Position numbers and translations under genes: made by a program
Shown: positions 1 to 64,000 of the stretch, piece by piece
Layout of the letters: each line of letters starts with the position of its first letter
Numbering within the stretch: position 1 is the stretch's first letter
The notes under the pieces: generated by a model
Seen by the model: the letters and a program-made list of their open reading frames with translations, nothing else
What the model was told of the DNA's origin: nothing
Database searches by the model: none
DNA from: Bacillota bacterium
GTDB lineage: Bacteria; Sysuimicrobiota; Sysuimicrobiia; Sysuimicrobiales; Segetimicrobiaceae
Length of the DNA stretch: 64,000 nt
Direction of reading: 5' to 3'
Assembly: GCA_021324255.1 (NCBI GenBank)
Contig: JAJPJL010000063.1
Location: 29,217-93,216, forward strand

Positions 1-82
1 CCAAAATCTGTCGCCCCGTACAAGCGGTGAGGCCGAGGCACGCGAGCACAATCGCCCCGGCAAGATGCGCACGGGAAGACAT
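1..82 (-). CDS. Partial lipoprotein N-terminus (MSSRAHLAGAIVLACLGLTACTGRQIL...)
   Basis: My reverse-strand translation from the ATG at 82: signal peptide with lipobox LTAC and an upstream purine-rich RBS; runs off the window edge. Confidence 0.5.
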   Translation of the reverse strand, partial: MSSRAHLAGAIVLACLGLTACTGRQIL

Positions 83-213
83 ATCCTACTCCACCCCCGA
101 ACGACAGGAAGAGGATCGCATACGCGGCGACACGGCACAAACTTTCCTGCCCGTGTGCTTATACGGCGGCGGGAAAATTCCCTGCGGCGATCCCACGGGG
201 CCCGCTCGCGCCA

Positions 214-816
214 CTATCGCGCCTGGAGCAGTTTGTCGAGGCGCGCGGAGAGCGCATGCGCCGCATCCGGCCCGACAAACCCGCCGATCTGGGCGTCGCG
301 GACGACGCCGTCCGCTCCTACGAACACGGTCGTCGGGAGGCCGATGATGCCGTACAGACGCAGGGGCCGGTCGTCGGGAGCGACGACGAGCGGGTAGTCG
401 ACATGGTAGCGAAGCGCAAAGCCGCGGGCGGCGTTAGGCTCGTCCTGGGCGTCCACGCCGACGAATGTGACGCCGCGCGGGCCATAGATCTTGGAGAGAC
501 GCACGAGGAGCGGGGTCTCGGCCTGGCACGGCCCGCACCACGACGCCCAGAAGTTGATGACGATCGGCCGGCCCCGGAAACTCCGCAGGTCCAGCGTGCC
601 GCCGCCGTCGAGCCGCCGTAACGTCAGGTCGGGCGCGGGCTTGCCGAGGAGTGAGGATGCCGGCGGAGTCCCGGCCGGCCGGGCGGCGCGGCGGACCCAG
701 TCCACGCCGGTCCACACCGCGACAACGAGCAGGCCCGTCGCGGCGCCCACGGCCGCGCTCCACAAGACGGGCGCCCGCCGCATTCGCCGCCGCCACGACG
801 CGAACTCGCTCCTCAC
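214..816 (-). CDS. TlpA/ResA-family thiol-disulfide oxidoreductase
   Basis: N-terminal TM segment, NFWASWCGPCQAE redox motif, thioredoxin-like fold residues. Confidence 0.9.
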   Translation of the reverse strand: MRSEFASWRRRMRRAPVLWSAAVGAATGLLVVAVWTGVDWVRRAARPAGTPPASSLLGKPAPDLTLRRLDGGGTLDLRSFRGRPIVINFWASWCGPCQAETPLLVRLSKIYGPRGVTFVGVDAQDEPNAARGFALRYHVDYPLVVAPDDRPLRLYGIIGLPTTVFVGADGVVRDAQIGGFVGPDAAHALSARLDKLLQAR

Positions 817-828
817 GGCGGCCCCGTC

Positions 829-2289
829 TCAGTAGGCCCGGGCGTAGTACACGACCTGCGTCCCCGGCGCTCCGCAGGCGAGGCACGCCCCGTCCGCGGC
901 TTCGTCCACAATCACCCGAGGCGACGCGCCGCTGGCCTGGCGCAGTGCCGCCTCGCACGTGGCCGCGCCGCACCAGCGGACACGCACGAAGCCGCGGCGG
1001 CCGGCGATCGCCTCCACCAGCTCCGCCATCGTCGATGCCGGCACGATGTGCTCGTCGAGATAGCGCTTCGCCCGGTGAAACAGCTGGGTGCCGTACGCCT
1101 CCAGCGCCTCGCTCACGGCCGCCTCGATTCGCTCGAGCGCCGCCGTGTCCTTGGCGCCGGCCCGCGGCACGAGCACCGCCTGGCGCCGGGCAAGATCGCG
1201 GGGGCCCAGCTCCACCCGGAGGGGGACGCCGCGCATCTCCCAGTCGTTGAACTTGTACCCGGGCGTGACCTCGGTCCGGTCGTCGAGCCGCGCGCGCACG
1301 CCGGCGGCCGCAAGCCGCCGGGCCAGGGCGCGCGCCTCCTCGAGCACCGCGTCACGTTCCTTACCGCTCAGGATCGGGACGATGACCACCTGGAACGGAG
1401 CGACCCGCGGCGGGAGCGCCAGCCCCCGATCGTCCCCGTGCACCATGATCAGGCCGCCGAGCAGGCGCCAGCTGACGCCCCACGACGTCGTGTACGCGTA
1501 CTTCTCCGCGTTGTCGCTGTCGAGAAACTTGATGCCGAAGGCGCGCGCGAAGTTTTGCCCCAGGTTGTGCGAGGTGCCCGACTGCAGCGCCTGGCCGTCG
1601 GGCATCAAGGCCTCGATGGTGTAGGAGTGCGCCGCGCCGGGGAACTTCTCGCTCTCCGGCTTTCGCCCGGCCAGCACCGGGATCGCCAGGTCGCGCTCCG
1701 CGAAGTCGCGGTACACGTCGAGCATCTGGCGCGCTTCCGCCTCAGCTTCCTCCTCGGTCCGATGCGCCGTATGCCCCTCCTGCCAGAGGAACTCCATCGT
1801 CCGGAGGAACGGGCGCGTGGCTTTTTCCCAACGGACGACGTTGTTCCACAGGTTGATCAGCACCGGCAGGTCGCGGTACGACCGGATCCAGCGCGCGTAC
1901 ATATGGCCCACGATCGTCTCCGACGTAGGCCGCACGCCGAGCGGTTCGGTCAGCTCGGCGCCGCCGCCGCGCGTGACCCACGCGATCTCCGGCGCGAAGC
2001 CCTCCACGTGCTCCGCCTCGCGCGCGAAGAACCCCTGCGGGATAAAGAGAGGAAAGTAGGCGTTCGTGTGCCCGGTCGCCTTGAAGCGGCGGTCGAGCCC
2101 CTGCTGCATCAGCTCCCAGATCGTGTAGCCGTACGGCCGCACGACGATGCACCCTCGGACCGGCGCGTAATCCGCGAGCTCGGCCTTGAGGACGACCGCG
2201 GTGTACCAGTCCGAGAACTCGGCGTCCTTCGGCGGAATCTCCTTGACAAACCCCCCGTCCGCCGACGGTCGGCCGGCCGGCCGCGACAT
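829..2289 (-). CDS. proS: Proline--tRNA ligase
   Basis: Class II aaRS motifs (RPTSETIVGHMYARWIRSYRDLP, FLWQEGHTAH); ATG at 2289 preceded by AGGAGGT. Confidence 0.93.
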   Translation of the reverse strand: MSRPAGRPSADGGFVKEIPPKDAEFSDWYTAVVLKAELADYAPVRGCIVVRPYGYTIWELMQQGLDRRFKATGHTNAYFPLFIPQGFFAREAEHVEGFAPEIAWVTRGGGAELTEPLGVRPTSETIVGHMYARWIRSYRDLPVLINLWNNVVRWEKATRPFLRTMEFLWQEGHTAHRTEEEAEAEARQMLDVYRDFAERDLAIPVLAGRKPESEKFPGAAHSYTIEALMPDGQALQSGTSHNLGQNFARAFGIKFLDSDNAEKYAYTTSWGVSWRLLGGLIMVHGDDRGLALPPRVAPFQVVIVPILSGKERDAVLEEARALARRLAAAGVRARLDDRTEVTPGYKFNDWEMRGVPLRVELGPRDLARRQAVLVPRAGAKDTAALERIEAAVSEALEAYGTQLFHRAKRYLDEHIVPASTMAELVEAIAGRRGFVRVRWCGAATCEAALRQASGASPRVIVDEAADGACLACGAPGTQVVYYARAY

Positions 2290-2353
2290 CCGCACCTCCT
2301 GACCCGGCGTCCCCGCGGAGCGTGACCCCCGGCCCCCGGAGCGCCACAATAGC

Positions 2354-2387
2354 GGAGCCTCCGCGTCCCGGGGGGACGGGAGGCTCC
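2354..2387 (-). terminator. Strong hairpin between sulfurtransferase and proS; terminator or processing stem without clear U-tract
   Basis: GGAGCCTCC/GGAGGCTCC outer stem plus CGTCCC/GGGACG inner stem. Confidence 0.45.
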
Positions 2388-2459
2388 CTTCGTTTGTAGC
2401 ACGCGCGTGGGGAGGCGTCAAACAATCCGCGCCGCTGCGCGCGGGGACGGCCCGCGCGA

Positions 2460-3308
2460 TCAGGGCCGCTCGATCGGCGCTCCCACCAAGCTCCCCCACT
2501 CGGTCCACGAGCCGTCGTAGTTGCGCACCGTGGGATATCCGAGCAGCTTCGCCAGGGTGAACCACGTGAGCGACGACCGTTCACCGATGCGGCAGTACGC
2601 GATGACTTCCTTGTCGGGCGTGATCCCGCGGGACTCGTACAGCTGGCGCAGCTCCTCGGGCGACTTGAAGGTGCCGTCCTCGCGCACGTTGAGCCCCCAC
2701 GGGATGTTCCGGGCGCCGGGGATGTGGCCGCCGCGCTGCGCGCCCTCCTGCGGATACGCCGGCATCGCAATGAGCTCGCCCGTGAACTCCTGCGGGCTTC
2801 GTACGTCGACGAGGACCGTCGCGGCGTTGCGTACCCGCGCCATCACGTGGTCCCGAAGCGCGCGGATGCCGGCATCGGGATTTTTGGCCCGGAACGTGGC
2901 GCGTGGATGGGACGGCACCTCGGCCGTCATGGGACGGCCCTCCGCGATCCACTTCGCCCGGCCGCCGTTGAGGATGCGCGCATGGTCCACGCCGTAGAGC
3001 GAGAGCAGCCAGTACGTGTAGGTCGCAAACCAGTTGTTCTTGTCGCCGTAGAGGATGATCGTGGACTCGTTGCCGATGCCGTGCGCGCCAAGCAGCGCCT
3101 CCAGCTGTTCCTTGGTGATCCAATCGCGCGTCACCGTGTCCTGGAGCTGCGTCTTCCAGTCGAAGTGGACGGCGCCGGGAATGTGTCCCTGACCGTACAG
3201 GCTCGTGTCCTCGGAGACCTCCACGATGCGGATCTGGGCGTCTCGCAGGTGATCATTCAGCCACGCGGTTTCGACGAGCACCTCCGGGTGCGCGTAAGAA
3301 GCGGGCAT
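2460..3308 (-). CDS. Thiosulfate/3-mercaptopyruvate sulfurtransferase (two rhodanese domains)
   Basis: Two rhodanese domains; active-site loop [10 protein letters not shown]. Confidence 0.9.
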
Positions 3309-3578
3309 GAGTGCTCCCTCCCTCCCACATGATATCGGTGCGCCGCGGCGGCGCGAAGTGCGACACTCGGGGGGCGGAGACCAAGCCGTAACGGGGGCGT
3401 TGGGGGACGGCGCGAACAGAGGACCGCTGCCCGCCGGGGGCTAGCCTGGCCTCCGCTCAGGACAGATACATTGCCTCGGAACGTAGGGCCTGCGCACGCG
3501 CCGTTGCATCGCCGCTCGATCCATCTCTTAGCACCGCCGCCGCGGCGTGTCAAGCACTCCGCGCCGCGGCGGAGACGC

Positions 3579-4607
3579 TCAGGCGGGCGGTTTGTCGCCG
3601 AGGATGTCGGCCTGGAACGGGAGCACGCCGGGCACGAGCCACCGGGTCCACATCTGGTCGACCTTGGCCTGGAAGTAGTCGATGTCGTCGTCCGTAAAGT
3701 GCGCGAACCGCCCCTGCTTCAACAGGTAGTCGCGCACCGGCAACCGCTTCTGCCGCCCTTCCGCGATCTGCTTCGACTTGCCGTACAGCGCGAGGCGGTG
3801 GTCCAGGACCTCGAACAGGGGGAAGATCCCGGTCAGCACCGCGAGCTCGCCGAGTTCGTGGGACATCATCGGATCGCAGTCCCAGCCTTTCGGGCACGGA
3901 TCGAACGAATGGATGAACGTCGGCCCGCCGATGCTGAGCGCCCGGCGGATCCGGTTCATGAAGTCCACGGCGTAGCTCGCGCAGACGGTGCCCACGTACC
4001 GGCACTCGGAATGGCCGGCCGCGAGCATCGCGGCCACGTTCTTCTTCCAGCGCCGGTGCAGGATGCGCTTCGCCTTGCCGGCGGGGCTGAACGACGTGTA
4101 GGCGCCGTAGGGCGTGCTGCCCGACGACTGGATGTCCGTGTTGGCGTACGACTCGTTGTCGTACAGCAGGATGAGGTGATTGTACTCCGTGTGCTGCAGC
4201 GCCGCGGAGATCGCCGACAGGCCCATGTCCACGCCGCCGCCGTCGCCGCAGAACGAGATGACGTTGATCGGCTCGCGCTTGATCTTGCCTTTGCGCATCA
4301 GCGCCTTGTACCCCGCCGCGGTGCCGACCGCCGCCGAGCCCGCGGACCCGAGCTGGGTGTGCATCCACGGCACGACCCACGGCGTGCTGTAATAGGTCGT
4401 GTTCGCCACGTACATGCAGCCGGTGCTGCCGAGGACGACGGTGCGCGGTCCCGCGGCTTTGACCATCAGCTTCATGACGAGCGCGGACTCGCACCCCTGG
4501 CACGTGCGGTGGCCCGACGTGTAATACTCCTCGAGGGGCACCCGCTTGACGCCCTTGAAAGGTTCCAGCACCGGCAGCGGCGCGGCCGTCATCTCAGAGC
4601 TGTCCAT
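3579..4607 (-). CDS. porB: Pyruvate/2-oxoacid:ferredoxin oxidoreductase beta subunit
   Basis: TPP-binding GDGGGVDMGLSAISAAL, CQGCE, NESYANTDIQSSGSTPYGA. Confidence 0.92.
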   Translation of the reverse strand: MDSSEMTAAPLPVLEPFKGVKRVPLEEYYTSGHRTCQGCESALVMKLMVKAAGPRTVVLGSTGCMYVANTTYYSTPWVVPWMHTQLGSAGSAAVGTAAGYKALMRKGKIKREPINVISFCGDGGGVDMGLSAISAALQHTEYNHLILLYDNESYANTDIQSSGSTPYGAYTSFSPAGKAKRILHRRWKKNVAAMLAAGHSECRYVGTVCASYAVDFMNRIRRALSIGGPTFIHSFDPCPKGWDCDPMMSHELGELAVLTGIFPLFEVLDHRLALYGKSKQIAEGRQKRLPVRDYLLKQGRFAHFTDDDIDYFQAKVDQMWTRWLVPGVLPFQADILGDKPPA

Positions 4608-4668
4608 GGCGTTCCCTCCCGCGGTGACGCGTGCCGGCGGCCCAGCGCACCGCGCCGCCGGCGGCCCG

Positions 4669-5898
4669 TCACGATCTCACGCCGATCCAGAGCGTGTCGC
4701 GCGGCGCGGCGCCGCTCTCGGCGGCCCGGCGCGTCAGCTCAAACATCTCCCGGACGTTGGGGATCGTCACCTCCCGGCCGCCCAGCCCGCTGATGAAGCT
4801 TGCGACGGGGGGCCGGCGGTCCTGCGCATACAGCGTGGCGCGGATCTCGTTGGCCAGCACCCCGCTGTGGAACGGCGATCCCATCGAGAAGTCGCGGTCC
4901 ACGACGCCGATCGCCGCAAACCGCGAGAGCAGCGCCCCGAGCCCCTCGTAGTCGAACGGGCGGAACCACCGTACCCGCACGAACCCGACCTTCTGTCCCT
5001 CCGCGCGCAGCTTGCGCACCACGACGCGGACGGGCATGGAGAGCGTCCCCATACCCACGAGCACGATCTCCGCGTCGTCCGTGTAGTACTCCTCGAAGAA
5101 CGGACTGCCGTCGCCCCGGCCGAAGATCGCCCGAAAGTCGCGCCACGCCTCCTCGATGACGCCGGGCGCCTGGCGCATCGCCTCGTCCGTCTGACGCCGG
5201 ATCTCCATCAGCCAGTCCTCGTTCACCTGAGGCGCAATCGTGATGGGGTTGTCGGGGTGCAGCACCAGCTTGCCGCGATCGTACGGGGGGAGAAACCGGT
5301 CCACCCAGGCGCGCGGCGGCACCCGGACGAGCGACTGCGAGTGCGTCAGGAACGCGCCGTCCGTGCTGATCGCCACCGGCAGGTAGACGCGCCGGTCCTC
5401 GGCGACGCGATACGCCAGGAGCGTCGTGTCCAGCGCTTCTTGCGCGGTATCGACCCAGACGTGGAGCCAGCCCAGATCGCGCGCCGCCAGCGCATCGTTG
5501 TGCTCCGTGCCAAACGCGCCCGGGTCGTCGAGCGCGCGGTTGCCGACCATCGCGACGAGCGGCAGCCGCAGCGCCGGCGTGACGGCGATCGCCTCGAAGG
5601 CGTAGCACCAGCCGACCCCGCTGCTGCCGCAGAGCGCGCGCGCCCCCACGGCCGACGCGTGCTTGGCGATCTCGAACTGGCTGTGCTCGCTCTCCGCGAC
5701 GATGTACTCCGCGTCCTGCTCACCGTCCGCGATCTGCTTTGCCACGTACTGCATCAACGTATCGTAAGGGCGGATCGGGTAGGCCGTGAGCACGTCGACA
5801 TCCACGAGCTTGGTGGCGACCGCCACCGCCTCGCTGCCGCTGATCAGGGCTTCCTGCTCCACCTCCGCCGCCTGGACGGCGGCCGCGTCCGCGTCCAC
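4669..5898 (-). CDS. porA: Pyruvate/2-oxoacid:ferredoxin oxidoreductase alpha subunit
   Basis: GTG start overlapping the upstream stop (TAGTG); ISGSEAVAVATKLVDVDVLTAYPIRP, GSSGVGWCYAFEAI. Confidence 0.9.
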   Translation of the reverse strand: MDADAAAVQAAEVEQEALISGSEAVAVATKLVDVDVLTAYPIRPYDTLMQYVAKQIADGEQDAEYIVAESEHSQFEIAKHASAVGARALCGSSGVGWCYAFEAIAVTPALRLPLVAMVGNRALDDPGAFGTEHNDALAARDLGWLHVWVDTAQEALDTTLLAYRVAEDRRVYLPVAISTDGAFLTHSQSLVRVPPRAWVDRFLPPYDRGKLVLHPDNPITIAPQVNEDWLMEIRRQTDEAMRQAPGVIEEAWRDFRAIFGRGDGSPFFEEYYTDDAEIVLVGMGTLSMPVRVVVRKLRAEGQKVGFVRVRWFRPFDYEGLGALLSRFAAIGVVDRDFSMGSPFHSGVLANEIRATLYAQDRRPPVASFISGLGGREVTIPNVREMFELTRRAAESGAAPRDTLWIGVRS

Positions 5899-7085
5899 TA
5901 CTCGCCACCCCCTTCGCCGCCGGCGCCGGCCCGGAGCTTCGCGATCTGCTCCTGGTACTGCCCGCGGTATCGAAACCCGTGCGACCGCTCGGATTGGCCG
6001 GCCAGCATCCCGCGCACCCACGCGGCGTAGGCGGCCGGATCCGCCTTGTAGCGTTCCCACTGGCTCCGGTGATCCGTGAACGCCGCCTCGTTGACCATGG
6101 TGATGCAGTCGTCCACGGGGCACACCGCCGCGCAGACCCCGCAGCCGCAGCAGGCGTCCGCGTTGAGGTCGTACGTCTGCTCGGGAGTGACGTCGAAACA
6201 CCCGTCCGGACACTGCAGCCAGCACAACGTGCACTTCACGCACTTCTCGAAGTCGACGACCGGCCGCATCGTGCGGGTGGAAAACTTCTTGAAGTAGGGG
6301 TTGCGCGCCGGCCGGTAGCCGCCCACCTCCCCGCCCACGCGCATCGGCGCTCCGAGCGGCATGCCCTCGACGGTGACGCCTTCGCGCATCGCCGTCCACC
6401 CCGGCAGCGTGAACGTGTAGGGCACCTCGGGGTTGCCTTCGTCCGGGCGCACGACCCGCACCTCGGTCTGCTCGTACGCGCGGCGGGCCGAGGTCACCTT
6501 GAGGTCGTCCTTCCATTCCTCCTTGATCGCCGCGAGCATCGCCTCCAGGCTCACGAGCTCGGGACACACCTTGGCCAGCGTGCCGAGCACGCGGACGTCC
6601 GTGTGGTCGTTCTTGTAGACCCACAGGCCGGAGAAGCTTGGAATGGCCGGGATGACGGCGAGCCGGTACGGGAAGGGCTTGCGATGGCAAAACTCGACGA
6701 TCGCGTCCGCCGGCAGCGTCGACGTGACCACCAGGACGCCGTCCGGCCGGACCTTTTGGTTGATGGGCTGGAGTCCGTACCAGGCCCACGACTCCACGCC
6801 CTTGCACAGCGTGTCGTCGACCGCGATCGTCACATCGGTCTCGGCGGGCTCGTACTGCGCCATGCTGAGCTCGAGCTCATCTTGATCGGGCGCGACGATC
6901 GCGAAGTTCTTCGCCGGCACGCCGTTGCGCTCGGGCGAGTCGCCGTACCGCCCGAACGCGATCCCGACTTTGCCGCCACGGCGTGCGGCGAGCACCACGC
7001 CGCGGCTGATGTTCTTCGCGAGCGTCTTCTGAAAGATCCCGCGATAGACGATCTCCACGGACACCGTGCGTCCCATCGATGGCAC
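5898..7085 (-). CDS. 2-oxoacid:ferredoxin oxidoreductase gamma subunit fused to a 2x[4Fe-4S] delta (ferredoxin) domain
   Basis: N-terminal PorG-like domain; C-terminal CVKCTLCWLQCPDGCF and CCGCGVCAAVCPVDDC clusters. Confidence 0.9.
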   Translation of the reverse strand: MPSMGRTVSVEIVYRGIFQKTLAKNISRGVVLAARRGGKVGIAFGRYGDSPERNGVPAKNFAIVAPDQDELELSMAQYEPAETDVTIAVDDTLCKGVESWAWYGLQPINQKVRPDGVLVVTSTLPADAIVEFCHRKPFPYRLAVIPAIPSFSGLWVYKNDHTDVRVLGTLAKVCPELVSLEAMLAAIKEEWKDDLKVTSARRAYEQTEVRVVRPDEGNPEVPYTFTLPGWTAMREGVTVEGMPLGAPMRVGGEVGGYRPARNPYFKKFSTRTMRPVVDFEKCVKCTLCWLQCPDGCFDVTPEQTYDLNADACCGCGVCAAVCPVDDCITMVNEAAFTDHRSQWERYKADPAAYAAWVRGMLAGQSERSHGFRYRGQYQEQIAKLRAGAGGEGGGE

Positions 7086-7129
7086 CTCCGTGTGCTCGCG
7101 CCCGCGGGACCGCGCGGCCCGCGGACGCG

Positions 7130-7927
7130 TCAGACCCCGCGCGACTCCCCGGCGGCCGCCGCGCCATCCGACGGCTCGCGCGAGGCCGGCGGCAGGTCGG
7201 CGAACAGCACCGCCTCGATCTCCTCGATGTGTGTCCGCATGCGCTCGGCGGCGGCGTCGGGATCCCGGTCGCGAATCGCGTCGAGAATCCGGCGGTGGCC
7301 CTCGAGCGACTTCTCCGCGCGTCCCGCCCCCTGCAGCGACCGGACGCGGCTCTCGCGCAACAGGTCCATCAGGATGTCGATCGTGCGGAGGACGACCTGG
7401 TTCTTCGCGGCCCGGGCGATCTGGTAATGGAACGCGTTGTCCTCGTCGATGGCGATGTCGCCGGCGCGAACCCGCGCCGCCTGCGCCGCGACGATCTCCT
7501 CCAGCCGCCGGACGTCGGCCGCGGTGGCACGAAACGCCGCCGCGCGCGCCAGCGGCGGCTCGAGCATCTTGCGCATGTCGAAGAGATCCGCCGCGGCGTG
7601 CTTGAACGCGGCGACGGCCTCGGCGAGCGGGGCGACAATGGCGTCGATGGAGACGGCCTTGACAACGGTCCCCTCGCCGTGCCGGGGCTCCACGAGCCCG
7701 CGCACCTCGAGCACGCGAATCGCGTCCCGGACCGACGTACGGCTCACGCCGAAGACCTCGGCCAGCTCACGCTCCGGCGGGAGCCGGTCCCCGGGCCCGA
7801 GACGGCCCTCGGCGATGAGCCGGTGGATCTGCGCGGCGATGTCCGCGTACACTTTCGTCTTGCGAACGGGCTCGAGCGCGTCTCGAACCGCCTGGGCCGG
7901 CAGCGGAGGAAGCGGTACGCTTGACAC
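7130..7927 (-). CDS. GntR-family (FadR/FCD subfamily) transcriptional regulator
   Basis: LGPGDRLPPERELAEVFGVSRTSVRDAIRVLEVRGLVE wHTH plus FCD-like C-terminus. Confidence 0.92.
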   Translation of the reverse strand: MSSVPLPPLPAQAVRDALEPVRKTKVYADIAAQIHRLIAEGRLGPGDRLPPERELAEVFGVSRTSVRDAIRVLEVRGLVEPRHGEGTVVKAVSIDAIVAPLAEAVAAFKHAAADLFDMRKMLEPPLARAAAFRATAADVRRLEEIVAAQAARVRAGDIAIDEDNAFHYQIARAAKNQVVLRTIDILMDLLRESRVRSLQGAGRAEKSLEGHRRILDAIRDRDPDAAAERMRTHIEEIEAVLFADLPPASREPSDGAAAAGESRGV

Positions 7928-7955
7928 GGCGCGGTTTGCTCCTCAGAGCTGGTTC

Positions 7956-7970
7956 AGTGGTCCAACCACT
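7956..7970. promoter_or_regulatory. Candidate GntR/PdhR-type operator AGTGGT-CCA-ACCACT
   Basis: Perfect 6-bp inverted repeat with 3-bp spacer, located at the expected +1 of the promoter. Confidence 0.6.
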
Positions 7971-7973
7971 TAG

Positions 7974-8003
7974 AGTATAAACAACTCTCCCGGGGCTCGT
8001 CAA
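7974..8003 (-). promoter_or_regulatory. Sigma70-type promoter for the GntR-por operon
   Basis: TTGACG - 18 nt - TATACT on the minus strand. Confidence 0.65.
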
Positions 8004-8037
8004 CGAGCCGCACGTCCTCGAACGTCCTCGAAGCATC

Positions 8038-8970
8038 CTACAGCCGCAGGGTCCAGGTTTCGCGCATCAGCCGCCCGAACGCCCCATCGGCACGCCGGCG
8101 GATCACGCGGAATCCGCCGCGCGCAAGCAGCCCCCGCGCCGCCCGGAATTCCCGGGCCGCGTCGGCCCGGATATGCCGGTACCCGGCCTCGCCCGCGAAC
8201 CGCACGCAAGCGTCGAGGAGACGGGCGCCGAGCCCCGCCCCGCGGGCCCACGGCTCGACAAACAGCAAGCGCGCGGCTGCCGCGGTGCCGGACTGCCGCA
8301 TCACGAGAGCGCCGCCCGCGCGGATACCGCCGTGCTCCGCGACCCAGCATCGGGAGCCGTTGCGATCTGCATCGCGCAAAAACTTCGCCGCGGTCTCCGC
8401 CACGCGGGCCTCGAACCGCGGGCCGAGCCCGTACTCCTGCACGCACAACGCGCCGTGCCGGTAGGCGATCCACCCGAGATCTCCCGGTCCGTGCAGCCGC
8501 AACAGCGTCGGAGGCGCCGCAGACGGCGCCTCCAGCAACCGCTCGATGGTCTGCATGGCGTCCACGAGGCGGTCCTGGAGTCCGGGCGCCAGGCCCCGCA
8601 GCAGGGAGACGATCTCGTCGCGCTGGCGGCTGGAGAGCGGGACAAACACATCCCGGCCCCGCGGCGTCAACGACAGCAACATTTCGCGCCCGTCCGCCCC
8701 CGACGGTGTGCGCGCGACGAGACGCCGCGCTTCGAAGTTCCGGAGGATGCGGCTCAGGTACCCCGGGTCGAGCGACAGGTCGCGGCTGAGTGCCGCGGCC
8801 GTGAGCGTCTCGCGGTGCGCCAGCTCGTACAGGACGCGCACCTGCGCCAGCGAAAACCGGCTGCCGAGGAACCCCGGGCGGAGCACGCCGATTCTGCGGG
8901 TGTAGAATCGGTTGAACCGGCGGATCGCGGCAACACGCTGTTCCAGGTCCGCCTCAACCGCCGGTCTCAT
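8038..8970 (-). CDS. MarR-family HTH fused to GNAT N-acetyltransferase
   Basis: N-terminal MarR wHTH (LTAAALSRDLSLDPGYLSRILRNFEARRLVART) and C-terminal GNAT fold (LLFVEPWARGAGLGARLLDACVRFA). Confidence 0.88.
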   Translation of the reverse strand: MRPAVEADLEQRVAAIRRFNRFYTRRIGVLRPGFLGSRFSLAQVRVLYELAHRETLTAAALSRDLSLDPGYLSRILRNFEARRLVARTPSGADGREMLLSLTPRGRDVFVPLSSRQRDEIVSLLRGLAPGLQDRLVDAMQTIERLLEAPSAAPPTLLRLHGPGDLGWIAYRHGALCVQEYGLGPRFEARVAETAAKFLRDADRNGSRCWVAEHGGIRAGGALVMRQSGTAAAARLLFVEPWARGAGLGARLLDACVRFAGEAGYRHIRADAAREFRAARGLLARGGFRVIRRRADGAFGRLMRETWTLRL

Positions 8971-9271
8971 CGCCCAGCACCACCTCGTAGTGCTGCGCCC
9001 GGCGGTCGTACTGCGCGAGCAGCGCGGCGGCCTCGTCGGCGACGACCGCCTGCTCGACATCGGACCCGGCAAAGCCGCGGACGGCGTCGAGCGATCGCCA
9101 CAGGGTGACCACGGCGACCTCCACCACGCCGGACACCGGTCGCTCGAGCAGGAACATGCGCACGTATCCGGGCTGCCGCCGCAGCGCGGGCAGCACGTGG
9201 GCGCGCACATGGTCGGCGTAGGCACGCGCCCGGTCGGGCGCCGCCTGCGCGCGCCAAACGCGGGCGATCAC
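8954..9271 (-). CDS. Antibiotic biosynthesis monooxygenase (ABM)-like ferredoxin-fold protein
   Basis: GTG start; ARVWRAQAAPDRARAYADHVRAHVLPALRRQPGYVRMFLLER. Confidence 0.65.
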   Translation of the reverse strand: MIARVWRAQAAPDRARAYADHVRAHVLPALRRQPGYVRMFLLERPVSGVVEVAVVTLWRSLDAVRGFAGSDVEQAVVADEAAALLAQYDRRAQHYEVVLGDETGG

Positions 9272-9579
9272 CGGCCGCGCCCCGGCCGGGGCGGCTCCAG
9301 GTCGTTGCCCACCACGACCGCCCACGGCCGCACCTTCCATCGCGCGACGAGCCCGCCGGTCACGTACGGATCGGCCTCGGCAAAGCGCTCCGCCGCGCCG
9401 CGGTCCGCGCACCGGAACACGAGCAGTGCCTCGTCCGCGGGCTCACCCACCGCCCCGGCGAGCACCAGCTCGCCGCGCTCGTACGCGTCCCGCACCAGAC
9501 GGAGGTGCTCGCCACGGTACGGCGCGCGCCTGCCGACGAAGTTCTCGACGACCTCGTAGGTCAGGACCCAGAAGTTCAT
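9268..9579 (-). CDS. YCII-related domain protein
   Basis: MNFWVLTYEVVENFVGRRAPYRGEHLRLVRDAYERGELVLAGAVGEPADEALLVFR... ending ADPYVTGGLVARWKVRPW. Confidence 0.75.
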   Translation of the reverse strand: MNFWVLTYEVVENFVGRRAPYRGEHLRLVRDAYERGELVLAGAVGEPADEALLVFRCADRGAAERFAEADPYVTGGLVARWKVRPWAVVVGNDLEPPRPGRGR

Positions 9580-10331
9580 CGTACGACCTCCCCCGCCGCG
9601 AGCCGGATCTCCAAGCGGCGGTTCGCCTTGCCTTTGTTCTCCGTCTTCACGATCTTGAGGGCCCCGATCTCGCGGGCGCTGGCGACGTGCGTGCCGCCGT
9701 CGGCCTGCGCGTCGTACCCTTCGATCTCCACCACCCGGATCCGGTCGAGATCGCGGGGCACGGTATCCCGGGCGAGCCGCACGAGATCCAACCGTTCGAA
9801 CTCGTCCCGCGTCACAAACCGCACCGTGATGCGGGGGCCCACGGCGATCACACGATTCGCCTCCTGCTCCACGGCCGCCACGCGATCCCTGCTGAGATCC
9901 TCGAGGGCAAAGTCCATGCGGGCGCGGTCGGGATAGATGGCGCCGCCCGTGACCAGGGCGCCGAACAACCGGTAGACCGCGCCCACGAGAATGTGGAGCG
10001 CCGAGTGATGGCGCATGATCGCGTACCGCCGGTCCCAGTCCAGGACCGCGGTGACCGCGGCGCCCGGCGGCGGGCCGTCGCCGTCGAGGACGTGCCAGAC
10101 GTCCGGCCCGGCGCGCCGCACCTCCACGACCCGTCGCTCGCCGCCCGGCCATCGCATCCACCCGAGGTCCGGCGGCTGGCCGCCGCCGCCGGGGAAACAC
10201 ACGGTTCGGTCGAGCACCACGGCCGGCCCGTCGGCGGCTGTGACGGCGGCCGCAGTCTCGCGCAGGTACGCGTCGTGGAGGTACAGGAGCTCCGTCATGG
10301 GCACCACCGGGGGCGCGCGAGATGTCGCCAT
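9576..10331 (-). CDS. AlaX-type alanyl-tRNA editing protein
   Basis: AlaRS editing domain: VVLDRTVCFPGGGGQPPDLG, HHSALHILVGAVYRLFGA; start could also be 10298. Confidence 0.88.
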   Translation of the reverse strand: MATSRAPPVVPMTELLYLHDAYLRETAAAVTAADGPAVVLDRTVCFPGGGGQPPDLGWMRWPGGERRVVEVRRAGPDVWHVLDGDGPPPGAAVTAVLDWDRRYAIMRHHSALHILVGAVYRLFGALVTGGAIYPDRARMDFALEDLSRDRVAAVEQEANRVIAVGPRITVRFVTRDEFERLDLVRLARDTVPRDLDRIRVVEIEGYDAQADGGTHVASAREIGALKIVKTENKGKANRRLEIRLAAGEVVR

Positions 10332-10342
10332 CGTCGCATAAT

Positions 10343-10362
10343 TAGTTGACAATCGTCAACTA
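10343..10362. promoter_or_regulatory. Candidate operator TAGTTGAC-AATC-GTCAACTA
   Basis: Perfect 8-bp inverted repeat with 4-bp spacer immediately upstream of the AlaX-YCII-ABM-MarR:GNAT operon. Confidence 0.6.
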
Positions 10363-10445
10363 TTTCACGACGACCCCGCGGGTGGCGCGGCGTGGAGGGA
10401 GACAGAGGAGGAAGCGGGCGGACCGGTGCGACGGAGCGCGTGACG

Positions 10446-10928
10446 CTAGGGAGAGCCGCCTTCGCCCGGCGACGCGGGAGCGCCGGTCGGGAGCCCCGGC
10501 ACGAGCTCGCCTCTGACCTGCGTGGAGTGCCCGCGGAACAGCGCGATCACCCTGCCCGTCTGGTCGGTGACCGTGACGTCGCACGTGCCGGACCGCGCGC
10601 CGCGATGCCGCTCCGCGGCCGAGGCGGTCAGGACGTCGCCCTCGCGGGCCGGCGCGATGAACGTGATGAGGCAGTTGTTGGCGACCGTAACGCGGTTGTG
10701 CGAGTTGCAGGCGAACGCGAACGCGGAGTCCGCGAGGGAGAAGATCAACCCCCCGTGGCAAACGAGGTGCCCGTTGCACATGTCGGGCCGCACCGGCATG
10801 CGGAGCACGGCGCGGCCCGGCCCGACCTCGAGCACTTCCATGCCGAGCGCCTGGCTGGCGCGATCCCGCGCCCACATGGCGTCGCGGGCCGCTTCGGCGA
10901 TCGATTGCGGCGTCAACCTGCGGCTCAT
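10446..10928 (-). CDS. PaaI-family hotdog thioesterase
   Basis: NGHLVCHGGLIFSLADSAFAFACNSH hotdog motif. Confidence 0.88.
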   Translation of the reverse strand: MSRRLTPQSIAEAARDAMWARDRASQALGMEVLEVGPGRAVLRMPVRPDMCNGHLVCHGGLIFSLADSAFAFACNSHNRVTVANNCLITFIAPAREGDVLTASAAERHRGARSGTCDVTVTDQTGRVIALFRGHSTQVRGELVPGLPTGAPASPGEGGSP

Positions 10929-11042
10929 GCCCACCCGGCCGTCGATGCACGCGGCCGGGGTACGGCTTCGTGAGCGGGCGGGCCGCGGTCCTGCCGCGCA
11001 CCCGCGGACCGGCGCCGCGGCGTCCCATGCTATCATAGCCAC

Positions 11043-12431
11043 GTGATGACGACGGCAACCGACCGAAAGCGGCAGCCGCCGGTCCAGAAGGGCCGGGACG
11101 TGGCCCTCGACATCGACCGCCTCGCGTACGGCGGGCGGGGCGTCGGGCGCGTCGACGGCTTCGTCGTGTTTGTCCCCGGCACCGCGCCGGGCGACCGCGT
11201 GCGCGCGCGCCCATGGCGGGTCAAACGCGGGTACGCCGAGGCCGACCTCGTCGCCGTGGAGCGCCCCTCACCACACCGCACGCCGCCGCCCTGCCCGCAC
11301 TTCGGACCCTGCGGCGGCTGCGTCTGGCAGCACGTTGCCTACGAGACGCAGGCCGCGGCCAAGGAATCGATCGTGCGGGAGAGCCTGACGCACCTCGCCG
11401 GCGCCGCGCCGGTGTCCGTGCGGCCGATCATCGCGATGGCGGAACCGTGGCGCTATCGCAACAAGATGGAGTTTACGTTTCATCCCACCGGTGTGCTCGG
11501 CCTCCACCGCCGGGGCGCCTTCGATCGCATCACCCCGATCGAGTCGTGCCTCCTGCAGTCCCGCGCGGCGAACGGCATCTTGTCCGCCGTGCGCGCGTTC
11601 GCGGCGACCTCAGCGCTCTCCCGGTATGCTCCGCGCGAGCGGGCCGGGCTGCTGCGCCAGCTCGTGATCAGGGAAGCCGCGGCCACGGGGGAGCTCATGG
11701 CCGCGATCGTGACGACCGCGCCGGAGGTGCCGGCGTTGCGCGCGCTTGCGGAGCGTCTCGTGGCGGGCGAACCGCGGATCGCGGGGGTGCTCCACGCCGT
11801 CAATCCGGGCCCCTCCGACGGTCTGCCGTTTGCGAGCATCACCGTCCTGGCCGGGCGGCCGTACATCGTCGACGCGATCGACGGACTCCGGTTTCGCATC
11901 GGCCTCGAGACGTTCTTCCAGACCAACACGGCGCAGGCGGAGCAGCTCGTGCACGTCGTCCGGGAATTTGCCCGGCTCGGCGGCGGCGAGGCGGTCTACG
12001 ACCTCTACTGCGGGGTGGGGACGTTTTCCCTGGCGCTCGCCCGGCGCGCGGCGCGTGTCTACGGGGTCGAGATCGCGGCGGCGGCCGTCGAGGCGGCCGC
12101 GGAGAACGCCGCGCTCAACGGCCTCGCAAATGTCGAGTTTACGAGCGGCGACGTGCGCAGGGCTCTCCCCGCGCTCGCCGCGCGCACGGGTCGGCCCGAC
12201 CTCGTGCTGCTCGATCCGCCGCGCGGCGGCGCGGGCGGGCGGGTGATGCGGCGAGTGATGGAGACCCAGGCGCCGCGGGTCATCTATGTCTCGTGCAATC
12301 CCACGACGCTCGCCCCGGATCTCAAGGAACTGCTCGCCGGCGGGTACGCGCTCCGGGCGGTGCAGCCCATCGACCTGTTCCCTCACACGCACCACGTGGA
12401 GTGCGTCGCGCTCCTGGAGCGGGCCTCCTAG
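11043..12431 (+). CDS. rlmD: TrmA/RlmD-family 23S rRNA (uracil-C5)-methyltransferase
   Basis: TRAM domain, CPHFGPCGGCVWQH cluster, FFQTNTAQAEQL, DLYCGVGTFSL, YVSCNPTTLAPDL. Confidence 0.88.
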   Translation: MMTTATDRKRQPPVQKGRDVALDIDRLAYGGRGVGRVDGFVVFVPGTAPGDRVRARPWRVKRGYAEADLVAVERPSPHRTPPPCPHFGPCGGCVWQHVAYETQAAAKESIVRESLTHLAGAAPVSVRPIIAMAEPWRYRNKMEFTFHPTGVLGLHRRGAFDRITPIESCLLQSRAANGILSAVRAFAATSALSRYAPRERAGLLRQLVIREAAATGELMAAIVTTAPEVPALRALAERLVAGEPRIAGVLHAVNPGPSDGLPFASITVLAGRPYIVDAIDGLRFRIGLETFFQTNTAQAEQLVHVVREFARLGGGEAVYDLYCGVGTFSLALARRAARVYGVEIAAAAVEAAAENAALNGLANVEFTSGDVRRALPALAARTGRPDLVLLDPPRGGAGGRVMRRVMETQAPRVIYVSCNPTTLAPDLKELLAGGYALRAVQPIDLFPHTHHVECVALLERAS

Positions 12432-12473
12432 GGAGCGCCGCGGGTCGAGGCCCCGCGCGGCCGGCGCGCCCGG

Positions 12474-13754
12474 TCAGCCGCGGGCCAACCGTGCCAAGAG
12501 CGGCATGACATCCGTGCCCCGCAGCGTCCCGAGGCTTCCCCGCGCGCACGCGGCCTCATTGAACACCCGGCTTCCGTCAGAAGCGACGCCGTGCCCGGCG
12601 ACGAGCAGCGGCACCGGATCGTCCGAGTGGCGCCCCAGAATGCACGGCGTCGCATGGTCGGCGGTGACCGCGATGACCACCTCGTCCAGGGACACGTCCC
12701 CGAGCAGCGTGCCGAAGAAGGCGCGGTCGATGGCCTCGATCACCTGCGTCTTTGCCCGGCAGTCCTTGTCATGCCCCGGCTCGTCGGGGCCCTTGAGGTG
12801 CATGTACAGGCCGCCGTGCGACCGATATTCGCGCGCGGCCGTGCGCGCCCACTCCGCGTAGACGCGCTCCTTGTCGGCGCCGCTCGGCGGCACCGGGATC
12901 ACGGTCATTCCGGTGAGCTGGGCGATGCCGCGTTCGACCGGCATTTCGACGAAGCACCCGAAGCCGATGCCGAACCGCTCGGCGATGGGGGGCATCTTGG
13001 GCAGGTGGTCGCCGGCATCGCGCACGAGCAGCAGGTTCGCGGGCGGGCGGCCGCGCTGCCGCCGGCGCTCGTTGACGGGATGGTGCTCCAGCACCTCGCG
13101 AGCACGGTCCGAGAACTCGTTGACCAGGAGCGCGGCGGTCCGGGCCTCCTCGCTCTCGTCGAGCGGCCGGCACCGCTCGACCTCGTTGCCGACCGTGACA
13201 TTGGCCACGCCGAGGCCGTCGCCGACGCGCCCGTAGGCGGGATCCGTGTTGCTGATCTTCGCGGACAGGCGCCCGCCCCTCCGCCGGATGACGACCGCGG
13301 CGCGGTGGGCCACGCTGGCCCGCACCTCGAGATCCGCCGGGGCCGAGTGGAGGCGCACGTCCCGGGTGACTGCCTCCGCCAGTTCCCGCGCGTCGTCGGA
13401 CGCCAAGTCCCGCCCCGCGCGACGATCGAGGATGACCCGGCCCTCGCCGCCGGTCGCGAAATTGGCGCGGAGCGCGAGGTCGCCGTCCTGGAACGCCATG
13501 CCCGACCCCACCGCCTCCAGGACCCCGCGGCCGGTATGGTACGTGAACGGATCGTAGCCCAGGATCGCGGTGACCGCGACGTCGGACTCGGGCGCGATGC
13601 CCGGACCCACCGTCTGCACGACGCCGGTGCGTCCCTCGAGCGTCAGGGCGCCGAGGAACGGCACGGCCGCGGCTTCGAGCGGGGTGCGGTTGCCGAGGGC
13701 GGGGACGGGCCGGTCCGCGAGCCCGTCCAGCACGACGTAGAGCACGTGGGTCAT
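12474..13754 (-). CDS. 2,3-bisphosphoglycerate-independent phosphoglycerate mutase, archaeal (ApgM) type
   Basis: VLYVVLDGLADRP, GIAPESDVAVTAILGYDP, KGPDEPGHDKD, VTADHATPC. Confidence 0.87.
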   Translation of the reverse strand: MTHVLYVVLDGLADRPVPALGNRTPLEAAAVPFLGALTLEGRTGVVQTVGPGIAPESDVAVTAILGYDPFTYHTGRGVLEAVGSGMAFQDGDLALRANFATGGEGRVILDRRAGRDLASDDARELAEAVTRDVRLHSAPADLEVRASVAHRAAVVIRRRGGRLSAKISNTDPAYGRVGDGLGVANVTVGNEVERCRPLDESEEARTAALLVNEFSDRAREVLEHHPVNERRRQRGRPPANLLLVRDAGDHLPKMPPIAERFGIGFGCFVEMPVERGIAQLTGMTVIPVPPSGADKERVYAEWARTAAREYRSHGGLYMHLKGPDEPGHDKDCRAKTQVIEAIDRAFFGTLLGDVSLDEVVIAVTADHATPCILGRHSDDPVPLLVAGHGVASDGSRVFNEAACARGSLGTLRGTDVMPLLARLARG

Positions 13755-14632
13755 CGGGCGCCTCCACGAAGCCGCGCGAGGAGGTCGCGGCTGAGGACGC
13801 CGCGGCACACTTCCTCCACCGGGCCGGTCAAGCGGATGGAGTAGTCGGACGCGACCTCGACGCGCAACAGACCGCCGGGGCTCCGGACGGCGACCCGGCG
13901 GCCGGTGAAGTCGTGGCGGACACACGCCGCCGCCACGGCGCTGGAACTGGTGCCCGATGCCATGGTCTCGCCGGCGCCGCGCTCCCAGATGCGAATGGTG
14001 ACCCGGCTCGGCGAGTCCACGCGGACGAACTGTACGTTCGTGCGTTGGGGGAACATCCGATGGTGCTCGAGCGCCGGCCCGAGGCGTGCCAGATCGACCG
14101 ACGCCGGATCGTCCACGAACACCACGCAGTGAGGGTTGCCGACCGAAACGGCCGTGACCTCCAGCGCTTCCCCGTCGACGGTGATCCGCTCGCCGAGGAT
14201 CTCGCGGTCGGGTCCCGTGGCCGGCACCTCGCGGCTGCGAAACGTCGCGCGGCCCATCCCGGCCGTGATCGCCGCGACGCGGCCGCGCCGCACGTCGAGC
14301 GCGACGGGCACCACGCCGCCCTTGGTGTCCACGCGAAACACCCGACGGCGCGTGTACCCGTGGTCCCACAGGCACTTCGCGAAAATGCGGATGCCGTTGC
14401 CGCTCTTCTCCGCCTCGCTGCCGTCGGGATTGAAGATCCGAAGGCCGAACTCCGCGCGGCGGCTCCGCTGCAGCGTCAGGATGCCGTCCGACCCCACCCC
14501 GAGATGGCGGTGACAGATCAGGCGGATCGAGCGCGGGGTCAGCCGGATCCCCAGCGTCCGAGGATCCACGACCAGGTAGTCGTTGCCGAGACCGTGTCCC
14601 TTGATGTATTCGTTCCGCCGGAGGGGAGGCAT
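13751..14632 (-). CDS. dapF: Diaminopimelate epimerase
   Basis: KGHGLGNDYLVVD, GTSSSAVAAACVRH; both catalytic-Cys positions read as other residues in this family variant. Confidence 0.83.
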   Translation of the reverse strand: MPPLRRNEYIKGHGLGNDYLVVDPRTLGIRLTPRSIRLICHRHLGVGSDGILTLQRSRRAEFGLRIFNPDGSEAEKSGNGIRIFAKCLWDHGYTRRRVFRVDTKGGVVPVALDVRRGRVAAITAGMGRATFRSREVPATGPDREILGERITVDGEALEVTAVSVGNPHCVVFVDDPASVDLARLGPALEHHRMFPQRTNVQFVRVDSPSRVTIRIWERGAGETMASGTSSSAVAAACVRHDFTGRRVAVRSPGGLLRVEVASDYSIRLTGPVEEVCRGVLSRDLLARLRGGAR

Positions 14633-14634
14633 CG

Positions 14635-15771
14635 CTACACGCCCGGACCGCGGCGGGTACGCGCCCGCCGGCGCGCGCTCGCAATGACGCGCCGCAGGAG
14701 ATCCGGAAATCCGATGCCGGCGGCCTGGGCGGCGCGCGGGATCAGGCTCCCCTCGCTCAGGCCTGGAATCGTGTTGGCTTCCAGGACGATGATGTTGCCG
14801 GCGGCGAGAAACATGTCCACCCGGGAAAATCCCTCGCAGCCGATCACGCGGTGCACGCGGAGCGCGATCGCCTGAGCCCGTTCCGCGGCCGCAGCCGGAA
14901 TGCGGGCCGGCACGATCTCCTCGGAGGCGCCGGGCACGTACTTGGCTTCATACGTGAAGAATTCGCGGTGCGGAACGATCTCGATGACCGGGAGCGCCTG
15001 AGGCTCGCCGCTCGCCGGCTCGTCGACGATGGCGCAGGTCAGTTCCGTACCGTGGAGGTGCTCTTCGATCAGCACGAGCTCGCCGTAGCCGAAGGCGTCG
15101 TCGACGGCGGCCGCCAGCGCCGCCTCGTCGCGGGCAATGGCCACGCCGAGGCTGGACCCGACCGCGTTCGGCTTCACCACGCACGGATAGCCGAGGTCGC
15201 GCCCGACCCGCGCCGCGATCGCGGCGCGGTCGGCGGCCCAGCGGGTCCGCTCCACCGGCAGGTAGGCCGGCACGGGAATACCGTTGGCCTGGAGCACCTG
15301 GCGGCTGCGCAGCTTATCCATCGCGAGCGCGCTCGCGAGCACGCCCGACCCAGTGTACGGAATGCCGAGAAGCTCCAGCATCCCCTGAATGGTGCCGTCC
15401 TCGCCGTACGGCCCGTGCATCGCGATAAAGGCGACGTCGACCGCGCCGCCGCCGACGACCTCGCCGATCTGCCGGGCCTCGCGGACCAGCGACGTCCCGG
15501 GCGCCGGGCCCGGCGGCGGCGCCGCCGGGGATCCGTCCCCCGCGCCCGGCAACCGGCGCAGGTCCGGACGCGGAAGCCAGTGGCCCTCCGTCGTGATCTC
15601 GACCGGCAGGACATCGAACTCGGCGGCATCCAGCGCGGCGATCACACGCGTCCCGCTCCACCACGACACCTGGCGCTCGGGCGACGGACCGCCGAGCAGC
15701 ACGGCGACGCGCACACGCCGGGGCCCGCGGGGGCTGGACTCGCCAGGGAGAGCGTCGGAGCGGGCGGACAT
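14635..15771 (-). CDS. ddl: D-alanine--D-alanine ligase
   Basis: VAVLLGGPSPERQVS, MHGPYGEDGTIQGMLELLGIPYTGSGVLASALAMDK, VLEANTIPGLSEGSLIPRAAQAAGI. Confidence 0.93.
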   Translation of the reverse strand: MSARSDALPGESSPRGPRRVRVAVLLGGPSPERQVSWWSGTRVIAALDAAEFDVLPVEITTEGHWLPRPDLRRLPGAGDGSPAAPPPGPAPGTSLVREARQIGEVVGGGAVDVAFIAMHGPYGEDGTIQGMLELLGIPYTGSGVLASALAMDKLRSRQVLQANGIPVPAYLPVERTRWAADRAAIAARVGRDLGYPCVVKPNAVGSSLGVAIARDEAALAAAVDDAFGYGELVLIEEHLHGTELTCAIVDEPASGEPQALPVIEIVPHREFFTYEAKYVPGASEEIVPARIPAAAAERAQAIALRVHRVIGCEGFSRVDMFLAAGNIIVLEANTIPGLSEGSLIPRAAQAAGIGFPDLLRRVIASARRRARTRRGPGV

Positions 15772-15832
15772 GACTCGCGGGCGTTGTTCGGGAACGAAGG
15801 AGCAATCCCTTCCGGCGTGGTAGCGTCGGAGC

Positions 15833-16570
15833 GTGGCGGTTGTGCGCGGCGTCATCTTCGATCTCGGCAGCACCCTCATTCGCCGCACGGGCCTCGAGCT
15901 GGAGCAGGCCAAGTGCGCGGCGCTGGCCGCCTGGGCGGCGTCGGCGCTCGGTTATCCCGACGGCGCGGCGCTCAGCGGGCGCCTGCTCGAAATCCGGCTG
16001 GAAGGGTGGCGCCGCGCCGAGACCGAGCTGGTGGAGTATCGGGCGACCTGGGCCATTGCGCGGGCGTTCACGGAGGTCGGCCTGCCGGCAGACGAGGGCA
16101 CGCTGGCGCGGGCGGACCGCGTGTTTTTCCGGCCGGAGGTCCGGATCAGCCGCTTGTACCCCTGGGCGCACGAGGCGCTCGACGCGCTGGTCGCCATGGG
16201 CGTTCGCGTGGGGATGATCAGCAATGCCACGAGCCACCAACTCGTCGTCGACATCGCCGAGGCGCACGACATCGCCCGCTACTTCGATCCGCTCGTGAGC
16301 TCGGCCGGATTCGGGCACCCCAAGCCCCACGAGGGCATCTTCACGCACCTGCTCGGCGCCTGGGGGCTCCAGGCCGGCGAGGCCGTCATGGTCGGCGACA
16401 CGCTCGGGACGGATATCCTCGGCGCCGAGCGCGTCGGCATGCGATCGATCCTGGTCGACGTCGAGCCGAACCCCGACAACCGGCGCCACGCCGGCCGCGT
16501 GCGTCCGACCGCGACGGTGACGTCGCTCCGGGAGATCGCCCCGATCATCGAGCGCTGGACGGACGCGTAG
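15833..16570 (+). CDS. HAD-superfamily hydrolase
   Basis: VIFDLGSTLIRR, MISNATS, VGDTLGTDILGAERVGM. Confidence 0.9.
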   Translation: MAVVRGVIFDLGSTLIRRTGLELEQAKCAALAAWAASALGYPDGAALSGRLLEIRLEGWRRAETELVEYRATWAIARAFTEVGLPADEGTLARADRVFFRPEVRISRLYPWAHEALDALVAMGVRVGMISNATSHQLVVDIAEAHDIARYFDPLVSSAGFGHPKPHEGIFTHLLGAWGLQAGEAVMVGDTLGTDILGAERVGMRSILVDVEPNPDNRRHAGRVRPTATVTSLREIAPIIERWTDA

Positions 16571-16571
16571 C

Positions 16572-17759
16572 CTAGAGCACCGCCAGCGCCTGATCGAAGT
16601 CGGCGATCAGATCGTCGAGGTCCTCGATGCCGACGGAGATTCGGATGAGCCCGTCGGCGATGCCCGCCGCGAGGCGGGCCTCCCGGGGCATGTTGACGCT
16701 CGTCGTGGAAGCCGGGTGCGTGACCAGCGTGCTCACACCCCCGAGGCTCACGGCGAGTGTTGCCACGCGCAGGGCTTCGACGCAGCGGGCGCCCGCGGCG
16801 ACGGCGCCGCGCACCTCGATGCTCATCATGCCGCCGTACCCGTCCGTCATCTGCCGCGCGGCCACCGCGTGCCGCGGATGCTCCGGCAGCCCGGGGTAGT
16901 ACACGCGCTCCACGGCCGGGTGCGCCGCCAGGTACCGCGCCAGCGCAAACGCGTTCGCGTTGTGGCGTTCCATCCGCAACCCCAGCGTCATGAGCCCCCG
17001 GATCAGCAGGTACGCGGCGAAGGGGTCGAGCACGCCGCCGAGGATGCGCATGGTGCGGACGCAGCGCCGGATCAAATCGCTGGGTCCCGCGATGACGCCG
17101 GCCGTCACATCGTGGTGGCCGCCCAGGTATTTCGTCGCGCTGTGGCACACGAGGTCGACCCCCAGCGCGAGCGGGCGCTGATTGTACGGGGTCGCGAACG
17201 TGTTGTCCGCGACGGTCCAGGCGCCGCAGCGCTTCGCCAGCGCGACGACGCCGGCGATGTCCGTGACGCCCAGCAAGGGGTTGTTTGGCGTTTCGATGTA
17301 GAGCAGCTTCGTCGACGGCCGGATGGCCCGACCGTACGCGTCGAGGTCGGGATCGTCCAGAAACGTGGTCTCCACGCCGTATCGCGGACACACCCCGTGG
17401 AACAGCTCGAACGTCGCTTGGTAGACCGCCTTCGGCACGATGGCATGGTCGCCGGCGCGCAGCAGGCTCAGCACCGCCGTGGAAATCGCGGCCATGCCGG
17501 AGGAGACGGCGAGGGCCGCCTCGGCCTGCTCGAGGAGCGCAACCTTCCGCTGAAACTCGTCCGTGGTCGGGTTGGCCCACCGCGTGTAGAAGTACCCCGG
17601 CCCGGTTTCCGCGCCCAGGCGCGCGCCCTCCTCTACCGTCTCGTAGCGGAAGGTGGCGGTTTGATAGATCGGCGGAACGACCGCACGGTGCCCGTCCGGC
17701 ACCCTGCCGCCGTGGATGGCTCGCGTCGTAAAGCCGTGCGCGCCGGGTTTCGTGGACAT
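16572..17759 (-). CDS. Cys/Met metabolism PLP-dependent enzyme (cystathionine gamma-synthase / methionine gamma-lyase family)
   Basis: YTRWANPTTDEFQ, SSGMAAIST, VCHSATKYLGGH. Confidence 0.9.
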   Translation of the reverse strand: MSTKPGAHGFTTRAIHGGRVPDGHRAVVPPIYQTATFRYETVEEGARLGAETGPGYFYTRWANPTTDEFQRKVALLEQAEAALAVSSGMAAISTAVLSLLRAGDHAIVPKAVYQATFELFHGVCPRYGVETTFLDDPDLDAYGRAIRPSTKLLYIETPNNPLLGVTDIAGVVALAKRCGAWTVADNTFATPYNQRPLALGVDLVCHSATKYLGGHHDVTAGVIAGPSDLIRRCVRTMRILGGVLDPFAAYLLIRGLMTLGLRMERHNANAFALARYLAAHPAVERVYYPGLPEHPRHAVAARQMTDGYGGMMSIEVRGAVAAGARCVEALRVATLAVSLGGVSTLVTHPASTTSVNMPREARLAAGIADGLIRISVGIEDLDDLIADFDQALAVL

Positions 17760-17832
17760 GGGTGCCAGGCTTCGTGGACCGGCCGGACCGGTCCTGCGAT
17801 CCCGTGAGGTCGCGTCATCCACGCCAGGCGCC

Positions 17833-18738
17833 ATGCGTGCACGGCGGGGGGAACGTCCCGGGAGCGTCCCGAACCAGTCGACCGTGCCCATCGGCGCCCA
17901 CGTATCCACGAGCGGCCGCTTGTATGAGGCGGTGCCGCGCGCCCAAGCGATCGGCTGCGAGTGCCTGCAGATCTTCGTGGGCAGCCCCCGCCAGTGGCGG
18001 CTCGCGGTCTACCCGGATAGCGACCTCGCGGAGTTCCGGCGCCGGCGCACCGCCGCCGGGCTGGAGCCGCTCGTGGCGCACGCCTCATACCTGATCAACC
18101 TGGCCGCTCCCGATCCGGTGCTGCGACGCCGCTCGGTGGCCGCGCTCCGGCACACGCTCCGAGGCGTCGACGCGCTCCGGGGATCCGCCGTGATCACGCA
18201 CATCGGGAGCGCGCCGGAGGTTCCCTGGCCGCTCAGCAGGCGGCGCGTGGCCGCGGCGATCCGCCAGGCGCTCGCGGACGGCATCCGGAGCGAGCTCCTT
18301 CTCGAGGGCAGCGCGGGCGGCACGATCGGCGGGCGGTTCGAGGAGCTGCGCGAGATCCTCGACGAGGCCGGCGACCGGCGCGTCGGCGTGTGCCTCGACA
18401 CGGCGCACCTGTTCGCGGCGGGGTGGGACCTGAGAACCGCCGACGGCGTCGCGCGCGCGGTCGAGGCGTTCGACCGGACCGTCGGGCTACGTCGCCTGCG
18501 GGTGCTCCACCTCAACGATTCGCGGAGCACGCTCGGATCGCGGCTGGACCGGCACGAAAATATCGGCGACGGGCAGATTGGACGGGCGGGCTTTCGCGCC
18601 GTCTTCGCGCACCCCGCGCTCGGCCGGCTCCCCGCCGTCATCGAAACGCCGGGATTCGCGCGGACCGGCCCGGATCGACGCAACGTCGCGATCCTGAAGC
18701 GCCTCCGCGCCGCGGCCCGCTCGCGAAACGGGCGCTAA
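17833..18738 (+). CDS. nfo: Deoxyribonuclease IV (endonuclease IV)
   Basis: PIGAHVSTSGRLYEAVPRAQAIGCECLQIFVGSPRQW, CLDTAHLFAAGWD, HENIGDGQIG; start may be the GTG at 17884. Confidence 0.9.
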   Translation: MRARRGERPGSVPNQSTVPIGAHVSTSGRLYEAVPRAQAIGCECLQIFVGSPRQWRLAVYPDSDLAEFRRRRTAAGLEPLVAHASYLINLAAPDPVLRRRSVAALRHTLRGVDALRGSAVITHIGSAPEVPWPLSRRRVAAAIRQALADGIRSELLLEGSAGGTIGGRFEELREILDEAGDRRVGVCLDTAHLFAAGWDLRTADGVARAVEAFDRTVGLRRLRVLHLNDSRSTLGSRLDRHENIGDGQIGRAGFRAVFAHPALGRLPAVIETPGFARTGPDRRNVAILKRLRAAARSRNGR

Positions 18739-18962
18739 TGCGGTGCGCAAACCATCCGGACCGCGCCGCGCTCGGGTACTGCGCGACCTGCGGCCGCCCG
18801 CTGTGCACGGCGTGCATCGTACGGACCAGCGCCGGCAACTATTGCGAGCGGTGCGCGGCGGGCGGAGATCGCCCCGCGCGGGCGCACCGCGGCATCCCGT
18901 GGTGGGCGGTCGCGCTCGGCGTGCTGGTGCTGTTCCTGATCGTACGGGCGTTCCTGCATTAG
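18738..18962 (+). CDS. Small B-box-like zinc-finger protein with C-terminal TM helix
   Basis: CANHPDRAALGYCATCGRPLCTACI...YCERC plus hydrophobic C-terminus; overlaps nfo stop (TAATG). Confidence 0.75.
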   Translation: MRCANHPDRAALGYCATCGRPLCTACIVRTSAGNYCERCAAGGDRPARAHRGIPWWAVALGVLVLFLIVRAFLH

Positions 18963-19984
18963 GAACGACCCCGCACCGGCACGCTCGAGGCCATGGCGAC
19001 AAACAAGGTCTCGAGCACCAGCCGGGCATTGAGATTGCGTCGGAGGTCCGCCTTCGCCGCCTCGATCGCCGCGGCGGCCGCGCGGAGCGCGGCCGGGTTC
19101 GCGCGGCCGGCCCACGCGGCGACCTCGGCGTGCGCGTCCGCGTTGGCGAGCGCCGCCGGGTCGCCGGCCTCCTGCCACACGAGCACGTCCCGGACCCAGA
19201 GCAGCGCCACATCGAGCCACCGCTCGATGTCATCGCGCCGGCGGGCGATGGACTCGGCCGCGTCGAGCAGCCGGATGATGTCGCCGCGCAGCGCGACGTC
19301 GAGCGCCCGAAGCACCTCCGCTCGCCGCTCCAACGGATCCTCTCCCGCGGCAGCGGCCGCGAGCGCTCGGCCCACACGCCCGCCGGAGAGCGCGGCGAGA
19401 AACGTCGCCCGGTCCTCCGGCACACCGGCCTGTTGCCGGAGCACGCGGACGACCTCCGGCGCCGGGATGAAGCCGAAGCGCACGGATTGGGATCTCGAGA
19501 CCAACGTCGGCAGCATCGCCGCGGTCGATTCCGAGATCAGGATGATGACGATGCCGGGCGGCGGTTCCTCCACCAGCTTGAGCAGGCTGTTGGCGGCTTC
19601 CGCGCGCATCGCCTCGGCGTCCTCGACGATAAACACCTTGCGCCGCCCCTCGTACGGCCCGTACGCGGCTTCGCGCTTGAGCTCCCGGATCTGGTCGATC
19701 CCGACGGCCCGGCGCTCCGTCCCGCTCTCCGTGCGCCCGGCGGAGATCACCCGCAGATCCGGGTGCGCCGCGGCGCTCACCTTGCGGCACGCCGCGCACC
19801 GGCCGCAGGCGTCGTCGCCGCCTTCCGCGCACAGCAGGGCCTGGGCAAAGGCTCGGGCCGTGGTGAAGCGTCCGACGCCGGCCGGCCCGACGAAGAGGTA
19901 CGCGTGCGAGACCCGTCCGCTGCGGAGCGCCCCCTGCAGCAGCAGCCGCGCGTGGCGCTGATCGACCAGATCGCGGAACGGCAC
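18959..19984 (-). CDS. holB: DNA polymerase III subunit delta'
   Basis: HAYLFVGPAGVGRFTTARAFAQALLC, CGRCAACRKV, VEDAEAMRAEAANSLLKLVEEPP. Confidence 0.9.
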   Translation of the reverse strand: MPFRDLVDQRHARLLLQGALRSGRVSHAYLFVGPAGVGRFTTARAFAQALLCAEGGDDACGRCAACRKVSAAAHPDLRVISAGRTESGTERRAVGIDQIRELKREAAYGPYEGRRKVFIVEDAEAMRAEAANSLLKLVEEPPPGIVIILISESTAAMLPTLVSRSQSVRFGFIPAPEVVRVLRQQAGVPEDRATFLAALSGGRVGRALAAAAAGEDPLERRAEVLRALDVALRGDIIRLLDAAESIARRRDDIERWLDVALLWVRDVLVWQEAGDPAALANADAHAEVAAWAGRANPAALRAAAAAIEAAKADLRRNLNARLVLETLFVAMASSVPVRGRS

Positions 19985-20313
19985 TAGATCTTGACGAGGC
20001 GCTCCACGTCCAGCACAAACACGGTGGCGCCGCCGACCTGCACCTTCACCGGATACGAGATGTAGGAGTCCACCGGCTCGACGACCGGCGGGAGCGGGCT
20101 GACGAGCTGCTCGCGGACACGGCAGGTCTTTTGGATCACCGCCAGCGCGTCGTCCACGCGGGCTTCGTCGGTGCCGATGAGGATCGTGGAGTTACCTTCG
20201 CGCAGAAAGCCTCCCGTGCTGGCGAGCATCGTCGCCTGGAACTCGGCCGCGACGAGGGCTTCCATGAGGCGCCGGGAGTCCTTTTCTTGCACGATCGCGA
20301 GGATTAGCTTCAT
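19984..20313 (-). CDS. darA: Cyclic-di-AMP-binding PII-like protein
   Basis: MKLILAIVQEKDSRRLMEALVAAEFQATMLASTGGFLREGNSTILIGT. Confidence 0.9.
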   Translation of the reverse strand: MKLILAIVQEKDSRRLMEALVAAEFQATMLASTGGFLREGNSTILIGTDEARVDDALAVIQKTCRVREQLVSPLPPVVEPVDSYISYPVKVQVGGATVFVLDVERLVKI

Positions 20314-20379
20314 GGGCGGCTCCTCCCCCTGACCCCGCCCCGGCGGCGAGTTCGGACGCGCCGCGGGGCCCGGGGCTCC

Positions 20380-21091
20380 TTACGGTACAATCTCCGCGCG
20401 CGGCCCGCCCTGCTCTCCGCGCAAGAACCCGGCGACCAGATCCCAGATGGCCCGGTGCACCTCCTGCACCGACCCTCGCGCGTCCACCACCCGGATTCGC
20501 CGAGGCTCATTCCCGGCTAGGGTGAGAAACCCCTCTCGCACTCTCCGATGAAACGCCAGCGTCTCGCGCTCCAGGCGATCCCCGCCCCCCCAACGCTCGA
20601 CGCCCGCGCGTCCGGCCTCGCCGCGCGCCCGCGCCAGCCCGACCTCCGGGTCGATGTCCAGGAGCACCGTGAGGTCGGGCAGCAGTCCGCCCGTGGCGAC
20701 CTCGTTGACCGACCGGACGATGGGGATGCCGAGGCCGCGCCCGACGCCCTGGTAGGCGAGCGACGCATCGACGTAGCGGTCGCAGACGACGACGGCGCCC
20801 TCGGCGAGCGCCGGGCGGATCACCTCGGCCACGAGCTGCGCGCGGGACGCGGCGAAGAGCAGCATCTCCGTGCACGATGCGAGCTCGCCGTGTCCGGGAT
20901 CGAGCAGGAGCGCCCGAATGCGCTCCCCGATCCGCGTCCCGCCGGGCTCCCGGACGAGCCGCGCCGGGCGCCCCGCGGCGCGAAGCGCGTCCGCGAGCAG
21001 CGCGGCCTGGGTGCTCTTGCCGGCGCCTTCCGGTCCCTCGAGCGTCAGGAACGCGCCGGCCGGCGGCCGGCCGTCCCGGTCCGCGGCGTCA
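20380..21091 (-). CDS. tmk: Thymidylate kinase (start unresolved; P-loop frame has no canonical start codon nearby)
   Basis: FLTLEGPEGAGKSTQAALL P-loop, YVDASLAYQGVGRGLG; ATG-initiated ORF (to 20865) lacks the P-loop. Confidence 0.8.
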
Positions 21092-22645
21092 CTGCGGATA
21101 GATGACCACCCGCCGGAACGGATCCGTACCCTTGCTCTCGGACGCGAGTCCGTAGCGCTCGACGAGCTGATGCTGCAGCCGCCGCACGTACGAGTTTTGG
21201 GGCGACAGCTCCACGGGTTGCGCCGCCGACATGACCTCGGAGATGGCCTCCTCGACCTCCCGGAGCGCTACCTCCTCCGCGCTCAGCCGGTCCTCGACGC
21301 CGAAGATCTCCCGCAGGACGCCTTCGATTTGCGAGAGCGTGTTGCTCTTGATGACGCGGGTTGGCAGGCCCCGCGATCCGGCCTCGCGGAGCCGCTTCGG
21401 CTGGCGCTTCTCCTGGGACTTGAGCGTCAGCAGGACGTCCGCGCCGTACAGCGTGTCGGCGATGGCCGCCGGCACGCGCAACTCGCGGATCGCCCGCTCC
21501 AGCCGGTTCCGGCTGACCGCGTAGGGGTAGATCCGCACCACCTTGTGCGGCGCCCCCGATGGGACGCCGCCCGCGGCCGGCCGGTGACCGTTTGGAGACG
21601 GCGCGGCGAGCTCCTCGGCCTCGCCGCTCGTGATGCGTACCTCGCCCTCGGGCGTGCGGGTCCGGATCTCCGGCCGCGGAACCGATCCGCGCAGGAACCG
21701 GTCCACCACCTGGGCGACGTCGTGATGCACGGCGAGCCGGTCCTTTTCCTGGATCTCGATCACCACGTCGAAGGTCGGCGGCGCCTTGCGTTCGAGCACG
21801 GTCTTTTGGGTGCCCCGGCGGCGCGCTTCCTCATCGCTGAGGGTCACCGCCTGGATCCCCCCGATGAGATCGCACAGCGTCGGGTTCTGCAGCAGGTTGT
21901 CGAGCGTGTTGCCGTGCGCGGTCGCGATCAGCTGCACGCCCCGTTCGGCGATCGTGCGGGCCGCGAGCGCCTCGGCCTCGGTCCCGATCTCGTCGATGAC
22001 GATGACCTCGGGCATGTGGTTCTCGACGGCCTCGATCATCACGGCGTGCTGGAGCTCGGGGTATGGGACCTGCATGCGCCGCGCGCGGCCGATGCCCGGA
22101 TGCGGGATATCCCCGTCGCCCGCGATTTCGTTGCTCGTGTCGACGATCACGACGCGTTTGGCCACCTCGTCGCTCAACACCCGGGCGCTCTCGCGCAGGA
22201 GCGTCGTTTTGCCCACCCCCGGACGGCCCAGCAACAGCACGCTCTGGCCCGCCTCGATGACGTCGCGCACGATATCGACCGTGCCAAAGACCGCGCGGCC
22301 GACGCGCAGCGTCAGCCCGATCACCTCACCGACCCGATTGCGGATCGCGGAGATGCGGTGGAGCGTACGCTCGATCCCGGCGCGGTTGTCCTTGCCGAAC
22401 GTTCCGACACGGCTCGTGACGTAGTGCATCGTCTCGCGGGTCACGTACGTGTCGGACAGGCGCACGGCCCGGCTCGCGAACCGGGCTTCCGGCTCGCGCC
22501 CGAGATCGAGCACCACCTCCAGCAGCGCGTCGACGTCCGGGTGCGACTCGATGGCGCGGCGGATGTCCGAGGGCAACACCGCGAGCAGAAGGTCGAGGTT
22601 GTCGGTAATGTGGATCTGGTGGCCTGCCACCAACGGTCGTCTCAC
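21089..22645 (-). CDS. SpoIIIAA/Ycf45-like AAA ATPase with C-terminal nucleic-acid-binding region
   Basis: [72 protein letters not shown] start at 22645. Confidence 0.85.
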
Positions 22646-22696
22646 CGTGCCTTTCCGGGTCCGACCCCGGCACGTCGCGAGCCCATCCCGGCGCCC

Positions 22697-22736
22697 AAAA
22701 AAGACAACGAGGAGAACCCCCCTGGCGGCTCTCCTC
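22697..22736 (-). terminator. Intrinsic terminator inside the 5' leader of the SpoIIIAA-like gene
   Basis: GAGGAGA...TCTCCTC stem followed on the minus strand by GTTGTCTTTTTT. Confidence 0.65.
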
Positions 22737-22777
22737 TGTCCGAGGCTACCCCTATGGCATCCAGCATTCTCGCCTAC

Positions 22778-22806
22778 ATTATATAGGGGGCCCTGCCACC
22801 CTGCAA
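22778..22806 (-). promoter_or_regulatory. Sigma70-type promoter upstream of the SpoIIIAA-like gene leader
   Basis: TTGCAG - 17 nt - TATAAT on the minus strand. Confidence 0.65.
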
Positions 22807-22827
22807 TATCTTCCCCGGCGGCATGCG

Positions 22828-23988
22828 TCAATCCACGGCGAAGATCAGGCACTTGAGATAGCGCGTTTCCGGCATGGCGGGGTGGACCGGATGGTCCCGG
22901 GCCTGCGAGCGGCTCTCGACCAAGCGGATGTACCGGCGGGCGTCGCGTGACGCCTCCCAGACGGTCCCGAGGAGCGCGGCTTCGGCCACGTGAAAGGAGC
23001 ACGAGCACGTCACGAGCCAGCCGCCCGGCGCCACCAGCTTGAGCGCGCGGAGGTTGATCTCTTTGTAGCCGGCGAGCCCCGCGGCCAGCGCGGTCCGCGT
23101 CTTGACGAACGCGGGCGGATCGAGCACCACGAGGTCCCATCGCGCGGGCTCGGCGCAGAGGCGCCGCAGCTCGTCGAACGCGTTTGCCACGCGCGGGCGG
23201 TACCGGTCGCCGGCGCCGTTGAGCGCCGCGTTGCGCTCTGCCGCCTTGACGGCGTCCAGGGAAGCCTCGATCCCCACGGCGCTCGCCGCGCCGCGCGCGA
23301 GGGCGTGCAGCGCCCACGCCCCGGTGTACGAGAACACGTCGAGCATCGCGCCGCCCGGCGCGAGCGCCGCCACGTGCCGGCGGTTCTCGCGTTGGTCGAG
23401 AAAGAAGCCGGTCTTCTGGCCGCGCGCAACATCGACGACGAAGCGGACGCCGTCTTCCTCGATCAGGACCTCCGTGGCCCCCGCCCCCGTGAGCCACCCC
23501 GTGTCCCGCGGCAGCCCCTCGAGGCGGCGCACCGCGGGATCGTTGCGCGCGAAGATGCCGCGCGGCGCGAGCAGATCGCCGAGCAGCCGCGCCAGCATCT
23601 CCTTGCGGCGGTCCATACCGAGCGTGAGGGTCTGCAGCACGAGCACGTCGCCGTAGCGGTCGACGACGAGCCCGGGGAGGCCGTCGCTCTCCCCGAAGAC
23701 GAGGCGGCACGCGGTCGTGTCCCCGACAACACGCCTGCGCACCGCGATCGCGCGGGCGAGGCGCTCGCGAAAGAACGCCTCGTCCACGAGCTCCCCGGGG
23801 GACGCGAGCAGGCGGATCGCGATGGCGGAGCGGGTGTTGAGGAGGCCGATGCCGAGCGTGCGACCGCCGGCGGCATGCACCTCGACGGCGTCGCCGTCGA
23901 GGGCGGGGCCATCCAGCCGGGCGATCTCGTTGCGGTACACCCAGCGGTGGCCCGCGCGGATCCGCGCGTCCCGGCCGGGATGGAGCAC
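22828..23988 (-). CDS. Class I SAM-dependent rRNA methyltransferase (RlmI-like)
   Basis: PUA-like N-terminus, [50 protein letters not shown]. Confidence 0.87.
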
Positions 23989-24052
23989 GGCCGCAGGCCC
24001 CCGGGCGCGCGTGCGAGGCGCGCCGCGGAGCGGGCCGGATGCCGCGCCGCGG

Positions 24053-25294
24053 TCAGAAGAGGCTGGTTTGCGCCGGTTCCTCGACGCGCGGTTGGTCGTC
24101 GGCTCCTTGGAAGATGTGGATCTCTCCGAACACGCCATCATAACCGGGGTGAATCACGACCCGTCCCTCGCGGACGCGCCGCAGCCCGTCGACCACCCGC
24201 GGATGCGCGTACCGGGCCACGTCCGCCGGCGGCGCGTCGAGGAGCACCGCGAACTCGCTCCCGAGCTCGTGCACGAGACGGAAGTACTCCTCGCGTACCG
24301 CGCCCGTGCCGGGTTGGGCGCCCAGGGCTTCGGCGATGATCTCCTCGAGAGGGATCAAGTTGCGAAACGGGACGCGGCCCGTCGCCTCGCCGGTGGGCCG
24401 GTCGGCGAGCGCCTCGACGCGCGACATCACGCCGACCGTGATCGGCCGCCCGCACGACGGACACCGTCCCCCGGCCGCGCGGGTTTCCTGCGGCGACAGC
24501 CGGAGCTGGCATGCGCGGTGGCCGTCGAAGTGGTACTTGCCCTCCTCCGGAAAGAACTCGATCGTGTAGAGGAACTTGGACCGGTCCCGCTCGCGAAAGA
24601 CCCGGAGGATCTCGTCGTAGTCCAACTCGCAGTCGAGCACGTTGGCCTCGCGACCCAGTTTTGCCGGCGAGTGCGCGTCCTAGTTGCTGACCAGGGTCAC
24701 GCGGTCGAGCTCCGACAGCCGCCAGTTCATGGGCGGATCGCTGCTCAACCCGGTCTCCGCCGCGGCGATGTGCTTGACCTGGTCACCGAAGCACTCGACG
24801 AGCGAGTCGAAGCCCGAGTTGCTCCCGTACAGCGAAAACCACGGCGTCCAGACGTGAGCGGGGATCACCATGCAACGCGGCGAGATCTCCATCACGTACT
24901 CCACCAGCTTGTCGCTCGGCAGCGACAGCGTGGGCCGCCCGTCGGCCATGAGGCTGCCGAAGCGGGCGAGCACGGCGTTGATGCGGTCCACCACCTCGAA
25001 GCTCGGCGCCAGGATGATGTTGTGGATCTTGCGCAGCCGGCCGCCCTGCGGGTAGATGTTGCTCACCTCGACGGTGAGCATGAAATGCTGGGTGCGATGG
25101 GTGAACAGGCCGCGCTCGGTCGGCTTGAGCTTCGCGCGGAGCTCCCGCAGCCACACGGGGTGGGTGAAGTCGCCGGTGCCGACCAGCGTGATGCCTTTGA
25201 GGCCGCACCATTTGGTGAGGCTCTCGACGTCCATATCACGGCTGGTCGCGCGGCTGAACTTGGAGTGGAGGTGCAGGTCGGCGATGATCCGCAT
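24053..25294 (-). pseudogene. Endonuclease Q-like PHP nuclease interrupted by in-frame TAG (24680-24682)
   Basis: ORFs 25294-24680 and 24640-24053 share a frame; across the TAG the reading is ...LVSN*DAHSPAKLGREANVLDCELDYDEIL... Confidence 0.8.
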
Positions 25295-25361
25295 GGGTCC
25301 TGATTCGGGCCACGCGCGGAGGATCCTGCCGGCGGGCGACGGACCGGCCGGCGCGGCGACG

Positions 25362-26594
25362 CTACATCTGCGCGAACATACCGGACATCAGCGCCTTGAG
25401 CACCAGCGGCGCCAGGGCCGGGCGGCGCACCGCCGTCACGCTCAAACCGCGCAGCAGCGGCCCGAACAAGCGCGACTGAAACTGCGTGTCGCCGGCGCCC
25501 GCGATCGCCGCGAGCAGGCGAGGACTCTCCGCGATCGCCCGCATGATCGCGTCGAGCTCGCGATCCGTCATCCGGTTGATGGCCCGGCGGCCGAACGCGG
25601 TAAACGCCACCTCGCGTCCGATGCGGCTGCGCCACTCGTGCTCGTACGCATCCGTCGCCGTCCGGTCGCCCCCGACGTACCGGCCGGCCGCGCGGCCGGC
25701 GATGCCGCCCGCCGTCATCGCATAGTAGATGCCCCCTCCGGAGGTCGCCTTCACCATCCCCGCCGCGTCGCCGACGACGAGGACGCCGTCGGCGCTTGCC
25801 GGCGCCCGGCCGGTGAGGAGCGGGATGCGCCCGCCGACCTTGCGCTCGATCACCGCCCCGGCCATCCGGCCGCGCATCGCCGGATGCCGCACCAGCAGGC
25901 GCTCGAGATACCAGACCGGCGGGCGCGCCGTGCGCCGCGGGTCCACCGCCAATCCGATCCGGCAGGTGTCGCCGCCCACCGGCATCAGCCACGCGAAAAA
26001 CCCGGGCGCCACATCCGCGCCGAAGAACATCTCCGGCGTGTCCTGCTCGACGCCCCGGACGCCGCGCATCTGATACTGAAGGCCGAGCGCGTGCCGGCGC
26101 GGGATCGCGAGGCCCAGCATGCCGAGCAGGCGCGGCGCCGATCCCTCGGCGTCGATGAGGACGCGCGCGCGGGCCTCGAAACTCCGGCCGGCACGGGCGC
26201 CCCGGACCATCACGGTCCCGTTCACCCGCGCCGCTTCCGTGACGCGCACGCCGGTCACGAGTTCCGCGCCCGCCTCCTGGGCGCGGCGCGCGACCCACTG
26301 GTCGAACGCGATACGGTCGACGGCATAGGAGTCGACCGTGGGCCGCCGCACGCGCACGACCGCGCCGCCGGGCGAGTACAGCGCGGCCGCGCTCACCGCC
26401 GTGTGCGCGAGCGACCGGGGAACGTCGAATTCCTCGAAGGCGTGAAACGAGAGCTTGCCGGTGCAGTGGCTGGGGATCCCGACCGCGGGATGTTCTTCCA
26501 CCACCAGGGTGCGTAACCCCGCGGCCGCGGCCGTCCGAGCCGATTCGGCGCCGCCGGGTCCGGCGCCAACGACCACGACGTCATAGTCTGCCAC
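25362..26594 (-). CDS. Geranylgeranyl-reductase-family FAD-dependent oxidoreductase
   Basis: YDVVVVGAGPGGAESARTAAAAGLRTLVVEE, GVLVVGDAAGMVKATSGGGIYYAM. Confidence 0.87.
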   Translation of the reverse strand: MADYDVVVVGAGPGGAESARTAAAAGLRTLVVEEHPAVGIPSHCTGKLSFHAFEEFDVPRSLAHTAVSAAALYSPGGAVVRVRRPTVDSYAVDRIAFDQWVARRAQEAGAELVTGVRVTEAARVNGTVMVRGARAGRSFEARARVLIDAEGSAPRLLGMLGLAIPRRHALGLQYQMRGVRGVEQDTPEMFFGADVAPGFFAWLMPVGGDTCRIGLAVDPRRTARPPVWYLERLLVRHPAMRGRMAGAVIERKVGGRIPLLTGRAPASADGVLVVGDAAGMVKATSGGGIYYAMTAGGIAGRAAGRYVGGDRTATDAYEHEWRSRIGREVAFTAFGRRAINRMTDRELDAIMRAIAESPRLLAAIAGAGDTQFQSRLFGPLLRGLSVTAVRRPALAPLVLKALMSGMFAQM

Positions 26595-26658
26595 GGGGCT
26601 CACTCGGTTCGCGCCGCCGCAGGGCATTTCCTTCCCGCGCCTGAACGTATTCCCTCAC

Positions 26659-28215
26659 ATGAGCTTGAGGCTCCGGGCCGCGCTGTGCGCGGTCACCGCC
26701 GGCGCCGTGCTCGCCGCCGCATGCATCGGGCCGGGCGCGGCGCAGCCGTCCGCCGGCGCGGTCGAACGTGCGTTGCTGAGCGTGCCCGGCGACAGCGAAC
26801 CCCACACGCCGGACGCGTACAATCGGGCCGTCGCGCTCCGCTACTTCACGCCCGGCGCGCCCGCGCCCGCGGTTGTGCTCGTGCTCGTCCCCGGCCTCAA
26901 TTCGGGGCCGAACACGCTCGACATCCTGGCGCGTCAGCTCGCCGGGCGGGATGCGCGCCTCGAGGTCTGGGTCGTCGCACCGCGCGCAACCCTCCTGCAG
27001 GACCGCCGCGGCATCGAGGCCGCGCTCGCGTACCGCAACCCCGACTTCGCGCTCGGCTACTACTACGGGGGGCTTCCCATCGACGGGGACACCTATCATG
27101 CCCTCTCCGCGAGCGCCGTGTCGTACGCGGCGTATTGGGGACTCGACGTGCATCTCCGGGACATCCGCGCGATCGTTGCGGAGGCGCACCGGCGCGATCC
27201 CGGCGCGCACGTCGTGCTGGGCGGCCACTCTCTGGGCGGGATCCTGGCCGCGCTGTACGCGGGGTATGACTTCGACCGGGTGCCGGGGCCGGAGCCGGTG
27301 GCGACGGACCACGGCGCGCCGGCTCCCTCGCCCGGCGCGGGCGCGCACGATCTCAGCGGCCTGCTGCTCCTCGACGGCGTGCCGCTGTCGTTGATCCCGC
27401 GCCTCACCGGCGGCCAGTACCTGGACGGCGTGCACATCCCGCTGCTTCCCCGCATCCCCGGCGTCCGCGCCCTCGTGCGTCGGTTGGCGGCGCCGTTCAC
27501 GGACGTCGAGGACGTCGCTCGTCCGCAGGACAGCATTCTGCTCGACGTCATCGCGGTGTACGCGTACCTGCGGCCGAACGCGGCGAGCCGGCTGCCGTTT
27601 CCGCCCCGCGACGGCCTCGCCATCACGAACGAGGCGTTGCTCGGAGCGATCTTCTCGGACCGCATGCAGCGCGATCTGCTGGTGCGCGCATCGATCGGCG
27701 CCCCGCTCGGCGTCTTCAAGACGATCCCCGACCCCGCCTCCATCCGGCCCGGCGGTCTCCTGGATCTCGCGAGCGGGCAGCCCGCGCCGGGACACGCGCT
27801 GATCGGGTGGATCCCCTACACGCAGACCGAGCCGAGAGGCCGGGTGGATCTCCGCGCGTTCAACGCGGCCATGCTGCGGCCCGGCGCGGACGTCACCCAG
27901 TGGTACGTGCCGTGGCGGCTCGTGCTCGATCTCGGACTGGCGGCCGGGCTGGACACGAGCGACGAGTTCGCCCGGCGCTACGTCAGCCTCACGCAGGTGC
28001 GGTACACGGACGTGCCCGTCCTCGTCCTGGGCGCGGGGAGCGGGCTGATCCGGCGGCCACAGACGGCCGCGTTCTACCTGGGGCACATCGCGACGCCGCC
28101 CGCGGACCGGAGCGTCGAGATCCTGCCGGGGTTCACGCACCTCGACATCGAGGACGCGGTGGACAATCCGGCCGTCCCCAGGATTCTCGCGTGGCTCGGC
28201 CGCATGCTACACTGA
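26659..28215 (+). CDS. Exported alpha/beta-hydrolase-like lipoprotein
   Basis: Signal peptide with AAAC lipobox; VVLGGHSLGGILAALYAGYDF nucleophile elbow; C-terminal PGFTHLDIED. Confidence 0.7.
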   Translation: MSLRLRAALCAVTAGAVLAAACIGPGAAQPSAGAVERALLSVPGDSEPHTPDAYNRAVALRYFTPGAPAPAVVLVLVPGLNSGPNTLDILARQLAGRDARLEVWVVAPRATLLQDRRGIEAALAYRNPDFALGYYYGGLPIDGDTYHALSASAVSYAAYWGLDVHLRDIRAIVAEAHRRDPGAHVVLGGHSLGGILAALYAGYDFDRVPGPEPVATDHGAPAPSPGAGAHDLSGLLLLDGVPLSLIPRLTGGQYLDGVHIPLLPRIPGVRALVRRLAAPFTDVEDVARPQDSILLDVIAVYAYLRPNAASRLPFPPRDGLAITNEALLGAIFSDRMQRDLLVRASIGAPLGVFKTIPDPASIRPGGLLDLASGQPAPGHALIGWIPYTQTEPRGRVDLRAFNAAMLRPGADVTQWYVPWRLVLDLGLAAGLDTSDEFARRYVSLTQVRYTDVPVLVLGAGSGLIRRPQTAAFYLGHIATPPADRSVEILPGFTHLDIEDAVDNPAVPRILAWLGRMLH

Positions 28216-28263
28216 GGCACGACGCGGCTCGGGTGCCCGCGCGGGAAGGAGACGGCGGCGCGA

Positions 28264-28773
28264 ATGCGGAGGCTCATCCCGGCGGCGGGGATCGCCGTCC
28301 TGGCGCTCGTGTGGCTCAGTCTCCCGGTGCCCGCGGTGCAGGCGGCCTGCATCGCGCCCGGGGGATTCCAGTACAAACATGGGGTCGTGACGTTTGCCGA
28401 GCACGGCGCGGCCGCGCGCGTGCAGGTCGAAATCGCGGACACCGAGGTGTCGCAAGAGACCGGGCTCATGTGCCGGACGTCCCTGGCGCCGGACGCCGGC
28501 ATGCTGTTCTGGTTTCGCGACGACACCGACACCCCGTTCTGGATGAAAAATACCCTCATTCCGCTCTCGATCGCGTTCATCGACAAGTCGTGGCGCATCG
28601 TCGCGCTGATGGACATGCCGGTCGCGCCGGACCCGTCGAGCGATCAGTTGCCGACCTACGGCCCCAAGACACCGTACCGCTACGCGTTGGAGGTAAATCA
28701 GGGTTTCTTCGCGCAGCACGGGATCGACGCCGCGGCACAGGTCACCTTCACGCCGACCGACCCCGGTCGATAG
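28264..28773 (+). CDS. DUF192 exported protein
   Basis: VEIADTEVSQETGLMCRTSLAPDAGMLFWFRDDTDTPFWMKNTLIPLSIAFID. Confidence 0.87.
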   Translation: MRRLIPAAGIAVLALVWLSLPVPAVQAACIAPGGFQYKHGVVTFAEHGAAARVQVEIADTEVSQETGLMCRTSLAPDAGMLFWFRDDTDTPFWMKNTLIPLSIAFIDKSWRIVALMDMPVAPDPSSDQLPTYGPKTPYRYALEVNQGFFAQHGIDAAAQVTFTPTDPGR

Positions 28774-28876
28774 CCCGCGAGGCGCCCGGTGCCGGCGTCA
28801 TAGGAACGCTCTCCTCGTCTACCCTCACACGCACGATTCCGCAGCCGAAATCCGGCGTCTCCGCGCCAAATCTGAC

Positions 28877-28892
28877 CGAAAATCGGGATTTT
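28877..28892. promoter_or_regulatory. Palindrome GAAAATC-GG-GATTTTC upstream of hppA promoter
   Basis: 7-bp perfect arms, 2-bp spacer. Confidence 0.4.
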
Positions 28893-28915
28893 CCTCACTT
28901 GGACGCCACTTTTTC

Positions 28916-28945
28916 TTGAATCGCCCGACCGGGCTCTGGTATCAT
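28916..28945 (+). promoter_or_regulatory. Candidate promoter of hppA
   Basis: TTGAAT - 18 nt - TATCAT. Confidence 0.5.
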
Positions 28946-28988
28946 GAAGAACGCCGCGCTCAGCGTAGGGGACGGCCAGGAGGCTATC

Positions 28989-31382
28989 ATGAACGAGTCG
29001 AGCATCAGACTCCCGTCGTTCGGCGGGCTCGAATCCGCGCTGCTGTGGCTCGTCGTGATCGCGGCGGCCGTGGCGCTCCTCTACGGCTGGTGGTTGAGCG
29101 CGAGGGTCCTCCGCCGCAGCGCCGGGCCGGCCTCGATGCAGCAGGTGGCCGCGGCGATCCAGGAAGGCGCGCGCGCCTATCTGCGGCGCCAATTCCGTAC
29201 GATGTCGCTCTTTATCGTCGCGATCACGCTGGCCCTGTTCTTTCTCTACCTCCCCATCTACACCAACCCCACGCTCGCGGTCGGCATCGCGCTGGCGTTC
29301 CTCATGGGATGCCTGGCGAGCTACGGCGCAGGCTACGTCGGCATGAACCTCGCCGTTCGCGGCAACGTGCGTACCGCCTACGCCGCGACCCGCAGTTTTA
29401 AGGAAGCGCTGGAAACGGCGTTTCAGGCGGGCACCGTGTCCGGCATGTTCACCGTCGGGCTCGGCCTGCTCGGCGCGACGATCATCTTCCTGCTGTTTCG
29501 CGGGGACGCGACCCGGGTGCTCGTGGGGTTCGGGTTTGGCGGCTCGCTCGTCGCCTCGTTCATGCGTATCGGCGGCGGCATCTACACCAAGGTGGCCGAC
29601 GTCGGCGCGGATCTCGTCGGCAAGGTCGAGGTGGGCATCCCGGAGGACGACCCGCGCAACGCCGCCACCATCGCCGACAACGTCGGCGACAACGTGGGCG
29701 ACTGCGCCGGCATGGCCGCGGACGTGTTCGAGTCGTACGAGGTGACGCTGGTCGCGGCGATCATCCTGGGTGCGGGGGCGCTCCTCGATCCCCAGTTCCG
29801 GGCGGGGTACGCGGGGGCGGCGGCCGCGTTTGCGCTCAAGCTCGTGATCTTTCCGCTGCTCGTCCAGGCGGTCGGCGTGTTCGCGTCGCTCATCGGCACG
29901 TGGGCCGTGCGCGCCGGGGGCGCCACGGAAGACCCGATGGCCCCGATCACCCGCGGGTTGTGGATCTCCGCGGCGGCGGCAACCGCGGGGTTCGCGGTCG
30001 TCAACGGCCTGTATCTGAGGGATCCCCGCAGCGGCGCCGCGGACTGGCGGTTCTTCTTCGCGCTCGTCACCGGCCTGGTGCTCGCGTTGTTCATCAAGTG
30101 GCTGACGGATCAGTTCACCGCGTCCGACAAGAAAGCCGTCACCGAGATGGCGTACTCCACCAAGACCGGGCCGGCCACGTTTCTGCTGTCGGGGCTCGGT
30201 TACGGGTTGGAGTCGTCTGTCTGGGCGATCCTGGCGATCGGCGCGACCATTCTGGCGTCGTTCTCGATCTTCCAGGGCGATCTCGCGCTCGCCGGCTACG
30301 GGGTGGCGCTGTCGGGGCTCGGGCTGCTGACGATGACAGGGTACATCCTGGCGATGGACACGTTTGGGCCGATCGTCGACAACGCGAACGGCATCTACGA
30401 GATGTCCGGCATCGCCCGCGCGCCGAGCGCCTCGGGCGCCGACGCGGGCTACATCGTGGCGCAGCTGGACCAGGCCGGCAACACGACCAAGGCGTTGACC
30501 AAGGGCTTTGCCATCGCCAGCGCGGTGCTCGCCGCGACCGCGCTGTTCCGGTCGTTCGTCGGCCAGGCCAACCTCCTCGCCTCCGCGGCGACGCTGCAAT
30601 CCACGCTGGCGCAGGGCGGGGCCGCCGCCGCGGCCGCGCTGGATCGGATCGGGATCCAGGTCAACCTGCCGCTCATCTTCATCGGCCTGCTCGTCGGGGG
30701 CGCCGTGCCGTTTCTCGTGTCGGCGTTCCTGATCCGGGCGGTCGGCCGGTCCGCGTTCTACATCGTGGAGGAGGTCCGGCGGCAGTTTCGCGAGATCCCC
30801 GGCATCATGGACGGAACCGGGAAGCCGCAGTACGACCGGTGCGTGGACATCGCCACGCTGGCCGCGCAGCGAGAGCTGGCGTCTCCGGCCGTCGTCGCGA
30901 TCTCCGCGCCGATCATGGTCGGCATGGCGCTCGGCGCCGCTCCGCTCGGCGCGTTCCTCGCCGGGGCCATCCTGACGGGCCAGCTGATGGCGGTGTTTCA
31001 GGCCAATACGGGCGGCGCGTGGGACAACGCGAAGAAGAAGATCGAAGACGGCTTCCTCGGCGGGAAGGGCACCGAGTACCACAAGGCCGGCGTGATCGGC
31101 GACACGGTCGGCGACCCCATGAAAGACACGGCCGGCCCGGCGCTCAACCCGCTCATCAAGGTCATGAACCTCGTGAGCATCCTGATCGCGCCGGTGACGA
31201 TCATGCCCCTGAGCGGGGCGGTCCGCGGCGCCGTGGTGGTGATCGCGCTCGCGCTCATGGCCTGGGCGGTCGCCGCGAACCGGCGGAGCGCCTTCAAGAC
31301 CCAGGATATCCAGGCGGCCGCGCGCATGATGCCGGCGCCGCGCGCGCCGGAGCCGCTCGCGCCGTCCGGACAACCGCGCTGA
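28989..31382 (+). CDS. hppA: Membrane-bound proton-translocating pyrophosphatase (K+-independent type predicted)
   Basis: DVGADLVGKVEVGIPEDDPRNAATIADNVGDNVGDCAGMAADVFESY; GNTTKALTKGFAIAS; ATG at 28989 with AGGAGG. Confidence 0.93.
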   Translation: MNESSIRLPSFGGLESALLWLVVIAAAVALLYGWWLSARVLRRSAGPASMQQVAAAIQEGARAYLRRQFRTMSLFIVAITLALFFLYLPIYTNPTLAVGIALAFLMGCLASYGAGYVGMNLAVRGNVRTAYAATRSFKEALETAFQAGTVSGMFTVGLGLLGATIIFLLFRGDATRVLVGFGFGGSLVASFMRIGGGIYTKVADVGADLVGKVEVGIPEDDPRNAATIADNVGDNVGDCAGMAADVFESYEVTLVAAIILGAGALLDPQFRAGYAGAAAAFALKLVIFPLLVQAVGVFASLIGTWAVRAGGATEDPMAPITRGLWISAAAATAGFAVVNGLYLRDPRSGAADWRFFFALVTGLVLALFIKWLTDQFTASDKKAVTEMAYSTKTGPATFLLSGLGYGLESSVWAILAIGATILASFSIFQGDLALAGYGVALSGLGLLTMTGYILAMDTFGPIVDNANGIYEMSGIARAPSASGADAGYIVAQLDQAGNTTKALTKGFAIASAVLAATALFRSFVGQANLLASAATLQSTLAQGGAAAAAALDRIGIQVNLPLIFIGLLVGGAVPFLVSAFLIRAVGRSAFYIVEEVRRQFREIPGIMDGTGKPQYDRCVDIATLAAQRELASPAVVAISAPIMVGMALGAAPLGAFLAGAILTGQLMAVFQANTGGAWDNAKKKIEDGFLGGKGTEYHKAGVIGDTVGDPMKDTAGPALNPLIKVMNLVSILIAPVTIMPLSGAVRGAVVVIALALMAWAVAANRRSAFKTQDIQAAARMMPAPRAPEPLAPSGQPR

Positions 31383-31416
31383 GCATGGACCCGCGTCCCG
31401 GTCGAGGGAGGACGGT

Positions 31417-33087
31417 GTGCCGACCCGCGGCGGGATGACCCGCGAACAGCTGCGCTCGCGCGATGCCGCGCAGCAATTGGCGCGGAAGACCGCGGAAATC
31501 TCCGCGCTTCGCACCATCAGCCGCGCCGTCAGCGCCGCCCTCGACCTCGACACGACGCTGACGCTGATCACGCGCACCACGGCGGACGTGATGCGCGTGG
31601 ACAGCTGCTCGATCTATCTCTTGGAATCGCAGGAGTACCTGATCCTCAAGGCCACGACGGGACTGGCCCCCCAGGCCGTGGGCCGCGGGCGCCTGCGCCT
31701 CGGCGAAGGACTGACGGGGCACGCCGCGGCCACCGGCCGCGCCGTCGCGTCCGCGAACGCGCAGGCCGACCCGCGCTTCAAATACGTGCCCGGCACGGAC
31801 GAGAGCCGGTTCCGCTCCCTGCTCGCCGTGCCCCTCACGATGGCCGGCAAGGTGCTCGGCGCGGTCAACGTGCAAACCACCCGCGCGCACGAGTGGGGCG
31901 AGGACGAGATCGAGCTCCTGAGCATCATCGCGGACCTCGCCAGCGGCACGCTGGAGAAGGCGCGGCTGTACGACAGCATGCGGCGCCAGATCATGGAGCT
32001 CCGGACCCTGGCCGAGGTGAGCGAGACGCTCACGTCCCCGCTCTACCTCGAGCAGATCCTCCGCCTGGTCGTGGAGATGGCCGCCCGGGTCTTCGACGCG
32101 CCGCTGTGCACGCTGATGCTCCTGGACGGCAACGAGCTGGTGCTCGCCGCTGCGCACCCCGAGGCGGCGGGGCTCCGGCCGCGCACGACGCTCCGGGTCG
32201 GCGAGGGCATTCCCGGCGAAGCGGCCGCCTCGGGCCAGCCGGCGATGAGCGTGGAGCTCGCGGACGACCCGCGGTTCCGCCGACGCGAAGTCCCGCAGCC
32301 GCCGGCGGTGCGCTCGTTGCTCTCGGTGCCCCTCCGGGTTCGCGACCGCACGCTCGGCGTGATCAACTGCTACACGGCCCGGCGGCATCAGTTCACGGGG
32401 CCCGAAATCAACATGCTGCAGACGCTCGCCAACCAGACCGCGCTGGCGATCGAGAACGCCAGCCTGGTCGTCAAGTCGGCGATGGTGCGCGAGATGCACC
32501 ATCGCGTGAAGAACAATCTCCAGATGATCGCGATGCTGCTCCGGCTGCAGTTGCGCGAGGGCCGTGAGGTGTCGGGACGCGAGGTCCTGACGGAGACGAT
32601 CAACCGGATCCTGAGCATCGCCGCGGTGCACGAGATCCTGGCCGCCGAGGGGCTCCGCCACGTGGCCGTGCGCGAGATCCTGGACCGCGTCGCCCACACG
32701 GTCGCGAACTCGATGGCCCCGCCCGGGTTCGCGCTGGCGGTCCACGTCGGCGGGGACGACGTCAGCCTGCCCAGCCGGCAGGCGACGTCGCTCGCCCTGG
32801 TTGTCAACGAGCTGCTCCAGAACGCGATGGAGCATGCCTTTACCGGGCGCCGGCGCGGGACCGTGCGGATCGCACTCGCGGTCGCCGGCGCGTCGCTGCG
32901 CGTCGACGTGCAGGACGACGGCGTGGGGCTGCCGCCGGACTTCACCCCGGACCGGTCGGGCGATCTCGGGCTCGAGATCGTGCACACGCTGGTGCGGGAC
33001 GACCTCAAGGGCACGATCGCCTTTGCCAACGCGGGCGGCACGCAGGCCGTCATCACGATGCCGCTTCACGCCGGGGACGCCGGATGA
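31417..33087 (+). CDS. GAF-domain sensor histidine kinase, HisKA_2 type
   Basis: Two GAF regions; VREMHHRVKNNLQMIAMLLRLQ phospho-acceptor; NELLQNAMEHAF, DDGVGLPPDF ATPase boxes. Confidence 0.9.
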   Translation: MPTRGGMTREQLRSRDAAQQLARKTAEISALRTISRAVSAALDLDTTLTLITRTTADVMRVDSCSIYLLESQEYLILKATTGLAPQAVGRGRLRLGEGLTGHAAATGRAVASANAQADPRFKYVPGTDESRFRSLLAVPLTMAGKVLGAVNVQTTRAHEWGEDEIELLSIIADLASGTLEKARLYDSMRRQIMELRTLAEVSETLTSPLYLEQILRLVVEMAARVFDAPLCTLMLLDGNELVLAAAHPEAAGLRPRTTLRVGEGIPGEAAASGQPAMSVELADDPRFRRREVPQPPAVRSLLSVPLRVRDRTLGVINCYTARRHQFTGPEINMLQTLANQTALAIENASLVVKSAMVREMHHRVKNNLQMIAMLLRLQLREGREVSGREVLTETINRILSIAAVHEILAAEGLRHVAVREILDRVAHTVANSMAPPGFALAVHVGGDDVSLPSRQATSLALVVNELLQNAMEHAFTGRRRGTVRIALAVAGASLRVDVQDDGVGLPPDFTPDRSGDLGLEIVHTLVRDDLKGTIAFANAGGTQAVITMPLHAGDAG

Positions 33088-34847
33088 CCGAGGCGCTGCG
33101 CATCCTGATCGCCGATGACGAGCCGGTCATCCGGATGGGGCTCCGCACGATGCTGGAGGAGCACGACTACCAGGTCGTCGGGGAGGCCGGGGACGGCGAG
33201 GAGGCCGTCACGCTCGCCGGCAAGCTCGCGCCCGACCTGATCTTCATGGATATCAAGATGCCGGGGCTCGACGGCATCGCCGCGGCGTCGACGATCATGA
33301 CGCGCCAGCCGCGGCCGATCGTGCTCCTCACCGCGTGGAGCGAGCGCGACCTCGTGCAGCGCGCCCAGGAGGCGGGCGTGCTCGCCTACCTCGTCAAGCC
33401 GGTGCGGGAAGCGGAGCTCGTGCCCGTGATCGAGGTGGCGATGGCCCGGTTCGCGGAGTTGCGCGCACTGCAGCAGGAAGTGGGCAACCTCAAGGAGACG
33501 CTCGAGACGCGCAAGCTGGTGGACCGGGCGAAGGGCATCTTGATGCAGCGCGAGGGCATCGACGAGCAGGAGGCGTTCCTCCGGATCCAGCGTCAGAGCC
33601 GCAACACGCGCACGCCGATGCGCGACATCGCGCGCGCGATCCTGGTGTCGGACGAGATGCGGCAACACACGCCGGCCAGGCCCGCGGGCCGCATCGACAT
33701 CCGCACCCCGGCGGACCTCCTGCGCGTGCTGAGCGCGGTGCAGATGCTGCCCGGCGGCGCGGACCACGCCGACCTGGTGGTCTCCGGGGCGGAGCCGCTC
33801 GCCTATCTCCGCTTCAGCCCGGGACTCGACGTCACGCTCGAAGGGTACGTGGCCGCGCGCAGCCCGGAGGGCGAGTACGGGCTCGGCGTGGCGTTCGCCC
33901 TGACGCCGTCGCCGAGGGAGTCCAACGGCTCGGGCAGCGTGGCGTGCGTCATTCAAAACGCGATCCGGCCCGGGACGCTGGACGCCGGCGGCACCGCCCA
34001 CAGCCAGTACGGGCAGCTGCTCGACGAGGTCATCGGGACCCAACAGCGGGTGACGGTGACGGGGCTCCTGCGCCTTCTCCCGGACCACGCGTCCGGCGCG
34101 CACCCGTCGGTGCCGCGCCTGCTCGAGCTCCACCCCGTCCGGAGCGTGCGGACGGAGCGCGGCCTGACGTTCCCGCCGATTCCGCTCGACGCCCCGGGCG
34201 GCGCCGAGTGGACGCAGGTGGAGAGCGTGCACGCGATGCCGTTTCCGGACTTCCAGCCGTCCACGCGCGTGGCGTTTACCGGCGGCACCATGACGTTCCG
34301 CCATGCGCCCGTCACGGAGACCGCGTACGTGTACATGACCGGCCAGTTCTACGGTGGACGCAGCCGGTTCGTGGAGGGGAAGCCGTTTCTGTTCGCGTTC
34401 GGCGACGCCGCGCGGCGCATGCGGCTCACGGCCGTGACGATTCCCGACACGCCGGCGTACGACACCGTGCGGCGCTGGCTCTCCACGCCGCCGACCGGGC
34501 CGTTGACGATCGTGGGGCTGCGCGCCCTGCACCTCCCGGCCCTGTTCGCGCCAGGCGGCGGCAGGATCGAGGTGTTTTTGTGCCCCGTGTTCCGGATCCT
34601 GCCGGGGGCCGTCAAGGGCGCGGCCGTGCCGGCGCCGACGGCGCGGTTCGAGCTGGTGCCGGTCGGCGGACCGCCCGCCGAACCCGTACTCCCGCGCCGC
34701 GCGTCGGCAAAGGCTTCGGGGGCCGCGCCGCGGAAATCCGCGCGCCCGAAGCGATCGGCGCCGGGCAAACGGCGCGCGAAGCCGTCCGCCCGGCCCTCCG
34801 GGAAACGCACGGCCGCGTCGTCCGGCGCGCGCCGCAGAGCCCGGTAA
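33084..34847 (+). CDS. REC-ANTAR response regulator with ~370-aa unassigned C-terminal extension and basic tail
   Basis: REC (LIADDEPVIRMGLR, FMDIKMPGLDG, KPV); ANTAR (LVDRAKGILMQREGIDEQEAFLRIQRQSRNTRTPMRDIARAIL); C-terminal tail rich in K/R/S/P. Confidence 0.9.
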   Translation: MTEALRILIADDEPVIRMGLRTMLEEHDYQVVGEAGDGEEAVTLAGKLAPDLIFMDIKMPGLDGIAAASTIMTRQPRPIVLLTAWSERDLVQRAQEAGVLAYLVKPVREAELVPVIEVAMARFAELRALQQEVGNLKETLETRKLVDRAKGILMQREGIDEQEAFLRIQRQSRNTRTPMRDIARAILVSDEMRQHTPARPAGRIDIRTPADLLRVLSAVQMLPGGADHADLVVSGAEPLAYLRFSPGLDVTLEGYVAARSPEGEYGLGVAFALTPSPRESNGSGSVACVIQNAIRPGTLDAGGTAHSQYGQLLDEVIGTQQRVTVTGLLRLLPDHASGAHPSVPRLLELHPVRSVRTERGLTFPPIPLDAPGGAEWTQVESVHAMPFPDFQPSTRVAFTGGTMTFRHAPVTETAYVYMTGQFYGGRSRFVEGKPFLFAFGDAARRMRLTAVTIPDTPAYDTVRRWLSTPPTGPLTIVGLRALHLPALFAPGGGRIEVFLCPVFRILPGAVKGAAVPAPTARFELVPVGGPPAEPVLPRRASAKASGAAPRKSARPKRSAPGKRRAKPSARPSGKRTAASSGARRRAR

Positions 34848-34871
34848 GCGCCGCCGCGCTGCAAGGCCCGG

Positions 34872-34901
34872 TTGACGGCGGGGTGCCCACCGTGGTATAA
34901 G
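34872..34901 (+). promoter_or_regulatory. glnA promoter
   Basis: TTGACG - 18 nt - TATAAG. Confidence 0.65.
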
Positions 34902-34908
34902 ATACGCA

Positions 34909-34942
34909 GGTACTAAGATGTACCGAGGGCCTGGACGCCCTC
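34909..34942 (+). ncRNA. Candidate ANTAR-type dual-hairpin leader of glnA
   Basis: P1 GGTAC-TAAGAT-GTACC (34909-34924), P2 GAGGGC-CTGGAC-GCCCTC (34925-34942); both hexaloops with G at position 4; P2 3' arm overlaps terminator 5' arm. Confidence 0.5.
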
Positions 34943-34972
34943 CGAGCGGATGCTCGGAGGGCGTTTTTCTTT
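34936..34972 (+). terminator. Intrinsic terminator in glnA leader
   Basis: CGCCCTCCGAGC-GGAT-GCTCGGAGGGCG followed by TTTTTCTTT. Confidence 0.85.
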
Positions 34973-35022
34973 GGCGCCTCGGCAACACGGAAGCGTCCCC
35001 GGCGGGGACCTGGAGGTGCACG

Positions 35023-36465
35023 ATGGCCGGCAAGGACATGACTGCGCAGGACGTGATCGCCTACATCAAGGATCGCGGCATCAAGATGGTCGATCTCAAG
35101 TTCGTGGATGTCCCCGGCACGTGGCAGCACGCGACGATTCCGGCCAGCCAGGTCGACGACAAGACGTTCAAGCGGGGCATCGGGTTCGACGGCAGCAGCA
35201 TCCGCGGTTTCCAGGCGATCGAAGAGAGCGACATGATCCTGATGCCCGATCCGGCCACGGCGCGCCCCGACCCGTTCACCGAGATCCCGACGCTCTCGAT
35301 CATCTGCAACGTCTTCGATCCGTCGACCGGCAAGCCGTATACCCGCGACCCCCGGCACGTGGCGCAAAAGGCGGAAGACTACCTGAGGCAGTCCGGCGTC
35401 GCCGACACGAGCTACTGGGGACCCGAGGCGGAGTTCTTCGTCTTCAGCAACGTGCAGTACGAAGTGCTGCCGCACCGGGCGGGATACAGCATAGACTCGC
35501 CCGAGGGCATCTGGAACACCGGCCAGCCGGGGCTGGGGCACCGGATCCGCTCCAAGGAAGGCTACTTCCCGGTCGCGCCGGCGGACACGCTGCTGGATCT
35601 GCGCAGCGAGATGGCGCTGCAGATGGAATCCTGGGGCATCGAGGTGGAGATGCAGCACCACGAGGTCGCGTCGGCGGGGCAGTGCGAGATCGACATCAAG
35701 TACAACACGCTCGCCCGGATGGCCGACAGCCTCATGAGCTACAAGTACATCGTGAAGAACGTCGCGCGCCGTCACGGGATGACCGCGACGTTCATGCCGA
35801 AGCCGCTGTTCGGCGACAACGGGACCGGGATGCACGTGCACCAGAGCCTCTGGAAGGGCGGCGCCAATCTCTTCTACAGCGAGGGCGGCTACGCCGAATT
35901 GAGTACGGAGGCGCTCCACTACATCGGCGGGCTCCTGACGCACGTCAACGCGCTGCTCGCGCTCTGCGCGTGCACCACGAACTCGTACCGGCGGCTGGTG
36001 CCGCACTTCGAGGCCCCGGTGAACATCGCGTTCAGCAAGCGCAACCGAAGCGCGGCGGTGCGCATCCCGATGTACTTCACGGGGCCGGCCGCGGCGTCCA
36101 GCAAGCGCATCGAGTTCCGTTGCCCCGACGCCACCTGCAATCCGTACCTGGCCTTCGCCGCGATGCTCATGGCCGGTCTCGACGGCGTGAAGCGCAAGAT
36201 CGATCCCACGAAGGCGGGGTTCGGACCGCTCGACAAGAACATCTACGAGTTGCCGGCCGAGGACGCCGCGAAGATCAAGAGCGTGCCGGGCTCGCTCGAC
36301 GCGTCGCTGGCGGCGCTGGAGGCCGACCACGAGTTCCTGCTGGAAGGCGACGTCTTTACCCGCGATCTCCTCGACACGTGGATCGATTACAAGCGCACGC
36401 GCGAGGTGCAGGAAGTCAACATCCGTCCGGTGCCCCACGAGTTCTACCTGTACTACGACGTGTAG
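35023..36465 (+). CDS. glnA: Type I glutamine synthetase
   Basis: KFVDVPGTWQH, GFDGSSIRGFQAIEESDM, GTGMHVHQSLWKGG, NRSAAVRIP. Confidence 0.95.
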   Translation: MAGKDMTAQDVIAYIKDRGIKMVDLKFVDVPGTWQHATIPASQVDDKTFKRGIGFDGSSIRGFQAIEESDMILMPDPATARPDPFTEIPTLSIICNVFDPSTGKPYTRDPRHVAQKAEDYLRQSGVADTSYWGPEAEFFVFSNVQYEVLPHRAGYSIDSPEGIWNTGQPGLGHRIRSKEGYFPVAPADTLLDLRSEMALQMESWGIEVEMQHHEVASAGQCEIDIKYNTLARMADSLMSYKYIVKNVARRHGMTATFMPKPLFGDNGTGMHVHQSLWKGGANLFYSEGGYAELSTEALHYIGGLLTHVNALLALCACTTNSYRRLVPHFEAPVNIAFSKRNRSAAVRIPMYFTGPAAASSKRIEFRCPDATCNPYLAFAAMLMAGLDGVKRKIDPTKAGFGPLDKNIYELPAEDAAKIKSVPGSLDASLAALEADHEFLLEGDVFTRDLLDTWIDYKRTREVQEVNIRPVPHEFYLYYDV

Positions 36466-36500
36466 ATCGGCGCCACACCGGGCCCCCTCCCGGACGCACG

Positions 36501-36538
36501 CGCTGCGGCCCCGCCCGATGCCCGGCGGGGCCGCAGCG
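36501..36538. terminator. Bidirectional hairpin between convergent glnA and the YcaQ-like gene
   Basis: 15-bp perfect stem CGCTGCGGCCCCGCC/GGCGGGGCCGCAGCG. Confidence 0.65.
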
Positions 36539-36555
36539 TCCCGGCGCGCCCGCCG

Positions 36556-37767
36556 CTACACTCGGAGCCGCGACGGCTCCGTGCGCTCCACGTCCACGTC
36601 ACGGACGCCGTGGAACCGGGCAAATGCATCCAGGCCGGCCGCGAGTCTTCGGCGCAACTCACGGGTCACCGCCACATCCGGCTCGAGGTGCAGCAGGCGG
36701 ATGACGAGGCGCCCGCGGGCGCGGTCCAGGCGCGGGTCGATCCGGCCGACGAGGCGCGAGCCGACGAGGATCGGCATGGCGTAGTGCCCGTACCGCCGCC
36801 GCGTGACCGGAAGATATTGCTCCCACGAGTACCGAAAGCCGAACACGTCGGCGACCCGCTCGCGGCGCCAGAGAAGATTGTCAAGCGGCGGCAAGAAGCG
36901 TACGCCCGCGCGATCGACGGCGTCGTCCTGCGCCGCGCGGTCCCACCGGCGGAGCGCCGGGATGTCCTCGGCCAGGGCAAAATACCGCCGCGACACGCCG
37001 GGGATCTGGAGCGGGACGAGCGTCCCCGCACGCAGCCGCCGGCGGATCGCCGCGGCGCGTCCCGCGGCGCCGAGCGCGCGCCAGCCGAACCTGGCGTCCG
37101 ATCCGTCGGCGATGCGATACGCGCGGAGGTACATGTCGAGAAGCCCCTCGTCGGCGTCCTCCGTCGCAATCGCCCCGGCGTCGCGAAGCAGAGACGCCGG
37201 GATGGCGCGCTCGGGGAGATCGAAGGACCGCTCGGCGCCGTCGCGCCGGGCGACCACGAGCGCGCCCGTGCGGAACAGCAGCGTGAGCGCGTGCGACGTC
37301 GCCTTGGTGCGGGCCTCGGCGCCGTCCCAGTAACCCCGCAGGCGCTCGGGAGACACGAACTCGCGCGCCGCCAGCGGACCGCCGGCCTCGAGCGCGGCGA
37401 ACATCCGGCGCACAATCGGCCGGAGCGGCCGCAACTCGGCGGCGAGCCGCCGCCGGAAGCGCCGCCGCGTGCCCTCGAACAGCGGGAACCGCTCGATGGG
37501 CAGGATGCACGCGGCATTGGCCCAGTATTCGAACACCGCGCCCTGCCCGCGGAGCACCTCCAGGCTGCGCGGGTCGTAACCCGGAACGCGCGCGGCGAGC
37601 ACCAGGTGCTGATTGCGCTCGACGACGGCCACCGGGTCGAGCTGCACGCACTCCAGCCGCCGGATCGCGACGAGCGCGGCCGGGGCCCCGGTACCCGCCG
37701 GCCACTCCCGGGCGGCGCCGAGCCCTTGCCGCGAGAGCAGAAACCTGGCCACCCCGGACGGGCTCAC
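36556..37767 (-). CDS. Winged-helix (HTH_42, YcaQ-like) DNA-binding / DNA glycosylase-family protein
   Basis: ARFLLSRQGL, RRLECVQLDPVAVVERNQHLVLAARVPGY, VFEYWANAACILPIE. Confidence 0.85.
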   Translation of the reverse strand: MSPSGVARFLLSRQGLGAAREWPAGTGAPAALVAIRRLECVQLDPVAVVERNQHLVLAARVPGYDPRSLEVLRGQGAVFEYWANAACILPIERFPLFEGTRRRFRRRLAAELRPLRPIVRRMFAALEAGGPLAAREFVSPERLRGYWDGAEARTKATSHALTLLFRTGALVVARRDGAERSFDLPERAIPASLLRDAGAIATEDADEGLLDMYLRAYRIADGSDARFGWRALGAAGRAAAIRRRLRAGTLVPLQIPGVSRRYFALAEDIPALRRWDRAAQDDAVDRAGVRFLPPLDNLLWRRERVADVFGFRYSWEQYLPVTRRRYGHYAMPILVGSRLVGRIDPRLDRARGRLVIRLLHLEPDVAVTRELRRRLAAGLDAFARFHGVRDVDVERTEPSRLRV

Positions 37768-37922
37768 GACCAACGGCGCGCGCACAGAACGGCCGATTCC
37801 ATGGCGGCAAGAGCGCTTCCTCGTCGCGATGCGCGTCCACGCGCCCCGGCCGCCGCGGGAACGGACACGGGACGGTGTATAATGAACGCGGGCGGAGCGC
37901 GCCGTCGCTCCGGGAGGACCGC

Positions 37923-39689
37923 ATGGCACCGCGATTCCGGGTCGCGATGGCCCAAATCAATACGACCGTCGGGGATTTCGACGGCAACACGCGCAAGATC
38001 ATTGCGCGCTTGGAGGAAGCCCAGGCGCTCGGCGCCGACGTGGTCTCGTTCCCCGAGCTCGCCGTCCCCGGGTATCCGCCCGAGGACCTGCTCATCAAAA
38101 CCGACTTCATCGACGAGAATCTTCGCTGCCTCGAGGAGATCGCCCGGCACGCGGCCGAGACGGCCGCGGTCGTGGGCTTTGCGGATTCCGGCGACCATCT
38201 GTACAACGCCGCGGGCGTGCTGTACCAGGGCCGCATCGCCGGCGTCTACCGCAAGATGCGCCTGCCGAACTACGGCGTGTTCGACGAGAAGCGGTATTTC
38301 CAGCCCGGGAGCGACGCGCCGGTCTACGTCATCCACGGCGTGCCCGTCGGCGTCTCCATCTGCGAGGATGTCTGGGCGCCGGGCGGCCCGCTGCTGGCCC
38401 AGGCGCTCGCCGGCGCACTGATCGCCGTCAACATCAACGGATCCCCGTACTCCGCGGGCAAGTGGCGCGTCCGGGAGGAGATGCTGCGGACGCGCGCCCG
38501 CGACTACGCGATCGCGCTGGCCTACAACAATCTCGTCGGCGGGCAGGACGAGCTCGTCTTCGACGGACTGGGCGTGGTCGTCGACCCGGCCGGGACGGTC
38601 GTGGCCCGCGGACCCGCGTTCGAAGAAGCGCTCGTCGTCGCGGACATCGACGTCGATGCCATCCGCAGCATTCGCCGCTACAATCCGATCCGCACGACGG
38701 ACGCCCTGCGCGACGAAGGGATCCGGGCGCCGAGCTATACGCTCGCCACCGCCGGAACGCCGGCGTCGCGGCCGCCGCTGGGACGGGCCCCGCTGCTCGC
38801 GCCGCCGGACGATCTCGAGGAAGTGTACCGGGCGCTCGTCCTCGGCACGCGGGACTACGTCCGCAAGAATGGATTTCGCGACGTGTTGGTGGGGCTGAGC
38901 GGCGGCGTCGATTCTTCCCTCGTCGCGTGCATCGCGGCGGATGCGCTCGGCCCCGAGGCCGTACACGGCGTGCTGATGCCGTCGCGGTTTACGTCCGATG
39001 AGAGCCGGCGATACGCGTCGGCGCTCGGCGGGGCGCTCGGGATCCGCCTGCTCGATCTCCCGATCGACCCGATCGTGACCGGCTATGAGACCGCCCTCGC
39101 CGGCGCGTTCCACGGGCGTGCGCGCGATATCACCGAGGAGAACCTGCAGGCCAGAACGCGCGGGAACCTCTTGATGGCCCTCTCCAACAAGTTCGGGTGG
39201 CTCGTGCTGACGACCGGCAACAAGAGCGAGATGAGCGTCGGTTATGCGACGCTGTACGGCGACATGGCCGGCGGGTTCGCGGTCCTCAAGGACGTGCCAA
39301 AGACCCTCCTGTATCGCTTGGCGCGCTGGCGGAACGCGCAGGCAGGACGCGACCTTGTGCCCCAGGGCGTGATCGACCGCCCGCCCACCGCGGAATTGCG
39401 CGAGCTCCAAACCGATCAGGACAGCCTGCCGTCGTACGACGTGCTCGACCAGATCCTGGAGCGCTACGTCCAGGAGGACCGCTCGGCGGCCGAGATCGTG
39501 CACGACGGGTTCGACCCCGAGATCGTCGCGCGGGTCATCGCGATGGTGGACCGCAGCGAGTACAAGCGCCGCCAGGCGCCGCCGGGCGTCAAGATCACGC
39601 CGAAAGCATTCGGCAAAGACCGGCGGCTCCCGATCACGAACCGCTACCGAGGACGACGCGCCCCGGCCGCTCCGCCGCGCGCGCCCTAA
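37923..39689 (+). CDS. nadE: Glutamine-dependent NAD+ synthase
   Basis: N-terminal nitrilase domain (VGVSICEDVW) and NAD synthase SGGVDSSLVACIAADALG, TGNKSEMSVGYATLYGDMAGG. Confidence 0.93.
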   Translation: MAPRFRVAMAQINTTVGDFDGNTRKIIARLEEAQALGADVVSFPELAVPGYPPEDLLIKTDFIDENLRCLEEIARHAAETAAVVGFADSGDHLYNAAGVLYQGRIAGVYRKMRLPNYGVFDEKRYFQPGSDAPVYVIHGVPVGVSICEDVWAPGGPLLAQALAGALIAVNINGSPYSAGKWRVREEMLRTRARDYAIALAYNNLVGGQDELVFDGLGVVVDPAGTVVARGPAFEEALVVADIDVDAIRSIRRYNPIRTTDALRDEGIRAPSYTLATAGTPASRPPLGRAPLLAPPDDLEEVYRALVLGTRDYVRKNGFRDVLVGLSGGVDSSLVACIAADALGPEAVHGVLMPSRFTSDESRRYASALGGALGIRLLDLPIDPIVTGYETALAGAFHGRARDITEENLQARTRGNLLMALSNKFGWLVLTTGNKSEMSVGYATLYGDMAGGFAVLKDVPKTLLYRLARWRNAQAGRDLVPQGVIDRPPTAELRELQTDQDSLPSYDVLDQILERYVQEDRSAAEIVHDGFDPEIVARVIAMVDRSEYKRRQAPPGVKITPKAFGKDRRLPITNRYRGRRAPAAPPRAP

Positions 39690-39745
39690 GGCCGGACGGC
39701 GACCGCGCGCCGGGGCGGCGCCGCGCCCGGGGCGCGGCGGCCGTG

Positions 39746-39775
39746 TTGACGCATTTTCCGGGTGTCCCGTACAAT
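39746..39775 (+). promoter_or_regulatory. mfd promoter
   Basis: TTGACG - 18 nt - TACAAT. Confidence 0.55.
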
Positions 39776-39793
39776 AACCGCGGAGGATTTGGC

Positions 39794-43221
<3,428 letters not shown>

Positions 43222-43222
<1 letters not shown>

Positions 43223-44008
43223 TGGATCAAGGCCGGCGCGGGTTCGCGGACCTCGTTGCGATCATGGCGCGCCTTCGAGGGCCGGGCGGCTGTCCGTGGG
43301 ATCGCGAACAAACCCACGCATCGCTGCGCCCCTACCTGCTGGAAGAGGCGTACGAGACGCTCGAGGCGATCGACGCCGGTGACGCGCGCCGCCTCCGCGA
43401 GGAACTCGGCGACCTCCTCCTCCAGGTCGTCTTTCACGCGCAGATGGCGGCGGAGACCGGGGCCTTCACGATTGATCATGTCGTCGCGGAGCTCTCGGAC
43501 AAGCTGATCCGGCGCCACCCTCACGTCTTCGCCGCCGAAGACGCCGCCACCGCGGACGCCGTGCTCAAGCGCTGGGAGACGATCAAAGCGTCCGAGCGGC
43601 CGCGGGACGAGCGAGGCGGTGCGCGCGCCGGCCACGCGGACGGCGCGCTCGGCGGACTACCACGCACGTTGCCCGCGCTGGCCCTGGCCCAGCAAATGCA
43701 GGCGCGCGCGGCAAGGGCGGGGTTCGAGTGGACGGGGTGGCCGGAAGCGGCCGCCAAGGCACGCGAAGAGCTCGACGAGCTCGAGCGCGCGCGGGCGGAG
43801 GGGCCCGCGGACCGCGTCGCGGATGAGCTCGGGGACCTGCTGTTCGCCATGGCCGGGCTGTCGCGGCTGCTCGCGGTCGATGGCGAGCAGGCCCTCAGGG
43901 CCGCGTGCGAGCGGTTTCGCGAACGGTTCGCCCGCCTGGAACGGGCTGTCCGCGCAACCGGACGGTCGCTGGCCGACTGCGGGCCGGACGAGCTCCGGGC
44001 CTTTTGGC

Positions 44009-44022
<14 letters not shown>
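43222..44022 (+). CDS. mazG: Nucleoside triphosphate pyrophosphohydrolase
   Basis: LRGPGGCPWDREQTHASLRPYLLEEAYETLEAID, two MazG repeats. Confidence 0.93.
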
Positions 44023-45576
<1,554 letters not shown>

Positions 45577-45658
45577 CGCAACGCCCCCGGGAGATCCTGC
45601 GCCGGGGTGACGGGCGCGGGAAGGAAAGACGGCCGGCATCCAGAAAGTCACGACGGCT

Positions 45659-46411
45659 ATGGCCATCGGTCGCCGCACGGGAGGGGCGCCGAGGTGGATC
45701 CGGCTCGTTGCGGGATGCACGGCGGCGGCCCTCCTACTCGTACTCACGGTCGTCTACGCGCTGACCACGATCCACGTGCGGTCGGCGCTCGCCCGCTTTA
45801 GCCGCGGGGACGCGCCCTCGCGCCCCGTCCATAACATCCCCTACGCCGAGCTCATCAATCGAACGGCCGGCGCGCACCACGTCAACCCGGCGGTCGTAGC
45901 CGCGGTGGTGGCCGCCGAGAGCGGGTTCAACCCCGCGGCGCGCTCGCGCCGCGGGGCGTACGGGCTCATGCAGGTACTCCCCGCTACCTGGCGTGACGTC
46001 GGCCCCAAGACCTCGTGCGCGCCCGAGACGGCACGGCTCACGACGCCGCCGTGCATGGACGATCCCGGGGCGAATCTCGACGTCGGGGTGACGTACCTGG
46101 AGCGGCTCATCCGGCGGTTCGACGGCAACTTGCTCCTGGCGCTCGCGGCCTACAACGCCGGCGCCGAGACGGTCGCGCGGACCCGGGGCGTCCCCCCATA
46201 CCCCGAGACGGCGCGTTATCTGCGCCAGGTGGCGCTGGCGTGGTTCCAACTGCAGCGCGACGGCACGCTGACGCCGTTCTGGCGCGGCGTCCTTCGCTCG
46301 TTCGACGCCTGGCAGCGGGCGCGCGCGGCACTGCTCGGGGGTCGCGCCGCGCACGCGCTCCCCGCGGTGTGGGCCGGCCCGCTCGACGTCGCACGGGCGG
46401 GGTTGCCGTGA
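45659..46411 (+). CDS. Lytic transglycosylase (SLT-domain) membrane protein
   Basis: TM then AAESGFNPAARSRRGAYGLMQVLPATW, LALAAYNAGAE. Confidence 0.9.
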   Translation: MAIGRRTGGAPRWIRLVAGCTAAALLLVLTVVYALTTIHVRSALARFSRGDAPSRPVHNIPYAELINRTAGAHHVNPAVVAAVVAAESGFNPAARSRRGAYGLMQVLPATWRDVGPKTSCAPETARLTTPPCMDDPGANLDVGVTYLERLIRRFDGNLLLALAAYNAGAETVARTRGVPPYPETARYLRQVALAWFQLQRDGTLTPFWRGVLRSFDAWQRARAALLGGRAAHALPAVWAGPLDVARAGLP

Positions 46412-46947
46412 TGGGGGCTCGCGGCCGCGACGTGAAGGAGGCGCGGGGCGGCGCGGCCGCGCGGGTGCGCCGTCCGGGTCCCCCGGCATCGAGGCGTTTC
46501 CTCGTGCTCGCCGGCGCGGCCGTCCTCGCGTGGTCCGCCTGGGCGCTGGCCGCGCAGTACTCGCGCACGTACGCGCTGGGACGGGAAGCGGCGCGGTTGG
46601 ACGAGCGGCGCCGCGAGCTCGTGGCGTCGAACGAGGCGCTGCGCGAGGAGATCCAGCGTCTTCGCACGGACGACAAGTATCTCGCCTGGCTGGCTCGGAA
46701 GGAACTCGGCATGGTCCGCCCCGGCGAGGTCGAATTTCTCATCGTATCGCCCCAAGGGGGCGAGCCCGCCGGCGCGATTGGCGGGGAACCGGATCGGCGC
46801 GGCGCCGCGGCCACCTCTCCCGACCCCGGCGCCATTACTGCGCCGGCACCGGACGCCGGCGCGGCCCGCATACCCCAGGGGGGATGGATCGAGCGCCTGC
46901 TGCGGCGCGTGACGGTGTGGGCCGCCCGGCTTCACCTGATCCGCTAA
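46411..46947 (+). CDS. FtsB/DivIC-family septum formation initiator
   Basis: TM plus coiled coil (REAARLDERRRELVASNEALREEIQRLRTDDKYLAWLARKELGMVRPGEVEFLI). Confidence 0.85.
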   Translation: MGARGRDVKEARGGAAARVRRPGPPASRRFLVLAGAAVLAWSAWALAAQYSRTYALGREAARLDERRRELVASNEALREEIQRLRTDDKYLAWLARKELGMVRPGEVEFLIVSPQGGEPAGAIGGEPDRRGAAATSPDPGAITAPAPDAGAARIPQGGWIERLLRRVTVWAARLHLIR

Positions 46948-47021
46948 GTGATGAGGGCCGAGACCACCGGCCGCTGCCTGCGGCGTGAGCCAGGACGTCC
47001 GGCCAGGCCCGCTCGGCCCGT

Positions 47022-47615
47022 CTACTCTTGCCGCACATTGGCGACACCGTCCCAGAGCTCGCGGTAGAACAGGACGGTGTCGTCGAGGGATCCCGCGGCG
47101 CCGCGCGCGTAGCGGGGGATCACGCCCGCGCGCACGTACCCTAAGCGCTCGTAGAGCCGCTCCGCCGCGTCTCCGCGCCGGGTGTCGAGCACCAGCAGCG
47201 TGCGCCCCATCGCCCGGGCCGCGTCCTCGATCGCCCGCATCAGCGCGCCACCAATTCCCCGCCGGCGCGCGACGGAGTGCACCATCAACTTCATCACCTC
47301 GGCGCGATGGCGCGCGTTTGGCATCGGTGCGAGATCGGCCTGGACCGACCCCAGCACGGCGCCGTCCTCGACCGCGGCGAGCAGCACACGTGTCCCGGCG
47401 GCGACCGCGCGGATCGCCGCCACCCAGTACTCCGCCGCCGCCGCAGGATCCAGCGGCGGCAAAAATCCCACCGATGCGCCGCCGTCGACGACGTCCCGCA
47501 GCAGCGCCACGAGGCCGTCGAGACACGCGCCGGCGTCCGCGGCGCTCAGGCGCTCGACCCGATACGTCTGCGTGCTCTCGCACGCGCGGAACCCGGGTGC
47601 AGCATCACCGAACAC
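47022..47615 (-). CDS. GNAT N-acetyltransferase
   Basis: KLMVHSVARRRGIGGALMRAIEDAARAMGRTLLVLDTRRGDAAERLYERLGY; GTG start at 47615 is my best estimate. Confidence 0.83.
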   Translation of the reverse strand: MFGDAAPGFRACESTQTYRVERLSAADAGACLDGLVALLRDVVDGGASVGFLPPLDPAAAAEYWVAAIRAVAAGTRVLLAAVEDGAVLGSVQADLAPMPNARHRAEVMKLMVHSVARRRGIGGALMRAIEDAARAMGRTLLVLDTRRGDAAERLYERLGYVRAGVIPRYARGAAGSLDDTVLFYRELWDGVANVRQE

Positions 47616-47697
47616 CGCATCCCCCCCTATAGAGACGTGTTCCGGCTCCGTGCCGACCGGTCGCACCCTGCTCCGGGCCGCGGCCACGAGGGCCGAA

Positions 47698-47735
47698 GAA
47701 AAACGCGCCGTCCGACGACATGTCGAACCGGCGCG
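47698..47735 (-). terminator. Intrinsic terminator in leader of GNAT gene
   Basis: CGCGCCG...CGGCGCG followed on minus strand by TTTTTCTTC. Confidence 0.6.
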
Positions 47736-47867
47736 ACCCTGGCACCCGGCCACGGGGTCAGCGGGGACCCGCAGCCTAGTTCATAGCGCACCACACAGGG
47801 CCGCGGTTGTCAAGGTGCCGCGTGGCCTCCGGTTGCCGCCGGGCCGGCTTGGCGGACGCTCGTGGGA

Positions 47868-47905
47868 TGACAGAATCACTGATCGGTTAGGGGGTGACAG
47901 AATCA
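47868..47905 (+). repeat. Direct repeat TGACAGAATCA x2, 27 bp apart
   Basis: Identical 11-mers at 47868-47878 and 47895-47905 upstream of the S1-domain gene promoter. Confidence 0.6.
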
Positions 47906-47934
47906 TCGAGCTATTACACTCACTTGATGCTTTA

Positions 47935-47963
47935 TTGACACCCCCTGGGAGCAGGGCTATAAT
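47935..47963 (+). promoter_or_regulatory. Perfect consensus sigma70-type promoter
   Basis: TTGACA - 17 nt - TATAAT. Confidence 0.85.
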
Positions 47964-48003
47964 TCTCCCGCATCTCTTTAGGGGGAGGGTTGGTTTCACC
48001 GGT

Positions 48004-48375
48004 ATGAGCCTCGAGGCGGGAACGGTCCTTGAAGGCGTTGTCGTCAAGATCACCCACTACGGCGCGTTCGTTGAACTGCAGGACGGCAAAAGCGGCCTCG
48101 TTCACATTTCCGAGATCGCCGACACGTACGTCAAAGACGTCCGCGACTATCTCAAAGAGCAGGAACGGGTCAAGGTCAAGGTTCTCGGTTACAACGACAA
48201 GGGCAAGCTGGATCTCTCGGTCAAGCAGGCGCTCGACCCGGCCGAGCGGCAGGCACGAGCGCGCTCCAAGGCGACGTTTGAGGAGAAGCTGACCAAGTTC
48301 ATGAAGGAGAGCGAGGAGCGCCTCCTCGACCTCAAGCGTAACACCGAGGCCAAGCGCGGCGGCCGGCGCCGCTGA
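48004..48375 (+). CDS. S1 RNA-binding domain protein, YabR-like
   Basis: EGVVVKITHYGAFVELQDGKSGLVHISEIADTYVKDV; basic C-terminus. Confidence 0.9.
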   Translation: MSLEAGTVLEGVVVKITHYGAFVELQDGKSGLVHISEIADTYVKDVRDYLKEQERVKVKVLGYNDKGKLDLSVKQALDPAERQARARSKATFEEKLTKFMKESEERLLDLKRNTEAKRGGRRR

Positions 48376-48392
48376 CCGCGCGGCACCGACCC

Positions 48393-48731
48393 TTACTGGA
48401 CCCCGAGCATCCAGGCTAGATCCTCGAACGTCTGCCAGACGATTTCGTCGGTCTGCAGGCTGCGGCTCTGATCCCGGATGTTGCCGAGCTCGCCGAGTTG
48501 CTCCAGCTCGTCGCGCATCCGCTGCAGCCGGTTTCGGAGCCCGAGCACGCGCTGATCGACGGTTTCCTCCGGGAGCAACCCCTGCACTTTTTCGAGCGCC
48601 TCACGCTCGACCTTGCGGGCGAGCCGGTCGATCTCCACGGGCTCGAGCCTCGAGTACACCACCAGGCCGCGTCGCTCCTCGACCGCCGCGCTCACCACGT
48701 TCTGCAGTTCTTTGAGTACCTGTTCGCTCAT
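48393..48731 (-). CDS. Hypothetical coiled-coil protein
   Basis: ATG at 48731 overlaps the upstream gene stop; charged helical sequence. Confidence 0.6.
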   Translation of the reverse strand: MSEQVLKELQNVVSAAVEERRGLVVYSRLEPVEIDRLARKVEREALEKVQGLLPEETVDQRVLGLRNRLQRMRDELEQLGELGNIRDQSRSLQTDEIVWQTFEDLAWMLGVQ

Positions 48732-49627
48732 CGCCGATCCTCGCGCAGTGTGTTCGACTTCGGTGCGGCGTCGCCTGCCGGCTCTCCGCCGCCGGACGTC
48801 GCATAGCGCAGCAATGCCCGCAGCGCCTGCAGCGCCACCTCGACGGCGTACGCGGGACCGTCCTCGGATGTCCACGAGCCGTCCGGCCGGCGGCACCGGG
48901 CGAGCAGGTCGAGGCACCGGCCGACGGGCCGGGCCTCCTCGTCCACCGCGGCTGTGCCGAGACACCGCAGCAACTCGACGAGCGCGCCGGCGCGCCAGCG
49001 GCTGTCGTCGACGGCCGCGAGCGCTTCCAGCCCCCGGGCGACCGCGTCGGAACCGGGCCCGTCCATGAGGTGGAGAAACGCCGTCGCGAACCACGTTGTC
49101 CTGAGGAAACCCACGAACCGCCCCCCGCTCGTTTGGCACGCCCGCAGGTAGGCGGCCGCGCGTTGGACCGCATCGGTTCCGGCGCCGGCGCGCGCGAGCC
49201 AGTACGCGACGAGCGCCGTGGACGCCACGCGGACGCGCGGGTCGCTGGGGAGCAGCCGGGGCGGCGGGCCATACCGGAGCAGACCCGGCGGCTCGTCCCA
49301 TGAACCGTCGGGACGCTGCTGCGCCAGGAGAAACACGAGCGCGCGATCCACGTGCGGTCCAGCAAAGAGGCCGAGATCGTCGAGCCACATCAGTGCGGTC
49401 GCCGTGGCCTCGATCGTGGAGGGGCGGCCCTGCACGAACTGATACGGGAACCCGCCGTCCTCGTTCTGCCGCGCCTCGAGCGCGCGTGTCACCTTGTCGT
49501 CCGGCCGCGCCCGCCCGAGAATGCCGCGGAGCCGCGCCCGCTCCAGCTCGCTGCCCTCGCGGTCGATATAGGCGATCGTCGCGCCCCACTCGATCGGGGC
49601 GGCGCGGGAGAGCGCTACGGCGGACAT
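48728..49627 (-). CDS. Prenyltransferase/squalene-oxidase-repeat (alpha/alpha toroid) protein
   Basis: Repeats RQNEDGGFPYQF, QQRPDGSWDEPP, RRPDGSWTSEDGPAYAVEVALQAL. Confidence 0.8.
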   Translation of the reverse strand: MSAVALSRAAPIEWGATIAYIDREGSELERARLRGILGRARPDDKVTRALEARQNEDGGFPYQFVQGRPSTIEATATALMWLDDLGLFAGPHVDRALVFLLAQQRPDGSWDEPPGLLRYGPPPRLLPSDPRVRVASTALVAYWLARAGAGTDAVQRAAAYLRACQTSGGRFVGFLRTTWFATAFLHLMDGPGSDAVARGLEALAAVDDSRWRAGALVELLRCLGTAAVDEEARPVGRCLDLLARCRRPDGSWTSEDGPAYAVEVALQALRALLRYATSGGGEPAGDAAPKSNTLREDRR

Positions 49628-49759
49628 GATCGGGCGCAGCGCATCCCGAGCGGACACCCGGCCCGGCCACAGGAAGCGCGCGGGTGCAATCCGAAGCGTC
49701 CTTTCATCAGATCGTCAGGGGAGGTGACCCCGCCCGCCTCGGCGGCGCGGGAACACAGC

Positions 49760-50659
49760 GTGGCGGAGCGCATCGGCTTTCTCGGCATCGGGGCGATGGG
49801 GCAACCCATGGCCGCGAACCTCTTGCGCCGGGGCCTGGACGTCACGGTCCTGGTTCACCGGCGTCCCGAGCCCGCGCGGGCGCTCGAATCTCTCGGCGCG
49901 CGCGTCGCCGGCTCGCTCGCCGACCTCATTGCGGGCTGCCCCATGGTGATCGCCTGCCTGCCGACATCCGCGGAGGTCGAGGCGACCGTCCTCGGGCCCG
50001 GTGGCGTGCTCGACGCCGGCGCGCCGGGCGGCATCTTCGTAGACATGGGCACCAGCCGGCCCGCATCGACGCAGATGCTGGCGCGGCGATTGCACGAGCG
50101 CGAGATCGCCATGGTCGACGCGCCGATCACCGGTGGCGTCCGGGGCGCGGCGGAGGGCACCTTGACGATCTACGCCGGCGGCCGGGCGGAGGACGTCGCA
50201 CGCGTGCGGCCGGCCCTCGACGCGATGGGGCGCGCGATCTTCCACATGGGGGACATCGGCAGCGGTCACGTCACCAAGCTCCTCAACAACATGATCTCGC
50301 TCTCGTCGATGGCCGTGCTGGCGGAGGTGCTGCCGCTCGGCGTCCGCGCCGGGCTCGACCCGGCGCGGCTCGTCGACGCGCTCAGCGCCGGCAGCGCCGC
50401 CGCACCGATGCTACAGGCGCGGAGTACGAGGATTCTCGATCGCGAGTTCACCCCGTCGTTCCAGGTCGCCCTGGCGCACAAGGATCTGCGCTTGGCCCAC
50501 GAGCTCGCCCAGGAGCACAACCTCCCCGTGCCGGCCACGACCTCCGCGCTCTTGACGTACACGATGGCGCGGAGCCTCGGTCTCGACGCGGAGGATACCG
50601 TGGCCCTGGTAAAGGTGTGGGAGCGTCTCGCCGGGGTCGAAGTCAAGCGCAACGCCTAA
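49760..50659 (+). CDS. 3-hydroxyisobutyrate dehydrogenase-family NAD(P)-dependent oxidoreductase
   Basis: IGFLGIGAMGQPMAANLLRRG, DAPITGGVRGAAEGTLTI, GSGHVTKLLNNM. Confidence 0.92.
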   Translation: MAERIGFLGIGAMGQPMAANLLRRGLDVTVLVHRRPEPARALESLGARVAGSLADLIAGCPMVIACLPTSAEVEATVLGPGGVLDAGAPGGIFVDMGTSRPASTQMLARRLHEREIAMVDAPITGGVRGAAEGTLTIYAGGRAEDVARVRPALDAMGRAIFHMGDIGSGHVTKLLNNMISLSSMAVLAEVLPLGVRAGLDPARLVDALSAGSAAAPMLQARSTRILDREFTPSFQVALAHKDLRLAHELAQEHNLPVPATTSALLTYTMARSLGLDAEDTVALVKVWERLAGVEVKRNA

Positions 50660-50737
50660 CCCCTCGCGACGCCGAGCCGCTCGAATGCCGCGGCGCTCAC
50701 AGCCGGACAGCCGTCCCACCGGGCCGCCGCGCCACGC

Positions 50738-51547
50738 TCAGCCGGCGGCCAGGTCCTCATCGCGCAGGTCGGTCAAAAACATGTGCCCCGGCGCATGAGT
50801 GATCATGAGCTCGACCTGCGCCGCCATCGCCACCGCCTGCGGCGTGACCCCGCACCCCCAGAAGACCGGGATCTCCCCGGGTTCGATGCGCGGCGGATCC
50901 CCGAACTGGGGACGGGCGAGGTCGGCGACCCCGATTGCGGTCGGGTCGCCCGCGTGCACCGGCGCGCCGTGCGCGCCGGGATACCGTCCCGTCACGAGAA
51001 TGGCCCGCGGGACCGCCGCCGCGGGCAGCGGCCGCATGCTGACGACCATGGGGCCGCTCAGGGCGCCCGCCGGGCGGCACGGCAGGGACGTGACGTACAT
51101 CGCGACGTTGCACCCATCTTCGAGGTGCCGCACTGGCAGCCCGGCCCGGACCATGGCGCCCTCGAACGTAAACGAGCATCCGAGGAGGAACGCGACGAGG
51201 TCATCCCGCCAATACCGCGTGATCTCGGTCTCCTCGGCCTCGAGCCGGCCGCGGCGGTAGATGCGATACCGCGGGAGGTCGGTCCGGAGATCGGCCCCGG
51301 GCGCGGCGCGGGCCGGTTCGGGAGAGCCCGGGTCCGTGACATCGATCAACGGACACGGCTTCGGATTGCGCTGGCAGAAGACGAGGAAGTCGTAGGCGAG
51401 CCCGCGAGGCACCACGACCAAGTTGGCCTGCGCAAAACCGGGCGCCAGGCCCGCCGTGGGGCGATCCCAGCCCCCGCTCCGGATGCGAAGACGCAGATCC
51501 CGTGGAGACGCATTCTCGAGCGCGCTGATTTGCGCCGGCACCGTCAT
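50738..51547 (-). CDS. DUF1445 / YcsI-family putative hydro-lyase
   Basis: [61 protein letters not shown]. Confidence 0.88.
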
Positions 51548-51700
51548 GGCACGATATTCCTCGACTCCCCCGGTCTGTCCTCCGCGCCGCGGGAGGGGGG
51601 CGCGGAATGCTCTCGAACGGATCGGCATGTGCCGCACCGGTAGTTTACCCGGCGCCCCGGCCACCTCTCGCGCCGCGCGGCCGGCGTTCGCGCCGCGGCG

Positions 51701-52954
51701 GTGATCTCGCTTCCGGGGCTCCTCGGCCGCCGGCGCGCCGCCGTGCACTACGGCTGGATCATCGTCGGCGCGCTCTCGGTCACCGAAACCGTCTCGTGGG
51801 GGATCATCTACTACGGGTTCCCGGTGTTCCTCCAACCGATGGAGCGCGCGCTCAACGCCTCCGCCGTCGCGGTCGCCGGCGCGTTTTCACTGGCGCTCGC
51901 GGTCACCGCATTCGCCGCAGTTCCCGTGGGACGCTGGATCGATCGCGGCGGTCCGCGCGGCCTCATGACGACCGGCTCCTGCCTCGCCGTGCTCCTCACG
52001 TTTGCCTGGGCCCGCACCGGCAGTCTCGCCATGCTGTATGCGGTGTGGGGCGGCATGGGCGTGGCCATGGCGATGACGCTGTACGATCCCGCGTTTGCGG
52101 CGATCGTGCAGTGGTTCGGGAAGCACCGCGACCGCGCCCTGCTGATCGTGACGCTTGCCGCCGGGCTGGCGAGCACGATCTTCATGCCGTTCGCCGCGTG
52201 GTTGCTGGCGCGGATCGGCTGGCGCGCGGCGATCGAGGTGCTCGGCATCCTGCTCGCGGCGATCACGATTCCCATTCACGCGGCGGTGCTGCGCCCCTCG
52301 AGCCTCACGGAGGCGACCGCGAGGCCCGCCGTGTCCCGGGAGCCCGCCGATGCCGGCGGCGTCCCGCTGGGCGATGCGGTACGCCGGGCATACTTCTGGA
52401 CGCTCAACGTGACGTTTGCGGTCGGCGCGTTCGCCACGGTCACGATCACCGTGCATCTCATCCCGTTCCTGACGCAGCACGGGTATCCTCCGGGGTACGC
52501 CGCGGCCGCCGTGGGCTGGATCGGCGCGATGCAGATTCCGGGGCGCCTCCTCTTCGTACCGGTCGCCGCGTGGCTCGGCCCGCGCGCGGTGACGGGATCG
52601 GTGTTCGTCGCCCAGGCCCTGGCGATGGCCATGCTGCCGCTGGTCGGCCGCCTCCCGATGCTCATCCCGGCGATCCTGCTGCTCGGCGCGGCCAACGGCA
52701 TGTCGACGCTGGCGCGCCCCTCCGCCGTTGCCGACGCCTTTGGCCGGCGCCACTACGCCAGCGTGAGCGGGGCGATCGCGGCCGGGTCAAACGGCGCGCG
52801 CGCGCTGGCACCGGTCGGCGCGGCACTGCTCGGCGCGTGGATGGGAAGCTACGCGCAACTGTTCGGCATGCTGGCCGGCGCGCTGGCGCTCGCCGGCGCC
52901 GCGTTGCTCGTGGCGGCGCGCACGGCGCCGTCCGGAGCGAAGCGGGCGGCCTAG
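51701..52954 (+). CDS. MFS transporter
   Basis: Twelve-TM-like pattern; [13 protein letters not shown] loop. Confidence 0.88.
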
Positions 52955-53598
52955 CGACCCGCCCGCCGCGCCAGCGGGGCCACGAACGGATTGGAGTGCC
53001 GCTCTTCTCCGATCGTCGTCTCCGGGCCGTGGCCGGGGTAGCAAACCGTTTCGTCCGGCAGGGGCAGCAGCACGCGGGCGATCGAGTCCAGCAACGCCTC
53101 CATGCTCGCGCCGGGCAGATCCGTTCTCCCCACGCTGCCGGCGAACAGCGTGTCGCCGACGAACGCCAAGCGCTCCCCGATCAGGCAGACGCCGCCTGGA
53201 CTGTGGCCGGGTGTGTGCCGCACCGTCAAGCCGAGCGCGCCCACCCGCAGGTCATCGCCGTCCCGGAGCCACCGGTCCGGCTGCGGCGATGGCGGCACCT
53301 CGATCCCAAACAAGATCCGCGCGCGGGCAGGCCCCTGCTCGAGCACGTCGCGCTCGGCTTCGTGGATCCAAAACGGTGCGCCGGTCGCCCGGCGCACCGC
53401 ATCGACGGCCATCACGTGGTCGAAGTGTCCGTGGGTGTTGACGATCGCCGCGACCCGCGCGCCGTACCTGCGAACCGCGGCTACGATCCTGTCCGGTTCG
53501 TCCCCGGGATCGATGACGAACAACTCACCGGCGGCCTCGTCCCCGAAGAGATAGCAGTTCGCCTGGACCGGTCCAACCGGAAAGCCCTCGAGGATCAT
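52951..53598 (-). CDS. MBL-fold metallo-hydrolase (glyoxalase II-like)
   Basis: NTHGHFDHVMAVDAVRRATGAP, HTPGHSPGGVCLI, YPGHGPETTIGEER. Confidence 0.92.
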   Translation of the reverse strand: MILEGFPVGPVQANCYLFGDEAAGELFVIDPGDEPDRIVAAVRRYGARVAAIVNTHGHFDHVMAVDAVRRATGAPFWIHEAERDVLEQGPARARILFGIEVPPSPQPDRWLRDGDDLRVGALGLTVRHTPGHSPGGVCLIGERLAFVGDTLFAGSVGRTDLPGASMEALLDSIARVLLPLPDETVCYPGHGPETTIGEERHSNPFVAPLARRAGR

Positions 53599-53682
53599 CC
53601 CGCGGCCCGCGCCGCCGCGCCGGTCCGCCGGGCGACACGTGACGCCGGCCCCGGCGCCGCGGAGGGGCGGCCGCGGAGCAGG

Positions 53683-54225
53683 CTACGCCCGCGCCCCAAC
53701 CTTGGCTCCGCTCAGCGCCTTGACGATCTCCCGGCAAAATGCCGGTAGATCCGCGGGGGTGCGCGAGGAGATCAGATTTCCGTCCACGACCACTTCTTGA
53801 TCGACGTACCGCGCGCCGGCGTTGATCACGTCGTCCTTGATCGCACTGACGCACGTCATCGTCCGTCCCTTGAGGATGCCCGCCGACACCGGCACCCAGC
53901 CGGCGTGGCAGATCGCCGCCACGACCTTGCCCTGCTCACAGGCCTCGCGCACGAGCCGCAGCATCGGCTGATGCCGCCGCATCCGGTCGGGCGCGTAGCC
54001 GCCCGGCACGACGACCGCGTCAAACTCCGATGCGCGCGCATCGTCCATGGAGAGGTCGGCCTTCGCCGGGTACCCTTCCTTGCTCTTGTACGTCTCTCCG
54101 GCCTTGGGCCCGACGATCGTCACCTTCGCGCCGGCCTCCCGAAGGCGCAGCGCCGGATACCACAGCTCGAGATTCTCGTAGTGATCCTCCGCGAGCACCG
54201 CGACCCGCTTCCCGCTGAGCTCCAT
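53683..54225 (-). CDS. DJ-1/PfpI-family protein
   Basis: VAVLAEDHYENLELWYPALRLREAG, AAICHAGWVPVSAGILKGR. Confidence 0.9.
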   Translation of the reverse strand: MELSGKRVAVLAEDHYENLELWYPALRLREAGAKVTIVGPKAGETYKSKEGYPAKADLSMDDARASEFDAVVVPGGYAPDRMRRHQPMLRLVREACEQGKVVAAICHAGWVPVSAGILKGRTMTCVSAIKDDVINAGARYVDQEVVVDGNLISSRTPADLPAFCREIVKALSGAKVGARA

Positions 54226-54368
54226 GCGGCCACCTCCCGTGGGCTGTCCCCGTTTGTGCGCCACTCAGCCTGAGTGTAGGAAGGCGCGCGATCACGGTCA
54301 AACGGGGCCCCGGCCTGCGACGCCGCCGCGTCAAACGGGGGGCCGCGGGCCGGTGCGCCCGCGGATCA

Positions 54369-54399
54369 GCGGGGCGCCTGCATCACGCAGGCGCCCCGC
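54369..54399. terminator. Strong GC hairpin upstream of DJ-1 gene / downstream of small secreted protein gene
   Basis: 13-bp stem GCGGGGCGCCTGC/GCAGGCGCCCCGC, loop ATCAC. Confidence 0.55.
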
Positions 54400-54435
54400 G
54401 TGTCGACTCCCGGCGGAGCGCGCCGTCCGCTCGTA

Positions 54436-54669
54436 CTAGTACCGGTGAAACCGGCACCACCGGACCGCCCGCCAGTCGCGATTCCAGTACGCCCAGCGGC
54501 AGAATCGATCCCGCCGGTAGTAGTAGTCGGGAGGCGGACCGTAGCCCGGCCCGATCTGCACGTAGAGCCCTTGTGCCTGGGCCGCCGCCGGCGCGAGGCT
54601 CAACGGCACCCCCACGAGCATGAGACACGTGACCGCGAGCAAGCCCGCGCGCGTCGCAAGCGTTCTCAT
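54436..54669 (-). CDS. Small secreted Tyr/Arg/Trp-rich protein
   Basis: Signal peptide MRTLATRAGLLAVTCLMLVGVPLSLAPAAAQAQG; mature LYVQIGPGYGPPPDYYYRRDRFCRWAYWNRDWRAVRWCRFHRY; RBS GGAGG. Confidence 0.7.
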   Translation of the reverse strand: MRTLATRAGLLAVTCLMLVGVPLSLAPAAAQAQGLYVQIGPGYGPPPDYYYRRDRFCRWAYWNRDWRAVRWCRFHRY

Positions 54670-54743
54670 ATCACGATCGCCCTCCTTGTTCCCGGCTCCA
54701 CCCGCCGGACAAATAGTGGTGCGCCTCAGACATATCGCACCGG

Positions 54744-54782
54744 CGTGAAAAACTCGCCGAGAGCCCGTGAAGGTCCCGTGAA
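54744..54782 (-). promoter_or_regulatory. Helically phased TTCACG repeats
   Basis: CGTGAA on + strand at 54744, 54766, 54777 (spacings 22 and 11 bp); two extend to TTCACGGG. Confidence 0.45.
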
Positions 54783-54831
54783 TGTCTGATGAACCGGACA
54801 GGGCGGTCGTGACGCCGGGGCCGGGGCGGGC

Positions 54832-55569
54832 TTACGGCTTGAGCTGCACGGGCGCGCCGCCGCACGCGTCACAGGGCTGTGACAGGTCCGCCTGGCTGCT
54901 CAAAACAAACGCGTCGCCGGTCTGGCGGAACGTACGGAGCGGAAATGCCACGGGCCAGCCGCGCAGATCCAGGATCGGGTTGATCTGACGCTCGAATTGG
55001 CCGGCCACGGCCGCGGGCATGGGCACGGAATCGACCACCAGCGACTGAATGTGAAAGAAGACCTCCGGCTGGCCGTAGACCTGAAACACCCCGCGCATCT
55101 GCACATGCGTGGGGAGACCCTGGTACACGACCGTGCCCTGGACCGCGGTCGCGTCGCCGGCCTCGCTCACCTTGGCGTCGCGCACGGCGCTCTCGTGATT
55201 GAGAAACTCCTCCACGCTCGACGTGGCGACGCGGCCGTACACGGCGCTGTCCCGAACCGCGAGCACCTTGAGCGTCCCCTGCCGGAGCTGCGCCGCGTCG
55301 AAGCTCGCCCCGAGCAGCCTGATCCACAACTGGTCGACGCGGAGCCCTTGGATCGCGGCGTGCTCGGCGTAGACGTTGACGCGCTCGTAGTCCCCCGCCT
55401 GCGGATCGAACACCGCCGCGAGGCGCACGACCGGCGGGCTGCCGAGCAGGCGGCCAAACACGTCCTGCAATGCGGCTTGGTCCACGGGCGGGGCCGCGGC
55501 GCCGTACGCGGCTCCGCCCGCCGCCAGCAGGCATCCGATCATTGCGACCACTCGCAACGCGCGCACCAT
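54832..55569 (-). CDS. DUF2993 (LmeA-like) exported protein
   Basis: Signal peptide; VDQLWIRLLGASFDAAQLRQGTLKVLAVRDSAVYGRVA beta-rich pattern. Confidence 0.65.
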   Translation of the reverse strand: MVRALRVVAMIGCLLAAGGAAYGAAAPPVDQAALQDVFGRLLGSPPVVRLAAVFDPQAGDYERVNVYAEHAAIQGLRVDQLWIRLLGASFDAAQLRQGTLKVLAVRDSAVYGRVATSSVEEFLNHESAVRDAKVSEAGDATAVQGTVVYQGLPTHVQMRGVFQVYGQPEVFFHIQSLVVDSVPMPAAVAGQFERQINPILDLRGWPVAFPLRTFRQTGDAFVLSSQADLSQPCDACGGAPVQLKP

Positions 55570-55673
55570 CGCCTACCCTCGCCGCTCATGCAGCATGATC
55601 GTGCCGGCCCAGCCGGGCCACATACTCACTATCCCACCGGCCGGGCGCGACGTACCGGGGCCGCCGAGCCCGC

Positions 55674-56426
55674 CTACCCCGTCGACGCCGGCGAATCGGA
55701 ACCGAACCGCACGCCGTACCGGTGCCGGCCGTAGTCGAACATGCGGTCCGTGAACGCCGCCGGCCGGTCGAAGCCGCGGTGTTCGGGTTTGATCTCGGAG
55801 AGCTGAATCATGAACCGCACGTCGCCGTTCTGATAGAAGAAGTAGAGCGACCAGCGCTCATCGCGCTCGAGCACCATGTAGTCGGAGGCGAATCCCCGCG
55901 CGCGCACGTGCTGCCACGCGGCATCGAGATCGTCCACGACGAAGCCCAGATGGTGCGCGCGCGACGGGATCCCCGGGTTCAGCGGGCCGGGGACCGCATC
56001 GAAGAGGAACACCGCGGTCAACCCCGTGGTGAGGACCGTCTGGTGGGCATCGTCGCGCACGACCCGCAGTCCCAAGCCGTCCTCGAGGAACCGGCGGGCA
56101 TCGCCGCGGTCCGCCACCGCCAGCGCGATGTGATCGATCCCCAGCGTCCGCCATGGACGTGCATCGGCGCGCAGCGGTTCCGAACGCACCGCGAACTCCG
56201 TGGTGTGAAAGTGCGACACGGTTTCGCCGACGAACATGTCCGGATAGACGGCGTCGCCGCCGGGCGTGCGGATCGTGATCCGCCGTCCCACCCGCAGATC
56301 CTCGGGCAGCAGGCGCTCCAGCGCCTCGTGAAACACGCTGCCGGCGGGCACCGCGCCGGTGAACCGCCCGTGCTCGGTGACGAACGTCAGGTGCGTGCGC
56401 GGCCCTTCGGTTGACATCGTGCCCAC
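55674..56426 (-). CDS. VOC-family (glyoxalase-like) protein
   Basis: GIDHIALAVADRGDARRFLEDGLGLRVV, RAHHLGFVVDDLDAAWQHVRARG. Confidence 0.8.
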   Translation of the reverse strand: MGTMSTEGPRTHLTFVTEHGRFTGAVPAGSVFHEALERLLPEDLRVGRRITIRTPGGDAVYPDMFVGETVSHFHTTEFAVRSEPLRADARPWRTLGIDHIALAVADRGDARRFLEDGLGLRVVRDDAHQTVLTTGLTAVFLFDAVPGPLNPGIPSRAHHLGFVVDDLDAAWQHVRARGFASDYMVLERDERWSLYFFYQNGDVRFMIQLSEIKPEHRGFDRPAAFTDRMFDYGRHRYGVRFGSDSPASTG

Positions 56427-56505
56427 CCTACCCTATTCTCGTGCTCGTGGTCCGGCCCGCGATCAACTTCCCGATGCCGCCGCGGTTCCCTACCGCGCGG
56501 GCGTG

Positions 56506-57432
56506 ATGGCCGGGAACGCCGGCCGCCCGCGCCGCGTGTCGACGACGGTGCTCCGCACGTGGTGGGTGGCCGTGCGGCCGTACTCGTTCACGGCGTCGGC
56601 CACGCCGGTCCTCGTCGGATCGGCCCTGGCGCTCCGCGCGGGCCGGTTCTCTCCATGGTTGTTCGCCGTGACGCTCATCGCCTCCGTCGCCATTCACGCC
56701 GGCACCAACCTCCTCAACGACTACTACGACCACGTACGCGGCGTCGACACCGCGGAGTCGGTCGGGCCGAGCGGCGTGATCCAGCGCGGGCTGCTTGCGC
56801 CGCGCGCCGTGCTCGCGGGCGGGTTTGCGGCGCTCGGCGCCGGGAGCCTCCTCGGCCTCGGCCTCGCAGCGGTCGCAGGGTGGCCGATCCTGGCCGTGGG
56901 CGCGCTGAGCGTGCTGGCCGGGTACGCGTACACCGGAGGCCCGTTGCCGCTCGGCTACGTCGGTCTCGGCGATGCCGTGGTCTTTGTCTTCATGGGCCCC
57001 GTGATGGTGCTGGCGACGTACTACGTGCAGGCGCGGTCGGCGCCGGCCGCGGGTCTGTGGGCGTCCATCCCCGTTGCCGCGCTCGTGACCGCGATCCTGG
57101 TCGTGAACAACCTGCGGGACCTGGCGGACGACCGGGCCCGCGGGAAGCGGACGCTCGCCACCGCGATCGGCCCCGCCGCCACCCGGCTCGAGTACGCGGC
57201 GCTCATCGTCACCGCCTACGCGGCGGTGGGCGCCGGCGTGCTGGTGCGGGCGCTCCCCCCGTTGTCGCTCCTCGCGCTTCTCACGCTGCCGCTCGCGGCG
57301 CGGACCTGGCGCGCCGTGCGCGAGGACACCGACCCGCGGGTCCTCACGCGCCGCGCGCTGCGCGGCACGGCGCTGCTGCACCAGCGGGTCGGCCTGTTGA
57401 TCGCGCTGGCGCTCCTGCCGCTCTGGCCCTAG
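56506..57432 (+). CDS. menA: UbiA-family prenyltransferase, MenA-like
   Basis: RPYSFTASATPVLVGSAL, NLLNDYYDHVRGVDTAES, NNLRDLADDRARGKRTLA. Confidence 0.87.
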   Translation: MAGNAGRPRRVSTTVLRTWWVAVRPYSFTASATPVLVGSALALRAGRFSPWLFAVTLIASVAIHAGTNLLNDYYDHVRGVDTAESVGPSGVIQRGLLAPRAVLAGGFAALGAGSLLGLGLAAVAGWPILAVGALSVLAGYAYTGGPLPLGYVGLGDAVVFVFMGPVMVLATYYVQARSAPAAGLWASIPVAALVTAILVVNNLRDLADDRARGKRTLATAIGPAATRLEYAALIVTAYAAVGAGVLVRALPPLSLLALLTLPLAARTWRAVREDTDPRVLTRRALRGTALLHQRVGLLIALALLPLWP

Positions 57433-57440
57433 ACGCCCTC

Positions 57441-57770
57441 CTACGCCGTCAAGCCTCCGATGATCGCGCCCAGGAGCAGGGGGCCGGCGTGGAGCAGCAG
57501 GAGCACGGCCGTGCCGGCGCCGGCGACCATCCCGAGCAGCGGGATCCCGGTCAGCATCGTCCCCAAGACGAGGAGCGCGCCGCCGAGGCACAGCGCCGGC
57601 AGGATCACCGCGACGATCGCGGCGCCGACGCCGCCGGCTTTGCGGCCGCCGACGATGCCCGCGATGAACGGCCCGACGCCGGGCAGCCAGAACAGCAGCG
57701 CCGCGATGAGGAACATCCAGCCGATCGCGCTCACGATACTGCCGCGTCTCACCCGCGCGGGTGCGGTCAC
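57441..57770 (-). CDS. Small membrane protein
   Basis: GTG start; several TM segments (IGWMFLIAALLFWLPGVGPFIAGIVGG...). Confidence 0.6.
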   Translation of the reverse strand: MTAPARVRRGSIVSAIGWMFLIAALLFWLPGVGPFIAGIVGGRKAGGVGAAIVAVILPALCLGGALLVLGTMLTGIPLLGMVAGAGTAVLLLLHAGPLLLGAIIGGLTA

Positions 57771-57876
57771 GCTCGCCTCCCTCCCGGTCTCCACGAAGGC
57801 ATTCGCCGGGGCGGCGGCCGGTCCCCCGCAGTCGCGCCGGGCCGGGTCTGAGGCCCCGTGCGCGTGCGCACGGGGC

Positions 57877-59151
57877 TCAGCGCACCGGCCCCGGTCGTCC
57901 CGTCTGCCGGCGCACGACACTCACGGCCAGCGCCGCGCCGAGCGTCAGGAGCACCGCGCTGCCCACAAACGGCGCGTGCGGGCCGAGGCGATCGTAGAGG
58001 AGCCCGCCGAGGGCCGGGCCGACGACGAACCCCGCGCCTTGCGCGGTCTCCGACACGCCCATGACCGTGGCCGTGGCCGCGGCGGGCGCGGCTTCGCTCA
58101 CGAGCGCAAGCCATGCCGGCGCCGACAGTGCGTAGCTGGCGCCGAGCATCGTCGCGGCGGCGCCGAGCACGATGAAGTTGCCGCGCCCGGCCAGCGGCAA
58201 CAGCCACATTCCCGCGCTCGCGATCCCCATGCCCCACGCCACGATCCGCGGCTTGCCCACGCGGTCGGCGAGGCGGCCGCCGGGGATCGACGCCGCGGCC
58301 ACGGCCAGCACGATGCCCAGGAACACCAGCCCGAGCGCCTGGTCGCTCAACCCCACGATCTCGTGCGCGTAGATGGGGAGGATCGGGGCGAGGAGCCCGA
58401 TGCCAAACGTCTGCAGAAACGCGACGGCGAGCATCGCGCCAAACCTCGGCGAGGCGGCGACGCTGCGCACCAGCGCGCGGTACCGTCCGGCGCCGGGGCG
58501 CAAGCCCGCATCGCCCCCGGCGCCCGGCGCGCGCACGCCCAGCACCCGCGATGCGAGCACGGCGGCCGAGAGCAGCAACGCGCTTGCGAGATAGAACCCC
58601 GCCCGATAGTCGCGCAGGGCGCCGGCCACGTAGAGGCCCAGGCTCGGGCCGAGCGCCAGCCCAGACAGAAAGAACATGTTGAGGGTGCCCATGGCCGCGG
58701 CGCGGCGGACCCTCCGCGTCCGGTCCACGATCGAGGCGGCGATCGACGGCCACACCGCCGCGCTGCCCGTGCCGTCGACGAGCCGCAGCGGAACGAACAG
58801 CAGCGGGACGCGGAGAACCGCCATGAGAAGCGGCGCCAGGCTGCTCACGAGCAGCCCGCCGACGACGACGGGCCGGCGGCCGATCCGATCGGCCACGCCG
58901 CCCCACAGGGTCTTGCAGACCGTCTCGATACCGGCAAAGGTGGCGACGACGATCCCGACGAGCGCGGCGCTTGCGCCAAGCTGCTCCTTGAGATACAGCG
59001 GCAGCAACGGGATATTGGTCGCGAAGCCGAGCTCGGCGATCCCCATCACGGCCGCAAGCCCGTACAGCGCGCCGGCGGCGCGCGCCTCCGCCGGCGCCGG
59101 CACGGCGGCCTCGTGGGGCGGACCGTCCCCGCCGCCGCCAGGCGCGCTCAC
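57877..59151 (-). CDS. MFS transporter
   Basis: WGGVADRIGRRPVVVGGLL motif A and multi-TM pattern. Confidence 0.9.
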   Translation of the reverse strand: MSAPGGGGDGPPHEAAVPAPAEARAAGALYGLAAVMGIAELGFATNIPLLPLYLKEQLGASAALVGIVVATFAGIETVCKTLWGGVADRIGRRPVVVGGLLVSSLAPLLMAVLRVPLLFVPLRLVDGTGSAAVWPSIAASIVDRTRRVRRAAAMGTLNMFFLSGLALGPSLGLYVAGALRDYRAGFYLASALLLSAAVLASRVLGVRAPGAGGDAGLRPGAGRYRALVRSVAASPRFGAMLAVAFLQTFGIGLLAPILPIYAHEIVGLSDQALGLVFLGIVLAVAAASIPGGRLADRVGKPRIVAWGMGIASAGMWLLPLAGRGNFIVLGAAATMLGASYALSAPAWLALVSEAAPAAATATVMGVSETAQGAGFVVGPALGGLLYDRLGPHAPFVGSAVLLTLGAALAVSVVRRQTGRPGPVR

Positions 59152-59897
59152 GCGTCCGCGGGCCGCCCCGCCCGGGCGAGGACCGCGGCCCGCGCGTGCT
59201 TCTCCAGCGCCTCCGGCAAGGGCGCGAGCTCACAGCCCGGGTGGCGGCGCTCCAGCGCCTCCCGGATCAGCCGATCCGCAAACACCGGGTTCTTGGGAAG
59301 CAGCGGGCCGTGGAGGTACGTCCCGTATACGTGCGCCGCCACGCCGCCTTCGCCGCCGTCCCGGCCGTTGTTGCCGAATCCCAAGACGATGCGGCCGAGC
59401 GGTCTGGCGCCGGGCCCGAGATACGTGCGGCCTCCGTGGTTCTCGAAGCCGATGAGGGCGGGACCGCCGCCGTCCGGCTGCACGACGAGGTTGCCGATGA
59501 GCCTCCGCGAGCCAGCCCCCGGGTGCTCCGTCCAGAGGTCGAGCAGCCCGACCCCCGGAAGGTCGCGACCGTCCGCGGACCGGTAGAAACGCCCCAAGAG
59601 CTGGTAACCGCCGCAGACCCCGAGCACGACGGCGCCCGCCGCGGCGGCATCGGTCAGCGGGCCGCGCTGCCGCGCCGCAAGATCGTCCGCCGCGATGCGC
59701 TGCTGGCGGTCCTCGCCGCCGCCGAGGAAGTAGAGGTCGGCGTCACCCGGCGCCGTGCGCCCGAGCGTGACCTCCACGACCGCCACGTCGACCCCGCGCC
59801 ACCGGGCGCGCTGCGCGAGGACCATGATGTTTCCCCGGTCCCCGTACAGGTTCAGGAGATCGGGGTACAGATGGCAGATACGGAGTACTAGCGTCAC
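59148..59897 (-). CDS. gatD: Lipid II isoglutaminyl synthase, glutaminase subunit
   Basis: LRICHLYPDLLNLYGDRGNIMVL, VLGVCGGYQLLG, GFENHGGRTYLG, YGTYLHGPLLPKNP. Confidence 0.92.
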   Translation of the reverse strand: MTLVLRICHLYPDLLNLYGDRGNIMVLAQRARWRGVDVAVVEVTLGRTAPGDADLYFLGGGEDRQQRIAADDLAARQRGPLTDAAAAGAVVLGVCGGYQLLGRFYRSADGRDLPGVGLLDLWTEHPGAGSRRLIGNLVVQPDGGGPALIGFENHGGRTYLGPGARPLGRIVLGFGNNGRDGGEGGVAAHVYGTYLHGPLLPKNPVFADRLIREALERRHPGCELAPLPEALEKHARAAVLARAGRPADA

Positions 59898-61387
59898 GTC
59901 GCCCAAAACCCCCTCACCGCACCCCACCGCCGCAGCACGGCACGGAGCGCCAGCATAGCCGTGTACGTCGGCAGCACGTACAGTCGCCCGCCCGCCGCGA
60001 GATCCAGCGCCCGCTTCAGCGCCCGGTCGTAGGCCGGTTCGACCTCGATCGCGTCGCGCGGCAGGCCGGCGTAGCGGAGGCGGAGCGCCATGTCGCCGGC
60101 GCGCAGCCCGGTCACCACCGCGCGCGCGGCGCGGCCGGCCAGCATCTCCGCGTCCACGTCCCAGAGCCACGAGACGTCGCGACCGTCCGCGGTCTGGTCG
60201 TTGATCGCGATCAGCACCACCGGCAGCGGCCCCTCCGACAGCACGACGCGCAGCACCTCGTTGAAGCCGGCCGGATTCTTGACGAGCAGGAGGCGCACCT
60301 CGCGACCGTCCACCGGGACGCGTTCCGCGCGGCCGAACGCGGGCGTAAACGACGCGACCGCCCGCGCCGCCGCGTCGAGCGGCACACCCAGCGAGCGGGC
60401 GGCGGCGACCGCGGCGAGCACATTGTACACGTTGTAGAGGCCGGGCAGAACCGTGCGGACCCGCGCGACGCCGCCGGTCTCCCGCTCGCGAACCGCAAAT
60501 TCGCTGCCGTCCGGCCCGAGCGGCGCCAGGTCGCAGGCCGTGAATTCGAGCTGGGGCCGGGCCGCACCGCACCCCGGACACCGCCAGCGGCCCATGTGGC
60601 CAAAATACGTGGCGCCGTAGATGTAGGCCGTGCCGCACCGGTAGCAGTACCGGGCCTCGGCCGTGTGTTCCAGCGCGGGGCGCGCATGGCGCTCGTCCTC
60701 GATGCCGAACGGCACCAGCCGGCCCGGCAGGCCGCGTACGGCGTCGGCCACGAGCGGGTCATCGGCATTGGCCACGACCACGAGATCGGGCGCCCACCCT
60801 GCGCCGCCGGACCGCCACAGTCCGGCGATCGCATCGATCTCGCCGTAGCGGTCGAGCTGATCCCGGAACAGGTTGAGAAACACGGCCGTGCGCGGCGCGA
60901 TCGCCGGCACGACGCGCGGCACCGTCGCCTCGTCGACCTCGAAGATGCCGAGATCACCGCGTGGACGGCCGAGCACGTCCGCATCCGCCACGAGGGCGGA
61001 GGCGATGCCGGCCGCCAGGTTCGCGCCGGCCCGGTTGTGGACCGGAGAGCGCCCCAGCGCGCGCACGATGTGCGCGAGCAGGTGCGCGGTCGTGGTCTTT
61101 CCGTTCGTCCCCGCGACGACCACGCTGCCCAGGCGGAGCCGCGCGGACAGCAGCCCGACCACGTTCGGCTCGACCGCGCGGGCAACCCGGCCCGGGACGG
61201 TGGTTCCCCCGCCCCAACCGAGCGCCCGGCTCAGCGTCGCGGTGGCCTTGCCGAGCGCGATCGCCGCCGTGAGGCGCGAGCGCACACCCCGCCGTCTGCG
61301 AGTCGTCACCGCCGCGTGCTCGGCATCGGCACTCCCTCTGGAGCGGGGGCCGCAGGCTGGACGGGAGCGGCCCCGGCCGGCGCTCAT
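59894..61387 (-). CDS. murT: Lipid II isoglutaminyl synthase, Mur ligase subunit
   Basis: VVVAGTNGKTTTAHLLAHIV, CYRCGTAYIYGATYFGHMGRWRCPGCG zinc ribbon, C-terminal DUF1727. Confidence 0.93.
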   Translation of the reverse strand: MSAGRGRSRPACGPRSRGSADAEHAAVTTRRRRGVRSRLTAAIALGKATATLSRALGWGGGTTVPGRVARAVEPNVVGLLSARLRLGSVVVAGTNGKTTTAHLLAHIVRALGRSPVHNRAGANLAAGIASALVADADVLGRPRGDLGIFEVDEATVPRVVPAIAPRTAVFLNLFRDQLDRYGEIDAIAGLWRSGGAGWAPDLVVVANADDPLVADAVRGLPGRLVPFGIEDERHARPALEHTAEARYCYRCGTAYIYGATYFGHMGRWRCPGCGAARPQLEFTACDLAPLGPDGSEFAVRERETGGVARVRTVLPGLYNVYNVLAAVAAARSLGVPLDAAARAVASFTPAFGRAERVPVDGREVRLLLVKNPAGFNEVLRVVLSEGPLPVVLIAINDQTADGRDVSWLWDVDAEMLAGRAARAVVTGLRAGDMALRLRYAGLPRDAIEVEPAYDRALKRALDLAAGGRLYVLPTYTAMLALRAVLRRWGAVRGFWAT

Positions 61388-61399
61388 GGACGGAACGGG

Positions 61400-62338
61400 C
61401 TAGATGCGGCGGGCTCCGAGGTAGCGCACAGCGTAGTACGGCTCGAGCATGGAGGACACGGTCACACCGCGCCGGCTCTCCGCGTGGATGAACCGGTTGG
61501 CGCCGAGGTAGATCCCCACGTGGGACGCGCCGGATCCATAGGTGTGAAAGAACACAAGGTCCCCCGCCGCAAGGGCCCAGCGAGGCACGGCGATGCCGGC
61601 TTGGAACTGGCCGTACGAGGAGTGCGGCAGCCTGAGCCCGACCGCGGCGAACACAGACTCGACCAGGCCGGAGCAATCGAAGCCCGTGTTCCCGACGCCG
61701 GCCCAGCGATACGGCCGCCCCAGGTATCGCAGTGCCGTGCGCACCACGGCGGACGTAAACGCGGCGCCGCGCGACGGCAGCGCGGTGCGGACGGGCGTGG
61801 AGAGGATGCGTGTCTCGACGATCGGCCCCGGCGGGATCGGGCCCGCGGGGGCGGGTCTGACGGTCGCCGCTCCGGCGGGATGCTCGGGCAACGTGGCATC
61901 CGGCGGGGCGGGCACGGCGTGCGCCGACGCCGCGGGACCGGGAACCGCGAGGGCCTCGCCGGGCCGAATCGGCGTCGTGAGCGCGATGCGATTGGCTGAA
62001 GCCAGCGCGTCTACGCGGACACCGAGATGCGCCGCGATACCGGAGAGCGTATCACCCGGCCGCACGATATAGGCGCCGGATGCGGGATGCGGCGCCGGCG
62101 GCGCGTCCTGGAGCCCCGGAACGATCAACCGCTGCCCCGGGCGGATCGTCGAATGCTCACCGAGGTGGTTTGCGGAGAGGAGGTCGCGAACCCCGACACG
62201 CAGGCGGCCGGCGATCGACCACGGCGTGTCGCCCGCCTGCACCACATACTCCGACGCTGCATCGGCGCGTGCGGCGAGCGGTATGAGCACCGCGCACCCG
62301 CACGCGATCAGTGCGAGACTCAGGTGCCGCGTCGTCAA
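61400..62338 (-). CDS. LysM plus NlpC/P60 (C40) peptidoglycan endopeptidase
   Basis: Two LysM repeats; GVGNTGFDCSGLVESVFAAVGLRLPHSSYGQ; TTG start at 62338 with AGGAGG. Confidence 0.9.
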   Translation of the reverse strand: MTTRHLSLALIACGCAVLIPLAARADAASEYVVQAGDTPWSIAGRLRVGVRDLLSANHLGEHSTIRPGQRLIVPGLQDAPPAPHPASGAYIVRPGDTLSGIAAHLGVRVDALASANRIALTTPIRPGEALAVPGPAASAHAVPAPPDATLPEHPAGAATVRPAPAGPIPPGPIVETRILSTPVRTALPSRGAAFTSAVVRTALRYLGRPYRWAGVGNTGFDCSGLVESVFAAVGLRLPHSSYGQFQAGIAVPRWALAAGDLVFFHTYGSGASHVGIYLGANRFIHAESRRGVTVSSMLEPYYAVRYLGARRI

Positions 62339-62509
62339 CGCGTGCCTCCTGCTCGTGTTCTCATAGCGGATCGGCGCGGCGAGCGCCCGATCCGGCCGGT
62401 CCACACAACCGGGACCGTATCCGCCCCCTTACCATGCCCCGCTGCGTATTCGTGCCGGCGCGCCACGCTCCTTCCGGCGACGAACACGTTCGCTGCAGGT
62501 CCGTTCCTA

Positions 62510-62524
62510 CCATGCCCCGCATGG
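62510..62524. promoter_or_regulatory. Inverted repeat CCATGC-CCC-GCATGG in divergent intergenic region
   Basis: Perfect 6-bp arms; the 13-mer TACCATGCCCCGC also occurs at 62430-62442. Confidence 0.4.
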
Positions 62525-62611
62525 CCGTGTCCCAGACCAGCGCCGCGACGGCGCGGCGCGCGGCCGGCTCTCGACGGAGGGGACCGGCGCCGCCGGGGGA
62601 AATCCTGTGGC

Positions 62612-63106
62612 ATGCGGGTCCTCGAGATCAAGCGCACGCTGGAGGGCGCGACCAAGACGTACGCGTGCCGCGCCGCCGAGGTCGCGGCGGATCACGCGGT
62701 CCTCCTCTACACCCTGGAGCGCCCCCGCGCCGTCGGCGGCGTCGCGCTGCCCGGGGGCACGCTCACGGTCGCGTACTATTGGATCGACCGCCCGTACAAC
62801 GTCTACCATTGGATCGGTCCGGACGGGCGAACGCTCGCGTACTATTTCAACCTGAGCGGCGCGACCCGCATCGCGCGCGAGCGCGTCGAGTGGGACGATC
62901 TCGAGGTCGACGTGCTGGTCACGCCGGATGCGCGCGCGCGGGTGCTCGATGAGGACCGCGTGCCCGTGGCTGCCGCCGGCCGGCTCCCCGAGATCGCCGC
63001 GGCGCGCGCCCGCGTGCTCGCGGAATACGAGGACGTCATCCGGAGCGTGGAAGCCGCGTCGCGCGCCCGGTTCGCGGACGACGCGCTCCCGCGTCCCCAC
63101 TCGTGA
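62612..63106 (+). CDS. DUF402-domain protein
   Basis: AYYWIDRPYNVYHWIGPDGRTLAYYFNLSGATRI, WDDLEVDVLVTPD. Confidence 0.82.
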   Translation: MRVLEIKRTLEGATKTYACRAAEVAADHAVLLYTLERPRAVGGVALPGGTLTVAYYWIDRPYNVYHWIGPDGRTLAYYFNLSGATRIARERVEWDDLEVDVLVTPDARARVLDEDRVPVAAAGRLPEIAAARARVLAEYEDVIRSVEAASRARFADDALPRPHS

Positions 63107-63849
63107 TGCGACCGCGCGATCGCGTGGTCGTGGTCACCGGCTCCAGCCGCGGGATCGGGCGGGCGATCGCGCAGGCGTTTGCCCGCGACGGCGCCGCGGT
63201 GGTGGTCAATGCGGCCCGCTCGATCGCCGAGGCGCGCGGCGTGGCGGACGCGATCATCTCGAGCGGAGGGCGTGCCGCGGCGGTGCAGGCCGACGTCGGC
63301 GAGCCCGCGGAGGCCGAGGGGTTGATCGCGAGGGCGCTGAAGCTCTTCGGCCGGGTGGACGTCCTCGTCAACAACGCCGGCGTCATCGACCGCTCGGGTC
63401 TCTGGCAGATCGACCCGGCGCGATGGGCGCGGATGATGGCGGTGCACGTGACCGGTCCGTTCTTCGCCGGACGCGCCGCGGCGCAGGCCATGCTCAAGCA
63501 AGGAGGCGGCGCCATCGTCAACATCGCCTCCATGCGGGCCATCGAGCCCGGCTCCGGCGCGCTGCACTACAACGTCAGCAAAGCGGCCGTGCTGATGCTC
63601 ACCAAATGCCTCGCGCGGGACCTCGCCCCGCACGTACGCGTGAACGCCATCGCGCCGGGCTATACCGACACCGCGTTCCACGCGGACCGGACGATCGCCG
63701 AGCGCGAGCAGATCACGGCGCGCATCCCGCTCCGGCGGTTCGCACGCCCCGAGGAGATCGCCCGCGCCGCCGTCTTCCTCGCGTCGGACACCGCCGCCTA
63801 CATGACCGGCCACACGCTCGTCCTGTCGGGCGGCGCGGTGCTGGCCTAG
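63103..63849 (+). CDS. SDR-family oxidoreductase
   Basis: VVTGSSRGIGRAIAQAFARDGAAVV, VNNAGVID, YNVSKAAVLMLTKCLA. Confidence 0.95.
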   Translation: MMRPRDRVVVVTGSSRGIGRAIAQAFARDGAAVVVNAARSIAEARGVADAIISSGGRAAAVQADVGEPAEAEGLIARALKLFGRVDVLVNNAGVIDRSGLWQIDPARWARMMAVHVTGPFFAGRAAAQAMLKQGGGAIVNIASMRAIEPGSGALHYNVSKAAVLMLTKCLARDLAPHVRVNAIAPGYTDTAFHADRTIAEREQITARIPLRRFARPEEIARAAVFLASDTAAYMTGHTLVLSGGAVLA

Positions 63850-63859
63850 ACGCGGCGGG

Positions 63860-64000
63860 CTACGACTCTTCCAGCTTGCGGTCCTTCTGGGGCTTGAGGA
63901 AATCCGTGGGCTTGACGGTGGAGAGGAACCGCTTGAACTCTTCGACTTCGTGCTCGTCGAACGCCTTGATCTTCTTGAGCGGGATCGCCGTCGCGGCGAC
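63860..64000 (-). CDS. Partial C-terminus, possibly bifunctional nuclease (DUF151)-like
   Basis: Reverse-strand reading IPLKKIKAFDEHEVEEFKRFLSTVKPTDFLKPQKDRKLEES*. Confidence 0.4.
   Translation of the reverse strand, partial: VAATAIPLKKIKAFDEHEVEEFKRFLSTVKPTDFLKPQKDRKLEES

Follow-up and report, generated by a model that had tools for sequence, protein, structure and literature searches.

The window analysed here, a stretch of 64,000 nucleotides, contains a response regulator gene at 33084..34847 (+), which begins with an ATG codon and encodes 587 amino acids in one uninterrupted ORF. The predicted product comprises a REC domain (residues 7-116, 33102..33431, +; Pfam PF00072, 6.2e-28), an ANTAR domain (residues 135-187, 33486..33644, +; PF03861, 1.1e-21), which is the sole ANTAR match in its own genome, a conserved C-terminal module and a basic tail. 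The scores of 97.6 bits for REC and 76.8 bits for ANTAR lie above the curated Pfam cut-offs (30.2 and 27.3, respectively) and identify the protein as a REC-ANTAR regulator. The stop codon of the preceding gene, encoding a GAF-GAF-HisKA_2-HATPase histidine kinase (31417..33087, +; assigned from the ORF and Pfam), overlaps the start codon of the regulator gene. Since this kinase is also found beside the regulator in the other genomes of the family, and at numerous loci in other families too, as is characteristic of cognate kinases of REC-ANTAR regulators, we presume it to be the partner. The presumed target is located downstream, i.e. glnA, encoding a type I glutamine synthetase (35023..36465, +; TIGR00653, 626.8 bits; PF00120, PF03951), which in the family genomes lies directly downstream of the regulator gene or within a few kilobases of it wherever the contig permits a check. 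Beyond glnA, a convergent gene encodes an AlkZ-like DNA glycosylase (36556-37929, -; PF06224, 186.7 bits).

The regulator runs 400 residues beyond the ANTAR domain, whereas the usual REC-ANTAR protein stops shortly after it; ending there is the usual architecture and not a requirement for membership of the ANTAR domain family. The extra part begins at residue 193 and consists of 395 amino acids, of which 342 form the conserved module (residues 193-534, 33660..34685, +) and about 55 the tail (residues 533-587, 34680..34844, +), which is rich in Lys, Arg, Ala, Pro and Ser and probably disordered. An earlier sequence-only reading had described a REC-ANTAR regulator with a long in-frame C-terminal addition, which is confirmed by the ORF and the Pfam matches, and the peptides that it quoted as well as the K/R tail are found in the translation as written. 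The start that it gave, 33660, corresponds to residue 193, where the extra part begins, and not to the start of the gene at 33084, and its estimate of about 370 amino acids for the extra part was too low. No match beyond residue 187 was obtained with Pfam, NCBIfam or PHROGs up to an E-value of 10, and scanning the modules of the relatives individually against Pfam yielded isolated chance-level matches only.

The module was found in all 12 examined genomes of the window's family, which represent four genera, once per genome; in one fragmentary genome it is split over two contigs. This family is probably Segetimicrobiaceae of the phylum Sysuimicrobiota (compare PMC11604079). A module at a credible level was detected in none of the 31 other genomes of the phylum, and no relatives were found in the rest of the 386-genome sample, which reaches other phyla, or in phages, plasmids, viral contigs and defence libraries. 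An SduA match in the defence libraries covers the REC region and was rejected as a module relative. The orthologous REC-ANTAR proteins that were examined from other families of the phylum have a length of 191-202 amino acids and end 0-15 residues past ANTAR or little more, in line with the earlier statement that such regulators normally end soon after this domain. These short orthologues are 48-69% identical over REC-ANTAR, and most of them adjoin the same type of kinase. In a maximum-likelihood tree, which took in ten long forms, the long forms constitute one clade (support 99/97), and the simplest reading is that the extension was gained once, by addition onto a normal REC-ANTAR protein.

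Over residues 193-534, the relatives share 65-98% identity with the window sequence, and dN/dS ratios of both module halves range from 0.01 to 0.31 (versus the window sequence), from which we conclude that the module evolves under purifying selection. The extension could have been regarded as the product of neutral read-through or of an assembly fusion, or as what is left of a decaying gene, as might be suggested by its lack of a match in any family library. However, the same fusion is stop-free in 12 genomes of four genera, the dN/dS ratios are far below 1 in both halves and the long forms fall into one clade, so that the comparative data already refute this explanation and leave it next to no probability. 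The sequence-only reading had proposed to follow the phylogenetic spread of the fusion, which turned out to be lineage-specific, and had named a known unrelated domain or an assembly fusion as findings that would speak against it. The former was not found, and the latter is excluded by the occurrence in every one of the family genomes.

The first half of the module (residues 234-364, 33783..34175, +) probably adopts an OB fold, as suggested by three weak, concordant lines of evidence, i.e. profile matches to PDB sequences, AlphaFold and Foldseek. A profile of 11 relatives compared with all PDB sequences gave five matches up to an E-value of 10, all of which are MCM proteins (best E 0.0095) and share one matched stretch, the terminal part of the MCM N-terminal region, to which the pattern RP..L..G / LLDE / RV.VTG.LR / LLE of the first half aligns. 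As controls, a column-shuffled profile drew one PDB match (E 9e-5 over the entire chain, none of its individual stretches passing) and a reversed profile drew none. None of the 11 module members matches the Pfam MCM models, and the module is thus not assigned to the MCM_OB family. AlphaFold modelled the first half alone with a pLDDT of 57 and a pTM of 0.53 in the order strand-strand-strand-helix-strand-strand; the element order of this low-confidence model fits an OB fold, defined as a barrel of five strands in which a helix is placed between the third and the fourth. The best Foldseek matches of this model were mostly OB folds (SSBs, PriB, Cdc13 OB2, asparaginyl-tRNA synthetase), with E-values from 0.042 upward and a probability of up to 0.66. 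When the whole module was modelled, as the sequence-only reading had proposed for the extra part, the pLDDT reached 33, which we attribute to relatives that are too few and too similar; this poor model drew the same kind of Foldseek matches, which are not independent of the evidence from the first half. The earlier guess of an OB-like segment at HPSVPRLLELHPV gains some weak support, since this stretch represents the last strand of the predicted fold.

The predicted order of strands and helix is thus like that of the OB domains of the MCM N-terminal region, SSB, PriB and AsnRS/AspRS, but the similarity borders significance and the module occurs without a replication or translation context. Relatives of MCM for a profile-profile test were found neither in plasmids nor in phages or viral contigs. 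A similarity to DnaE, obtained with the module profile in three genomes (E 0.001-0.036), was dropped as evidence for an OB fold; the match does not concern the OB domain, because PF01336 matches this ORF only from about 80 amino acids further on. The second half of the module (residues 366-533, 34179..34682, +) is conserved and had no credible match in profile searches, and a tandem OB arrangement, in which it would repeat the first half, was not supported by the profile-profile score of 11.5 versus a shuffled mean of 12.2.

In terms of charge, the module changes from an acidic first half (pI 4.7-6.1) to a neutral to basic second half (pI 7.0-9.9), and the tail that follows is strongly basic (pI 12). 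In nine genomes the last approximately 55 residues contain 27-43% K+R and 0-6% D+E; sequence and length of the tail drift among relatives, whereas its composition stays. The OB fold of the first half need not bind nucleic acid, because this half is acidic, and it is the basic second half together with the tail that speaks for a nucleic-acid affinity of the extension.

The region between the regulator gene and glnA contains a likely promoter (TTGACG - 18 bases - TATAAG, 34872..34901, +), with identically placed TTGAC and TATAA-like boxes in the relatives, followed by two leader hairpins and an intrinsic terminator. Hairpin P1 (GGTAC-TAAGAT-GTACC, 34909..34924, +) and hairpin P2, the candidate antiterminator (GAGGGC-CTGGAC-GCCCTC, 34925..34942, +), each expose a hexaloop with G at position 4. 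The terminator (34937..34971, +) consists of a stem at 34937-34962 and a T tract and shares the 3' arm of P2, and the two structures are therefore mutually exclusive. P2 and the overlapping terminator precede glnA in all 12 family genomes, which provides the exclusion expected of ANTAR antitermination. P1 is clear in 7 of the 12, partial in 1 and degenerate in 4, the last five all belonging to one genus (g2). In this genus, four of the five genomes (L095, L098, L100, L102) have a degenerate P1 but retain P2 and the terminator.

Covariation is strong in the terminator stem, with 97.4% of cells paired and 0 of 500 shuffles as high. It is lower for P1+P2, with 85% of cells paired; here 19 of the 500 shuffles did as well, and slid versions reached 50% or less. 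By itself, the pattern GGGCNNNGRYGCCC carries no statistical significance, with 1 occurrence in the window versus 1.63 expected, and the case for P2 rests on its position, its overlap with the terminator and its conservation among genomes. The hexaloops of the window, UAAGAU in P1 and CUGGAC in P2, keep G4 and lack A1. Many, although not all, glnA leaders of other families contain a similar P2, in which the loop is CNNGRC. The glnA leaders L151-L180 are mostly without A1; some leaders of family f2 show a possible P1 loop with A1 (AUAGAU). A covariance model built from the family leaders identified the glnA leader as the single strong site of each family genome and weaker sites elsewhere, several lying close to glnA or ANTAR genes; such weak matches may be mere terminators, because the model includes terminator columns. 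A sub-threshold match to an antisense RNA, the sole Rfam match over the leader hairpins, was judged to be due to chance.

The arrangement resembles the EutV-type REC-ANTAR antiterminators in the order of REC and ANTAR, the adjoining cognate kinase and the leader hexaloop hairpins overlapping an intrinsic terminator. In EutV antitermination, dual hexaloop hairpins are used, the second one of which excludes the terminator (PMC3369931), and according to the crystal structure of EutV, G4 of the hexaloop is the only base-specific contact (PMC8934654). EutV ends after ANTAR (PMC8934654), and ANTAR has been described as the C-terminal domain with the inputs located in front of it (PMC8934654, PMC3369936). 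In contrast, the regulator described here has 395 further residues, and its hexaloops keep G4 but are mostly without A1 of the published consensus. ANTAR-target leaders in front of glutamine synthetase genes were already mentioned (PMC3369936) and share the nitrogen-assimilation target and the leader with a terminator; the leaders of the present study differ in that they stem from another phylum, carry the P2 loop CNNGRC and have a degenerate P1 in part of one genus. From this we conclude that the antitermination system is of a type already known, within which the REC-ANTAR-extension architecture forms a novel variation. In the titles and abstracts of the open-access literature we found no ANTAR protein with an OB fold or a C-terminal extension. 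The unusual layout noticed in the sequence-only reading is real and lineage-specific.

Based on these comparative data, kinase-dependent antitermination of glnA is most likely. The GAF-HisKA_2 kinase would phosphorylate the REC domain at Asp56, the activated ANTAR dimer would bind the hexaloop hairpins of the nascent glnA leader, and by holding P2 it would exclude the terminator so that glnA is transcribed. Most likely, the extension adds nucleic-acid affinity or a contact to the transcription complex; we infer that it tethers the regulator to nascent RNA or to this complex and in this way retains it at the short-lived leader. The same leader type is apparently also served by orthologues that are short and lack an extension, which is therefore not needed for antitermination as such. 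To this combined reading, i.e. a kinase-activated ANTAR antiterminator of glnA with a once-gained extension as a nucleic-acid or transcription-complex tether, we assign a probability of roughly 45%. The degenerate P1 in four of five genomes of genus g2 and the hexaloops that mostly lack A1 are points against it. A more specific version, in which the protein has two nucleic-acid-engaging outputs, with ANTAR reading the hexaloop and an OB/basic C-terminal arm, which arose once in one family, holding nascent RNA or RNA polymerase, is distinctly more tentative.

Alternatively, the extension could be a protein-protein interface. OB folds often act as protein interfaces, and the acidic OB-like half as well as the restriction of the extension to one family, as is often the case for partner contacts, would suit an interface for a protein such as RNA polymerase, NusA, glutamine synthetase or a PII-type protein that does not touch RNA. 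The K/R-rich tail of 55 residues, however, suggests polyanion binding, and we regard a pure protein interface as less likely than the tether. Even less likely is a sensory or effector domain binding a nitrogen-status metabolite (glutamine, 2-oxoglutarate or a nucleotide), which would gate the ANTAR output as a second input besides phosphorylation. Feedback is plausible with glnA as the target, the module shows strong conservation, including numerous invariant positions, and its OB-like half is acidic rather than basic; but the extension has no similarity to any ligand-binding family, ligand sensing would leave the basic tail unexplained, and characterised ANTAR proteins have their signal domains before ANTAR (PMC3369936). 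The built-in sensor or glutamine-binding role considered in the sequence-only reading thus found no supporting evidence. The conserved lineage-restricted addition, the natural short orthologues and the defined adjoining leader together represent a clean natural experiment on the factors that limit ANTAR antitermination. Moreover, the leaders suggest that glutamine synthetase is widely controlled at the level of transcription termination in this soil phylum, which has been little studied so far.

Besides the glnA leader, a second, weaker match to the leader model (E 7e-5) was found in the window's own genome at L248:2172-2235 (G000:C18:11671-11734), and it is kept in the sister genome (L249:1930-1992). 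This site precedes a gene for an arsinothricin N-acetyltransferase of the ArsN1 family (NF040503, 220 bits), with a glutamine-synthetase-like gene nearby. As glutamine synthetase is inhibited by arsinothricin-type compounds, the ArsN1-family gene may share the glnA regulon. Of the two hairpins, P2 alone is recognisable at this site, which might also be an ordinary terminator. Two family genomes (L253:1596-2306, L254:2145-2210) encode a second, short REC-ANTAR protein, whose gene is followed by a PP2C-like phosphatase gene. This short REC-ANTAR gene has its own leader, in which GGGC-CGAGAC-GCCC is located before a terminator, and might be self-regulated via this leader.
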